DNA of 51,695 nt from Bacteroidia bacterium. GTDB lineage: Bacteria > Bacteroidota > Bacteroidia > J057 > JANWXU01. Positions within the stretch are counted from its first letter, which is position 1. Every line of letters starts with the position of its first letter. Shown here piece after piece: positions 1 to 51,695 of this stretch. The DNA lies in contig JANWXU010000012.1 in assembly GCA_025057395.1 (NCBI GenBank), positions 1 through 51,695 on the forward strand. Reading direction: 5' to 3'. A program made the position numbers and the translations under genes. The notes under the pieces are model-generated. The model made no database searches and had not been told where the DNA came from. It saw only the letters and a list, made by a program, of their open reading frames with translations.

Positions 1-344
1 TTCTTAATTACTCAGCAAATTTAAAATAATCATAAAAAATTTATTATTAAGAGGAGTAGGTAAATATAAAAATTTCATAAGTACAAAGAAATTATTATCA
101 AATAAAATTCCACTTAACTTCTACTTTTAATCTAGTACTATACAAATACCAGATTGACTTCAAATTGTGCTCATTGTAATATAAGCTAAAAGTTTATCGT
201 AGGCATTTAATTTATTTTTATTTAAATTTCATGTTCCTAGACCTTTATAGAATATTAACTTTTAGCATGCCAGGTACTGGTTTTATCAGATTTATGTGTC
301 CCCCATACACCAAATAGCTAGTAGATATAAAGGCAATAAAACAT
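1..344. other. Non-coding AT-rich stretch downstream of photolyase
   Basis: No open reading frame, RNA gene, convincing hairpin or repeat could be seen here on either strand. It follows the stop codon of the minus-strand photolyase gene. A gene to the left of the window may begin or end nearby, but nothing in these bases shows it. Confidence 0.5.
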
Positions 345-1658
345 TTAATTAAAACTCAGTGCTTTCTTAAAAGTTTCCAGCGCCCTTTTTCTTGCGAATG
401 CATGTTCTACTATAGGTAAAGGATATTTCAGGGTACCGTATTCCGGCACCCATTTTTTTATGTACTCGCCATCAGGATCAAACTTTTTGGCTTGCTCCAC
501 AGGGTTGAAAATGCGAAAATAAGGAGCTGCATCGCAACCGCAACCTGCCGCCCATTGCCAATTTCCGTTATTAGAAGCTAAATCATAATCCATCAATAGC
601 TGTGCAAAATGAGCCTCGCCCCAACGCCAATCAATAAGTAAGTGCTTAGTAAGAAAACTAGCTGCTACCATACGCACACGGTTATGCATATAACCCGTAG
701 CTGCAAGTTCACGCATACCTGCATCCACTAAGGGATAGCCCGTTCGTCCCTCACACCATCTTTGAAATTCGTTTTCATTATTACGCCAGGATATTTTCTC
801 GTATGCCGGCTTAAATGCCTCAGTAACTACCCTTGGAAATTGACTTAATATCATAGAAAAAAAATCACGCCATATAATTTCATTCAAAAAGGCATGGCTT
901 TCAACCCGCAAGGCTTGCCTTACCACTTCTCGCACGCTAATAGTACCAAATCGTAAATGTACGCTCAAATTGCTAGTGCTATTAAGAGCAGGATAATCTC
1001 TACGCTCTGCGTAGTTTAAAAGCAAATCTTTGCTAAGATTAGGGGCTCTAACTTCACAGGATATCTCTTTAAAACCAAGCTCTGATAGAGAAGGATACTT
1101 AAAGGCTGTTCCTTCTTGCTTCCAAAATTGAGACCTATACTTTAGCGTAGGGTAAGCCTTATAGTAAAAAGAATTTAAAACTTGTAACCACCGATTCTTA
1201 TAGGGAGTATATACTGTGTAAGGCTTGCCTTCTACCGTTTCTACCTCAGGATGCTCAAATACGACGTGATCCTTATAGCTAAAGAAACAAATATTATGTT
1301 TTTGTAAAACTTCTTTTACTTGTAAATCTCTTTCTATTGCATAGGGTTCGTAATCTTTATTGGTATATACTTGCGCTATTTGAAAGTTTTGTAAAAGCTG
1401 TTGATAACACTCTACGGGTTTACCCACTAAAACCAATAGATCACTGCCTAACTGTTGCAGTTGCTTTTTTAAGTTGGCTACCGTTTGATGAATAAAAACG
1501 ACTCGACGATCTTCCCTAGGTAAGGGGTCCAAAATATTAGTATCGTAAATAAAGATAGGAAGAACAGGATAGCCACTTTTTAGGGCATAATATAGCGATG
1601 CATTATCTTCCAAGCGTAAGTCTCTGCGAAACCAATGAATAGCTATAGAGTCTGTCAC
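345..1658 (-). CDS. phrB: Class I CPD deoxyribodipyrimidine photolyase
   Basis: This flavoenzyme uses blue light to split cyclobutane pyrimidine dimers in DNA. The 437-residue length is normal. The N-terminal Rossmann antenna domain opens with HWFRRDLRLEDNASL (residues 8-22). The FAD-binding helical domain carries [15 protein letters not shown] (304-318), HNRVRM (325-330), and NNGNWQWAAGCGCDAAPYF. By alignment from memory with E. coli PhrB, W291, W344 and W367 match the electron-transfer triad, and W263 and W369 match the substrate-contacting tryptophans. The WQW pair separates it from the cryptochrome-DASH protein at 16596. Start is GTG at 1658; the Phr-type N-terminus begins a few residues later. 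It lies 30 bp downstream of the CheB/CheR hybrid sensor and is probably co-transcribed with it. Confidence 0.95.
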   Translation of the reverse strand: MTDSIAIHWFRRDLRLEDNASLYYALKSGYPVLPIFIYDTNILDPLPREDRRVVFIHQTVANLKKQLQQLGSDLLVLVGKPVECYQQLLQNFQIAQVYTNKDYEPYAIERDLQVKEVLQKHNICFFSYKDHVVFEHPEVETVEGKPYTVYTPYKNRWLQVLNSFYYKAYPTLKYRSQFWKQEGTAFKYPSLSELGFKEISCEVRAPNLSKDLLLNYAERRDYPALNSTSNLSVHLRFGTISVREVVRQALRVESHAFLNEIIWRDFFSMILSQFPRVVTEAFKPAYEKISWRNNENEFQRWCEGRTGYPLVDAGMRELAATGYMHNRVRMVAASFLTKHLLIDWRWGEAHFAQLLMDYDLASNNGNWQWAAGCGCDAAPYFRIFNPVEQAKKFDPDGEYIKKWVPEYGTLKYPLPIVEHAFARKRALETFKKALSFN

Positions 1659-1670
1659 TATATTTAGTTT

Positions 1671-1690
1671 AGTATTCTTTAGTATTCTTC
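1671..1690. repeat. 10-bp tandem duplication in photolyase leader
   Basis: AGTATTCTTT is followed directly by AGTATTCTTC. The two copies fill most of the 30-bp spacer between the stop codon of the hybrid sensor and the GTG start of the photolyase, the second copy running into the stop codon. They may be a simple slippage duplication. Confidence 0.6.
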
Positions 1691-4600
1691 ATGAACTAAT
1701 AGGAACTAAATACTTTTGAATTGTGTCTAATAATGTTTTGGCATCCACAGGCTTAGTAAGATATTCATTGGCTCCGGACTGCAAGTACTTATCTTTATCC
1801 CCTGGTAATCCATAAGCTGTTAAAATAATTATAGGGGTTTGATAGCCCTTACCCTCTTCAAAAGCTCGTATTTTAGAAATAGACTCAATACCGTCCATGA
1901 CGGGCATTCGAATATCCATAAAAACCACTTGATAACGATATTTTTTACATTTTTCTAGGGCTTCTAACCCATTTTGTGCCAAATCACAGCTCCACCCTTC
2001 TAATTCCAACAAATCTCTGAGAATTTCTCTATTGAGAGGTTCATCATCCACAATTAATATTTGAGCTTTTCCTTCTCGAGGAGACTCATCCTCCGACGAA
2101 CTGGATTTGGGAGGAGCAACAGGTAAGGATAAAGTTAAAACCATTTGATATTCCTTTTCAGTAGAAGTTTCAAACCGTAACTCACAGTGCAGCAAATGTA
2201 GTACTTCCCTAACAATCCAAAAGACCATTTCAAGGCCCTCTTTTTTAGGAAAGACTGTTTTATCAACGCTAGAAGAAATAAGCTGCTCAAATACCATTCT
2301 AGTATCTACGGCGTTAGTTGAAAAACAGAATTGTAAATAAAGCGGAAGCTCATTTTGGGGCAAAAGTTTTAGTTCTATGTTGAGGTAGGCATCTGAAGCT
2401 AGAGTAACAAAAAGTTCTAGAAAATTAACAAGTAACTGATTAATTTTTATAGGATTAGCATATATTGGAGGCAAAACATGAGGGTTATACCAGAATTGAA
2501 TTCCTTTTTCTTGAGCACTTGGAGTATTGTATTCTAGCAAGGACTGAAGTATGCTATCAATATTAACAAATTCTTCTCTACCTATGCCATCACCACTGGA
2601 CTGCAAACGAGATAGGTCTAATAAATTTCTAACAACTTTTTGTAAAATGTCTATAGGAATTTGCATCAATTCAATGTACTTGCGTTGTATTTCATTAAGT
2701 TCTGTTTTTTGTAACAGAGCAAGCAACCCCACCATGCCATTAAGGGGATTTCGAATACTGTGATTAATACTAGCTATAAGTTCCGATTTTGAATGGCTTT
2801 CACTTTCAGCTTGTATTTTTGCTTTTTGATCTTCTTGAAGACGATTATACAGGTAAGAAATATCTTCAAATACAGCTAAGAATTCTTGTTTCTCGGGTAA
2901 TAGCGCAGTAATATTGAGACGCAGCCAATAATTTTGATTCTGACAAATACAAAATTCTAAATATTCGTTATTTTCGGTAAGGATACTTTTAGCAATAGTT
3001 TGCTTAAGGGCATCTGCTAACTGGGAGGCTTCTTTAGGACACAAATTAGCCAAAATACTTACTAAAGAATTTTGAGAACTGAGTAATTCTGCAATTGGTT
3101 GAAAAGTTTCTCGGTGAGGGGCAGTTATAATTTCTAAAATATCTCCTAAAGCATTAATTTTTAGAGTTAAAAAGGGCAAAAAAGAAATTACTTTTCGATA
3201 ATTTGCTTCTTTTCGTGCTACTTCTAGAAGTAGCGTTCTATGCTCTGTAATATCAATAATTTGCAAAATTACCCCTTGACAAGTCTGCTCTTCATTTAGA
3301 TAAGGGAAAATTCGAATCTGTATCCATTTGCCATTATCGGTAAGAATCTCAACCTTTTTGGGAATAAGAGAATACATTACTTCTGAAAGATCTTGGATTA
3401 AAGAGGGGTAAGTAAATTTTTGAGAAATATGAGCAATAGGCCTTGCAATATCAACCTCTAAAAGATTAAAATAAGTACTTGCCGCTTGGTTAAACTTTCG
3501 AATCAATAGATTGGAATCCAAAAAAATAGTACCAATATCCGTAGAACGAAATATATTTTCTATATCATTACTAATAATAGTAAGCTCTCTATTTTTAGCT
3601 TGATATTCAGAATTCAGAGTAATAAGCTCCTCATTCACAGACTGCAGTTCCTCGTTAGAGCTCTGTAATTCTTCATTGGAAGACATGAGCTCTTCGTTAG
3701 TAGTCTGCAATTCTTCATTAGCAGCTTCTAGTTCTTCTATTGTATTTTGCAAAATAGCTTTAGTAGTATTGAGCTCCTCCTCCAATTCTAGCAAATGAAG
3801 GTCTACAGTTTTATTAAAAGAAATGGTTTCTATTTTCTCCTGTTTTTCGGAGGAGTTAGCAATGAGAGCGGGCTTAAGGGTAACGATTACATAAGAAACA
3901 TGGTTACGATCATCACAATAAGGGAAAAATGAGATATCATATACTTCTTCACTACCATTACTATCATTATTTTTACTATCATTATTGTCAGAATTTTCTT
4001 CAAGGGCTAAATTTACCTGCTTATAACTAAGAGGAGTTTTTTCTCTAAAAACCTTAGGTGCAGCAACTGCTATTAAGGAAGAAAGGGGCGGCTTAGTAAC
4101 GTCCTTAATATGAAAACTTGTTTTTCCCCTGGGTAATTGAAAATAAGGTGAGGGCGCCCCCCCTAAATAAAATAAATTTAGATTTTCCTCCAGAACAGCA
4201 CAAGTAGGAGCAAAATCTTCCAAAAGACGATCTTTTAGACTTTCTAGAACAGAAGATAAGTTAGGCTTTTTCAAAGTATAATTATAATAGTGAGGTATAG
4301 TACCCTTACTGTATTCAATAGTACCCTCGTTTTTTTTAAGTGAGGGTAAGTAAGAACTAGCCGTAATTTTAGCGCCTCCTTTGTACTGATAAATCTTCCA
4401 CTTTCTATCAATAGGAGTATAAAAGTCTTGAAATTTACCTAAAGTTTCACTAGCACCTAAAAATAAATACCCCCCTGGTAATAGAGAGGTGGTAAATTTT
4501 GCTTCGATGATATCTTGCCATTCAGGCTGCATATAAATGAGTACATTACGACAACTAATAAGATCAATCTTTGTAAAAGGAGGGTCAGTTAATAAATTAT

Positions 4601-5837
4601 GTTTTGCGAATAAAACCATTTGTCGAATTTTGGCAACTACTTGTACATTCTGGCCTCGAATAATAAAATATTTTTTTATTCGCTCAGGACTTATTACATT
4701 GGAACTAGGCATAGGGTAAAGTCCATTACCTGCAAAATCAATTGCAAAAGCATCAATATCCGTTGCAATAATTTTGATTTCACGAAACTGATTAATTTTT
4801 TCTTGATACTCCCTAAACAATACAGCTAGAGAATAGGCTTCTTCTCCGGTGGAGCAGCCAGCCACCCACACTCGAATCACTTCATCAGCCTTCTTAGATG
4901 CAAAAATTTGAGGAATCACTTGATTTTCTATTACCTCAAATGCTTCTTTATCTCTAAAAAAACTAGTTACACCAATTAACAGGTTACGCGAAAGCAAAGT
5001 TAGCTCACTAGGAGTAGTTTCAATAAAGTGTAAGTATTTTTGAAAAGTATCGATGTTTAAATTTTGCATGCGCCGTATAATCTGGCGGTAAAGTGTACCT
5101 GGCTTATAGTGCTTATAATCAATTTTTGATATTTGCTGCACCATTGCAATAAGCTCCGAAAATTCAGGGGGTAATTTATCAATATCGCCTTCACTTGCTA
5201 CTAAACACTGCTGTAAGGAATTAACTTTACGATTTTGTATACATTGACGAATAATTTCTGGCATTTTTTCAGGGGGCAATACGTAATCTACAGCACCAGA
5301 TAAAATTGCATTACGCGGCATGCCATCAAAACGAGCAGAATCTTCAGACTGCACTATTACAGTTCCCCCTAGTTGTTTTACCACCTTTATTCCTCGAGAG
5401 CCATCACTCCCTGTACCAGACAAAATAATAGCTATAGCCTTTTCGTGCATAGCATTAGCCAGAGAATAAAAAAATTTGTCAATGGTAAACTCTGGCCCAT
5501 GTTCTACTTCTCGTTCTGTGAGATAAAGTTTGTAGTCATCCAAGATTAATAATTTTTTAGGTGGGATAAGGTATACATATCCTTTTTGAATTTCCATTCC
5601 ATCTTCTACCTGCACAACCTTCATGGAAGTATGTTTAGATAAGATTTCTACCATTAAGCTTTTAAAGTCGGGGGAAAGGTGCTGCACTATAATAATAGCC
5701 CCCTCATTAAAATCATAAAGGTGGTTAAAGAAAGTTTCTAGGGCTTCCAACCCTCCTGCCGAAGCCCCTATACCTATCACAAAAAAAGACTTATCATTAT
5801 TATTAGCTTCCAAATTTTGATTACTTATCATAGTCAT
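1689..5837 (-). CDS. CheB-CheR-PAS-histidine kinase-receiver hybrid protein
   Basis: This is a large cytoplasmic signalling fusion. With the ATG at 5837 (1382 residues) the order is as follows. CheB methylesterase is at about 17-185, with Ser26 in GASAGG, His53 in VQHLSP and Asp145 in SGTGSDG. CheR methyltransferase is at about 230-485, with SAM loop GCSTGEE at 327-333. An Asn-rich linker follows, then a heptad coiled coil of repeated NEEL units at about 678-758. Two PAS-like domains lie at 760-868 and 876-993, a HisKA dimerisation helix has His1026, then comes an ATPase-like domain, and a receiver has Asp1308, Thr1340 and Lys1362. The H-box reads NHSIRNPLNG, so the usual acid after His is Ser. 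I cannot find normal N, G1 or G2 boxes. The reading frame extends to a TTG at 5888, but the CheB fold starts just after the ATG. No chemoreceptor or chemotaxis operon is nearby. It is probably co-transcribed with the photolyase. Confidence 0.92.
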   Translation of the reverse strand: MTMISNQNLEANNNDKSFFVIGIGASAGGLEALETFFNHLYDFNEGAIIIVQHLSPDFKSLMVEILSKHTSMKVVQVEDGMEIQKGYVYLIPPKKLLILDDYKLYLTEREVEHGPEFTIDKFFYSLANAMHEKAIAIILSGTGSDGSRGIKVVKQLGGTVIVQSEDSARFDGMPRNAILSGAVDYVLPPEKMPEIIRQCIQNRKVNSLQQCLVASEGDIDKLPPEFSELIAMVQQISKIDYKHYKPGTLYRQIIRRMQNLNIDTFQKYLHFIETTPSELTLLSRNLLIGVTSFFRDKEAFEVIENQVIPQIFASKKADEVIRVWVAGCSTGEEAYSLAVLFREYQEKINQFREIKIIATDIDAFAIDFAGNGLYPMPSSNVISPERIKKYFIIRGQNVQVVAKIRQMVLFAKHNLLTDPPFTKIDLISCRNVLIYMQPEWQDIIEAKFTTSLLPGGYLFLGASETLGKFQDFYTPIDRKWKIYQYKGGAKITASSYLPSLKKNEGTIEYSKGTIPHYYNYTLKKPNLSSVLESLKDRLLEDFAPTCAVLEENLNLFYLGGAPSPYFQLPRGKTSFHIKDVTKPPLSSLIAVAAPKVFREKTPLSYKQVNLALEENSDNNDSKNNDSNGSEEVYDISFFPYCDDRNHVSYVIVTLKPALIANSSEKQEKIETISFNKTVDLHLLELEEELNTTKAILQNTIEELEAANEELQTTNEELMSSNEELQSSNEELQSVNEELITLNSEYQAKNRELTIISNDIENIFRSTDIGTIFLDSNLLIRKFNQAASTYFNLLEVDIARPIAHISQKFTYPSLIQDLSEVMYSLIPKKVEILTDNGKWIQIRIFPYLNEEQTCQGVILQIIDITEHRTLLLEVARKEANYRKVISFLPFLTLKINALGDILEIITAPHRETFQPIAELLSSQNSLVSILANLCPKEASQLADALKQTIAKSILTENNEYLEFCICQNQNYWLRLNITALLPEKQEFLAVFEDISYLYNRLQEDQKAKIQAESESHSKSELIASINHSIRNPLNGMVGLLALLQKTELNEIQRKYIELMQIPIDILQKVVRNLLDLSRLQSSGDGIGREEFVNIDSILQSLLEYNTPSAQEKGIQFWYNPHVLPPIYANPIKINQLLVNFLELFVTLASDAYLNIELKLLPQNELPLYLQFCFSTNAVDTRMVFEQLISSSVDKTVFPKKEGLEMVFWIVREVLHLLHCELRFETSTEKEYQMVLTLSLPVAPPKSSSSEDESPREGKAQILIVDDEPLNREILRDLLELEGWSCDLAQNGLEALEKCKKYRYQVVFMDIRMPVMDGIESISKIRAFEEGKGYQTPIIILTAYGLPGDKDKYLQSGANEYLTKPVDAKTLLDTIQKYLVPISS

Positions 5838-6024
5838 ACTATCGTAACATACAACATAAACACTAAGAGCTTGGTTAAAATCGAACAAAAAATTTTTTGC
5901 ATGAAGATGAAGGCTAATGTAAAAATTTTTTACTTACAAAAGAATCAAATTTCTATATCCTATAGTAGACATAAAATAATTTTTAATTTGCTTATGCTTT
6001 TTAATTTCCAAACAAAATTTTACT

Positions 6025-6321
6025 TTATATTTGTTCTTCCATTACTACTAAAGAATAAGCCGCGGGAGGAGCATTAAATAGCACCTTGGTTTTATTCCAG
6101 GTGACTTGAAAAAGCTCACTTTTTTTATATTCTTCTAGGGCGGCTTCACTTTCCCAAAGACTCCAAGTATACATTACATTCTTATCTTTCAAATCTTGAA
6201 ACAGGACAAGAGATATACACCCGGGAAAATTTTTAATTTTTTCCCGGGACTGCTTAAAAATTTCTATGAATTCATTTACCCTTTGGGGTACAAAACTCAT
6301 ACGAACTAAGCGATAAATCAT
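6025..6321 (-). CDS. Antibiotic biosynthesis monooxygenase (ABM) domain protein
   Basis: This 98-residue protein is a single dimeric alpha/beta-barrel ABM domain. It shows the usual order: a first strand (MIYRLVRMSF), a helix with EFIEIFKQSREKI (residues 17-29), the strand GCISLVLFQDL, then the conserved WSLWESEAALEEYKKSELFQ. Members range from heme-degrading or quinol monooxygenases to proteins with no known substrate. No catalytic residue here identifies a substrate, so the function is unassigned. It stands alone, facing away from the rhodanese-like gene across a 330-bp AT-rich spacer. Confidence 0.85.
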   Translation of the reverse strand: MIYRLVRMSFVPQRVNEFIEIFKQSREKIKNFPGCISLVLFQDLKDKNVMYTWSLWESEAALEEYKKSELFQVTWNKTKVLFNAPPAAYSLVVMEEQI

Positions 6322-6651
6322 GCTCCAAAAATTTTAAAACTCTTTTTATTTTTTATACTTTATAAAAATAACAAAATATTAGATTTAATTATTAGCAAAC
6401 AATTAGCTAATTTTCTAAAAAAAAATTGCACCTAAGTAAAGTAATAGTGTTAGAGTAAAAAATATAGTATTTTAATATTAACTGATTCTTTTTTTTCCAA
6501 GAATTAATTTTTATTGCATAAGCTACAAAAAATTGATTTCTAAATTTTTAGAAAAGCCACTTAAATAAAAACTTAATTTATCGATTGATTATTAAAAAGC
6601 CTAATACTATATTTAGGATTCTGAATTCTGAACCATAACTCTACTGCATTC
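6322..6651. other. Divergent AT-rich intergenic region
   Basis: This is the spacer between the ABM gene (minus) and the rhodanese-like gene (plus), and it must hold promoters for both. It is extremely AT-rich with A and T runs. The only structured element seen is a direct duplication ATTCTGA-ATTCTGA at 6618-6631, just upstream of the plus-strand start. No exact TAnnTTTG box could be placed with a matching upstream TTG. Confidence 0.5.
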
Positions 6652-7098
6652 ATGCTTAAAAGTGTAATATCTGTTTTAATAATAGTGAGCATAGTAGCAG
6701 GATTAAATTTATATTATTTTTTCCCACAGCAACAAGAACCCTGGACAGAAAAACAACTAATACAACCAGCAGAACTAGCTGCTATAATCAACGACGCTAA
6801 ACGTACTAAACCAATTATTTACAATATCGGTCCTGCGGGTAATATCAAGGGAGCAATCGCCATAGGAAATACTAAAGACGAAGAAAACTTACAAAAGTTA
6901 AAAGCCGATTTACGAAAAAGATCGAAAGAAGCAGATATAGTAATCTATTGTGGTTGCTGCCCCTTTAAAGATTGTCCTAATATTCGACCTGCCTTTCGAT
7001 TGCTAAATCAGGAGAAATTCAAAAACCATAAACTCTTGAATATTCCTAAGAATTTAAAAGTTGACTGGATAGATAAGGGGTACCCTATGCAAGATTAA
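6652..7098 (+). CDS. Membrane-anchored or exported rhodanese-like protein
   Basis: Residues 3-24 form a hydrophobic N-terminal anchor or signal sequence. The rest resembles a rhodanese fold: a strand at IIYNIGPAGNIKGAIAIG (55-72) and the active-site strand IVIYC ending at Cys100. The expected catalytic loop is replaced by a cysteine-rich CGCCPFKDCPN (C100, C102, C103, C108). This pattern could serve sulfur transfer or metal/thiol chemistry outside the cytoplasm, but the activity is not proven by sequence. It converges on the HMA-domain gene with 34 bp between stops. Confidence 0.75.
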   Translation: MLKSVISVLIIVSIVAGLNLYYFFPQQQEPWTEKQLIQPAELAAIINDAKRTKPIIYNIGPAGNIKGAIAIGNTKDEENLQKLKADLRKRSKEADIVIYCGCCPFKDCPNIRPAFRLLNQEKFKNHKLLNIPKNLKVDWIDKGYPMQD

Positions 7099-7132
7099 AT
7101 TAACTTTAGAAATTTATTTCCTCTAAAATTGC

Positions 7133-7528
7133 TCATGGTTTTTTACAACAAAAAGGAAGTGCATTGTAAGCCTGAATGTTAGCAGGGAAATCGTCGGCAT
7201 CGTACCCCAGGCGGGCAATAGCTAATTTAATTTTTTCACTATCTGTTTGCTCTGGGTCATATTCTACCCGGATTATTCTTTTTTTTAAGTCTACAGACAC
7301 TTTTTCTACACCTGCTTCTTCTAATAGGCGTTTTTCAATAGTTTGCACACACATTTTGCACTGCACACTCGAGCGAACCGCGATAGTTAATCTTTTAGTT
7401 TGCTCTATTGTCTTTGTTACAGCCTTAGTAATAACCCCCAATGGTGCGATACTGGCAAACCCCATAAAAATAAGTAGCTGCAAAATATACTTTAATAAAA
7501 TCTTCATGCTTTTTAACATATTATTCAT
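7133..7528 (-). CDS. Exported heavy-metal-associated (HMA) domain protein
   Basis: The N-terminal ~30 residues are hydrophobic and look like a signal peptide or anchor. Residues 46-115 form an HMA ferredoxin-like fold: the strand RLTIAVRSSVQC, the metal-binding CKMC motif (C57, C60), helix VQTIEKRLLEEAGV, then VSVDLKKRIIRVEYDP, ending at LGYDADDFPAN. The tail ends in FCCKKP, a second possible thiol pair. Related MerP-like proteins bind Cu(I), Hg(II) or similar ions in the periplasm. No metal pump is adjacent, so the ion and partner are unknown. The gene starts 56 bp from the divergent glycosyltransferase. Confidence 0.85.
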   Translation of the reverse strand: MNNMLKSMKILLKYILQLLIFMGFASIAPLGVITKAVTKTIEQTKRLTIAVRSSVQCKMCVQTIEKRLLEEAGVEKVSVDLKKRIIRVEYDPEQTDSEKIKLAIARLGYDADDFPANIQAYNALPFCCKKP

Positions 7529-7584
7529 AGCATATAAAAATAAAACTCATTCAAATAAATTTAGATATTCTTTAGCCTCATAAG

Positions 7585-8580
7585 GTGAAAAAAAGTAGTA
7601 AACGGTCTATTTCAGTAGTAATTCCTAGTTACAATGGCAAAAAATTGCTAGAACAAAACTTACCTTTTTTATTAGTAGCACTAGAAAAAAATAACATCCC
7701 TTATGAAGTCATTGTAGTTGACGATGCCTCTATAGATAACACCTCAGAATTTTTATCGCAAAACTACCCTCAAATTAAAATACTTTATAATAAACATAAC
7801 CTCGGTTTTGCTCCAACTGCTAATAAAGGAATTTTTGCAGCCTCTTTAGATCTTGTTTTTTTGCTTAATAACGACGTACAAATAACTCCCTATTACTTTA
7901 TGCCCTTATTTGATTACTTTGAAAGAGAGGATACTTTTGGAGTTATGGGCAAGATTATAGGTTTTGAAAATGAACTTATACAAGATGCTGCCAAATTCCC
8001 AGTTTACAGAGGAATAGAAATTAGCGGAACCCTTAATTTTGAAGTTTCGGCTGAGAATGGAGAACTCATTCCCTCTTTTATGCTTTCAGGGGCTAATGCA
8101 CTGATAGATAGACAAAAACTTTGGGAACTCAAAGGGTTTAATGAAATTTTTGCCCCCTTTTATTGGGAAGATTTAGATCTATCCTTGCGAGCTTGGCGCC
8201 TGGGGTGGAAATGTTATTATTGCCCCGAAGCTATTTGCCGACACAAAACCTCATCCACAGTAAAAAAATACTTTCCTACTACCCAAGCCTACAATATCGC
8301 CCAACGCAACAAGATGATTTTGCACCTACTCCATTTAAGTCAACCTTGGCTCACATTATATTGCTTCAAAATTTTCTTTAAATTTTTAGCAGAAATTACT
8401 TTACTTCGCTGGAATAGAAAAGAAAAGTGGAAAAGCTTTTTTTATAAACTACCCTCTGTCTTTATGCAGCGAAAAATATTTCAAACGTTGGCTAAACAAA
8501 AAGGTGGCCCTTTAAGCTTAAAGCAGGTAAAGCAAAATATCCTTAAGGAACTACAGGGTAAAAAATATCAAACCTTTTAA
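7585..8580 (+). CDS. Glycosyltransferase family 2 (rhamnosyltransferase-like)
   Basis: A GT-A fold inverting transferase, probably building cell-surface polysaccharide. The nucleotide-sugar site begins with SVVIPSYNG (residues 10-18), followed by EVIVVDDASIDNT, then NLGFAPTANKG and LLNNDVQI as the metal-binding DXD equivalent. The acceptor side has YWEDLDLSLRAWRLGWK and a late CRHKTSST. This arrangement matches WbbL-type rhamnosyltransferases, but donor and acceptor cannot be read from sequence. The C-terminal ~80 residues are basic and amphipathic. GTG at 7585 is the start: the fold begins only nine residues later and no ATG is available upstream in frame before a stop. Confidence 0.9.
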   Translation: MKKSSKRSISVVIPSYNGKKLLEQNLPFLLVALEKNNIPYEVIVVDDASIDNTSEFLSQNYPQIKILYNKHNLGFAPTANKGIFAASLDLVFLLNNDVQITPYYFMPLFDYFEREDTFGVMGKIIGFENELIQDAAKFPVYRGIEISGTLNFEVSAENGELIPSFMLSGANALIDRQKLWELKGFNEIFAPFYWEDLDLSLRAWRLGWKCYYCPEAICRHKTSSTVKKYFPTTQAYNIAQRNKMILHLLHLSQPWLTLYCFKIFFKFLAEITLLRWNRKEKWKSFFYKLPSVFMQRKIFQTLAKQKGGPLSLKQVKQNILKELQGKKYQTF

Positions 8581-8669
8581 TTTTTGAAGTTTTCAACAAA
8601 ATAGCTAAACTTATGAATTAGCATTAACGTGCCTGTTAAAAAAAATCTACTTCAATTGGTTTAATTTGC

Positions 8670-8696
8670 TAGAGTAGTTTTTGTTAGAGTAGTTTT
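8670..8696. repeat. Tandem duplication, 15-bp period
   Basis: TAGAGTAGTTTT occurs at 8670-8681 and again at 8685-8696. It sits in the 297-bp spacer between the family 2 glycosyltransferase and the DUF3822 gene. No hairpin or gene was seen around it. Confidence 0.6.
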
Positions 8697-8832
8697 ACTT
8701 TTTGGCAAGTTTAATCTGGATTAATTTATTTTGCTAAAAAATAAATAAATTGATTGCAAAAACTCACGTACCTTTATAAATATAAAGAAAGCCAACGTAA
8801 ATAAATAACAATCCCCAAAACAAGGCAAAAGC

Positions 8833-8865
8833 GATAGACGATCGATAGATGATAGGATAGACGAT
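8833..8865. repeat. GATAGACGAT direct repeat upstream of DUF3822 gene
   Basis: GATAGACGAT is found at 8833-8842 and 8856-8865, with related GATAGATGATAG between them, so the stretch is built of GATA/GATG-like words. It ends 12 bp before the ATG of the DUF3822 gene. It could be a slippage product or a protein-binding site; the sequence does not tell which. Confidence 0.55.
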
Positions 8866-8877
8866 AAAGAGAATGCA

Positions 8878-9723
8878 ATGAATGAGCTAAAAACAAGTAT
8901 TTTTTTTCAAAGTCCTAATTTTGATATATGTCACTGTGCCCATTATAAATTAATACTATCGCTTTCTGCCGCCCAATTTTTATTTGCGCTTACTAATGAA
9001 TCCAATGAAGTATTTCTACTAAAGGTATTTCCTAACACAGAAAATAATAATGAAGCCGCCTTTCTAAATAAAATATTTGGTGCGGAACCTCTTCTTACAC
9101 AAAAATACAAAGCCACTATCTTTATAAGCCAGGCAGAAAAATGGCTGCTTATTCCAGCAGATTTCTTAACTCTAGATAAAGAAGAAGCTTACCTGGAAAA
9201 AATATATGGTTTATCCTCTCATAACTATTGGATAGGGAAAGATTATTTTGCTTCTAATGAGCTATACAACGCATATGCCGTAGAAAAAACCTTGTATCAA
9301 CAAATAACCAACCATTATTCAAAATGTGAAGTATTACATTACATTACCCCTCTACTAAAAGTGCATTACATGCTTCATCATCGACTTTCAGTGCTTAATT
9401 CTGGAATTCTTCACATTTTTGAGGAAAAGTTTGTTTATACTATCTTTCGAGATAAAAAGCTTTTATTTTGCAACGTTTTTCCCATCTGCAACGCTAACGA
9501 CGTTTTGTACTACACGCTATGCGTTAACCAGGCTCTAGGTCTAGCCAACGACCGGCTATCTCTTTTGATTACAGGAATTGCAGATTATTGTAAAGAGCTA
9601 CAACAACTGCTCTATTCTTTTTTCACCAACATATTAAATCCTTCAGATTATTTCTTTAAACAACCTTCATTTAATAAGGCAAACTTATATCACTATCATT
9701 TCAGTTATCTTTTGCTTAATTGA
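8878..9723 (+). CDS. DUF3822 family protein
   Basis: A 281-residue cytoplasmic protein of a Bacteroidota family usually found next to rsmD, as it is here. Recognisable segments are KWLLIPADFLTLDKEEAYLEKIYGL (about 92-117, in place of the family's VPEALF region), and EEKFVYTIFRDKKLLFCNVFP, followed by DVLYYTLCVNQALGL. The fold is thought to be actin/ASKHA-like, but the role is unknown. Its stop codon TGA at 9721 touches the start of rsmD, so the two are translationally linked. The reading frame has no signal peptide or membrane segment. Confidence 0.8.
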   Translation: MNELKTSIFFQSPNFDICHCAHYKLILSLSAAQFLFALTNESNEVFLLKVFPNTENNNEAAFLNKIFGAEPLLTQKYKATIFISQAEKWLLIPADFLTLDKEEAYLEKIYGLSSHNYWIGKDYFASNELYNAYAVEKTLYQQITNHYSKCEVLHYITPLLKVHYMLHHRLSVLNSGILHIFEEKFVYTIFRDKKLLFCNVFPICNANDVLYYTLCVNQALGLANDRLSLLITGIADYCKELQQLLYSFFTNILNPSDYFFKQPSFNKANLYHYHFSYLLLN

Positions 9724-9731
9724 TTATAACC

Positions 9732-10274
9732 TTGCGTATTATTAGTGGCTTCTTAAAGGGTAGAAAAATTGAGCCTCCCCCGGGCTTAGGTATTCGTCCT
9801 ACAACAGATAGAGCCCGTGAAGCCCTATTTAACATCCTTGGATTGGGTTATAGGGTACAGTGGCAACAAATTTCAGTGTTAGATTTATTTTGTGGCTCGG
9901 GGGCAGTATCTTTAGAGTTTATTAGCCGTGGAGCTAAAGCGGTATATTCAGTAGAGAAAAATAAAAGAACTATACAATTTCTAGAAACGGTAAAAAAAAA
10001 TTGGAATCTGTCTAATTGGCATATTTATTGTGAGGATGCAGAAGAATTTATAGAGTTCTTTAATACCTCTCTTTCGCTAGTTTTCTTAGACCCCCCCTAT
10101 CAAAGGGTAAATAAGGAAAAACTAATATTTCGGATTTTAAATTCTAATTGGCTAATGCCTGGCGGATTAGTTATAGTAGAGCATCCAACTTATGAAATTT
10201 TCGATACTCACCCCTACTTTGTAGAAAAAAGAGCCTATGGCTATAGTACGTTTTCATTTTTTGAAAAGAAATAA
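9732..10274 (+). CDS. rsmD: 16S rRNA (guanine(966)-N(2))-methyltransferase RsmD
   Basis: Methylates G966 of 16S rRNA (E. coli numbering) using S-adenosylmethionine. Visible motifs, numbered from the TTG at 9732, are N-terminal RIISG, RPTTDRAREALFNIL (about 22-36), the SAM-binding LDLFCGSGAVSLE (50-62), and the catalytic LDPPY (119-123). The length of 180 residues is usual. The frame also allows a TTG at 9720 overlapping the DUF3822 stop as TTGA. I prefer 9732 because the family N-terminus is normally MRIISG. Both choices use TTG. It is in one operon with the DUF3822 gene. Confidence 0.93.
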   Translation: MRIISGFLKGRKIEPPPGLGIRPTTDRAREALFNILGLGYRVQWQQISVLDLFCGSGAVSLEFISRGAKAVYSVEKNKRTIQFLETVKKNWNLSNWHIYCEDAEEFIEFFNTSLSLVFLDPPYQRVNKEKLIFRILNSNWLMPGGLVIVEHPTYEIFDTHPYFVEKRAYGYSTFSFFEKK

Positions 10275-10302
10275 AACTAAAGATTAATCACAATTATAGT
10301 GC

Positions 10303-10334
10303 TTGAGCAAAATTATTCAGCCTGTTTATCTTTG
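10303..10334 (+). promoter_or_regulatory. Putative Bacteroidota-type promoter for the 10489 gene
   Basis: TTG at 10303-10305 is followed after 21 bp by TATCTTTG at 10327-10334, matching the established Bacteroidota TTG/TAnnTTTG pattern. It would give a leader of about 150 nt before the start at 10489. The match is by eye only, and such boxes arise by chance in AT-rich DNA. Confidence 0.45.
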
Positions 10335-10488
10335 TTTTTTACTATTTAATCTAGTTTCCTTTTTTTTTATAAAAGAAGTTGTATATTAGCTACTAAGATA
10401 AATAAGCTAAAAAAATAGCTATTAAGGGATGGGTAGCTATATTTTGGCAAACTTAAGTTAACGTTTTATTTTTATAGCAATTTTACTT

Positions 10489-12303
10489 ATGCACGTAATG
10501 AAAAGCTGCTTTTTATTATTATTATTTTTCTATTGGGTTTTATCTCATACGCAAGTCTTTGCTCAATGGAGAGACGGAGAGCATGTAGAGCTATATTTAC
10601 GTACAGTGGGGGGAGTAGCAGAAATTCAAATTTATAATAAAGATACTATATATGTAAAGGGACGTCCTAAGGCCAATTTTAATAGGATATGGGGCACCAT
10701 TTTAGTAGAAAATGAGGCTATCATAGATAATGATGGTGGATATATGCGCTTAACGGGAGACTGGGTAAACCGTAATCAAAGAGCCAACCCTTTTGCAGCC
10801 AGTGTTCCGCCTATAAACCAAACACGGCAAGGCTGGCTAGAATTTGAATGGCAAGATTCTAACCAGCACATATTAGGGAATCGAACAGTTTTCAATAATT
10901 TACGAATTACTAGCACTAGGAGAAACGAAACGTGGGTAAAACAATTGCGAGTAGATGCTGTAATTGATAACCAAAATAGGTTAGATCTTACTAATAGAGA
11001 GCTTAAGGTAGATGGCCAGCAAATGATTATTTGGAACCCTAACCCTAATGCTGTACAATTTCGCAATAATAATGACCCTGATATTGGTTTTATTAGTACT
11101 AATACTTGTGATAGAGGACGTCTTACATGGCACACCAATGCACGAAATTTTCCCAATCAAACTTATACATTTCCCGTCGGAGAATTTAATTTAAAACGCT
11201 CTGCCGAGCCGCTTAATCCTCTAAGACAAGTTTCTTTTAAGCCTGCTGAGCCGGAGGCTAATGCTAATGAAAGAATTTATAGTGTTATGGTTTTTGCCAA
11301 AGATGCAGTTTTAGAATGCGGCTATAAGGAACCTAATCCTGATACGGTATGTCAAATTAATAGTCGTTATAGGGGAGGGAATCCACCAACGTACTACCAT
11401 ATTGTAGAAGATATTACTGCTCAAACCACGCCGCCTAGAAGTATAAAAGAATTTCGAATTTATCATAACAATGATTTAAAGAATTACGTTTGGAACGGCT
11501 TGTTTCATTACCAAGAACAGGGAGATGGAAACATAGAATGGGTGAATACAAGAGCTACTTTAGATAGAAAATATCCGCCGGTAGATACCCTTTATGCTCA
11601 ATTAAATAGTTGGTCTAACTTTAACCGTCCGGCTTTTATTTTTGGAGTCTTTCGCCCCTCTGAAAAAATTCTTAGACCCCAGGAAGTTTTTCCAGACCCT
11701 TTACCTGATACTACTGTAATTGTAAATGATAAAATCACTTTTGCTGCAGAAGATAAAGACCCACCCGGCTTATGCTATGATTGGATTGCTGAGGATGAAG
11801 CTACGGGTAGAACAATCACATTAGCAAGTGGCAAAGACCTTCGCGTATTTCAATACGAAGGTTTTGAATTCCCTGGAAGCTACAAAATTAAGTATCGCGT
11901 TTATGTTTGTGAATTTCCAGAATGTAATACAACAGACGAAAGAAGAGTAAATGTTACGCCTAAGCGGGCAATTTTCATTCCTGATGCTTTTTCTCCTAAC
12001 GGAGATGGGAAAAACGATGTATTTGAAGTATGGCTGTATGATGTAAAAAATGTAGAATTTACTATATTCAATCGCTGGGGGAATAAGATTTACGAAGTCT
12101 CAAGGCAATTTTCCGATTTCCCGCTTAATTCAGGGCGGCCACGTGAAGCTCCAAGGTCTCAAGAATTTGGGCGTATCATTTGGGATGCTACTACGGACAG
12201 TGGCAATCCAGTACCCGAAGGAGTTTATGTGTATAAACTAAAAGTAGTATTCAACGACGGAAAAGAGGCTACACGCAGTGGCACCATAACTGTAATTCGA
12301 TAA
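10489..12303 (+). CDS. Secreted protein with T9SS type B (gliding motility-associated) C-terminal domain
   Basis: A 604-residue surface or secreted protein. The signal peptide is residues 1-26, with a likely cut in VFAQW. Residues 27-390 are a beta-rich region with no family I can name, including a possible IWNPNP/NNDPDIGFI section. Residues about 395-490 look like a PKD/Ig-type module (DTTVIVNDKITFAAEDKD, and cysteines in VYVCEFPEC). The C-terminal 112 residues are a clear CHU_C/type B sorting domain: FIPDAFSPNGDGKNDVF, FNRWGNKIYE, WDATTDSGNPVPEGVYVYKL. Such domains direct export by the type IX secretion system and surface attachment. The next two genes also encode exported proteins. The start could be ATG 10489 or ATG 10498. 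Confidence 0.9.
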   Translation: MHVMKSCFLLLLFFYWVLSHTQVFAQWRDGEHVELYLRTVGGVAEIQIYNKDTIYVKGRPKANFNRIWGTILVENEAIIDNDGGYMRLTGDWVNRNQRANPFAASVPPINQTRQGWLEFEWQDSNQHILGNRTVFNNLRITSTRRNETWVKQLRVDAVIDNQNRLDLTNRELKVDGQQMIIWNPNPNAVQFRNNNDPDIGFISTNTCDRGRLTWHTNARNFPNQTYTFPVGEFNLKRSAEPLNPLRQVSFKPAEPEANANERIYSVMVFAKDAVLECGYKEPNPDTVCQINSRYRGGNPPTYYHIVEDITAQTTPPRSIKEFRIYHNNDLKNYVWNGLFHYQEQGDGNIEWVNTRATLDRKYPPVDTLYAQLNSWSNFNRPAFIFGVFRPSEKILRPQEVFPDPLPDTTVIVNDKITFAAEDKDPPGLCYDWIAEDEATGRTITLASGKDLRVFQYEGFEFPGSYKIKYRVYVCEFPECNTTDERRVNVTPKRAIFIPDAFSPNGDGKNDVFEVWLYDVKNVEFTIFNRWGNKIYEVSRQFSDFPLNSGRPREAPRSQEFGRIIWDATTDSGNPVPEGVYVYKLKVVFNDGKEATRSGTITVIR

Positions 12304-12367
12304 TAATTAATTTACTATCATTCGTTTATTTCACTATTTTTGTAATAAGCTGGGAAAAAATTTAATC

Positions 12368-14635
12368 ATGAAAAAATATATTTATTATTCAAAATTGCTC
12401 AGAAAAAAAATAATTGTATTAGTAACTTGCTTACTGGGTACACTAACCCATGACCTCTGGGCACAAGTAGGAGTGGGGCACACTAATCCAGACCCTACTT
12501 CAAAAATGGATGTAAAGGGCCAAGTTATTATTAGGGATATTCCCCAAGATACTTTCAAAAGTGGAGAAGTAATTTTCCCTTTAGTTTCTGACCCTAATGA
12601 TGTAAGTACAAGCCGCGCCGATTTACGCGGCGGAGGAGGTAGAGTAAAATATCTTTTTATTGATACCAACCTTATAAAAGGTAATCAAACAATTGTTTGG
12701 AATTCTCGAACCAATCGATGGGAAATTGCTCCCTCGCCAAGCAATATAATAGGCACGGGCCCCATAAAAGTAACATTTAATACTCGCACTTCTACCTATG
12801 AAATAACCTTAGAAGGATGCCGTGAAGAAAATCATCTAATTATATGGCGTAATGGTAGATGGGAATGTATATCCAAAGATGAAATATCCTTCACCTTAAC
12901 CGGGTGTTTACCTAACCAGGTACCTGTTTGGGATGGTACCAAATGGGTTTGTCGAGATTTACCCTTAGGAAGCAATCTAGTTACGCGTGCGCCTATTGTA
13001 ATTCGCCCGGGAAGAAATCCTAATGACCCCGATACCGTTACTTTTGCGCAGCCAGGACCAGGCTCAGGAGATAGTATAATTATTTGGAATCCGCTTACAG
13101 GGCAATGGGAAATTCGAGAAAATCAAGATTTCAACTGGACTTTGAAGGGGAACATTATTACACCAGATAGATATATTGGAACTAATAACGCGCAGCCCTT
13201 CCGGATGTTCACTAATCGTACGGAGCGCATGCGCATTACTCCAGATGGACGTGTTATCGTAAATAATACAGCAGGAGATCCTACGGATCGTTTTAGTATC
13301 TTTGCAGCACAAGATGAATTTGGTTTGCACGCGTACGGTAACGGAGCCTTCGGAGCTGCTATTTTTGCTACCAATTCTAATACTAATGGAGTAGCCCTTA
13401 TTGCAGTAGGTAACAATAAACAGCCGGGCTCTATACCTATCCAGGGAGCGGGTATTATTGCTGGAGGTTCTAACTATGGCACCTATGCATTTGCAGAAAG
13501 TAGAGACCCTAATACAAGTAGTTTTGCTGTATTTGGTGAAAGTAATGGTATAGCTAATAATACCGCTGGTGTGGTAGGTATCACCAATGAAAGGTCTCCT
13601 AATGGACCTACCTTTGGTGTGATTGGAGAATCTTACAGCAATCAGTCTCTTTCTGCGGGAGTAAAAGGGGTGGCTTATGGCAGCAGTGGAATTATCACCG
13701 GGGTATATGGCAGCAGTTTGAGTACGGGTAATTTTTCAGCAGGCTTAGAAGGTTTTTCTCTAGCAGGTAGTGGAGCTACTTATGGAGTAATTGGAACAAG
13801 TAGCAGCTCCGATCTGGGCGCAGCGGGAGTATATGGACAAGCAAGAGAGGGAATTGGAGGACATTATGGTGTATATGGCGTTAGCAACCGTAGAACAAAC
13901 CAAACGGCGGGTGTTCAAGGATATGTATTCGGCATTGGAGAAAATGGGGCAACCTACTACGGAGTAGCAGGAGTAGCAGCTAAAAGTGGACAAAATAGTA
14001 CTTTAATTGGAGTATACGGACAAGCCCAGGCATCAGGCTCAAATGCAGCAGGGTTATTTAACGGTAATGTTTTTATTGCTAACGACCTTGCAGTTTCAGG
14101 AGTAAAGCAATTTAAAATAGATCATCCGCTAGATCCTGCCAATAAGTATTTAACGCATATTTGCCCGGAATCGCCTGAACCATTAAACATCTACTCTGGA
14201 AACATTACTACAGATGCTAACGGTTTAGCTACAGTTACCTTACCTGCTTACTTTGAAAAAATTAACAAAGACTTTCGTTATACTCTGACCTGTATAGGTC
14301 AACAAGCCCATGCGTTTGTAGTTCAGGAAATCCAAAATAATCAATTTGTGATTAAAACAGATAAGCCTAATGTAAAAGTAAGCTGGATGATTACTGCTAT
14401 TCGTAACGACCTATATCTACAGCAAAATCCTATTATGGCTGAAACAGAAAAAGAGCAACATAATAAAGGAAAGTATTTGCACCCTGAATTATACGGAAAA
14501 ACTAATACTGCGGCAATCTATCCTATCCAAAACATAGACAGTAAAGCACAAGAAGGATACAATACTCAGCAAGCACTTGAACGAGCTAAAGCTTCAGTAG
14601 GCAATAGTATAGCGAAAAAGGTGTTCAAGAAGTAG
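12368..14635 (+). CDS. Exported repeat-rich fibre-like surface protein
   Basis: A 755-residue protein with a signal peptide (1-32, cut near LWAQ). Residues 105-250 contain four short repeats in which two tryptophans flank a loop (VWNSRTNRWE, IWRNGRWEC, VWDGTKWVC, IWNPLTGQWE). Residues 270-300 (PFRMFTNRTERMRITPDG) are typical of phage-tail-fibre-like Bacteroidota surface proteins. Residues 385-565 are about eight Gly-rich units centred on GVYG, GVIG or AGVxG. The C-terminal part begins with DHPLDPANKYLTHICPESPE (585-604) and has DKPNVKVSWMITAIRND, a conserved module seen in such fibre proteins. There is no S74 peptidase or T9SS tail visible. It lies 64 bp after the type B T9SS substrate, and a terminator follows. 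Confidence 0.8.
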   Translation: MKKYIYYSKLLRKKIIVLVTCLLGTLTHDLWAQVGVGHTNPDPTSKMDVKGQVIIRDIPQDTFKSGEVIFPLVSDPNDVSTSRADLRGGGGRVKYLFIDTNLIKGNQTIVWNSRTNRWEIAPSPSNIIGTGPIKVTFNTRTSTYEITLEGCREENHLIIWRNGRWECISKDEISFTLTGCLPNQVPVWDGTKWVCRDLPLGSNLVTRAPIVIRPGRNPNDPDTVTFAQPGPGSGDSIIIWNPLTGQWEIRENQDFNWTLKGNIITPDRYIGTNNAQPFRMFTNRTERMRITPDGRVIVNNTAGDPTDRFSIFAAQDEFGLHAYGNGAFGAAIFATNSNTNGVALIAVGNNKQPGSIPIQGAGIIAGGSNYGTYAFAESRDPNTSSFAVFGESNGIANNTAGVVGITNERSPNGPTFGVIGESYSNQSLSAGVKGVAYGSSGIITGVYGSSLSTGNFSAGLEGFSLAGSGATYGVIGTSSSSDLGAAGVYGQAREGIGGHYGVYGVSNRRTNQTAGVQGYVFGIGENGATYYGVAGVAAKSGQNSTLIGVYGQAQASGSNAAGLFNGNVFIANDLAVSGVKQFKIDHPLDPANKYLTHICPESPEPLNIYSGNITTDANGLATVTLPAYFEKINKDFRYTLTCIGQQAHAFVVQEIQNNQFVIKTDKPNVKVSWMITAIRNDLYLQQNPIMAETEKEQHNKGKYLHPELYGKTNTAAIYPIQNIDSKAQEGYNTQQALERAKASVGNSIAKKVFKK

Positions 14636-14661
14636 CTGGATTTGATCTTAACTTTTCAACT

Positions 14662-14691
14662 AAGCCAGGCCATTAAGAGTCTGGCTTTTTT
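14662..14691 (+). terminator. Rho-independent terminator
   Basis: AAGCCAG (14662-14668) pairs with CTGGCTT (14681-14687) around a 12-nt loop, followed by a T run. It lies 26 bp after the stop codon of the fibre-like surface protein and should separate it from the gene at 14755. Confidence 0.8.
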
Positions 14692-14754
14692 ATTAATGCA
14701 ACTAAAAGTTTATTTTTATTGTTTTATACTTTTAAACTTTTTTAGTTACCAATT

Positions 14755-15411
14755 ATGTTTTATTCCTTAAAAGCTAATAGGGCGGGAGTAAAGATTATTT
14801 TTTTTATGTTCACATTGCTAACAAGTATAATAATAAATAATACTTCCTCCCATGCCCAATGGAGAGAAAAAACACAGTTTTTTGGAGGAGGGTTCCTAGA
14901 ATTCATTCCAGTAAAGGACCCAGCAGGTCGTTCTATATTTAGTGCCCATCCGCTCTTTTATGGTATTAACTTTGGTGCCCATTATGTAATAGGCCACTCA
15001 AACGATAGCTATAGTCTTTGCTTTACCCCTAATATTAACTTTGCATTCAACTACAGCAATCTTCTAGGAGCGAGTGTGCTCTTTCAGACGCCTTGTTTTA
15101 TTACAGCTAGATTAGGAGCTAAGTGTACTCCATTTAACACTAATGCCCTGGGTGCTTCAGCGGGCATAGGTTTTAATTTTACGTATATTCATCTTCCGTT
15201 TATGTCGGGGAATACTTTTAGCACAATTAGCCAGCCCTTTATTGCACCAGCAGCAATGGCAGAAATTACTTTTGCTTTAAGTCAACAAGCGTTATCTCTA
15301 CGCTACCATATGAATTTAATCCCTTTCCAGGGTAAAATTGATGACGGACCTAGCAGGTTGCCAGCAGACTATTCGAATTTTGGAATCGGCTTGGTGTATT
15401 TTCTTCATTAG
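14755..15411 (+). CDS. Exported protein of unknown function, barrel-like
   Basis: A 218-residue protein with a signal peptide (about 1-36, cut near SHAQW). The mature part alternates short beta strands rich in Phe, Tyr and Gly (FYGINFGAHYVIG, CFTPNINFAFNYSNLLGASVLF, GASAGIGFNFTYI) and ends in FGIGLVYFLH. A final aromatic residue close to the C-terminus and the strand pattern suggest a small outer-membrane beta barrel. I do not recognise a family. It lies 119 bp after the preceding surface-protein gene but beyond a terminator, so it probably has its own promoter. Confidence 0.65.
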   Translation: MFYSLKANRAGVKIIFFMFTLLTSIIINNTSSHAQWREKTQFFGGGFLEFIPVKDPAGRSIFSAHPLFYGINFGAHYVIGHSNDSYSLCFTPNINFAFNYSNLLGASVLFQTPCFITARLGAKCTPFNTNALGASAGIGFNFTYIHLPFMSGNTFSTISQPFIAPAAMAEITFALSQQALSLRYHMNLIPFQGKIDDGPSRLPADYSNFGIGLVYFLH

Positions 15412-15549
15412 CTATAAATAAATGCTTACTGGTATTACTTACACTAAACAATCATTATCGTATATTAATACTATTCAAGCTATTAACTACTTCGAAAATT
15501 AAGTTTTGTGTAAGTTATTCAAAAATAAAAAATAAGATAAACGCAAAGT

Positions 15550-16578
15550 GTGCCTTATTCAAACATATTAATTATACAAACGGCATTTATTGGAGATGTT
15601 ATTTTAGCCTTACCTGTAGCACAAAACCTAAGGCAAAATTACCCCCATTCAAAAATCCATTTTTTAGTACGGGAAGGCAATCAAAACTTACTACAAAACC
15701 ATCCAGCAGTAGATTGCATCTGGTCTTGGCATAAACAAAAACATAAATGGAAAAACTGGGTAGAATTATACAAGAAATTACGTTGCTGCTCTTTTGATTT
15801 AATTATTAACTTACAAAGGCATTTTGCTATGGGTTTGCTCACTTTTTTATTGAAGGCAAAAGAAAAAAGAGGTTTTAGTCAGAGTCCCTTTTCGTTTTGC
15901 TATACCTATAAAATACCCCACTTATTAGGAGAAAAAAATTCGCTCAACTTTCCTCACGAAGTAGAAAGAAATCTCAATTTACTGCAAAATATATGTTCTA
16001 CTTACATAAAGAAGCCCGAGTTATATCCTTCCGCTGAAGATTATAATATTGTCGCTTCCTACTTAGCCTTTCGTCCGTTTATAGTAGTGGCTCCCACTTC
16101 CACATGGTACACCAAGCAATATCCTCTGGAAAAATGGAAAGAATTTTTATCAAATGTACCTTTAGACTTACACATTTTTATTATTGGAGGCCAACAAGAC
16201 TACATGATAGGACAAAAATTACTAAGCTGCCATCCGCAAATTATTAATTTAGCCGGAAAACTCACCCTACTGCAGACAGCTGCTCTTGTGCAAAATGCAG
16301 AGCAACTATTTACTAATGATAGTGCACCCTTACACATAGGCTCTGCTATGCAAACTCCTACAAGTGCCATTTTTACCTCTACAATACCAGAATTTGGATT
16401 CGGGCCGCTTAGTCCGCATTCGAAGATTATTCAGACTTCTGAAAACCTTCAATGCCGCCCTTGTGGTAAACATGGAAAAAAAAGCTGTCCTCAGGGCCAC
16501 TTTCGCTGCGCTTACTCCATTTCTACCCAGCAATTATTAGATACACTACGAACTAATAACTATAAAAAAAGCAAATAG
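15550..16578 (+). CDS. Glycosyltransferase family 9 (heptosyltransferase-like)
   Basis: A GT-B enzyme related to ADP-heptose:LPS heptosyltransferases, so it probably adds a core sugar to lipopolysaccharide. The N-terminal domain has ILIIQTAFIGDVILALPVAQNLR (residues 5-27) with the loop that binds the acceptor. The C-terminal domain has VVAPTSTWYTKQYPLEKW, then LHIFIIGGQQDY, and the nucleotide-sugar region LFTNDSAPLHIGSAMQTP. The cysteine-rich end CRPCGKHGKKSCPQGHFRC is common in the family. GTG at 15550 is the start, since the first strand begins four residues later. The gene ends 17 bp before the cryptochrome-DASH gene. Confidence 0.9.
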   Translation: MPYSNILIIQTAFIGDVILALPVAQNLRQNYPHSKIHFLVREGNQNLLQNHPAVDCIWSWHKQKHKWKNWVELYKKLRCCSFDLIINLQRHFAMGLLTFLLKAKEKRGFSQSPFSFCYTYKIPHLLGEKNSLNFPHEVERNLNLLQNICSTYIKKPELYPSAEDYNIVASYLAFRPFIVVAPTSTWYTKQYPLEKWKEFLSNVPLDLHIFIIGGQQDYMIGQKLLSCHPQIINLAGKLTLLQTAALVQNAEQLFTNDSAPLHIGSAMQTPTSAIFTSTIPEFGFGPLSPHSKIIQTSENLQCRPCGKHGKKSCPQGHFRCAYSISTQQLLDTLRTNNYKKSK

Positions 16579-16595
16579 AGATAATCCAAGTAAAT

Positions 16596-18125
16596 ATGCA
16601 GGTTTCTCCCATTCTAGTTTGGTTCCGAAACGATTTACGTACGCTAGACCACGCCCCTCTATACTGGGCAGCCCAAAGAAAAATTCCTATTATAGCCCTA
16701 TATTGTATTGATCCTCAGGATTTTGAGACTTCCTCAATAGGCAACTTTCCTAGGATAGCGGGCTTTCGAGCTCAATTTTTGTTAGAAAGCCTTCAAGATT
16801 TAGAAGCAGAACTTAAAACTCTGGGCGGAGAGCTTTGGGTAGAATTAGGCAAGGCAGAAAAAATTATTCCGCAGTACGTAGAAAAGTATAATATTCAGTC
16901 TATATACTTCTATAAAGCAATAGGAGGCTACGAAAAACAAATAGAAGAAAAGGTAATAAAATATTTGCAAAAGTGGCCCGTAGAAATTAATAGTTTTTGG
17001 GGTCATAGTCTATATATGCCCCAAGATCTACCTTTTCTATTAGAAAATACCCCCGATCGCTTTACTGACTTTCGACAAACTGTTGAGCCAGGCACCATTA
17101 TTCACCCCCCCTTATCTAAACCATCTGCTATTGTTGCGTTTACTGTAGAAGAAAATAAGCCCCAGCAATCTACCTATAAGAGCTTTCTTAGCAATAAAGC
17201 CCAGAAGTTGCCCTATTTTGTTACTTCTCCTCTATTTCGGTTTCAAGGGGGGCAAACTGCTGCCTTAGCAAGAATAAATACTTACTTTTGGGAAACCCAA
17301 AACTTGAAAAACTATAAATTAACCCGTAACGGGTTATTAGGAGATAATTACTCTTCCCAACTTTCCCCTTATCTAGCTTTAGGATGCCTTTCGCCTCGGT
17401 GGATATATGCACAAATAGAAGAATTTGAAAAAAAAATTGTTAAGAATGAATCTACTTACTGGCTTTTTTTTGAATTACTTTGGCGCGATTTCTTTTATTT
17501 CATTTTTGCAAAACATGGAAATCGTATCTTCCAGGCGGGAGGCATTAAACAAATGGAAATTGAAAGTATACCTAATACCCAATATTTCGAGGCTTGGATA
17601 CAAGGCAAAACAGGCTACCCCTTGGTAGATGCAGCTATGCGGGAACTTGCCAATACAGGCTATATTTCTAACCGAGCAAGACAAAATGTAGCGAGTTTTC
17701 TGGTAAAAAACTTAGAACTTCCTTGGCTATGGGGCGCAAGTTGGTTCGAAAGTTTACTTGTTGACTATGACGTAAGCAGTAACTATGGAAACTGGAATTA
17801 CATCGCTGGCGTGGGTAATGACCCCCGAGGCTTTCGCTATTTCAATGTAACTAAACAAGCGGAGGAATACGACCCTCAAGCAGAATATATTAAATATTGG
17901 CTTCCAGAACTCCAGCGAATACCCGTTCCCAAAATTTACTTACCCTCTCAGCTAACTTCTCTTGAGCAGAAAAAGTACCAGGTAGAAATAGGAAAAACTT
18001 ACCCTGCTCCTATAGTAGAATTTGAAGCCTCCATTAAGAAATCCGAAATCAACTACAAAAAAGCCATACTCGCTACACAAGGACAAGTAAGAAACTCAAG
18101 AATACGAAAATTTGTTAAGCACTAA
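16596..18125 (+). CDS. Cryptochrome DASH (DASH-family photolyase)
   Basis: A 509-residue photolyase/cryptochrome. DASH proteins repair pyrimidine dimers in single-stranded or looped DNA and may signal light. Evidence: antenna domain opening [19 protein letters not shown] (residues 8-26), [10 protein letters not shown] (294-303), [15 protein letters not shown] (337-351), [12 protein letters not shown] (358-369), and the DASH-specific [22 protein letters not shown] (397-418), which replaces the WQWAA of CPD photolyases. [22 protein letters not shown] (243-264) is also DASH-like. It sits between a glycosyltransferase (17 bp) and a ferredoxin (26 bp), likely in one transcript. The nearby ferredoxin makes an electron-supply link worth testing but unproven. 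Confidence 0.93.
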
Positions 18126-18151
18126 AAATTAAGCTAAAACTAGAATCCAAA

Positions 18152-18505
18152 ATGGCTATTCATATAACCGAAGAGTGTATAAACTGTGGAGCATGCGAGC
18201 CTGAGTGCCCTAACAATGCAATTTATGAGGCGGGTGCTAAGTGGTCTTATGCAGACGGAACTAAATTAGAAGGTATCGTAATTTTTCCTAACGGTGCTAC
18301 GATTGACGCTAATCAAAAAAATCCGCCCATCTCGGAAGAAGTCTACTATATAGTACCTGATAAGTGCACAGAATGCATGGGGTTTCATGAGGAACCACGC
18401 TGCGCTGCTGTATGCCCCGTAGATTGCTGCCTCCCAGACCCCGAACATGTAGAAAGCGAAGAGGTTTTACTTGCACGAATGCGTTTCTTACACAAAGTAA
18501 GTTAA
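18152..18505 (+). CDS. 4Fe-4S dicluster ferredoxin (YfhL-like)
   Basis: A 117-residue soluble electron carrier. Cluster one: C9, C12, C15 and C19 followed by Pro ([12 protein letters not shown]). Cluster two: C72, C75, C84 and C88, with [22 protein letters not shown] holding two further cysteines, C92 and C93. The eight-residue insertion between the second and third ligands is typical of YfhL-like ferredoxins. The middle ([21 protein letters not shown]) is a Bacteroidota-type insert. It follows the cryptochrome-DASH gene by 26 bp and is ended by a strong hairpin. Its partner enzyme is not identified. Confidence 0.93.
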
Positions 18506-18527
18506 AGTTTTTATCTTTTATTTTTAT

Positions 18528-18577
18528 ACACAATCCTTATGTACCAACAAACATGAGGATTGTGTTTTGTGTTTTTT
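18528..18577 (+). terminator. Strong Rho-independent terminator
   Basis: ACACAATCCT (18528-18537) pairs perfectly with AGGATTGTGT (18556-18565), and the loop can add ATGT/ACAT pairing. T-rich sequence ending TTTTTT follows. It ends the glycosyltransferase-cryptochrome-ferredoxin unit. Confidence 0.85.
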
Positions 18578-18656
18578 ATACACCATTTTGCGCTGTTATT
18601 ACTCCCCCCGTAGACAACACAATCTTTTATTTGCTTTTACTTATATTTATTTATAA

Positions 18657-18938
18657 CTATTTAATTTCTTCAAAATCCACGTCTTGTATTTTAGAAGGAC
18701 GTATACTCTTTTTTGTTTCATACGGAATTTGAATTTTCACATTTTTAGATAAGTGTAACTCTCTTTCAAAATTAGGATCATATTTATTTTGAAAGTATTC
18801 TTCTTGCTTTTGCATTTTTTTTTCAATGTTTTGTATATGTTTAGTCAATAAATAAACTATTATTCTTTTTCCTAGGATTGCGAAAAATAAGTAAAGGATT
18901 ATAAAAAATAGAAAGATATAAAAAAAAGTTCCTAACAT
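18657..18938 (-). CDS. DUF4834-like small membrane protein
   Basis: A 93-residue protein with one N-terminal membrane helix (residues 4-33) and a charged, Lys/Gln-rich cytoplasmic tail. The end, IQDVDFEEIK, matches the VDYEEI-like close of DUF4834 proteins as I recall them. The function is unknown. It starts 31 bp after bshA stops, on the same strand, so it is probably the last gene of the aldehyde dehydrogenase-bshA operon. Confidence 0.65.
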   Translation of the reverse strand: MLGTFFYIFLFFIILYLFFAILGKRIIVYLLTKHIQNIEKKMQKQEEYFQNKYDPNFERELHLSKNVKIQIPYETKKSIRPSKIQDVDFEEIK

Positions 18939-18969
18939 AAAATTAAGCGATTAGTAAATTTTCAAAGTA

Positions 18970-20145
18970 TTAAGAAAGTTTTGCTAGTTGGGAACTCTGT
19001 TGGTGCGGCTCCTCATGGAAGTGAAGAAGCACTTCTTCGTAATAATTCTCGTATTGTGGCAAAATATATTCAAGAGTGAAACGTTGGGCTTCTTTTCGAG
19101 CATTCAATGAAAATTGCTGGTAAGTATCCTCAGAGGCTAAAATAATTCGAATATTTTTTGCCATATCTTCCACATCTCCTAATGGACTTAAGAAACCTGA
19201 TAAGCCATGAGAAACAACTTCGGGTAACCCTCCGGTAGCAGTACATACCACGGGCAAGCCACAAGCCATAGCTTCTAAAACAGCAAGACCAAAACTTTCA
19301 TTTTCTGAAGGCAATATAAAAATATCTCCTAAAGGCAGCAAATCCTCTACACTTTCTTGATTACCCAAAAAACTGACTTTAGTGTTTAATTGGTACTTTC
19401 TCACTAAACTTTCCACCTGATCCCTTTCAGGTCCATCACCCACAAATACTAAACGTAAGGGCAGCTCTGGCTCTAAGATGCGAAACACTTCTACAACATC
19501 TTTTACTCTTTTGACTTTACGAAAGTTGGAAACATGCATAAGTATCCTTTCTCCTTGGGGAGCAAGACAATTTTTATTATGCACAGTAGAATCCAGAGGC
19601 TTAAACCGACGAGTATCGATAAAATTAGGAATAACTTTTATAGGTTTCTGAATTTGAAAATTTTGAATAGTAATTTGCTTTAGATAATTTGAAACACAAG
19701 TGATACCATTGCTATGATTGATAGAAAAACTAACTACCGGCTCGTAAGCGCTACTAATTCCTACTAGGGTACTATCCGTTCCATGCAGGGTAGTAATAAA
19801 GGGAATATGGATGCCCATCTCTTTTAAAATTTGCTGCGCAAAATAAGCACTACTAGCATGTGGAATAGCATAGTGAACATGTAAAATATCTAAATTTTCA
19901 AAGCGCACTACGTCTACTAATTTACTGGTAAGCGCCGATTCATAAGGCACAAAATCAAATAGCGGATACTCCTGGGCTTTTACCTGATGAAAAAAAACAT
20001 TACGAGTGAATCTTCCTAGGCGAACAGGTCGTTCATAGGTAATAAAATGCACAATGTGTTCCCTTTCTCCTAAGGCTTTTCCTAATTCAGTGGCTACCAC
20101 GCCACTACCCCCAAAAGTAGGGTAACATACAATTCCGACTTTCAT
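18970..20145 (-). CDS. bshA: N-acetyl-alpha-D-glucosaminyl L-malate synthase BshA
   Basis: First step of bacillithiol synthesis: joins UDP-GlcNAc and L-malate. The 391-residue GT4 enzyme starts with MKVGIVCYPTFGGSGVVATELG, the signature N-terminus of BshA, and has DILHVHYAIPHASSAYFA, TTLHGTDSTLVG and the acceptor-site FSINHSNGITCVSNYL. The C-terminal GT-B domain has VSNFRKVKRVKDVVEVF, VFVGDGPERD and the ESFGLAVLEAMACGLPVV donor site. It lies 7 bp after the aldehyde dehydrogenase. The other steps (bshB, bshC) are not in the window. Confidence 0.95.
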   Translation of the reverse strand: MKVGIVCYPTFGGSGVVATELGKALGEREHIVHFITYERPVRLGRFTRNVFFHQVKAQEYPLFDFVPYESALTSKLVDVVRFENLDILHVHYAIPHASSAYFAQQILKEMGIHIPFITTLHGTDSTLVGISSAYEPVVSFSINHSNGITCVSNYLKQITIQNFQIQKPIKVIPNFIDTRRFKPLDSTVHNKNCLAPQGERILMHVSNFRKVKRVKDVVEVFRILEPELPLRLVFVGDGPERDQVESLVRKYQLNTKVSFLGNQESVEDLLPLGDIFILPSENESFGLAVLEAMACGLPVVCTATGGLPEVVSHGLSGFLSPLGDVEDMAKNIRIILASEDTYQQFSLNARKEAQRFTLEYILPQYENYYEEVLLHFHEEPHQQSSQLAKLS

Positions 20146-20152
20146 GAATGTT

Positions 20153-21571
20153 TTAACCCAATAATTTTTTTAATAAGTTCAATTTATTTTTGTAAGGCGC
20201 ATAGCGAATAGGAATATCGGGAAAGTTCGACTTTTTAAGTAAAGCTCGTTTGTGGCTAAAAGTTTCAAAAGAATATTTTCCATGGTAGGCTCCTAGGCCG
20301 CTGGCACCAATTCCTCCAAAAGGCAAATCAGGAACCGCTAAATGCACAATTGTATCATTAACGCATCCACCTCCAAACTGCACTCGAGAAAGAACCATTT
20401 TCTCAGTTTCCCTATTTTGAGTAAATAAATAAAATGCCAAGGGTTGTGGCTTACTTTTTATAAAAGCAATCGCCTCCTCTAAAGTTTGGTAAGCAATTAT
20501 AGGCAAAATAGGACCAAAAATTTCCTCTTCCGCAATAGGGGAGCTTAAGTCAATATCAGTCATAATAGTAGGAGCAATATAAAGATCACTTTCATCAGTT
20601 TGCCCCCCCAAAACTACTTTACCTTGATTTAAGTAATTTTGTAAACGTCGAAAATGATTAAGATTAATAATTCTACCATAATCCGGACTTTTCCGGGGGT
20701 CAGGCCCATACATTTTGTTGATGACTTTTTTTAGAGCCTGAACTAATTTATCTTGAATTTTTTCGTCTACTAAAACATAATCGGGAGCAACACAAGTTTG
20801 ACCATTATTTAAAAATTTTCCCCACGCAATACGAGCTGCTGCTATAGGAAGATTGGCACTTTGCTCCACCAGGCAAGGACTTTTTCCACCTAGCTCCAAA
20901 GTCACAGGAGTTAAATGCTCTGCTGCAGCGCGCATCACAATTTTTCCTACTTTAGTGCTACCTGTAAAAAAGATATATTCACTTTTTTGAGCTAATATCA
21001 GCTGCGTTTCCTCTACCCCACCCTGGATTACCGCCACAAAAGAACTTGGATACAACTGACTTATTATTTCTTGCACTATCGCTGCAGTATGGGGAGCATA
21101 TTCAGAGGGCTTAAGAATACAACAATTACCTGCTGCTATAGCGCCTACCATGGGTCCGATAAGTAATTGGAAAGGATAATTCCATGGAGCAATAATTACT
21201 ACGCGGCCTAAAGGCTCATAAGTAATTTGTGACTTAGATAAAAACTGCGTAATAGGAGTAACTACTGTTTGGGGCATTGCCCACTGCTGAAGATGAGAAA
21301 GAGTATGCTTGACTTCCTCAAGAATAAAACCTATTTCGGTTGCATAAGATTCAAAAGAAGGCTTTCTTAAATCTGCCGCTAGAGCCTCCATAATTTTGCT
21401 TTCACTACTCTTAATTTTGGCTTTCAAGGCGCGGAGCTGCTCGGCGCGAAAAGATAAACTGCGCGTGCTTCCGGTTTCAAAAAATTCCTTTTGAGCTTTA
21501 AAAAGCTCTTCTATCCTTCTTTGAATATCTTCCTTGGTGAATACACTAGAATTTAGAGCTATAGAACTCAT
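20153..21571 (-). CDS. Aldehyde dehydrogenase (class 3-like)
   Basis: NAD(P)-dependent oxidation of an aldehyde to its acid. Evidence: APWNYPF with Asn131, cofactor-binding FTGSTKVGK (202-210), TLELGGKSP with Glu226, and the nucleophile Cys260 in NNGQTCVAPDY. A later EEEIFGPILP and the end GKYSFETFSHKRALLKK fit class 3 (fatty or aromatic aldehyde) enzymes. The short hydrophobic C-terminus YKNKLNLLKKLLG could be membrane-associating. The substrate is not defined. It is the first gene of a run with bshA and DUF4834. A TAAGTTTG box on the minus strand at 21617-21610 could be its -7 element, without a matching -33. Confidence 0.9.
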   Translation of the reverse strand: MSSIALNSSVFTKEDIQRRIEELFKAQKEFFETGSTRSLSFRAEQLRALKAKIKSSESKIMEALAADLRKPSFESYATEIGFILEEVKHTLSHLQQWAMPQTVVTPITQFLSKSQITYEPLGRVVIIAPWNYPFQLLIGPMVGAIAAGNCCILKPSEYAPHTAAIVQEIISQLYPSSFVAVIQGGVEETQLILAQKSEYIFFTGSTKVGKIVMRAAAEHLTPVTLELGGKSPCLVEQSANLPIAAARIAWGKFLNNGQTCVAPDYVLVDEKIQDKLVQALKKVINKMYGPDPRKSPDYGRIINLNHFRRLQNYLNQGKVVLGGQTDESDLYIAPTIMTDIDLSSPIAEEEIFGPILPIIAYQTLEEAIAFIKSKPQPLAFYLFTQNRETEKMVLSRVQFGGGCVNDTIVHLAVPDLPFGGIGASGLGAYHGKYSFETFSHKRALLKKSNFPDIPIRYAPYKNKLNLLKKLLG

Positions 21572-21766
21572 GGTTCGATAACAAAAAAGCCCCTATCCAA
21601 AATTAATTACAAACTTATTCGTAATTTAGCTTTTATTTCGCTTATTAACTAGTTTAGGTATTTAATTTTGAGTTAAACAATTGATTATATAGCCTAGGAA
21701 GAATATTTTTACCCAAATTCTGCAATAGCAATATTTTGAATAGGGGGTAGGTAGTGGATTGGCAGC

Positions 21767-22228
21767 ATGAGTTTCAAAAGAAAAATATATCAAATTGAAA
21801 GACTAAAAATATTTCGCTTCATTGTATCGGGCGGAACAGCAACAATTGTAGACGCTGTGGTATATTCCTTACTGGTACACCTAGTGGGCAGCCCTCATAC
21901 CAAGGTAGCTCATCTGGAGCCTAAGCACCTATTTTGCTATAGTTTAAGTTATTTCATAGGACTGATAACTAATTTTTTAATATCTAAATACTACGTTTTT
22001 TATGAATCTACACTTAAATTCCATGTTCAGTTTTTTCGGTTCTTTATTGTGGCACTAATAGGATATGTTGCTAATTACTATGTTCTTTTACTTCTTACTT
22101 GGGTAGTTCCTTTTATTTTACCTTTACCTAAAACAATCTTTCCAACTTTTGTTCGCATTTTAGCAGCAGGGTCCGTAGCAGTAGGTAGTTTTTTAATGCA
22201 TAAATTTTTTTCTTTTAATATTCGCTAA
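21767..22228 (+). CDS. GtrA-like membrane protein
   Basis: A 153-residue protein with four predicted membrane helices (about 15-36, 55-75, 86-110, 120-148). Its opening FRFIVSGGTATIVDAVVYSLL (residues 16-36) matches GtrA/DPMS-type small membrane proteins, which take part in moving or anchoring lipid-linked sugars. It ends 2 bp before the TTG start of a family 2 glycosyltransferase, the usual partner. Confidence 0.88.
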   Translation: MSFKRKIYQIERLKIFRFIVSGGTATIVDAVVYSLLVHLVGSPHTKVAHLEPKHLFCYSLSYFIGLITNFLISKYYVFYESTLKFHVQFFRFFIVALIGYVANYYVLLLLTWVVPFILPLPKTIFPTFVRILAAGSVAVGSFLMHKFFSFNIR

Positions 22229-22230
22229 AA

Positions 22231-22980
22231 TTGAGCAGCCACATTCCTAAAGTTTCTATTATTACAGTTGTGTATAACGGAGCTTCCGTACTACCTAAAA
22301 CTATAGAAAGTATAAGAGTACAAACATTCAAAGATTATGAGTATATTATTGTAGACGGCGGTTCTCAAGATGGAACTTTAGATATTATCCAAGCTAATAA
22401 CAAATATATTACTACCTGGATAAGCGAAAAAGACAAGGGCCTCTACGATGCAATGAATAAAGGAATGGCCCTAGCCAAAGGAGAATATCTTTGGTTTCTA
22501 AATGCAGGCGACTTAATTTATGAACCCCAAACTTTAGAAAAAATATTCACTCAATGTCCCCCGGCAGATGTTTACTACGGAGATGCAGTAATTACAGATA
22601 AAAATTTCAATATAATTGGCAAACGTGATCATAAAAAATTACCATACCAACTTACAGTGAAAAATATGCTTTGGGGAATGGTAGTTTGCCATCAATCAAT
22701 TTTAGTACGAAAAGTAATTGCGCCTCCCTATGAATTAGCTTACCCCTATTCAAGTGATATTGACTGGGTAATAAAAGTTTTACAAAAGGCACAGACAGTA
22801 TGTAATACGAATTTAATTTTATCTAAATTTCAGGCAGGAGGAATTTCAGCTCGTAAAAGAAGAGCCTCATGGAAAGACCGCTTTTTAATTCTTCGTAAAC
22901 ATTTTGGAATCTTACCTACTCTAGGAGTTCACATCATTTTTGCATTGCGATACTTATTTCAGCCCAAACCCAAATATTAA
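22231..22980 (+). CDS. Glycosyltransferase family 2
   Basis: A short (249-residue) GT-A transferase. Motifs: SIITVVYNGASVLPKTIESI, YIIVDGGSQDGT, DKGLYDAMNKGMALAKGEYLWFLNAGD as the donor site, and YSSDIDWVIKVL further on. This type (PF00535, WcaA-like) usually transfers a sugar to a polysaccharide or lipid carrier. The start is TTG at 22231; the first strand begins six residues later and the previous gene's TAA is 2 bp upstream. It converges on a lipoprotein gene 15 bp away. Confidence 0.9.
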   Translation: MSSHIPKVSIITVVYNGASVLPKTIESIRVQTFKDYEYIIVDGGSQDGTLDIIQANNKYITTWISEKDKGLYDAMNKGMALAKGEYLWFLNAGDLIYEPQTLEKIFTQCPPADVYYGDAVITDKNFNIIGKRDHKKLPYQLTVKNMLWGMVVCHQSILVRKVIAPPYELAYPYSSDIDWVIKVLQKAQTVCNTNLILSKFQAGGISARKRRASWKDRFLILRKHFGILPTLGVHIIFALRYLFQPKPKY

Positions 22981-22995
22981 ATAATTAATATAGTC

Positions 22996-23523
22996 CTAGT
23001 TTTGACGCAAGTATAAAACTTTTTCGAAATCTGTCTTTTGCAGTACTAGGTACAAATCAGAAATATAAACCACAGTAAAAATAAGAGAGGCAGAATCAGA
23101 ATTAGAAACTTGAAGCATTAGAATATTTTTTTGATTTTGCCAGGCTCCTTCTATCCAACCCTTTGGACTTTGCAGTTTATAAACTTGATTAGGTAATAGT
23201 TCCATGAATAATGGAATATCGGAATAAGAAAATTGAAGATAACGGCTACTAAGTTGCCATTTTCCTATCAAAAGATTAGGAAGGAAGCGAGCAATTTGTA
23301 GTTCTGACATTGATGGAAATGCCTCAACACTGGGTTCTGCTTTTTGAATTAAATCTTCTGGTACTTTAGTTTCTTCAGAAGGCAAGGAAAGGGGAGGCGC
23401 ATTTTGAAATTTTTCTTCTTGGTTAGAAGTAGCATAAGTTGTAGTAGCGTTCAAGGAAGTGGGAGAAGAAGACTTACACCCTATAAATACCAAAAAGCTG
23501 AAATTACAGGCTTTTAATACCAT
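22996..23523 (-). CDS. Lipoprotein with lipocalin-like C-terminal region
   Basis: With the ATG at 23523 the protein is 175 residues and begins MVLKACNFSFLVFIGCKSSS, a lipobox with acylated Cys16. A low-complexity Ser/Thr/Pro/Glu linker follows to about residue 75. The rest (FLPNLLIGKWQLSSRYLQF, WIEGAWQNQKNILML, VYISDLYLVLQKT) has the strand pattern of lipocalin-like domains. A longer frame reaches 23595 but overlaps the upstream gene and would hide the lipobox, so I chose the internal start. It follows a thiolase and a 109-residue protein on one strand. Confidence 0.7.
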   Translation of the reverse strand: MVLKACNFSFLVFIGCKSSSPTSLNATTTYATSNQEEKFQNAPPLSLPSEETKVPEDLIQKAEPSVEAFPSMSELQIARFLPNLLIGKWQLSSRYLQFSYSDIPLFMELLPNQVYKLQSPKGWIEGAWQNQKNILMLQVSNSDSASLIFTVVYISDLYLVLQKTDFEKVLYLRQN

Positions 23524-23539
23524 CCAGAAATTTATTTTT

Positions 23540-23869
23540 TTAGCTTGAATTTTTATTATTCTTCTTCTCAATAAGAAGATCGCACTCCAATTCATAAGCT
23601 TTAGTTAGCTGGCTAAGAAGATACTTTAGATGCAAATAATTGTGAATAGTCTGTTGTACTCTTAATTTAGAAGTAGCCCTAAAATTTAAGGTTTGGCAAA
23701 TTAGGCTCGTACTATACTGTAGATGTTTTTCGATGGGGAGATTCAGCGGATACTTATAAGGTATACCAAAATTCTGAAATAAAATGTATAGTTTTTGAAT
23801 ATATTTATCTTGTATTTGCTTTAACCTGGTTGCCTCCGAAAGATTACCCCTAGAATAAAATTGCATCAT
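23540..23869 (-). CDS. Small helical protein of unknown function
   Basis: A 109-residue, basic, mostly helical protein with no signal peptide. Residues 12-36 and 70-102 look like long helices (RLKQIQDKYIQKLYILFQ; YLHLKYLLSQLTKAYELECDLL). I do not recognise a family. It begins 20 bp after the thiolase stop codon and is followed by a lipoprotein gene, so it may be co-transcribed with both. Two adjacent ATG codons (23869, 23866) are possible starts. Confidence 0.55.
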   Translation of the reverse strand: MMQFYSRGNLSEATRLKQIQDKYIQKLYILFQNFGIPYKYPLNLPIEKHLQYSTSLICQTLNFRATSKLRVQQTIHNYLHLKYLLSQLTKAYELECDLLIEKKNNKNSS

Positions 23870-23889
23870 TTTTATTGTTATTTACCGCT

Positions 23890-25092
23890 TTAGCATCTTT
23901 CTACTATCATTGCCAACCCCTGACCTACTCCTATGCATAAAGTAGCTAACCCATATTGCACCTGCCTTCTTTGCATTTCGTATAACAAGGTAGTCAAAAT
24001 TCGTGCCCCCGAACAACCTAAGGGATGGCCCAGAGCAATAGCTCCCCCATTTACATTAACAATCTCGGGATTTAAGCCTAACTCTTGAATGCAAGCAATA
24101 GACTGAGCTGCAAAAGCTTCGTTGAGCTCTACCAGCCCTATATCCGATAATTCCAAGCCTGCTCTTTTAAGTACTTTTTGGGTTGCGGGAACGGGTCCAA
24201 TGCCCATAATAGCGGGGTCTACACCGGCACTTGCGCAAGCAACAATTCTAGCTAGTGGTTGGAAAGAATGTTTTTTCACATAATTCTCACTTGCTAAAAG
24301 AAGAGCAGCTGCCCCATCATTAATTCCAGAAGAATTACCAGCAGTAACAGTGCCCCCTGGCTTGAACGCAGGTTTTAGCTGAGCCAATTTTTCAAGTGTA
24401 GTATCAGGGCGAGGATGCTCATCTTTTTTCACCCAAGTAGTTTCTCCTTTTTTATGGGTAATAGGATAAGGAACAATTTCCCTTTCAAAATGTCCTTTTT
24501 CAAAAGCAGCCGCATATTTTTGCTGAGAACCTAAAGCAAAAATATCTTGAGCCTCCCTAGAAATTTTCCACCGCTCAGCCACATTTTCTGCTGTTTCTCC
24601 CATCGAATAAGGCGGATATTGTTGAGCAAGACGAGGATTAGTAAAACGCCAACCAATAGTAGTATCATACATTTCTGCATTTCTACTAAAAGCAGTGTAA
24701 GCTTTAGCTACTACAAAAGGAGCACGAGACATGCTTTCTACTCCTCCTGCAATATAAAGATTGCCGTCTCCACATTTTATTGCTCGATAGGCACATACAA
24801 CAGCTTCTAAACCTGAAGCACAAAGACGATTAACAGTAACTCCTGCTACTTCAACAGGAAAGCCCGCTAAAAGCAAAGACATTCTCGCTACATTTCGATT
24901 ATCTTCACCTGATTGGTTGGCTGCACCAGCAAAAACTTCTTCTATCTCATTAACATCTACCGTGGGATTTCTCTCTAACAAAGCTTTTAGGGTATGGGCT
25001 AGTAAATCGTCAGGGCGTGCGCTGCTCAAAATTCCACCGTAGCTGCCAATAGCTGTTCGACAAGCATCCAAAATGTAGACTTGTTGCATCAC
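23890..25092 (-). CDS. pcaF: Acetyl-CoA acyltransferase, 3-oxoadipyl-CoA thiolase type
   Basis: Cleaves 3-ketoacyl-CoA into acetyl-CoA and a shorter acyl-CoA, or runs in reverse. Catalytic residues: Cys91 in NRLCASGL, His356 in GHPLGCSGA and Cys386 in CIGVGQG. The region [20 protein letters not shown] (57-75) and [12 protein letters not shown] closely resemble PcaF/PaaJ, the 3-oxoadipyl-CoA thiolases of aromatic catabolism. No other ring-cleavage or phenylacetate gene is present, so it may work in fatty-acid oxidation instead. The start lies 42 bp from the divergent DUF4293 gene. Confidence 0.85.
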
Positions 25093-25134
25093 AAATTTTA
25101 TTTAACTTTACCGCAATTTAGGAACGAAAAACTA

Positions 25135-25638
25135 ATGTCACAAATTCGTTTTTTTGAAGACCCTGAATTTTTCAGAAGACAAACTCTTTTTACAACATTT
25201 GCCCTACTATGCACTTTGCTCACTATCTTTTCACCTATCTTTCAGTTACAAGCTACCGGCAAAGTAATTTTAGAAATTAGCGGCTGGACAGCAAGTGGAA
25301 GTTTGGAGCCGCTAGCCCCTAAAAGTAACTGGTTATTTTTACAAACTATTTTTTTGTTCATAGCCTTAGTGATCATTGCAGCAGTTGTATTCAATTACAA
25401 GCAGCGTAAGCGACAAATTATGCTTTGCCGCTTAAGTATAAGCTCTCTTCTGATGGCTCCTACTATGGGTTATGCTGCCGCCCTATCCTACGCAGATTTT
25501 GATAAGTTAGGAGTTGCTTCTATCTATCCCTCTTATGGAGTGGCTTTTCCTATTGTAGCCATCGTATGTTTACTCTATGCAGAAAAATTAATTCGTAGCG
25601 ACATTCATAAACTTCGTTCTATGAGTCGATTTTGGTAG
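25135..25638 (+). CDS. DUF4293 family membrane protein
   Basis: A 167-residue protein with four membrane helices (roughly 16-35, 62-83, 99-116, 129-146). The loop NYKQRKRQIMLCRLSI and the C-terminal KLIRSDIHKLRSMSRFW fit the DUF4293 pattern (RK-x-QIRLCRLNI; EKLVRSADRLR) known from Bacteroidota. The function is unknown. The frame extends to a TTG at 25081, but that would overlap the divergent thiolase start, so I chose the ATG. It ends 1 bp from the stop of the convergent TMTC-like gene. Confidence 0.7.
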   Translation: MSQIRFFEDPEFFRRQTLFTTFALLCTLLTIFSPIFQLQATGKVILEISGWTASGSLEPLAPKSNWLFLQTIFLFIALVIIAAVVFNYKQRKRQIMLCRLSISSLLMAPTMGYAAALSYADFDKLGVASIYPSYGVAFPIVAIVCLLYAEKLIRSDIHKLRSMSRFW

Positions 25639-25639
25639 G

Positions 25640-27658
25640 CTATTTTTTCTTTTCCAGAAGTTGAAGGTATTGCAAAGCAGCAGGATGATTAGGTTGGAAC
25701 TCAAGAGCCTTTTGAAAAGCTCTGCGTGCTTGCTCATAGTTTTTAGCATTAAAGTAAGTAACCCCCTTAGTGCCCCAATAATCCGGATTATTCGGTTTTA
25801 GAGTTAATGCTTTATCAATATACTCTAGGGACTTTTCTGTCTGGCCCGCCATGCCATATACAATAGCTAGTGAATTCCATGCACCATCATTTTCGGGATT
25901 ATAAGAAACAGCTTTGTGTAGCAATTCTGCGGCTTTATTTAAGTCTTTTTCTTGACTTCCTGCTTTATATCCTTTTTCATGGTACCATTCTGAAAGTAGC
26001 TTGTCATGCTCTAAAAATAAGGGATGATAGGGGTTGAGCTTTCTAGCTTCATTCCAATAATACTCTGCAGAATCAAATTGGTTGTGCATAAAAAAAGCGG
26101 AGCCTAAATCCAATTTGGCCTCAAAATAATCAGGGTATATAGCTATTGCTCGCTTAAAATAAGGAACGGCATTAAAAGCTAAACGATGCTTTTCACTTAT
26201 TTTTCCTCTCTTACTTGCGGAATCAGCCAAATTCAGCATAGCAGAACCACACCCCCGATTAGCCATTGCACTATTAGGCGAGGCTTCTACATCTCTTATA
26301 AATAAAGTTTGGTTATTCTTCCATTCCGCGTTTCGTGTAGTAGTTTTTATGAGTGCAAGAATACCTACTAAAATAAGTCCTACAAGGCATACCCTAGCCT
26401 GACGGAACTCTGGCAAATTATTTATTACACCTCCTATTGCACTGGCAATAACAATAGCAAAGCCCAGCGAACCTTGAAAAAGGAAACGCTCTCCCATTAC
26501 CCCACCAATATTTACAATAATATTCGAAACAATAAATATAGACGCAAAATAAAATACAATACCAAAGCCACTTACCTTTTTCTGATAGCTCAAATACAAA
26601 CCATGCAATAGTAATACGCTATTTATAAAGATAGCTAAAATCGCCTTAGCATCTAGGAGGCCTATGTAGGGAATTTGTTTATAAGAATAGTCCCAAGAGA
26701 GGGGATGCGGGAAAAAAAGTAATTGAATGTATTTTTGCAATACGTAGAAAATAGTACCGTATTTTTCAGAAAAACCCAAAAGGCCATAAGGATTATTTAA
26801 TACATCGGGCTTACTTTCTGTAGGCAGCCCTGTAACTAATATTCTTAAAAGCAGATAGCCCACAAAAATTAACCAAAAAACTAAGCTCAGCCTAAAAGCT
26901 TTAGTTAAAGATGCAGGCGTAAAAACATATATCGCTAGCGGAAGAATAAATAAAAAAGTAAGACCATTTTCTTTAGAAAGAAGGGCTAAGCTAAAAAAAA
27001 GCAGAGATAATAGTAATTTACTTTGTTTTTTTAATTTTACCCAATCTAGGGTAAAAAATAAGGTAAGAATAAGAAATAAAAGCGATAAAATTTCATCTCT
27101 ACTTTTAATATTTGCCACAGCCTCACTATGTATAGGATGGATAGTAAATAAAAAAGCAGCTAGGAAAGCAAGAAGCGGCTTTGAAGGGAATATATGACGA
27201 TGAAGCAGAACCAACAACAAGGCGCAAAGTATGACAAATAAAAGAGTATTACCCAGATGGCTCCAAAAAGGATTTTTGCCAAATAGTTCGTATTCAATTG
27301 CAAAAGTAACCAGGGCAAGAGGGCGATACCTTCCACCCTCCAAAATACGTAAGTCTCCTTGGCTACCTGCAAAACTATCCTTAGTAAGTATATCCTTTAA
27401 ACCTTTGAGCCCTGCTTGGGTGTACTTATTTTCAGTAATCACCATGGTATCATCGAGCGCGTACTCATTATTGAGCGTATTAACATAGAATACAAAAGCT
27501 AGCAGCCCAATAATAAGAAGCTGGAAAGGAAAAGAACGCCACCAATGATGATAATCCAATAACTGTTTTTTTTCTTGAAAGAATAATAACGGAGAAAAAA
27601 AATTTTTAGTAGCTGGAGTTTGCTTAGGCAGGACTGGAGTTCTTACTTTCTTTGCCAT
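25640..27658 (-). CDS. TMTC-like multi-spanning membrane protein with TPR domain
   Basis: A 672-residue protein. The N-terminal two-thirds (about 45-430) hold about ten membrane helices of GT-C type. Motifs match the TMTC/protein O-mannosyltransferase-like family: NEYALDDTMVITEN (residues 64-77; acidic pair D69-D70), GGRYRPLALVTFAIEYELFG and HPIHSEAVANIKSRDEIL. The last 230 residues are tetratricopeptide repeats (for example PYFKRAIAIYPDYFEAKLDLG, and EKSLEYIDKALTLKPNNPDYWG). It probably transfers a sugar from a polyprenyl-phosphate donor to exported substrates, but this is by family only. A TATTTTTG box (minus, 27670-27663) lies just before the start. Confidence 0.85.
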   Translation of the reverse strand: MAKKVRTPVLPKQTPATKNFFSPLLFFQEKKQLLDYHHWWRSFPFQLLIIGLLAFVFYVNTLNNEYALDDTMVITENKYTQAGLKGLKDILTKDSFAGSQGDLRILEGGRYRPLALVTFAIEYELFGKNPFWSHLGNTLLFVILCALLLVLLHRHIFPSKPLLAFLAAFLFTIHPIHSEAVANIKSRDEILSLLFLILTLFFTLDWVKLKKQSKLLLSLLFFSLALLSKENGLTFLFILPLAIYVFTPASLTKAFRLSLVFWLIFVGYLLLRILVTGLPTESKPDVLNNPYGLLGFSEKYGTIFYVLQKYIQLLFFPHPLSWDYSYKQIPYIGLLDAKAILAIFINSVLLLHGLYLSYQKKVSGFGIVFYFASIFIVSNIIVNIGGVMGERFLFQGSLGFAIVIASAIGGVINNLPEFRQARVCLVGLILVGILALIKTTTRNAEWKNNQTLFIRDVEASPNSAMANRGCGSAMLNLADSASKRGKISEKHRLAFNAVPYFKRAIAIYPDYFEAKLDLGSAFFMHNQFDSAEYYWNEARKLNPYHPLFLEHDKLLSEWYHEKGYKAGSQEKDLNKAAELLHKAVSYNPENDGAWNSLAIVYGMAGQTEKSLEYIDKALTLKPNNPDYWGTKGVTYFNAKNYEQARRAFQKALEFQPNHPAALQYLQLLEKKK

Positions 27659-27762
27659 ATCACAAAAATAAGAACCTTTTGGTTAGCTTAATAAGTTGCT
27701 CAATCATGCAATTTCTAGATTTAGAAAATCAAGGTCTTAGATTATGCCTTCTAATATACTAC

Positions 27763-27804
27763 CTTATACTTGCCTTATACTTGCTCATACCTGCTTATAC
27801 TTGC
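27763..27804. repeat. Four tandem units of about 10.5 bp
   Basis: CTTATACTTGC, CTTATACTTGC, TCATACCTGC and TTATACTTGC follow each other without gaps (27763-27773, 27774-27784, 27785-27794, 27795-27804). The spacing alternates 11 and 10 bp. It lies 13 bp downstream of the DUF4249 stop and about 105-145 bp upstream of the TMTC-like start. Confidence 0.75.
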
Positions 27805-27817
27805 TTTTGAGAAAATT

Positions 27818-28894
27818 CTACTTTTCGCAATTTACGGGTCTATCCTCATATCGCTTACCATTAAGTTGTAAAAGGTGTTGGGTGCAAGGGGATAAACGGA
27901 CATAGCGCGTAAAAGAGCTGTATGAACCGAATACTCCTACACCACCATGAATATTAGTATATTCTGGGCGTACAGTAGTAAAATCAATAAAAGCAGGATT
28001 ATTAGCTCGCATATAATTATAAAGAGCTTTATCTAAAGCACGAACGGTTATACCCACAGCTTTACTTTGGTCTGAATCGTCGTATCTCAAATTAGTTTTG
28101 CCCTCTAGCTGGCTAAGTAAAAAGCTTTGAAAATCTTTTCCACTTTGAATGCAAAAGCAATCGGCTAAAGAACAAGTAGTGTTAGATTCGGCAAAGGGAG
28201 TCGCATACTGAAACGTTAGAGTATCTAACTTATCATTCTCCCTATAAATAAAGTGAAAGCTAAGCTCGAAGCCCGCACCGGCATTACGCGGCGCACAGCT
28301 GCTGCGGCTACGGCGCATACGTAAAGAAAAATTAGATTGCTGAAAAGGAGCTTCAGGCCAAGCTAAACGATTACCCGGTAGTACTACGGGCTCTCCTGGT
28401 GAAGTGATATAAGGAACCTCCGGAATAGTAGTAACCGCATAAACAGAATCTACTCTCTCATTTTCACTTACCTTTACCACTAGCTTATAAGTTTGCCCTA
28501 CCCTAGGAGTAAATTGAACTTTATAAACAGTAATAGAAGGATAAAAATTGGTAGTAGAACGAGTAATTCTTTCTGAAGTGCAACGAATAGGGCTGCCCCA
28601 TAATGTATCTCCTTGACTATTTATAGAGTGCAAAGGTTGTAAATATACGATAGCATTGGCCAACGAAAGGTCGGTCTCTTTTGCGTATACTACGCGATCT
28701 CCTTTTGTTTGAAAAGCACGGGCTACTCGAATATAATGGGTAGCTAAGGAATCGTCAGCAGAAATAAGCCCATATACTACCAATACTTTCTTAGCATTTT
28801 CGCCAATATATCTAGGATCGTATTCATCAAGCTCATTCGAACACTGAATGAAGCACAAAGCAAGTCCTAACAGCAATAAAAGAGTCTTAGACAT
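27818..28894 (-). CDS. DUF4249 family lipoprotein
   Basis: A 358-residue exported lipoprotein. Signal peptide with lipobox ends at Cys18 (LCFIQC). The body follows the DUF4249 order: KVLVVYGLISADDSLATHYIRVARAF, then ANAIVYLQPL, a beta sandwich with GQTYKLVVKV, and a C-terminal VGVFGSYSSFTRYVRL. DUF4249 proteins usually sit beside a TonB-dependent receptor, but none is next to this one. The function is unknown. A TAAATTTG box (minus, 28920-28913) lies 19 bp upstream of the start. Confidence 0.8.
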   Translation of the reverse strand: MSKTLLLLLGLALCFIQCSNELDEYDPRYIGENAKKVLVVYGLISADDSLATHYIRVARAFQTKGDRVVYAKETDLSLANAIVYLQPLHSINSQGDTLWGSPIRCTSERITRSTTNFYPSITVYKVQFTPRVGQTYKLVVKVSENERVDSVYAVTTIPEVPYITSPGEPVVLPGNRLAWPEAPFQQSNFSLRMRRSRSSCAPRNAGAGFELSFHFIYRENDKLDTLTFQYATPFAESNTTCSLADCFCIQSGKDFQSFLLSQLEGKTNLRYDDSDQSKAVGITVRALDKALYNYMRANNPAFIDFTTVRPEYTNIHGGVGVFGSYSSFTRYVRLSPCTQHLLQLNGKRYEDRPVNCEK

Positions 28895-29055
28895 AAACTA
28901 ATTCGCTACCAACAAATTTAGCGAAATCTTGTAAGTTATTGCTATATCACCCAAAATGTGATAAATATTTACACCTAACAACATAAACTTTACTAGACGC
29001 ATACTTATACTATACCAAAATTATTATCCACCACATGACTTAATTAATATATATT

Positions 29056-29063
29056 TATATTTG
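29056..29063 (+). promoter_or_regulatory. Possible -7 box for the TerC-family gene
   Basis: TATATTTG fits TAnnTTTG and would start a transcript about 25 nt before the ATG at 29093. No TTG was found at the expected distance upstream, so this is weak. Confidence 0.3.
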
Positions 29064-29092
29064 TTACTATTAGTAAAAAGAAATTAGCCTAA

Positions 29093-30091
29093 ATGTTGCT
29101 TTTTATTCCAGAGTATTGGCTTTGGGGTTTATTTAGTGCGGTAATTATTACTTTTTTGATTTTTGATTTAGGTATCATCCACAAAAACCCTAAAGTTATC
29201 ACTTTTCAAGCAGCTGTCAATCAGTCTATATTTTGGATTGCTATTGCTTTATCATTTTGCCTGATTTTGTATTTTTACTATGAGCCCCCTGGTAAATTAA
29301 CAAGTACCGATGCTGCAGTAAGCTATCTTACCGCCTACCTAATAGAAAAGGCGCTTTCAATGGACAATATTTTTGTTATTCTGCTCATTTTAAGAACCTT
29401 CAAAATTGAGGAAGAATATCACCATGAAGTTCTCTTTTGGGGCGTGCTGGGGGCCATAGTTATGCGCTTAATATTCATCCTTTTAGGAAAATTTTTCGTT
29501 TCTCAAGGAGAATTTGTGCTTTGGATTTTTGGAGCAATACTTGTGTACACTGGCTTCAAAATGCTTTTTTTTAACCACAAACAAGAAGAAGGACCCGACC
29601 CAGAAAAAAATCTTATACTACGCTTTGCAAGAAGCTATTTGCGAATCACGGGAGAACCCCACAAAGGGAAACTCATACTTTTCAAAGAAGGTAAACTCTA
29701 TTTTACAAAATTATTTCTTGTTATTCTACTCATTGAATCTACCGATTTAATTTTTGCAATCGATTCTATTCCTGCAGCTTTTTCGGTTTCCACTGATATC
29801 ATGGTGCTTTACACCTCCAACATTTTCGCCGTTATGGGCTTAAGAGCGATGTTTTTTGTACTATCCAATATCATCCATAAATTTCATTTACTCAGCTATG
29901 GACTATCCCTGGTATTATTATTTATAGGCGGTAAAATGCTTTACACTCCCTTAATAGAAGGACTACAACACTTTAACATCTTGAATCAAAATGTAGAAAC
30001 CCATATTAGCCCTGTAATTTCTCTAATAATTACACTCACTTTATTGGGGGGTGCAATTATACTTTCTATCCTTATACCGCCTAAAAATTAG
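29093..30091 (+). CDS. TerC family membrane protein
   Basis: A 332-residue integral membrane protein of the TerC/Alx family, linked to tellurite resistance and, in better studied members, manganese export. About nine membrane helices are visible. Signature segments are AYLIEKALSMDNIFVILLI (residues 81-99), with the acidic residues Glu85 and Asp91, and IESTDLIFAIDSIPAAFSVS (about 214-233), with the second acidic set. A cytosolic loop with a short charged stretch (KQEEGPDPEKNLILRFARSYL) separates them. No partner gene is evident; the neighbouring genes point the same way but have wide gaps. Confidence 0.93.
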   Translation: MLLFIPEYWLWGLFSAVIITFLIFDLGIIHKNPKVITFQAAVNQSIFWIAIALSFCLILYFYYEPPGKLTSTDAAVSYLTAYLIEKALSMDNIFVILLILRTFKIEEEYHHEVLFWGVLGAIVMRLIFILLGKFFVSQGEFVLWIFGAILVYTGFKMLFFNHKQEEGPDPEKNLILRFARSYLRITGEPHKGKLILFKEGKLYFTKLFLVILLIESTDLIFAIDSIPAAFSVSTDIMVLYTSNIFAVMGLRAMFFVLSNIIHKFHLLSYGLSLVLLFIGGKMLYTPLIEGLQHFNILNQNVETHISPVISLIITLTLLGGAIILSILIPPKN

Positions 30092-30201
30092 TTCTAAAAC
30101 ATATTGATTGATTTAATATACTATCACTCGCTTAAAATTTATCCTACTAAGTAAAGAATCGCTAGAGTTATAAATATCCTAATGATTTGCTAAGAAATTT
30201 C

Positions 30202-30209
30202 TATATTTG
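30202..30209 (+). promoter_or_regulatory. Possible -7 box for RidA
   Basis: TATATTTG fits TAnnTTTG. If used, transcription would begin near 30214-30216, after the upstream alternative starts of the RidA frame. That favours the ATG at 30282. No well-spaced -33 element was found. Confidence 0.3.
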
Positions 30210-30281
30210 TTTATGCTTTGGCATATTCTCACAAAAGCATTGTTAATTTTATTAATCCCTTCTTTGATAACATTTTGTACC

Positions 30282-30668
30282 ATGGAAAAAAAAATTGTTT
30301 CTCCTGCGGGTGCTCCTGCGCCCATAGGTCCTTATAGTCCAGGAGTAAAAATAGGCGGTTTTCTGTATACTTCCGGGCAAATTGGTGTTAATCCTGCTAC
30401 AGGTACTTTAGAAGGCTATACTCTCGAGCAAGAAATTCATCAGGTTATGCAAAATCTGCAAAGAATTTTAGCTGCTGAAGGATACACTTTTGAGCATGTT
30501 ATCAAAACTACAATCTTTTTAAAGAATATGGACGATTTTGCTAAGGTTAATGAAGTTTATGGTTCCTACTTTAAAGAAGGCAACTACCCCGCAAGAGAAA
30601 CTGTACAAGTGGCTCGCCTACCCAAAGATGTGAACGTAGAAATTTCAATGATAGCCTACAAGCCCTAG
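30282..30668 (+). CDS. ridA: RidA family enamine/imine deaminase
   Basis: RidA hydrolyses reactive 2-aminoacrylate and related enamines. From ATG 30282 the 128 residues match the family exactly in length: N-terminal PAGAPAPIGPYSPGVKIGG, LYTSGQIGVNPATG, TTIFLKNMDDFAKVNEVY, and RETVQVARLPKDVNVEISMIAY with the substrate-binding Arg. The open frame also runs upstream to a TTG at 30207 or ATG 30213. That would add a hydrophobic leader ending LITFCT, which resembles a lipobox. I favour the internal ATG. Confidence 0.9.
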   Translation: MEKKIVSPAGAPAPIGPYSPGVKIGGFLYTSGQIGVNPATGTLEGYTLEQEIHQVMQNLQRILAAEGYTFEHVIKTTIFLKNMDDFAKVNEVYGSYFKEGNYPARETVQVARLPKDVNVEISMIAYKP

Positions 30669-30710
30669 CCTTTATTTAACTTTACAAACCATCTGTACAT
30701 ACATATACTC

Positions 30711-30851
30711 GTGAAAACAAGTGCCCTAATTATGATAATTGTAGTGCAAGTTCCGATCGTGCTATTTACCTTCTATTTTTTATGGCGAGCTATTACTGCA
30801 CCTAAAAGAGAGGAGCCTGATTCTTTTTGCGAAAATGATAATGATGGCTAA
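30711..30851 (+). CDS. 46-residue small membrane protein
   Basis: A short open frame starting GTG and ending TAA. Residues 5-27 are one hydrophobic helix (ALIMIIVVQVPIVLFTFYF), then a positive WRAITAPKR and an acidic tail. Its stop overlaps the next gene's ATG by one base (TAATG), typical of translational coupling, and it sits 42 bp after RidA in the same direction. I recognise no family; the N-terminus loosely recalls small accessory subunits of transporters, but no transporter is adjacent. The codon and charge pattern make it more than a chance frame. Confidence 0.65.
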   Translation: MKTSALIMIIVVQVPIVLFTFYFLWRAITAPKREEPDSFCENDNDG

Positions 30852-31933
30852 TGAACATTAGGCAAACATTATATACCCTTATTACAAACTTAAAAGCCAA
30901 TCTACTCTATGCCCTACCCCAAAGTCAATTTCGCGGTCTGCTAGTAGCTTTGTTTTTCTCTTCTTTAATAGTAATTCATGCCTACTTTGATTATAAGTCT
31001 AATAATCAAGTTAACCTTGCGCCTTATATACCCCAATTAGATGCAGTAGATAAAATTCAACCCCTTGGGCCTAGAAGTATAGAAATCAATACAGCGGATA
31101 GCCTTACACTCCTAAAATTACCAGGGGTAGGGCCTACTTTAGCTCGAAGAATTATAGCTTACCGAAAAAAGAAAAAGTATTTTCGTTCTATCCAGGAGCT
31201 TGCCCAGGTATATGGTTTGGAGTATGAAAAAGTTTCTCCTTTTCTCTGGCTTGATTCTACGCTATTAGCAGCTTGGGAAAAAAAATATGCTATTCGCCCT
31301 CCCTCCTATAAACAAAACTTGAATACAATCACGGCGGACAATCTGCAATCTACTCATTTGCTAGATTCTTCGCTAGCTCAAAGACTCATTCATTATAGAG
31401 ATAAAAGAGGAGGATTTGATAACTGGCAACAAGTAGCTAAAGTATACGGCATAGAGAAATGGCAAATTGAATTATTGCAACAGTACTACTACTTAGAATT
31501 ACCGAAACTAGAACTCAACCAAGCAGATAGTTTAGCCCTAGTGCGCCTACCAGGCATTGGACTAATCTTAGCAAGACGTATACTAAGATATAAAAAGTCC
31601 TTGGGTGGCTATTATTATTCAGTGAAGCAGCTACGAGAAGTATATGGAATTTCGGAGCAAACATATGCAAAGATTTCGCATCGCTTATATGTAGATACAT
31701 TAGCAATAAAAAAGCTACCCAAAATTCAAATAAACCTTATTTTAGCGGAGGAGTTAGAAAAGCACCCCTACTTCAAAAAAAATCAAAGGCTAGCAAGAAG
31801 AATTATTAACTTTAGAAATAAATATGGACCTTTTCGCAGCTCACAAGATTTAATGAAAGTATACGATATGGAAGTAGAACTTATACAAAAATTATCTCCC
31901 TATCTTAGTTATGAAATACCCTCAAGTGAATAA
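30851..31933 (+). CDS. ComEA-like helix-hairpin-helix protein
   Basis: A 360-residue protein with one N-terminal membrane helix (about 28-46), then four tandem helix-hairpin-helix units of the ComEA type. The units begin near IEINTADSLTLLKLPGVGPTLARRI, LNTITADNLQST (weaker hairpin), LELNQADSLALVRLPGIGLILARRI and IQINLILAEELEKHPYFK. Units 1 and 3 have the GxGxxxA DNA-binding turn (GVGPTLA, GIGLILA); 2 and 4 lack it. The protein may bind DNA outside or at the membrane, as in competence, but no other uptake gene is nearby. It overlaps the small peptide gene by 1 bp. Confidence 0.85.
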   Translation: MNIRQTLYTLITNLKANLLYALPQSQFRGLLVALFFSSLIVIHAYFDYKSNNQVNLAPYIPQLDAVDKIQPLGPRSIEINTADSLTLLKLPGVGPTLARRIIAYRKKKKYFRSIQELAQVYGLEYEKVSPFLWLDSTLLAAWEKKYAIRPPSYKQNLNTITADNLQSTHLLDSSLAQRLIHYRDKRGGFDNWQQVAKVYGIEKWQIELLQQYYYLELPKLELNQADSLALVRLPGIGLILARRILRYKKSLGGYYYSVKQLREVYGISEQTYAKISHRLYVDTLAIKKLPKIQINLILAEELEKHPYFKKNQRLARRIINFRNKYGPFRSSQDLMKVYDMEVELIQKLSPYLSYEIPSSE

Positions 31934-31967
31934 AAAGCTATCAAAACTCTAAAAATTAAATTCATTA

Positions 31968-33188
31968 TTAGCTACACAAAGTAGAATTATTTTGGACGTT
32001 AAAATTTTGAAATTTTAATTCTTGCCAGGTATTAATTAATTTTTCTGTACTTTCTTTCCAGCTATACTGTTTTTGAATAAAATTTCTTGCATTATTTCCA
32101 ATTTGCTGAGCCCAAGTAGGTTCAGTTAGTACTTTATATATTGCTTTTGAAAATTCATGAGCATCTTTACAAATAATAACCTCATGTAAGTTTTTGGCAT
32201 TCAAAGCCTCAGCAGCAAGAGGGGTAGTTAAAACGGGGAGGCGCATAGCCATAGCTTCTAGCAACTTATTCTGTAAACCAGAACCCGTAAAAAGGGGAGC
32301 AACAAAAACTTTACTTCTCACTAAATAAGGCTTAATATCATGTACAAAGCCTGTCACTACCACGTTGGAAGAAGCCAAGGCACGTACTTTACGCGAAGGA
32401 TTAGTGCCCACTAAGTATACTTTAACGGTGGGCGAATAATTTTTTACAAGAGGTAAAATTTGATGAGCTAGATAAATAGCAGCTAAAATATTGGGAGCAT
32501 AGCCCATATTCCCTGTAAAAAGAATATCTATATCCTTTTCCACCTCTTTAGCGGGTTCAAATTCTAAAAATTCTTTTGCAATTCCGTTAGGTATCACAGT
32601 AATCAGTGGCTGTAAAGAGGGGGGAAAATATTTTTTATCAGCCTCCGAAATAACTGAATATCCATGAAACTTTTGAGCTACATGTAATTCAAAAGCCTTA
32701 ACTCTTTTAGCTTCCCACCTAAATAAAATTTTACTCAAAAAATTCCCATATTGCGACCGTTTTTCCATTCCTGCTGAAAAACAATCCATATAATCTAGAT
32801 AATAAAGGCAAGAATAACTATAATCGACATTCAAAGTCATTCGAATTAACTGGACATAACATACTTCAATATTATATTTCTCAAGCAGTATTTTTAGCTT
32901 TTTTTTTACAACCTTGCTCCGAAAATAATTTACTTGAAAAGGATATTTATTAAAAAGACCTCTTAGTAAATTCCAAACTATTTGATAACCACAAAGAGTC
33001 ACAACTTCAATTTTTTTACAATAAGGAGTCAATTCGGATAGGTATTGAGCAAAATTAGTATCCTCCGTAAGGCAAACTATATAGACCTCGTGGTTTTTGC
33101 TTAGTTCTTTTATCTGGTAATACGCCCTAAGCATATCTCCTTTATATAGCGGATAAGGGAAACGGGGTAATACCATTAATATTCTCAT
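31968..33188 (-). CDS. Glycosyltransferase family 4
   Basis: A 406-residue GT-B glycosyltransferase. The N-terminal domain starts MRILMVLPRFPYPLYKGDMLRAYYQI, the donor domain has VIPNGIAKEF, IDILFTGNMGYAPNILAAIYLA, and the FTGSGLQNKLLEAMAMRLPVL region of the donor loop. The look is that of TIGR03087-type sugar transferases used in exopolysaccharide synthesis. Donor and acceptor are unknown. It overlaps the upstream GT4 gene by 4 bp, and both follow the response regulator, so the three form a likely operon. Confidence 0.88.
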   Translation of the reverse strand: MRILMVLPRFPYPLYKGDMLRAYYQIKELSKNHEVYIVCLTEDTNFAQYLSELTPYCKKIEVVTLCGYQIVWNLLRGLFNKYPFQVNYFRSKVVKKKLKILLEKYNIEVCYVQLIRMTLNVDYSYSCLYYLDYMDCFSAGMEKRSQYGNFLSKILFRWEAKRVKAFELHVAQKFHGYSVISEADKKYFPPSLQPLITVIPNGIAKEFLEFEPAKEVEKDIDILFTGNMGYAPNILAAIYLAHQILPLVKNYSPTVKVYLVGTNPSRKVRALASSNVVVTGFVHDIKPYLVRSKVFVAPLFTGSGLQNKLLEAMAMRLPVLTTPLAAEALNAKNLHEVIICKDAHEFSKAIYKVLTEPTWAQQIGNNARNFIQKQYSWKESTEKLINTWQELKFQNFNVQNNSTLCS

Positions 33189-34375
33189 AGCAAAGTTTGA
33201 TAAAATTGCTCAAATAGTTTTGCTAATTGATTACAGTTATAGTTACTTGCCACTAAGTTTTGAGCCTGCAATTCAATTTTCTGCCTTTCTTGCGGATGTT
33301 GCCAATAATACACTATTTTTTCTATAAACTCGTTAGGAGTATTAGCTACCACAAAATGAACACCATCTTTTCCTTCTATCCCCTCTAAACCAAGGGAAGT
33401 AGAAATAACACACTTTCCTATACTCATTGCCTCAATAATTTTAATGCGCATCCCGCTGCCAGCAAATAAAGGGATAATCACTAAAGTATATCTGCGTAAA
33501 AAGGCAAGAGCATCGGGTATTTCGCCATGTACAAATACCCTTGGAGCACGAAGCTCTTTTAAAGATTCAGGTAAATTTCTACCTGCAATATGAAATTCTC
33601 CCTGAGTAGCTAAATTCTTCCACACCTTCTTTAGAAACCAATATAGACCCTGTTGATTAGCACGCCAATCTAGGCTTCCTAAAAAACAACAACTTCGCTC
33701 AATAGTAGGAGATTCTTCCAAAGGAGTTTTAGGAGAAGGAATAGAAACGCAAGCCGGAATGACTCTTAGTGGCTTAGTGTATCCTAACTTTTGAAAAGCG
33801 GCAGCATCTTTTTGAGTAATGGGGATAATACCATCGAAAAAATGAATGTATTGTTTTTCAAATTTTTTTCCTTTTTGGGCTAAGTAATAATAATACCATT
33901 TTGGGGGCCAGTAAAAGGGTGTCACTTTAGCTAGTCTTTGCCAAATTTCGTATTCTATGTTGTGTGCTCTTAGCACTAAAGGAGCTTGAGTTTGTTTTTT
34001 TATAAGGGGAGCATATGTACTTAAATAAGTGCCCTCTAAATGAATAATATCAAAATGATTTTGGGTCAGAATTTCTACTAATAATTTTTCAAAGCCTGGA
34101 TGAAAAAAACGTTCTATATTGTAAGGGATCTTTCCCCATAAAAAGCTTTTGAATGCCATGCTCAAGCGGGGAGTAGTATCAATAGTATACGCATAAAGGG
34201 AAGAAGAATATGTTTTCAAAGCTGCAGGATCAGCAAAATGTTTTTTAGTGTTCAACATAGCTAGCGTTAGCTGATGTCCTGCTAAAGCAAGGCTTTGAAT
34301 TACCTGATACATAGCGATAGCCCCCCCATCCTTAGGGGGATAGGGCACCCTTAAAGTAACAATAAGAATTTTCAA
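33185..34375 (-). CDS. Glycosyltransferase family 4
   Basis: A 396-residue GT-B enzyme, opening KILIVTLRVPYPPKDGGAIAMYQVIQ. Other landmarks are FDIIHLEGTYLSTYAP, LRAHNIEYEIWQRL, CCFLGSLDWRANQQGLYWFL and the donor loop FAGSGMRIKIIEAMSIGKCVI. It is similar in plan to the next gene but is not a copy. The start is TTG at 34375, because the first strand follows at once and no ATG precedes it. The gap to the frameshifted response regulator is 13 bp. Confidence 0.88.
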   Translation of the reverse strand: MKILIVTLRVPYPPKDGGAIAMYQVIQSLALAGHQLTLAMLNTKKHFADPAALKTYSSSLYAYTIDTTPRLSMAFKSFLWGKIPYNIERFFHPGFEKLLVEILTQNHFDIIHLEGTYLSTYAPLIKKQTQAPLVLRAHNIEYEIWQRLAKVTPFYWPPKWYYYYLAQKGKKFEKQYIHFFDGIIPITQKDAAAFQKLGYTKPLRVIPACVSIPSPKTPLEESPTIERSCCFLGSLDWRANQQGLYWFLKKVWKNLATQGEFHIAGRNLPESLKELRAPRVFVHGEIPDALAFLRRYTLVIIPLFAGSGMRIKIIEAMSIGKCVISTSLGLEGIEGKDGVHFVVANTPNEFIEKIVYYWQHPQERQKIELQAQNLVASNYNCNQLAKLFEQFYQTLL

Positions 34376-34388
34376 ACTTCTAAATTGC

Positions 34389-35077
34389 TTAGAATTGAAT
34401 AAGCTTATACATAAGTGCCAATTTAATCAATTCAGCTGTATTATGGGCTTCTAACTTTTGCATAATTCGAAGTCTATGGGTTTCTACTGTTCTGGGACTT
34501 ATGTATAATATATTTGCAATTTCTCGAGTATTATAGCCATCAGCGACATAGCGTAAAATTTCCCTTTCTCTATTTGTTAAAACAATTGTTTTTTCTGACC
34601 TTGATGGATTATAATGATGTGAATCACAACTACTAAAAATAATTTTAGCAACTTGATGACTATAATATTTTTCCCCTCTGGCAACACTACGTACTGCATT
34701 CACCAGCTCCTCTATTTCAGCAGTTTTTAGAATATATCCCTCTCCGCCACTTTTTATGCTTCGAATCACATACTCTGGTTCATCATGCATTGAAAGAAAA
34801 AGAATTCTTACATAAGAGTGAGTTTTGCGAATTCTATTAGCTACTTCAAATCCACTTACATCAGGTAAAGAAATATCCATCAGCATAACAAACACAGCAT
34901 CTGTATCTTTTCAAGAGCTTCCTCCCCTGAGTCAGCTTCTCCAATAATCTCTAAATCTGCATACCTAGTTAAAATGGATTTTATTCCTCGCCTAACAAGC
35001 TTATGGTCATCTACTAAAAAAATTTTTATGGTAGCAATCTGATCACCCGTATAATTCGAACAGTTGGAAAATAACAT
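34389..35077 (-). pseudogene. NarL/LuxR-type response regulator, frameshifted
   Basis: Two frames make one protein. The first part (35077-34880) has the receiver's KIFLVDDHKLVRRGIKSIL and ends in a short off-frame tail after GEEALEK. The second (from about 34907 downward) carries DAVFVMLMDISLPDVSG with the phosphoacceptor Asp, LFLSMHD, YILKTAEIEEL, and a LuxR helix-turn-helix (LTNREREILRYVADGYNTREIANILY..RTVETHR). Adding one A to the A4 run (T4 at 34908-34911 on the plus strand) gives a smooth 229-residue protein. This may be a true loss, a phase-variation or slippage site, or a sequencing error. It lies just upstream of two glycosyltransferases; no histidine kinase is nearby. Confidence 0.85.
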
Positions 35078-35405
35078 AGAGAAGTGCCCAAAATTACTGA
35101 AACCTTTCTAAAGCAAATTTTTTATGACTGTTTTAAGTTTTACACTGAAATAAGTTCATAAAATCAAGTAGAATTACAAATTAGTTCAAAATTACTATTT
35201 TGCAGCCTAATTTATTTCAGCCCCATAATCTATAAAATCAACTTTTTGCTTAGGTTAATGATGCAATCCCAATTTTTCTTTATCTATCTAGCAAGTAAGT
35301 CTCTAAAAGAGATCAAACTTAATATAGGCACAAAAGGGTAATATTTCGAAAACTAAATAAAATTAAAAACAGAAGTATTTATAATACTTTACCTAAAAAT
35401 TACTG
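35078..35405. other. Divergent intergenic region, AT-rich
   Basis: Spacer between the frameshifted regulator (minus) and the ABC transporter (plus). It holds a plausible minus-strand promoter (35116-35089). No exact TAnnTTTG box was found for the ABC gene, and no hairpin or repeat was seen. A 27-codon frame at 35258 has no support. Confidence 0.5.
35089..35116 (-). promoter_or_regulatory. Putative promoter of the response regulator
   Basis: On the minus strand, TTG at 35116-35114 is followed after 17 bp by TAATTTTG at 35096-35089, matching the Bacteroidota pattern. It would place the transcript start only about 6 nt before the ATG at 35077. The short leader is unusual but occurs in this phylum. 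Confidence 0.4.
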
Positions 35406-38400
35406 ATGAATATTAATTTACTTCAAACTCTACTGCAACTATTTGCAATTCTTACCAAAGAGGACGGGATCACAGAAAAAGATAATCAAGTTGTACGAAA
35501 TTTTTTAGTGCAACAATTTAATGAGTCTATCGCCAATGAGTATCTAGAATTATTTAAAGAATTTACAAAATATCAAGAACAAGTTGATATTCGCGAACTC
35601 TGTTCGAGCGTCAATAGCGAACTTACTTACGAGCAAAAAATTTTTCTTTTAATTCGTCTTATTGAACTAGCCTATTCAGACGAATCCATATCTTTAGACG
35701 AAGTAAAGAACATCATTTTAACAGCTAAGTACTTAAATATCGACTATAAAGAATATCAAAACATTTTCAATTTCATAACCTCTAGCCGTCCTTCAAGCCA
35801 CAATATCAAAAATCTGCTAATTATCGGGCACGAAAATACCATATTCAGTGATAACTTTATTCAAGTTGAAAACTTTCCTGGCTTCTTAGCCGTCCTACTT
35901 ATTCCCACTGCCAATCTCTATATCACCCGCTATATTGGCAGCAGCAATGTTTACCTTAATGGGCAAAATATGCAACCAGAAGTAGTTTACTTTATCAACC
36001 CGGGAAGCGTTATAAGAGCCCAACGTACTGAACCCATCTATTACAGCGACATTGTAGATAGCTACCTCCATAGCTCTCGCAAACAGAAAATTGGACTAGA
36101 AGTTCGAAATGTCAGTTATGTATTTACCAATGGGAAAATAGGATTACGAGATATTAACATGTATGAAGAGTCCGGGCGATTAGTGGGCATCATGGGAGCA
36201 AGCGGCGCCGGCAAGTCTACTCTTTTGAACGTTTTGAATGGAGTTAATAAACCTACTAGTGGGTATGTAAAAATTAATGGTATTGATATTCATCAAAATC
36301 CTAAAGATGTTGAAGGTCTCATCGGATATGTTGCCCAAGAAGATGCCCTCATCGAAGAACTTACTGTATATGAGAATCTTTTTTTTAATGCCCAGCTTTG
36401 CTTTGGAGATCTTAGCAATAACCAGATTGATGAGCTTGTGCAAGAAATGCTTGAAGAATTAGGACTTCTAGAAATAAAAGACTTGCGAGTGGGTACCCCC
36501 TTGAATATGAAAATTAGTGGAGGACAAAGAAAAAGATTAAACATCGCCTTGGAACTAATTCGTGAGCCTCCCATTTTATTTGTAGATGAGCCTACCTCTG
36601 GACTTTCCTCTCAGGATTCAGAAAACGTAATGGATTTATTAAAAGTTTTAGCTAATAAGGGCAAGCTAGTAATAGTAGTCATTCATCAGCCCTCCTCTGA
36701 TATCTTCAAACTATTTGATAAAATATACATTCTAGATGTAGGAGGCTATCCAGTTTATTATGGTAATCCATTAGAAGCTATTCGATATTTTCGACGCAAT
36801 CAGAATTATGTGAACTCAGAGTATGTAGAATGCCAGGAATGTGGAAATGTAAATCCTGATCAAATTTTCTCCATCCTAGAAGCCAAATTGATTGATGAGC
36901 AAGGAAAATTTACCAACATTCGAAAAGTTTCTCCTGCAGAATGGTACGAATTACATGTAAAAAATTACGTGTTTCCTACCCAATTACCTAAATACCCTAA
37001 ACCCGAAACTAATATTATTCGCCCTTCTCGTTTAAAGCAATTTTTTATTTTCACCTACCGCGATATTCTAACTAAAGTATCTAATATCCCTTACTTAATT
37101 ATCAGTTTATTAGTGGCCCCTTTATTGGCTATTACTTTAAGCTTTATACTAAAGGCTAACAGTGGCAATCCTGCTTCCACCTATACTCTCTATGAAAATG
37201 ATAACTTGCCTGCTTACATTTTTGTTTCCATCCTAGTTGCGCTTTTTGTGGGACTCACGATGAGTGCGCAGGAAATCTTACGTGATCGGAAAATACGCAA
37301 GCGTGAAAATTTTTTGCACCTAAGCAAAAGTAGCTACCTACTTTCCAAATTGACGGTACTTTTTGGACTCTCCGCTATCCAGATGGGCAGCTATGTGGTT
37401 ATTGGCCACGGGGTGATAGAGATTCTAGAACTGCGAATCGATTACTGGCTTGTTTTGTTTTCCTTAGCTTGCTTTGCTAACCTTTTAGGACTTAATATTT
37501 CAGCTACTTTTAATTCAGCTGTTACCATTTATATTGTTATTCCACTGGTATTGATTCCCCAAATTATTCTAAGTGGTGCCCTTGTGCGTTTCGACGCTTT
37601 ACATCCTAGCATTGCTAACCGTAAACATGTACCTTTGGTAGGCGACTTAATGGTTTCCCGCTGGGGCTATGAAGCATTAGTTGTGAGGCAATTTACACAT
37701 AATAGTTATGAAAGAAATTTTTTTCAATATGATTTTATTATCCGCGATACTCAATTTCGTCTAAATTACTGGCTAGCAGTTTTAGAAACCTGGGTAAGTT
37801 ACTGTAATAACCATTACCAACAAGCTGAAAATAAACAAGCAGTAAAGCAAAAACAAAACTTGCTAAAACTAGAACTGCAAAAAGAAATTCAACGCCTTAA
37901 GTGGAAACAATTCTATCCCTTACTGACTAAGTTGGATACTACCAATTTCTCACCTCTCATCGAAAAAGAACTTCAAGAACTATTTCAAAATTTGCGTTTT
38001 TATTACCTTAGTATTATAGAAAAGGCTACAACCCAAAAAGAGCGTGTATTTAAAATGCTAGAGTCCCGGCAAATAGATCTTACTATTTTGCAAGAAAAAT
38101 TTTCTAACCGAAGGCTTGTGGAGCTACTCGAAAATCGAAATTCTATAGATAAATACTTTGAAACTTCTCAAGGAATCATTCGAAATACTGATCCTATCTA
38201 TTTTGTTGCTACCCCTAGCTGTGCCCTAGACTATCGTACCCATTTTTTTACTCCCCGAAAATTTTGGCTAGGATTATATTGGGATACTTATTGGTTTAAT
38301 ATCTTTTTTATCTGGCTATTTAGCATTGTTTTATATAATACTCTATACTTAGAAATTTTCCGTGTTATTCTCGCAAAAGTTGAACAAATTTATAACCAAA

Positions 38401-38432
38401 TTCAACTTTTTTTTGATAAAGTTGAGCATTAG
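35406..38432 (+). CDS. TerB-FHA-ABCG fusion ABC transporter
   Basis: A 1008-residue half-transporter with unusual N-terminal additions. Residues 1-125 look like a TerB-type helical domain (LLQLFAILTKEDGITEKD; LIRLIELAYSDESISLDE). Residues 138-205 resemble an FHA module (NVYLNGQNM..VVYFINPGSVIR). The ABCG ATPase follows: Walker A GASGAGKST (264-272), signature SGGQRKRL (371-378), Walker B ILFVDEPTSGL (390-400) and His427. A CxxC pair at C476/C479 follows. The ABC2 membrane domain (555-755) has about five helices; a long Gln/Lys-rich coil and one more pair of helices near the C-terminus end it. Substrate unknown. Confidence 0.88.
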   Translation: MNINLLQTLLQLFAILTKEDGITEKDNQVVRNFLVQQFNESIANEYLELFKEFTKYQEQVDIRELCSSVNSELTYEQKIFLLIRLIELAYSDESISLDEVKNIILTAKYLNIDYKEYQNIFNFITSSRPSSHNIKNLLIIGHENTIFSDNFIQVENFPGFLAVLLIPTANLYITRYIGSSNVYLNGQNMQPEVVYFINPGSVIRAQRTEPIYYSDIVDSYLHSSRKQKIGLEVRNVSYVFTNGKIGLRDINMYEESGRLVGIMGASGAGKSTLLNVLNGVNKPTSGYVKINGIDIHQNPKDVEGLIGYVAQEDALIEELTVYENLFFNAQLCFGDLSNNQIDELVQEMLEELGLLEIKDLRVGTPLNMKISGGQRKRLNIALELIREPPILFVDEPTSGLSSQDSENVMDLLKVLANKGKLVIVVIHQPSSDIFKLFDKIYILDVGGYPVYYGNPLEAIRYFRRNQNYVNSEYVECQECGNVNPDQIFSILEAKLIDEQGKFTNIRKVSPAEWYELHVKNYVFPTQLPKYPKPETNIIRPSRLKQFFIFTYRDILTKVSNIPYLIISLLVAPLLAITLSFILKANSGNPASTYTLYENDNLPAYIFVSILVALFVGLTMSAQEILRDRKIRKRENFLHLSKSSYLLSKLTVLFGLSAIQMGSYVVIGHGVIEILELRIDYWLVLFSLACFANLLGLNISATFNSAVTIYIVIPLVLIPQIILSGALVRFDALHPSIANRKHVPLVGDLMVSRWGYEALVVRQFTHNSYERNFFQYDFIIRDTQFRLNYWLAVLETWVSYCNNHYQQAENKQAVKQKQNLLKLELQKEIQRLKWKQFYPLLTKLDTTNFSPLIEKELQELFQNLRFYYLSIIEKATTQKERVFKMLESRQIDLTILQEKFSNRRLVELLENRNSIDKYFETSQGIIRNTDPIYFVATPSCALDYRTHFFTPRKFWLGLYWDTYWFNIFFIWLFSIVLYNTLYLEIFRVILAKVEQIYNQIQLFFDKVEH

Positions 38433-38494
38433 ATTTTATCATTGATTTTTTTTATTTTAGAATAAAAGTGCTGCACCAAAATTTTACCGGATTT

Positions 38495-38884
38495 ATGTGG
38501 AAATTTGAACATCGCCTAAAAGTAAGGGTCTGGGAGGTAGAATACAAAAATTTGATTCAAATTGAAAATATTGAAAAACTGGTTCGCTATGGCAATGAAG
38601 TGGAAAAAAGAGGCGAATCTTTAATTCATAATCGAGTGTATTTATACTTTACAGGGTTGTATGACCGAATGGGAGTAGAAGTTTATGAAGGCGATATAGT
38701 TCGAGTTACGCCCAATCCTGATGTTTATTACAATCGGGTAGTGGCGTGGTTTCCGGAGCGGGTTAGTTGGTGGCTCTATAAGTTGGACCGCAAATTCGAC
38801 GTTATTTTAAAGGCTGAATCTCAAAAACAAATTGAAGTAATAGGCAATGTTTTCCAAAATCCTGAGTTGCTTATTCCTTCTTAG
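38495..38884 (+). CDS. YopX family protein
   Basis: The segment FTGLYDRMGVEVYEGDIVRV and the end EVIGNVFQNPELLIPS match the YopX domain (PF09643), best known from phage and plasmid genomes. The rest (VVAWFPERVSWWLYKLD) fits too. The role of YopX is unknown. ATG 38495 gives 129 residues; a GTG at 38468 would add nine. It lies 62 bp after the ABC transporter and is followed by another short unknown gene. No other phage gene is present. Confidence 0.78.
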   Translation: MWKFEHRLKVRVWEVEYKNLIQIENIEKLVRYGNEVEKRGESLIHNRVYLYFTGLYDRMGVEVYEGDIVRVTPNPDVYYNRVVAWFPERVSWWLYKLDRKFDVILKAESQKQIEVIGNVFQNPELLIPS

Positions 38885-38900
38885 CTAAAGAATAGAAAAT

Positions 38901-39269
38901 ATGGAATTTATCTTTTCTCAGCAGCAAAATGAACAATGGCAGCGATTAATGAGCCTTTTAAAAGAAAAATTTCAGCAAGAAATTAAGCTGGAAGGTCTAC
39001 TATTATTAATAGGAATTCAAGAAATAGGGGGAAGGGTACGCCCCTATACAAAAGAAGAAAAAATTGACCTTATGCACGTGGGGCTATGTGCTATTTTGGA
39101 GCCGGCAGGCTATTATAAAAAAACCCATATAGATTCTGAAGGCTGGCCCCACTGGGAATTAGTTCGGCCACTTGAAAATAGAGACGTATTTAATCAAAAA
39201 CTTTTTTTACGTTACTATATTCTAGAATATTTTCTAAAAATTTTTCCCCAAGAACTACTATCTAACTAA
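38901..39269 (+). CDS. Conserved small protein of unknown function
   Basis: A 122-residue soluble protein, probably mostly helical, with a central GIQEIGGRVRPYTKEEKIDLMHVGLC and a Gly/Trp/Pro-rich GYYKKTHIDSEGWPHWELVRP. I have no firm family. It starts 16 bp after the YopX gene, in the same direction, so the pair may be co-transcribed with the ABC transporter. Confidence 0.6.
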   Translation: MEFIFSQQQNEQWQRLMSLLKEKFQQEIKLEGLLLLIGIQEIGGRVRPYTKEEKIDLMHVGLCAILEPAGYYKKTHIDSEGWPHWELVRPLENRDVFNQKLFLRYYILEYFLKIFPQELLSN

Positions 39270-39357
39270 AAAAATTACTTTATATGCACTACCTCAGTGA
39301 TAAGTACTAATAATTTAATTTTCAATTATCTTCATATTTTTTACCGTTTTTCTTTTA

Positions 39358-39365
39358 TATCTTTG
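39358..39365 (+). promoter_or_regulatory. Possible -7 box for TonB-like gene
   Basis: TATCTTTG matches TAnnTTTG, about 120 nt upstream of the start at 39487. No TTG lies at the right spacing upstream, so confidence is low. Confidence 0.3.
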
Positions 39366-39486
39366 CAATCACTTAATATATTGTATACTAAAAGTTAATT
39401 AAACTCTCTCTTTTAATAAAACAATAACTATTTAATTTTGCTTAAAATAAAAAAATATCACAATTCATTTTATCTCGAAAAGCAGT

Positions 39487-40317
39487 ATGGAATTCATTTT
39501 TTTTCGCCTTTTTACTTTAATTCAATTTGTTTGGGCTTTGATAAGTATATTCATTTTCATTCTGGCGTTTTGGAGTTGTTCTCAAAAGCCCAAAATAAGC
39601 GAAGTGAAAAAAAATGAATCGAGCACTGCAGTTCATTACGAGGATGGCTTATATGGTGATAATCATATGCAATTTGCACTAGCAAGTAACCAGACCTCGT
39701 GGGATCTAAGCTACTTTGGTACAGCCAACCTCCAAGACTACGAAAGTGTAGAAGATGAAGATATGGATGAAAAAGAAATATTTTTGGAGGAGCTTAAAGA
39801 AGCGGGTGTTGATCTATCATTATTTGAAAAAAATAATACTGCCGATCTCCTGTTGGATAGTCTAGATAATCAAGAAGCCCAACAGCCGCCTGTCGCTACT
39901 ACGAGCCCTATTAGCATTAGCAAAGAAGAAAAAAATATAACCTCAAATGATAATACCTCGTCTAGCGGATGGTTTATTAACCCTCAGTCGTTGATATTTG
40001 ACAAAAATGATCCTGATCCTGAGCATGATGAATTCGTAAAAGTAGATAAAGAGCCTGTTCCTATCAATCTAGAAGCTATATTTAATTCTATCGAATATCC
40101 GCCTGATGCAAAGCGCGAGGGTGTAAAGGGGACTGTTTACATTAAGCTTTTAATTGATCGAAATGGAATTCCTAAAAATTATTATGTCCGCTATTCGCCC
40201 GATAATCGTTTGAAGAATGCAGTTCTAGATAAACTAAAGTACGTAAGGTATAAGCCAGCAATTCTCAATGGAAAGCCTGTGAAAAACTGGGTACAAGTTG
40301 AGTATGAATTCAAATAA
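39487..40317 (+). CDS. TonB-like energy transducer C-terminal domain protein
   Basis: A 276-residue protein. Residues 8-32 are hydrophobic and may be a membrane anchor, or a signal ending in a lax lipobox (AFWSCSQ, Cys31). A long acidic, low-complexity linker (EDEDMDEKEIF, and TSPISISKEEKN) follows. The C-terminal domain (about 185-276) is TonB: IEYPPDAKREGVKGTVYIKLLIDRNGIPKNYYV, NAVLDKLKYVRYKPAILNGKPV and WVQVEYEF. Such proteins give energy to outer-membrane receptors. A lipoprotein anchor would be unusual for TonB. It is 15 bp upstream of coaD. Confidence 0.8.
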   Translation: MEFIFFRLFTLIQFVWALISIFIFILAFWSCSQKPKISEVKKNESSTAVHYEDGLYGDNHMQFALASNQTSWDLSYFGTANLQDYESVEDEDMDEKEIFLEELKEAGVDLSLFEKNNTADLLLDSLDNQEAQQPPVATTSPISISKEEKNITSNDNTSSSGWFINPQSLIFDKNDPDPEHDEFVKVDKEPVPINLEAIFNSIEYPPDAKREGVKGTVYIKLLIDRNGIPKNYYVRYSPDNRLKNAVLDKLKYVRYKPAILNGKPVKNWVQVEYEFK

Positions 40318-40332
40318 AGTAACTAGGTTAGA

Positions 40333-40809
40333 GTGAAAAAAGCACTTTTCCCAGGTACTTTTGATCCTATTACTTACGGCCATATTGAAATCATTGAAAG
40401 GGGCCTCAAGCTGTTTGACCAAATAGTAATTGGTATAGGAAGTAATACTGCAAAGAATACTATGTTTACCCAGCTTCAAAGGTCCGCGTGGATAAAAAAA
40501 TATTTTGCTAATGAGTCTAAAATAACAGTAGAATTATATAACAATTTAACCGTTCAATTTGCTCGTTCTATTAATGCACAATTTATTTTACGAGGCTTGC
40601 GAAATGCCCCCGACTTCGAGTATGAAAGAAATATTGACCTGCTTAACAAGCACCTTGATTCTTCCATTGAAACTATCTACATTATTTCTTCGCCTAAAAC
40701 AGCCCATATCTCCTCTACCCTAGTACGGGAAGTAATTAGGTACCGAGGAGACTTACAAGGTTTAGTACCCGAACTAATTATCAAAGATATTTATGCCTTA
40801 GAAGCATAA
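40333..40809 (+). CDS. coaD: Pantetheine-phosphate adenylyltransferase
   Basis: Fourth step of coenzyme A synthesis: transfers AMP from ATP to 4'-phosphopantetheine. Typical length (158). Evidence: KKALFPGTFDPITYGHIEIIERG with the (T/H)xGH nucleotide motif (YGH), ILRGLRNAPDFEYERNIDLLNK, and ISSTLVREVIRYRGDL. The start is GTG at 40333 because the protein's first strand begins there. Its end overlaps the convergent NUDIX gene by 29 bp. Confidence 0.96.
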   Translation: MKKALFPGTFDPITYGHIEIIERGLKLFDQIVIGIGSNTAKNTMFTQLQRSAWIKKYFANESKITVELYNNLTVQFARSINAQFILRGLRNAPDFEYERNIDLLNKHLDSSIETIYIISSPKTAHISSTLVREVIRYRGDLQGLVPELIIKDIYALEA

Positions 40810-41386
40810 GTATTTCTCGTATCGTGGCATAAGTATCGAGTTGCGATAAGTTTAATTCTTGAAGTTCGAACCATTTTACCTCTTCTATTTCTTCTGCTTG
40901 CTGGGGGGTAAATGATTGGTCTTCCTGGGAACAATAAAAAATATACCAAGCTGTTGGCTTTAAAAACCATTGTGCTTTCTGCTCATAAATATGGTATGTT
41001 TTATATAAGAAACTAACAAGTCGAATTCCTTGTATACCCGTTTCTTCTTGCACTTCCCTTTGCGCAGCAGTAGCCGCAGATTCATCGTTATCTATCTTCC
41101 CTTTAGGAAGATCCCATTTTCCTCTTCGGTAAATCAATAAAACTTTTAGAGAGGGGGTAATTACAATCCCGCCTGCTGCAGGAACTATACAAAAAAAACG
41201 ACTTAGTTCTTGGTAAAAGTTGCCCAGAGAGGATAAGCTCGAAAAGTGAAGAGTATAACACTCTTTAGTATTATGTTTTTGAGTTATAAGCTCAAATATT
41301 TCTTTGGCTGAATAGACTTGCTCTAATATTTCGCTTTTTTCTTTCACTTCTAAAGATAAATAAAAATCACCACAAAAAATTTTCAT
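40781..41386 (-). CDS. NUDIX hydrolase
   Basis: A 201-residue hydrolase of a nucleoside-diphosphate-linked compound. The Nudix box is at 96-118 (GKIDNDESAATAAQ then REVQEETGI), with the preceding WDLPKGK. The 65-residue N-terminal region is not recognised. The substrate is unknown. The gene begins 11 bp from pyrE on the opposite strand and its 3' end overlaps coaD, so the trio coaD-NUDIX-pyrE is tightly packed; the same order is found in related genomes as I recall it. Confidence 0.9.
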   Translation of the reverse strand: MKIFCGDFYLSLEVKEKSEILEQVYSAKEIFELITQKHNTKECYTLHFSSLSSLGNFYQELSRFFCIVPAAGGIVITPSLKVLLIYRRGKWDLPKGKIDNDESAATAAQREVQEETGIQGIRLVSFLYKTYHIYEQKAQWFLKPTAWYIFYCSQEDQSFTPQQAEEIEEVKWFELQELNLSQLDTYATIREILMLLRHKYL

Positions 41387-41397
41387 AACTTTACAAT

Positions 41398-42048
41398 ATG
41401 AAAACTCAACCTGAAGCTTCGTTAAAGCTAGCAGATTTATTCTTGCGTAATAAAGTTTTTGATTATAATTTAGAAGTGCCTTTTACCTGGTCTTCAGGCA
41501 TATTAGCACCCGTCTATTGCGATAACCGCAAAAATTTATCGTACCCTGATACTAGAAACTTTATTGTAGAACTTTTGACTACCAAAGCTAAGCAATTCTT
41601 TTCGAAATCTGAAATTATTGCGGGTGTTGCTACAGGTGGAATACCCTATGGAGTACTCCTTGCCGATAGACTACAACTACCTTTCATATACGTTCGACCC
41701 GAACCCAAAAAACATGGTCTAAAGTTATCTATTGAAGGAAACTTAATTCCCTCTGCACATGTATTGGTAGTAGAAGATCTAGTATCAACGGGAAAATCAA
41801 GCCTAGCAGCTATACGCACCTTACGCGAGCAGGGTGTAAAAGCGGATAGTTTGTTAAGCATATTTTCCTATGAATTTGAAGCTACGCAAGAGAAATTTTT
41901 ACAAGAAAATATACACCACGAATACCTGTGCAACCTGGATATGGTTCTAGCACAAGCTTTGGAAAATAATTTTATTGATTCCTTCACTTATACCCAATTG
42001 ATAGAATGGAAAAAAAGCTATCGAACGGAAAAGTTTTTTTACGCTTAA
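41398..42048 (+). CDS. pyrE: Orotate phosphoribosyltransferase
   Basis: Converts orotate and PRPP to orotidine monophosphate in pyrimidine synthesis. 216 residues, the usual length. The PRPP-binding loop is VLVVEDLVSTGKSSLAAIRTLR (about 122-143). Other features are PFTWSSGILAPVYCDNRK, GVATGGIPYGVLLADRL and YVRPEPKKHGLK. Divergent from the NUDIX gene with only 11 bp between starts. nuoC follows after 37 bp. Confidence 0.96.
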   Translation: MKTQPEASLKLADLFLRNKVFDYNLEVPFTWSSGILAPVYCDNRKNLSYPDTRNFIVELLTTKAKQFFSKSEIIAGVATGGIPYGVLLADRLQLPFIYVRPEPKKHGLKLSIEGNLIPSAHVLVVEDLVSTGKSSLAAIRTLREQGVKADSLLSIFSYEFEATQEKFLQENIHHEYLCNLDMVLAQALENNFIDSFTYTQLIEWKKSYRTEKFFYA

Positions 42049-42085
42049 AATCAAAAAACTAAAATAATAAATCTTAATTTATTTT

Positions 42086-42586
42086 ATGTCTACATCGGAA
42101 TTTCTTGAGAGGGTCCAAAGTTCTTTACAGCCCCAAATTATTGCTTCCAAAGTTTACGTAGGAGAACTTACTATTACCGTTTCTCCTAATGACCTTTATC
42201 TAGTAATGAAGCAATTAAAGGAAGAATTTGGTTTTAATTATTTTGTAGATATAGTTACAGTTGATCATTTTAGAGAAGAAAAAAGGTTTGAGGTAAATTA
42301 TAACATAGTAAACTTAGAGCAGGGAAAGCGACTAAGAGTAAAAACTTTTGTAGAAGAGGATAACCCTGTCCTTGAAAGTGTAGTTTCTATTTGGCCTGCA
42401 GCCAATTGGCATGAAAGGGAAGCTTATGACATGATGGGTATTCGTTTTCAAAACCACCCAGATCTGAGAAGAATGTACATGCCTGAAGATTTTGAATATT
42501 TTCCACTACGAAAAGAGTTTCCTCTTATAGGCATTCCTGGGTCTATACAAATGCCTGAAAAAGATCCCCCAAAGGAATACAAATAA
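42086..42586 (+). CDS. nuoC: NADH-quinone oxidoreductase subunit C
   Basis: The 30-kDa-type subunit of respiratory complex I. The signature WHEREAYDMMGIRFQNHPDLRRMYMP with YFPLRKEFPL is complete, and the N-terminal part (FNYFVDIVTVDHFREEKRFEVNYNI) fits. 166 residues is normal for a stand-alone NuoC. The other nuo genes, which often follow as an operon, are not next to it: the next gene is an exported unknown protein. The genes for the rest of complex I must lie elsewhere. Confidence 0.95.
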   Translation: MSTSEFLERVQSSLQPQIIASKVYVGELTITVSPNDLYLVMKQLKEEFGFNYFVDIVTVDHFREEKRFEVNYNIVNLEQGKRLRVKTFVEEDNPVLESVVSIWPAANWHEREAYDMMGIRFQNHPDLRRMYMPEDFEYFPLRKEFPLIGIPGSIQMPEKDPPKEYK

Positions 42587-42636
42587 TAAACATTGCCTAG
42601 AATTGTAAGCAAAGAGTAGTCTCTTCAAATTCTCTT

Positions 42637-42668
42637 TTTGAAGATGCTATTCTTTATTTATATTTTTG
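42637..42668 (+). promoter_or_regulatory. Putative promoter that fixes the 42680 start
   Basis: TTTG at 42637-42640 and TATTTTTG at 42661-42668 are 20 bp apart, close to the Bacteroidota consensus. The transcript would start near 42674. The first in-frame TTG of the downstream frame (42638) lies inside the -33 box and would not be transcribed, so the ATG at 42680 is the likely start with a very short leader. Confidence 0.55.
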
Positions 42669-42679
42669 CAGGTACCATT

Positions 42680-43492
42680 ATGTTGTTAAAATACCAGCTA
42701 AAAATACTAATTTTACTTACCTCCTGTAGCTTTATTCTAATTGTGAATGCACAAACACCCGAAGTTGTATGGGTTGCACAAATTGACCCTTCCTTGCAAT
42801 TTTCTGTAGAACAGGCTTTAAAAGAAACATCCGAAAGAAAAAGATTAAAATTTTTTTTCTCTCCCCAAGATACCCTCCATAACCTACATAAGTTCTTAGA
42901 TTTTCAAGAGCCTATACTAGAAATAGATTGTTTTATTCCTAATCTTAAGATTATCTATCGCCGCTATACTTATTTAATTAGTACTCATTGCGGTAAAATA
43001 CTAAAATTTGAAAATAAAGCTCCTTTTGAGCCTGCCCCCATTCCCCTAGCAACAGATTTTTTACTAACTCTTTCTAGCTTAGATTATCTACAGCGCTTTC
43101 AACAAAAATATTTCTTTACGGCATACCAGTCCTATTTTGAACAACTGGAGCAACAACTACCCTCCGCCAAAACAATATTTCTCAAGCGTCAAGCTGGGCT
43201 ACAGTCTCACCTTTTCCTAACAAGAGACTCCTTGCTGAGTACTTTAGCCCCCACCATAGAAGTAGGCACGCTTATCAACTATAATTTCAGTGAAGACCAC
43301 GAAAGAGACACTATCTACCAAAACATTGAACAAAAAAATTTAATATTGCCCCCTAACCCCAGAGAAGCACTCTGGGAAATAAAGGAGGATTGGGATCGAA
43401 AAAACAACCCAGAAAATTTTTGGAAACGAATCCTTAAATCAATTCAAAAACTATTTGCACCCCAAAATCGGTTTATTCATTATAGAAGATAA
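42680..43492 (+). CDS. Exported protein of unknown function
   Basis: A 270-residue protein beginning MLLKYQLKILILLTSCSFIL, a signal peptide cut near VNAQ (about residue 25). The body is a mix of helix and strand with many aromatics (FIPNLKIIYRRYTYLIST; LSSLDYLQRFQQKYFFTAYQSYFEQLEQ). A long helical, charged C-terminus ends KSIQKLFAPQNRFIHYRR. I do not recognise a family. The frame also extends to TTG 42638, but a promoter lies there. It stands between nuoC and map, facing the same way. Confidence 0.7.
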   Translation: MLLKYQLKILILLTSCSFILIVNAQTPEVVWVAQIDPSLQFSVEQALKETSERKRLKFFFSPQDTLHNLHKFLDFQEPILEIDCFIPNLKIIYRRYTYLISTHCGKILKFENKAPFEPAPIPLATDFLLTLSSLDYLQRFQQKYFFTAYQSYFEQLEQQLPSAKTIFLKRQAGLQSHLFLTRDSLLSTLAPTIEVGTLINYNFSEDHERDTIYQNIEQKNLILPPNPREALWEIKEDWDRKNNPENFWKRILKSIQKLFAPQNRFIHYRR

Positions 43493-43527
43493 CTAGCCAT
43501 TTTGCACTACTTTACAGCAAGATAATT

Positions 43528-44286
43528 ATGGTTATAAAAACCGAAGAAGAACTTATAAAAATTAAAAAGGTAAGTGAAATTGTAGGTATTACACTCAAAA
43601 AAATGCAAGAATATGCCAAACCTGGAATGAGTGCAAAAGAGCTAGATGAATACGGTGGTAAGTTATTAAAAGAATTCGGTGCTCAATCTGCTCCACGCCT
43701 TGCTTATAATTTTCCAGGTAATACTTGCATTTGCATCAACAAAGAAGTAGCACACGGTATCCCAACTGAAAACAAAATTTTCCAAGAAGGAGATTTAATC
43801 AACATCGATGTATCTGCTGAATACCAAGGGTTTTGGGCTGATAATGGCGCTTCTTTTATTTTAGGAAAAGACTTACAAAATCTCTCTCCTTTGGTAGAAA
43901 CTTCTAAAAGAATCTTACATATGGCCATTCAACGGATACGCCCAGGCATGAAAATTAACGAAATAGGAAAACTTATTGAAACAGAGGCCAAAAAAGCAGG
44001 GTATCGTGTTATTCGAAATTTAGTAGGGCATGGTGTAGGAAATAGCCTACACGAGCCCCCTCGAGAAATTCCCAATTTTTACGACCGACTAAATACCCAA
44101 CGATTTGCTAAAAATAGCGTTATTGCTTTAGAAACTTTCATATCTACCCATTCTAATTACGCTAAAGAACTTAATGATGGTTGGACCCTTGTGGGCGACT
44201 TAGGCGGATTTGTCGCTCAACATGAGCATACTTTACTCATTACTGACAAACAACCCGAGATTTTAACCTATATGAATGGTATTTAA
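43528..44286 (+). CDS. map: Type I methionine aminopeptidase
   Basis: Removes the initiator methionine from new proteins. 252 residues, as expected. Metal ligands: Asp94 and Asp105 (DVSAEYQGFWAD), His168 in VGHGVG, Glu202 in ALETF and Glu233 in QHEHTLLI; the substrate His is His76 (VAHG), and LHEPP holds His175. It is probably essential. It converges on the FG-GAP gene, whose stop codon is 28 bp away. Confidence 0.96.
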   Translation: MVIKTEEELIKIKKVSEIVGITLKKMQEYAKPGMSAKELDEYGGKLLKEFGAQSAPRLAYNFPGNTCICINKEVAHGIPTENKIFQEGDLINIDVSAEYQGFWADNGASFILGKDLQNLSPLVETSKRILHMAIQRIRPGMKINEIGKLIETEAKKAGYRVIRNLVGHGVGNSLHEPPREIPNFYDRLNTQRFAKNSVIALETFISTHSNYAKELNDGWTLVGDLGGFVAQHEHTLLITDKQPEILTYMNGI

Positions 44287-44314
44287 AGCTATTCCCCTAA
44301 ATAGGTTTTTATAT

Positions 44315-46624
44315 TTACTCTAGCCAAAAAACTTTTCCATAATGCTGACCTCTTGTTGTTTGTACTTGATAAAAATACCACCCTTCTCTGCTTATACCAA
44401 CCTCCTGCTTAAATAAAGTTATTTCTCTTTGGGGTACTACTAACAGCCCTGAGTCAAAAATCAATTTTCCTGTAATATCCCATAAACTAACTTTTTGAAT
44501 AGGCTCTGAACTGACAAAATGAACATAATTTGAAGTAGGGTTAGGATAAACAGTTAATATATCATTAGCTGCACTAAAAAATTGAGAAGTATGGATAGAT
44601 GTAACATTCCCTCTACCCTGTATAATCTTATTAATGCTGCCTACTTGTAAGTTATAAAAGGTTTCTTTTGTACGGTTAGAATCGGGCCAATTTACTACTA
44701 CTGAATCTACTTTTTGTGCCGAGCCTAGTCCAAAGTGTAAACGAGTAGGTTTTTGCGATCTTACCCCACGCCCTGAATTAACTTCCTGAGTATAAGACTT
44801 ACCACCCGCATACACCTTAACTTTTGCACCAATTGCCATGCGATTGCCCTTTTGCGCCTCTAAATCCAACTGAATGAAATTGCCTATGTCATCCCTTATA
44901 TTCATCCATAAACGAAATAAGCCTTCTTCACCTGCTGCTAAGTCTAATTTGCCATCATTATTTGCGTCTACCCATACAGCATCCTCACCTGTAACAATTT
45001 TATCTATGCCGTAATCAAAGGTCTTGAGTAAAAATTGATGATTAGGTTGCTGCTCATAAAGATCTACATAGCGGCAGCCATAGAAGGTAGTAATAAATAT
45101 ATCTTGTAGCCCGTCGTTATTTACGTCTCCAAAAGCTCCACCTGCGTGTGTTTCTTCATATTCAATGCCATTTTGGTCTAGCAGATTAGTAAAGTTAAAA
45201 CTAGGAGCTCCTGTGTTCTGATAAATTGTAGTGCCTTGGTGCCCAAATTGGAGCATAAAAGCTGGATGAGCTAACCCGGGTAAAAGTAGGTCCATATCGC
45301 CGTCATTATCGTAATCACTCCAATCGCACCCAGTACCGTGGCTTGAGCCTGTCCTACCTCCAAATCGATACCAATCAATCTGTTTTTGAGTAGCTATATT
45401 AGTAAAATATCCTCTTCCGTCATTTTGCCATAGTTCATCAGGTTCTAAAAAATAATTGGCAACAAAAAGGTCTAGATCTCCGTCATTATCAAAATCTACA
45501 AAACTAGAACCCCTACTCCGACGGTTGGGAGGGCGATTACGAAAACGAAGTGAAGATTCTTCTACAAAATCGTTGGCACGATTATTAATCAATAAATAGT
45601 TGGGTAAAGCATCAGGACCGTTAGGACCATAGTAGCTCCAAAGCTGACCAATAAATAAATCCGGGTAACCATCTAAATTAATATCTGCAACACTAAAACT
45701 AGAAATACCCTTTAGAGAATCAATTCCAGTAACAATCTTCTCATCAAACGTATTGCCCTGATTAATATAAAGAGTACTTTTTGCAGTTCTTAAAAAAAGA
45801 ATATCTAAATCATTATCATTATCCATATCGATAAAAAGGCTAGCTAGAGGAGCACCACTAAAATTAAAACGAGTTGTAACTTCCTCAAAATCTCCATTTC
45901 CTTTATTTCTAAATAACCTACCCTGCAACAGTAAATCTAAATGATTATCTTTATCATAATCGCCCCAAGCTATCGAGTGATTAGAAATATTATTAGGTAT
46001 TCCTGTAGGGTTAGTAGTGCCAAAGTACCTAGGAGACTGAATTTTATCTAATTCCATTATTACATCAATACAATATGCGGAGCGCCCCAAACGCCACTCA
46101 TTATCTGGCCAATTATTTGTAAAATTTAAGTATTGAAAGTAATAATTCCCCCCACTACCAGATTGGCAGGTAGGAGCTTTGGAAGCTGTATCTGTAATTA
46201 GTATAACTCCATTAGAAAGATTACTTACCCCAATAAAGAATTGGTTGTTATCAATTCGAATAGGTGTAGGAAGCTCAACTACCAGGCGCTGAATTCCAGG
46301 TTGTGTTTTTTGAATAATCAAGGGAGTAATGATATTTTTTTTCAGTTGCGGAAAGGCTACACCGCCCTCATGTCCATAGATCCTTAGGGTAGCAGTACCC
46401 GCTTCCCCTGCTAGAGCTAAAATTACTTTTGTAATAACACCCGGTGCCTTAGGCTCAAACCGAGCTACCTGTAAAGTAGCATTATTTACTCCTCGATAAC
46501 CAAACCCTGCACTAATTATATTAGGATTATAGTAACGCAATGTATCTCTTACTCCTAATATTTGCAAAGGCAAAATACTTAATACCGCGCCTACTACCCC
46601 CCAAAAACAAATGTAGCATTTCAT
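44315..46624 (-). CDS. FG-GAP/ASPIC-UnbV secreted protein with T9SS type A sorting domain
   Basis: A 769-residue extracellular protein. Signal peptide at 1-24. Residues 35-200 are beta-rich with no clear family. About seven calcium-binding DxDxDGxxD loops of FG-GAP/VCBS type follow, for example DYDKDNHLD (222-230), DMDNDNDLD (266-274), DINLDGYPD, DFDNDGDLD, DYDNDGDMD, DVNNDGLQD and DANNDGKLD, so it is probably a beta-propeller. An ASPIC/UnbV domain (GNRMAIGAKVKVYAGGK, SGRGVRSQKPTRLHFGLG) is next. The end is a type A T9SS sorting domain with VYPNPTSNYV and a C-terminal GWYFYQVQTTRGQHYGKV. It follows the SprB-like gene on the same strand, after a terminator. Confidence 0.9.
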   Translation of the reverse strand: MKCYICFWGVVGAVLSILPLQILGVRDTLRYYNPNIISAGFGYRGVNNATLQVARFEPKAPGVITKVILALAGEAGTATLRIYGHEGGVAFPQLKKNIITPLIIQKTQPGIQRLVVELPTPIRIDNNQFFIGVSNLSNGVILITDTASKAPTCQSGSGGNYYFQYLNFTNNWPDNEWRLGRSAYCIDVIMELDKIQSPRYFGTTNPTGIPNNISNHSIAWGDYDKDNHLDLLLQGRLFRNKGNGDFEEVTTRFNFSGAPLASLFIDMDNDNDLDILFLRTAKSTLYINQGNTFDEKIVTGIDSLKGISSFSVADINLDGYPDLFIGQLWSYYGPNGPDALPNYLLINNRANDFVEESSLRFRNRPPNRRSRGSSFVDFDNDGDLDLFVANYFLEPDELWQNDGRGYFTNIATQKQIDWYRFGGRTGSSHGTGCDWSDYDNDGDMDLLLPGLAHPAFMLQFGHQGTTIYQNTGAPSFNFTNLLDQNGIEYEETHAGGAFGDVNNDGLQDIFITTFYGCRYVDLYEQQPNHQFLLKTFDYGIDKIVTGEDAVWVDANNDGKLDLAAGEEGLFRLWMNIRDDIGNFIQLDLEAQKGNRMAIGAKVKVYAGGKSYTQEVNSGRGVRSQKPTRLHFGLGSAQKVDSVVVNWPDSNRTKETFYNLQVGSINKIIQGRGNVTSIHTSQFFSAANDILTVYPNPTSNYVHFVSSEPIQKVSLWDITGKLIFDSGLLVVPQREITLFKQEVGISREGWYFYQVQTTRGQHYGKVFWLE

Positions 46625-46673
46625 ATATAATTATATTATATCCTTCTTCTTAGTCCTAATTTACAAAAAAAAT

Positions 46674-46703
46674 AAAAAAGGGAAGCAGGAGCTTCCCTTT
46701 TTT
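46674..46703 (-). terminator. Perfect terminator hairpin
   Basis: AAAAAAGGGAAGC (46674-46686) pairs with GCTTCCCTTTTTT (46691-46703) around a four-base loop AGGA. On the minus strand a T run follows. It lies 21 bp after the stop of the SprB-repeat gene, separating it from the FG-GAP gene. Confidence 0.9.
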
Positions 46704-46723
46704 AGACTCAAATACTACACAAA

Positions 46724-49700
46724 TTAATTCTTTATTACTTTGGTCAAATAAGAGCTGCCTGCATCTGTTTCCAGTTCTATTATATAAACTCCTGGTAAAA
46801 GTTCATTCAGATCAACCTCTAACTCTCTATCTGCGAGATATACTTTAGGCATATAAAGAACTTCTTGCCCTAGAGAATTATAAATACGTATACTAACAAT
46901 TGGTGCACTAATTGCGCCAAGCATAATTCTCAATTTTCCGCTGGTAGGGATAGGATAGCAAACTATGTATTGCTCCATATCTCGTGCCCTACTCACTGGC
47001 GTAAATTCTTTTGAAGCCGAGCGATTAGAACAACCACTGCGAGTAATTTCCACAAAGTACCTTCCTGGTATGGTAGTAGTTATACTTCGTGTTTGTCCTA
47101 CCAAAATAGGCTCAGTTTGAGTTTCTCGATACCACTTATACGAATCAGCAATACTATCGCAGGTTAATGTATTTCCTTCTATTGTAAAAGTAGGCACGGG
47201 AGGCAAAGGAGTTACACGAACCCAAACTGAATCTGAAATAAGACTAAGGTTACAGGCGGGTATGCGCACCGTCACCTTCACAAACTGGGTTCTTGCCGGC
47301 TTAAAAGAATACACTGCCGAGGCAGTAACAGTACCATCACTCCAAAAATATTGAGCACCAGTAGGGTAGGTACCAATTGCTGCCAAAGTAATACTCGCCC
47401 CTTGGCAAATGCTTGTACTGCTTACTTCTAGCCTAGGATTAGGAAGAGTTTCAAAACGCACAATGGCAGTATCTCTTTGTACGCACCCTTTACTATCAGT
47501 TATAGTAACAATGTAGGTTCCAGGAGCTACTCCTAAGATATCTTTAGTAGTTTTTCCATTAGACCAAAGGTATGCATAAGGGGGTGTACCACCTGTTACA
47601 GTAAGTTCCACTAAGCCAGTAAATTGGTCATTACACTTAGCATCTGTAATACGCTTATTAGCTCGAATGGGCTGTAAGGGCTGAGTAATAATTACACTAA
47701 GATTAGCCTGGCAGCCCCTAGTATCAGTAATAGTACCATCATAACGTCCAGCCCTTAGCTGCACAAGATCTTGGGTAGTATACTCAAAATTAGCTTCATC
47801 TCTCCAAAGAAACGTATATGGAGGTGTACCGCCTGATACATTAATATTAATGGCACCATCACGCCCACCATTACAGCTTACATCTCGCTTACTTTGGAGA
47901 TTTGCGACTATAGGCAACGGACTTGTTAAAATTGTGGTATCTAGCCTAAAGCAAGCCGGATTACTGCTGTCAGTAACACGGAATATATAAATACCTGCCC
48001 CCAAGTCTACACGAATTCTATCTGTTTGCGCAGGGTTCAAAACACCATTATCTAGCCATGAATAAATATAGGGAGGGGTTCCACCAGTTACAGCAAGCTC
48101 GATTCTTGCGTCGCTGCGACCAGCACAAGAAATAGGAGTAACAGTCTTACTAGCTATTTTCAAAGTAGTATTCAAGTCCACAAAAAAGGATAGCCGCGTA
48201 CAAGTAGGCTGACCATTAATAAAAGTATTTATGCGTGCAGTATAGGTACCAAAAGCTAAGCCTGTAATTGTTCCTTCATTACCATTGATAACATTTGCGT
48301 AGCCATTAGGACTAGACCAACCAATAGTAGTATTTGAACCCTGAGTTACACGTAAAATAATTGCTCCATTATTAGCACCACAATCACTTGGACGCACACT
48401 TTGCAAAGTATTTATAGCTATGGCAGGCTCAGTAACAGTAAACTGGGCAGTAGCTAAACAATTTTTTGAATCAGAAACAGTAAGGGTATACGTACCAGCT
48501 GCTAAATTGCTAATATCTTCAGTAGTAGCGATAACTATGCTATTTCGACGCCAAATGTACTGGTAGGGCGGCACCCCTCCACTAATATTTACATCGATAA
48601 AGCCGTCGCTATCACCCTTACAAGCTAAGTTTAGTCGCGAGGTAGGATTTAAAGTAATTGTAGGACGCTGTATTCTTACTTCAATCACCCTATTACGGCG
48701 GCAACCATTGGCATCTATCACAGATACTGCATAGCTACCTTCGCCTACATTTTCTCGCACCAACGCAGTAGAACCATCAAACCACTCTACACTATAAGGA
48801 GGAATTCCACCTTCTATGCTCAAAGTAATCTTGCCATCTCGTACTTGTTCGCCGCACTGGCTGGGTAAAGCAATGCTAGCATTAATTATCAGCTCGCGGT
48901 CAGGTTGAGTGAGCGTAAAACTACTGATAGCAATACAGCCATTTTTATCAATAACCGTGACGGTATTAAAGCCCGCGGGAGCCACACTTAAATTTCTACC
49001 ATCAACTATAGTAAATGGAAAACGGAAAATAGTATCACGGCTAGTAGACCAAATAATAGTATAAGGACCCTCACCCCCTTCAAATTCTACTCTCGCTTTT
49101 CCATCGTTACCATTGCGGCAACTTACATCCGTTTGTTTACCACTATCTCTAAGAACTTGTACTCTATTAATCTTAAGCGGCGTAGCTGCAACCCCTATTC
49201 TGATATTATCAAAAGAAGTAGTACAATTTTTTGCATCAATTATTCGGAGGTTATAAGTGCCTGGTAAAAGGGGCTGAATAGTAAAAGTAGAACGATTGCT
49301 ATTATCTACTAAAGAGCCGTTTTGAGTACCCGCCCACTCGTAACGCAAAGGAGGAGTAGCGTTTGTGGTAGTTACCGTAATTTTTCCATTAAGCTCTCCA
49401 AAACATGCATTACCCACTTCTATAGTAGAAAATTGCCGAAGTACTTGAAAAGTTTGCACAGCAAAACAGCCATTATTGTCTGTTACTGTGAAATTAAAAA
49501 TTCCTTCAGGTAAATTACTCACTATTATGTTTTCTCCTGTAATACTACTTCCGCTACTTAAGCCCGGAACAGCATAAGTATATGGACGTGTACCACCTCT
49601 AATTGTAAAAGTAGCACTACCCGTAGAAGCACCAGCACAGCCTACATTTTGTACTTGAAACTGTACTTGAATAGGAGAAGGCTGGTTAATAGGAATAGTT

Positions 49701-51695
49701 TCGAAATAGCTACAGCCATTAGCATCTGTAATACTCAAACGATATTGACCAGCACTTAACCCACTTACGGAAGAGCTGGTAGGAGTATTAATTAAGTTAA
49801 AGTTATTAGGGTTAAAATTAGGGTCTCCTAGTTTTGTCCAGATTCTATTAGTGTATGGCGGATTGCCACCTATAATGTTTACTGTAATAGCCCCATCACT
49901 TGCACCATTACAACGAAGGAACAAGCGGCTTCGAACAGAGTCAATATTATAGGCTAGTTTTGCAAATTCTCGGATAGTAAAGTTTAATACGATAGGGGGG
50001 CAATTATTGGCGTCTTCTATTGTTAAAGAATAATTGCCAGCTACCAGTCCGCTAATAGTAGAAGCTTCACCTCGTTGTATAATTGCTCCATTTTTTCGCC
50101 AAGTATAAATATAAGGGGGAGTACCAGCACCTTCCTGAAGTACGACGCCAGCCGTGCCGTTTGCTTCGCCGTTGCAGCGTACATCCGAAGTAGTTAAAGT
50201 AGCAGCACCAGCCACAAAAGGGCCTGGCTGTCGAATTACAACAAAAACAGGCAGACTAGAACAATTGGTAGAAGGGTTAGTAGCAATTACCTGATAACGC
50301 CCAGCAGCTAAATTAGAAGGATCAGGACGAGTAGCCACCACTTGTCCATTTAGTATCCAGGTAAAAATACAATTAGAACAATTTTGATTACTTATGGTAG
50401 CAGTAGCTATAGCAGAACCATTATTTCCACCAAAGCAAGTAACATCTTTAATATTACTTACTTGCACTACTGGTAAAGCTGGGTTAGGAACATTTACCAA
50501 AACTGTATCCGTACATCCTCTCAGGTCTCGAATAGTTAGGATATAACTAGGATTAGTAACTGTATTGCCTAAAACTTCTCTTAAAACAGTAGGATTAATG
50601 GCATTCACTACCCCTGTTCTTACTACGGTTGCATCATTATTATGAAGTTTATACTCTATAGGTTGAGTTCCGCCTTCTACTTCAAATTGAATAATTCCAG
50701 TAGTACTGCCACAAGTTAAAGAAGGATTCACACGAATATTGACTATTTTCAAAGAGGCAGTTTTTATAATTGTTACTGTATTGCTTTGCGCTGTACAACC
50801 CTTAGCATCTATCACCCGAAATGAATATTGTCCCTGGCCTAAGTTAGCTAAAGTATCTCTTAAAACATTATTCTTTTCTACTCCTGTGGACCAAATTATC
50901 CGATAGGGTACCCATCCTCCACCTATTACTGTTATCAATCTTCCGTCTTTTTCATTACAAGCAGATACTGGCAAATAATTAAAAGGGGCACGCACCGTGT
51001 TATCTAACGAAGCAGTAAGAGGTTCAGCTGGGCGACGTACTGTTAGATTATTAATAGAAGTAGTACACCCCTTTCTATCCACTACAGTGACAAAATAAGT
51101 ACCTGGTGCTAAATTTTCTAGCACAGAATCTGTAGCTCCCGTAGACCAACTATACCTATATCCACCATTGCCGCCGCTAACACGCAACTTTATAGCTCCA
51201 TTCCTTTGATTATAACAAACCACATCTCTAATACTATCAGCACGTATTACCAAAGGTTCGGGTTGGCCAACATTTACCCTGCGTACATAGGAGCAAATAG
51301 CGCCGCTACTATGTACATACGATACCCGAATATCATAAGTACCTGAGGAGAGACCGGAAAATATATTATTATTAGAAGGAGTATTATTCATAAAAGTATT
51401 GCCTGCATTAATAGGGCGAATGGCATAAGAATATGCATCAAGGCTACCTCCTACTCCTCCAATTACAGCACGAACAGTAATCTTACCATCACTACCCCCT
51501 GCGCAGCTTACATTATCTACTAAAATATCCAAGTTAGTAATACCAAAACCTTCAAAAACATTTGCTGTGGCTACGCCTTCGCAGCCTGCTCCATTACGAA
51601 CTATAATATTATAGTTACCAGCAGGTAAGCCATCAAAACGAAGTCCATTGGCACTCCCTGTAAAAGGTTGCGGCGAAGAGAAACCTGGAACATTA
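46724..51695 (-). CDS. Giant SprB-repeat surface protein, C-terminal part (5' end outside window)
   Basis: The minus-strand frame stays open through the last base of the window; the segment upstream of 51532 reads on as repeat (GLPAGNYNIIVRNGAGCEG), so this is only the C-terminal ~1650 residues. I count sixteen full units and one partial unit of about 85 residues of the SprB type: a first Cys with xxGxxDGxI, then GGxPPYxYxWS, LxAGTYxVTVTDxxGC. After them is an Ig/PKD-like part (ICQGASITLAA, FWSDG) and a type A T9SS sorting domain (YPIPTSGKLRI, SLGQEVLY, VYIIELETDAGSSYLTKVIKN). SprB-type repeats occur in adhesins moved by the gliding apparatus. The N-terminus is needed to judge its full length. 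Confidence 0.93.
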   Translation of the reverse strand, partial: NVPGFSSPQPFTGSANGLRFDGLPAGNYNIIVRNGAGCEGVATANVFEGFGITNLDILVDNVSCAGGSDGKITVRAVIGGVGGSLDAYSYAIRPINAGNTFMNNTPSNNNIFSGLSSGTYDIRVSYVHSSGAICSYVRRVNVGQPEPLVIRADSIRDVVCYNQRNGAIKLRVSGGNGGYRYSWSTGATDSVLENLAPGTYFVTVVDRKGCTTSINNLTVRRPAEPLTASLDNTVRAPFNYLPVSACNEKDGRLITVIGGGWVPYRIIWSTGVEKNNVLRDTLANLGQGQYSFRVIDAKGCTAQSNTVTIIKTASLKIVNIRVNPSLTCGSTTGIIQFEVEGGTQPIEYKLHNNDATVVRTGVVNAINPTVLREVLGNTVTNPSYILTIRDLRGCTDTVLVNVPNPALPVVQVSNIKDVTCFGGNNGSAIATATISNQNCSNCIFTWILNGQVVATRPDPSNLAAGRYQVIATNPSTNCSSLPVFVVIRQPGPFVAGAATLTTSDVRCNGEANGTAGVVLQEGAGTPPYIYTWRKNGAIIQRGEASTISGLVAGNYSLTIEDANNCPPIVLNFTIREFAKLAYNIDSVRSRLFLRCNGASDGAITVNIIGGNPPYTNRIWTKLGDPNFNPNNFNLINTPTSSSVSGLSAGQYRLSITDANGCSYFETIPINQPSPIQVQFQVQNVGCAGASTGSATFTIRGGTRPYTYAVPGLSSGSSITGENIIVSNLPEGIFNFTVTDNNGCFAVQTFQVLRQFSTIEVGNACFGELNGKITVTTTNATPPLRYEWAGTQNGSLVDNSNRSTFTIQPLLPGTYNLRIIDAKNCTTSFDNIRIGVAATPLKINRVQVLRDSGKQTDVSCRNGNDGKARVEFEGGEGPYTIIWSTSRDTIFRFPFTIVDGRNLSVAPAGFNTVTVIDKNGCIAISSFTLTQPDRELIINASIALPSQCGEQVRDGKITLSIEGGIPPYSVEWFDGSTALVRENVGEGSYAVSVIDANGCRRNRVIEVRIQRPTITLNPTSRLNLACKGDSDGFIDVNISGGVPPYQYIWRRNSIVIATTEDISNLAAGTYTLTVSDSKNCLATAQFTVTEPAIAINTLQSVRPSDCGANNGAIILRVTQGSNTTIGWSSPNGYANVINGNEGTITGLAFGTYTARINTFINGQPTCTRLSFFVDLNTTLKIASKTVTPISCAGRSDARIELAVTGGTPPYIYSWLDNGVLNPAQTDRIRVDLGAGIYIFRVTDSSNPACFRLDTTILTSPLPIVANLQSKRDVSCNGGRDGAININVSGGTPPYTFLWRDEANFEYTTQDLVQLRAGRYDGTITDTRGCQANLSVIITQPLQPIRANKRITDAKCNDQFTGLVELTVTGGTPPYAYLWSNGKTTKDILGVAPGTYIVTITDSKGCVQRDTAIVRFETLPNPRLEVSSTSICQGASITLAAIGTYPTGAQYFWSDGTVTASAVYSFKPARTQFVKVTVRIPACNLSLISDSVWVRVTPLPPVPTFTIEGNTLTCDSIADSYKWYRETQTEPILVGQTRSITTTIPGRYFVEITRSGCSNRSASKEFTPVSRARDMEQYIVCYPIPTSGKLRIMLGAISAPIVSIRIYNSLGQEVLYMPKVYLADRELEVDLNELLPGVYIIELETDAGSSYLTKVIKN

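Follow-up and report, generated by a model that had tools for sequence, protein, structure and literature searches.

It was found that a CheB-CheR hybrid sensor of a Bacteroidia bacterium carries a histidine kinase core that, judging from its sequence, looks like a pseudokinase with the fold retained rather than an artefact or a case of plain decay. The kinase shape is kept and the ATP-binding residues are lost, and thus the protein probably receives signals rather than makes them. The reading favored here, with a probability of about 0.5, is that the receiver of this protein is phosphorylated by another hybrid kinase and tunes CheR versus CheB on a target that is not a classical chemoreceptor. 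The gene (1689..5837, 1,382 amino acids from the ORF translation) lies on the minus strand of the window, which is the whole analyzed stretch of 51,695 nucleotides, and runs from 5837 down to 1689; an in-frame TTG upstream at 5888 would give a product of 1,399 residues. All of the features described below are on the same strand.

Pfam searches and alignments gave the domain order CheB, CheR, coiled coil, PAS_10, an unassigned region, HisKA, pseudo-HATPase, and receiver. CheB and CheR followed by PAS in one chain are what defines a CheB-CheR hybrid. The CheB methylesterase catalytic domain (residues 21-195, 5253..5777; Pfam CheB_methylest, 2.3e-55) has no receiver domain ahead of it and contains Ser26, His53, and Asp145, which I take to be the textbook CheB triad. 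It is followed by the helical N-terminal domain of CheR (residues 225-274, 5016..5165; Pfam CheR_N, 1.1e-11) and by the SAM-binding methyltransferase domain (residues 290-480, 4398..4970; Pfam CheR, 2e-52, and an alignment with solved CheR chains), in which the SAM loop VAGCSTGEEA is intact. A coiled coil of the type EELxxxNEELxxSNEELQ (residues 684-752, 3582..3788) is common to CheB-CheR-PAS relatives, which have stretches 39-73% identical to it. Next come a PAS_10 domain (residues 759-864, 3246..3563; 2.2e-22) and a region which is PAS-like by eye only (residues 870-996, 2850..3230) and whose best Pfam match, to an unrelated family, is not significant (E 0.038). At the C-terminus, the receiver domain (residues 1260-1373, 1719..2060; Pfam Response_reg, 1.9e-30) has the acidic pair DD at 1264-1265 and Asp1308, Thr1340, and Lys1362, presumably the canonical receiver residues, so that the sequence holds the acidic pair, Asp, Thr/Ser, and Lys of a phosphorylatable receiver. 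The translation placed the CheB and receiver residues just where a preliminary description of this DNA had reported them.

The same description had claimed that the kinase part is not intact, with Ser after the His of the H-box (NHSIRNPL), no Asn in the N-box, and no DxGxG or GxG boxes. The HisKA (DHp) domain (residues 1010-1084, 2586..2810; Pfam HisKA, 2.2e-14) does retain the phosphoacceptor His1026, with Asn at +4, and has Ser1027 at +1, where 33 of 33 aligned kinases have an acid (Glu in 32 and Asp in one). In the degenerate N-box region (residues 1128-1152, 2382..2456), Leu1142 and Thr1145 stand in the columns of the Asn and the Lys, each of which is invariant in the 33 kinases. Asn1138, which is in the string quoted in the preliminary description, aligns with another conserved column and is retained there. 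The alignment further revealed STNAV and a deletion in place of DTGIGI in the G1/F region (residues 1168-1190, 2268..2336), KEGLEMV in place of GTGLGLA in the G2 region (residues 1196-1212, 2202..2252), and EKEY in place of GKGS in the G3 region (residues 1222-1236, 2130..2174). Thus, of the marks of an active HisKA-HATPase_c kinase, the phosphoacceptor His is present, and the acid after it, the N-box Asn and Lys, and the G1 and G2 boxes are absent. Neither a conserved Asn nor G boxes, the outcome that had been set beforehand as speaking against a non-catalytic core, emerged from the alignment.

A profile search of the kinase part gave HisKA and no HATPase_c; residues 1087-1250 (2088..2579) match no Pfam family, HATPase_c included, even at E<=10. 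The homology of this CA region to HATPase was seen by hhalign (97%, E 8e-11) and by a custom CA profile (24 bits), which rule out that the ATPase domain is wholly missing. The earlier observation therefore stands for the catalytic boxes and is refined for the domain itself, which is present as a diverged HATPase. A homologous CA domain without the ATP-binding residues is the hallmark of histidine pseudokinases of the RetS and DivL type. Comparison within the genome agrees; of 19 above-cut-off HisKA matches, 18 are accompanied by HATPase_c in frame, and the only one that is not lies in the CheB-CheR protein. Taken together, the profile, the alignment, and the own-genome comparison support the non-catalytic kinase core well. 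Separately, a below-cut-off HisKA match (C37:6961-7104, 25.7 bits) likewise has no HATPase_c in frame.

A frameshift or an assembly error is unlikely because no alternative frame restores the boxes (both remaining frames there contain many stops and lack the boxes) and the codon-position GC of the CA region is like that of the rest of the gene. It is quite unlikely that the kinase core is simply eroding in this lineage as a functionless part of a protein that may otherwise still work. Only a single copy is known, no orthologue was found, and the DHp domain has diverged too, with 19 of 35 conserved columns kept versus 26-35 in other kinases, as decay would predict. However, the frame is open through to an intact receiver with no stop or frameshift, the codon-position GC is as elsewhere in the gene, and the loss is selective. 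Among 32 other kinases, picked by similarity to the CheB-CheR protein itself, 31-42 of 42 conserved, mostly ATP-site, CA columns are kept versus 10 here, and 24-29 of 29 hydrophobic CA columns are kept versus 26 here. An earlier count used 39 kinases picked by H-box and G2-box peptide patterns, which biased the conservation. On a second alignment, 29 of 31 hydrophobic columns are kept (binomial 2.5e-8 against the hydrophobic fraction of the region itself, with the columns treated as independent). The persistence of HATPase homology in the profile comparison might instead suggest a divergent yet active ATPase domain which binds the nucleotide in an unusual way, but every box is altered, including the N-box Asn and Lys, and the G1 region is shortened, which makes this highly improbable.

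The structural evidence for the fold is not independent of these alignments, since the CA model (pLDDT 82.6) was built from an alignment of canonical kinases and the single-sequence model (pLDDT 37.6) is uninformative. With this proviso, the model matches histidine kinase structures; the RetS and GacS chains are among the first rows of Foldseek, RetS being the best among the matches listed, and the VIA-align rows include DivL (4q20_B; Z 13.9, rmsd 5.6, 218 aligned). When the CA sequence was searched against the PDB, the only matches were at E 0.033 and 1.1.

Is the dead kinase core shared by any relatives? No full-length orthologue with this trait was found in 40 relatives or in 395 class genomes, and a search with the kinase part found none in 22 order genomes or 395 phylum genomes, these genome sets overlapping in part. 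The CA region alone gave five non-self matches in the 395 class genomes, all of them canonical kinases with every box. Scans of genome contigs and viral contigs revealed no dead-kinase relative, and a plasmid search (218 records, of which the best 20 were listed and three fetched) gave none with the same dead kinase part. Among the genomes searched, no other belonged to the taxonomic family of this bacterium. The three plasmid-borne hybrids, from Nostoc sp. HK-01, Caballeronia sp. SBC1, and Burkholderia stagnalis, have the same order of CheB, CheR, PAS, HisKA, CA, and receiver, but their N-box Asn, DTGxG, and GxGxGL are intact, and all of these are lost here. The N-box Asn is kept in all 14 fused CheB-CheR-kinase chains compared (11 + 3). 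CheB precedes CheR in one chain in 24 of the 24 fetched loci of relatives, and in 13 of these the CheB-CheR-PAS chain has no CA domain. In the literature covered, mostly outside subscription journals, I found no paper on the combination of a dead kinase with CheB-CheR and nothing directly on CheB-CheR fusions.

Neither MCPsignal nor CheW had any match in the 96% complete genome, while a control search found each family in seven of 14 named genomes. Thus, the MCP receptors and CheW proteins of a chemotaxis adaptation system were not detected, although an MCP or CheW gene could sit in the missing part of the genome. A gene of the DNA photolyase/cryptochrome family (345..1658; Pfam DNA_photolyase and FAD_binding_7) begins 30 bp downstream on the same strand, and the two genes possibly form one transcript. 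A photolyase gene was not found in the sequence stretches fetched for the CheB-CheR relatives, which thus gave no sign that the linkage is conserved. Neither the Rfam nor the tRNA scan gave any match in the window.

The closest precedent is RetS of Pseudomonas aeruginosa, a hybrid kinase in which the G-boxes are missing from a degenerate HATPase; it is described as not autophosphorylating, and its receiver Asp as taking phosphate from GacS (PMC5992135). DivL of Caulobacter crescentus retains the DHp-CA fold, as here, and is described as a switch without kinase or phosphatase activity which has Tyr for the phosphoacceptor His (PMC4211667), while the CheB-CheR protein retains the His. A ChrS variant with a CA frameshift, which arose in laboratory evolution, and the putative pseudokinase FasC have no working CA domain and yet are reported to influence the signaling of an active kinase (PMC9491836; PMC12675982). 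RetS and the CheB-CheR protein are about 21% identical over the kinase region and probably lost their boxes independently. To my knowledge, neither CheB nor CheR domains occur in RetS, the ChrS variant, or FasC.

The favored reading starts from a HATPase-related CA domain with all ATP boxes lost, a DHp domain in which the His is kept but Ser occupies the general-base position, and signature residues that are retained in the CheB, CheR, and receiver domains. The protein would dimerize via the coiled coil and the DHp domain and would be unable to phosphorylate itself. The phosphate on Asp1308 would come from another of the cell's hybrid kinases, much as GacS supplies the receiver of RetS. The states of the PAS and receiver domains may then reshape the protein and control methyl addition by CheR versus removal by CheB on a target other than a classical chemoreceptor. 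That the protein receives phosphate and has the modification enzymes as its output, as the preliminary description suggested, is plausible by analogy, the RetS precedent covering the receiving part only. The fuller proposal is tentative: a RetS-like hybrid, in a genome with no MCP or CheW detected, in which the phosphate of another kinase on the receiver switches the balance of the fused methyltransferase and methylesterase on a non-chemoreceptor protein.

It is unlikely that, within a heterodimer formed through the DHp domain, an active partner kinase phosphorylates His1026 in trans, with the phosphate passing to Asp1308 and the dead CA domain being only structural. The retention of His1026 and the HisKA domain is consistent with such heterodimers. 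The genome encodes active hybrid kinases with a related DHp domain (e.g., C99 and C133), and FasB has been proposed to phosphorylate the His of FasC (PMC12675982). However, the window has no adjacent kinase gene, the nearest ORFs being the photolyase and small proteins, and no partner was identified. An acid next to the phosphoacceptor His aids phosphorylation, and Ser in its place should weaken that of His1026. It is also unlikely that the protein is a purely allosteric module, with no phosphate flow, in which the receiver serves for docking or dimerization and a PAS ligand gates CheB and CheR by moving the DHp and pseudo-CA domains. DivL, a switch without kinase activity, and the 13 CheB-CheR-PAS loci without a CA domain are consistent with it, but the Response_reg match and the retained Asp, Thr, and Lys suggest that the receiver is still phosphorylated, as in the favored reading.

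Few histidine pseudokinases have a known role, and those compared here are described as acting on other kinases or regulators. In the present protein, a dead kinase core shares one chain with two modification enzymes of opposite effect, and no chemoreceptors were detected in the genome. It raises the questions of what CheB-CheR pairs target beyond chemotaxis and whether CheB and CheR can be driven by a receiver that lacks a kinase of its own.

The CheB-CheR hybrid sensor is encoded by a 1,382-residue open frame on the minus strand (window 5837 to 1689). Pfam placed CheB_methylest (aa 21-195), CheR_N (aa 225-274), CheR (aa 290-480), PAS_10 (aa 759-864), HisKA (aa 1016-1080) and Response_reg (aa 1260-1373) in it above the cut-off, and gave nothing significant for aa 870-996. 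HATPase_c was absent from the whole protein even at E<=10, and the ATPase-like (CA) region (aa 1087-1250), searched by itself, had no Pfam match at E<=10. The residues named in the preliminary description were found at their assigned positions. A photolyase/cryptochrome family gene lies 30 bp downstream on the same strand (345-1658), a neighbour not found beside the fetched CheB-CheR relatives. A second gene of this family (16596-18125, plus strand) is about 30% identical to it.

Has the kinase core lost its ATP site? Residues 996-1262 were aligned with 33 similar kinases (E<=1e-6) from fetched loci; the CA region is complete in 32 of these and truncated at the locus end in the other. The phosphoacceptor His (His1026) is conserved in the hybrid and in all 33 kinases; it is followed by Glu in 32 of them, by Asp in one and by Ser in the hybrid. 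The N-box Asn and Lys, invariant in the 33 kinases, are Leu1142 and Thr1145. The G1 box, DTGxG in the other kinases, is replaced by STNAV and a deletion, while KEGLEMV and EKEY occupy the G2 and G3 regions. The hybrid matches 10 of 42 conserved CA columns (31-42 in the 32 other kinases) and 19 of 35 conserved DHp (HisKA domain) columns (26-35 in the others), but keeps 26 of 29 hydrophobic CA columns (24-29 in the 32). These column counts indicate that the ATP site is gone, the CA core is retained and the DHp domain is less diverged. In a second alignment, 6 of 29 conserved and 29 of 31 hydrophobic CA columns were kept relative to 39 viral-contig kinases, a set biased to canonical members because it was chosen by H-box and G2 patterns. 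If columns are treated as independent and the region's own hydrophobic fraction (0.46) is taken as the background, the binomial probability of 29/31 is 2.5e-8. The earlier proposal of a non-catalytic kinase core is supported by the loss of the N, G1, G2 and G3 boxes and by the lack of a Pfam HATPase_c match. The observation is real, and its reading as a likely pseudokinase is correct; judging from its sequence, the hybrid has very probably (about 0.93) lost ATP binding.

The CA region alone was matched by hhalign to 11 canonical kinases (97%, E 8e-11, 19% identity). Scored with a CA profile derived from the 32 kinases whose CA is complete, the hybrid reached 24 bits versus 56-187 bits for the 11 CA-bearing CheB-CheR chains. 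AlphaFold2 with a 40-row alignment gave pLDDT 82.6 and pTM 0.69; since it reached 37.6 without the alignment, the model is not independent evidence. The first Foldseek matches listed for the model were RetS, ZraS and GacS chains. In VIA-align, a re-examination of that list in which rows no more than 1 Z apart count as tied, the top row was GacS (Z 17.0, rmsd 5.5, 236 aligned), then ZraS (Z 16.0, rmsd 4.1, 227 aligned), RetS (Z 15.9, rmsd 3.8, 212 aligned) and DivL (Z 13.9, rmsd 5.6, 218 aligned).

Is this trait shared by relatives? CheB-CheR-PAS proteins of 34-41% identity are present in the relatives and the class genomes; among the genomes compared, none was closer than the same order (22 genomes including its own). 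Among 24 such proteins fetched with flanks, the CA region is in the same chain in 11, a separate kinase gene lies in the stretch in 7, and neither was found in 6, one of which sits at a contig end. All 11 fused chains keep the N-box Asn; the G1 and G2 patterns are each present in 10, and none fails both. In three plasmid examples (Nostoc, Caballeronia and Burkholderia), the chain ends in the same kinase-receiver arrangement and every box is present. A relative with the same dead kinase was not found in the relatives, in the order, class and phylum genomes, in genome contigs or viral contigs, or on plasmids (best 20 of 218 matches). The weight of the pseudokinase finding is limited because no orthologue was found.

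The organism's own genome has 37 HATPase_c matches, none at the hybrid gene. Of its 28 HisKA matches, 19 are above the cut-off, and 18 of these have HATPase_c in the same frame; the sole exception is the hybrid. One of the 9 below the cut-off (contig C37, 6961-7104) also lacks HATPase_c. MCPsignal and CheW had no matches in this genome (estimated 96% complete). Separate CheR and CheB genes on contig C88 are followed by DUF6272 and SiaC genes and then by a second pair of similar look, possibly a non-chemotaxis CheR-CheB signalling cluster (locus L094, 6692-10484); Pfam covered the first DUF6272-SiaC pair only. A PAS-rich hybrid kinase with a receiver on contig C99 (locus L176, 5911-9999) has a borderline Hpt match (24.3 bits versus a cut-off of 24.6) and is a candidate phosphate donor.

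Elsewhere in the window, a LuxR/NarL-type response regulator (34389 to about 35000, minus strand) has a frameshift inside its receiver, with the N-terminal part in one frame and the remainder through the GerE domain in another. A very long repeat-rich protein (46724-51694, minus strand), open at the window edge, has by eye a C-terminal tail of the kind found in secreted Bacteroidota adhesins. Three neighbouring predicted surface or secreted proteins occupy 10489-15411, the first with a gliding-motility-type C-terminal tail by eye.

Autophosphorylation is not to be expected from a dimer of the hybrid. The nearest parallel is RetS, which has a HATPase without G-boxes, is unable to autophosphorylate and accepts phosphate from GacS on its receiver Asp (PMC5992135). 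In other systems, the dead kinase fold of DivL still works as a switch and binds a phosphorylated regulator (PMC4211667), and FasB is proposed to phosphorylate the proposed pseudokinase FasC (PMC12675982). Signalling through HrrS is promoted by a ChrS variant that lacks a functional CA; two-hybrid tests showed no heterodimers for this truncated form (PMC9491836). Both kinds of protein, pseudokinase hybrids and hybrid kinases with CheB and CheR, are already known; their combination is new and was observed once. In the best reading, another kinase would place phosphate on the receiver of the hybrid, which, together with PAS input, would set the balance between CheR and CheB.
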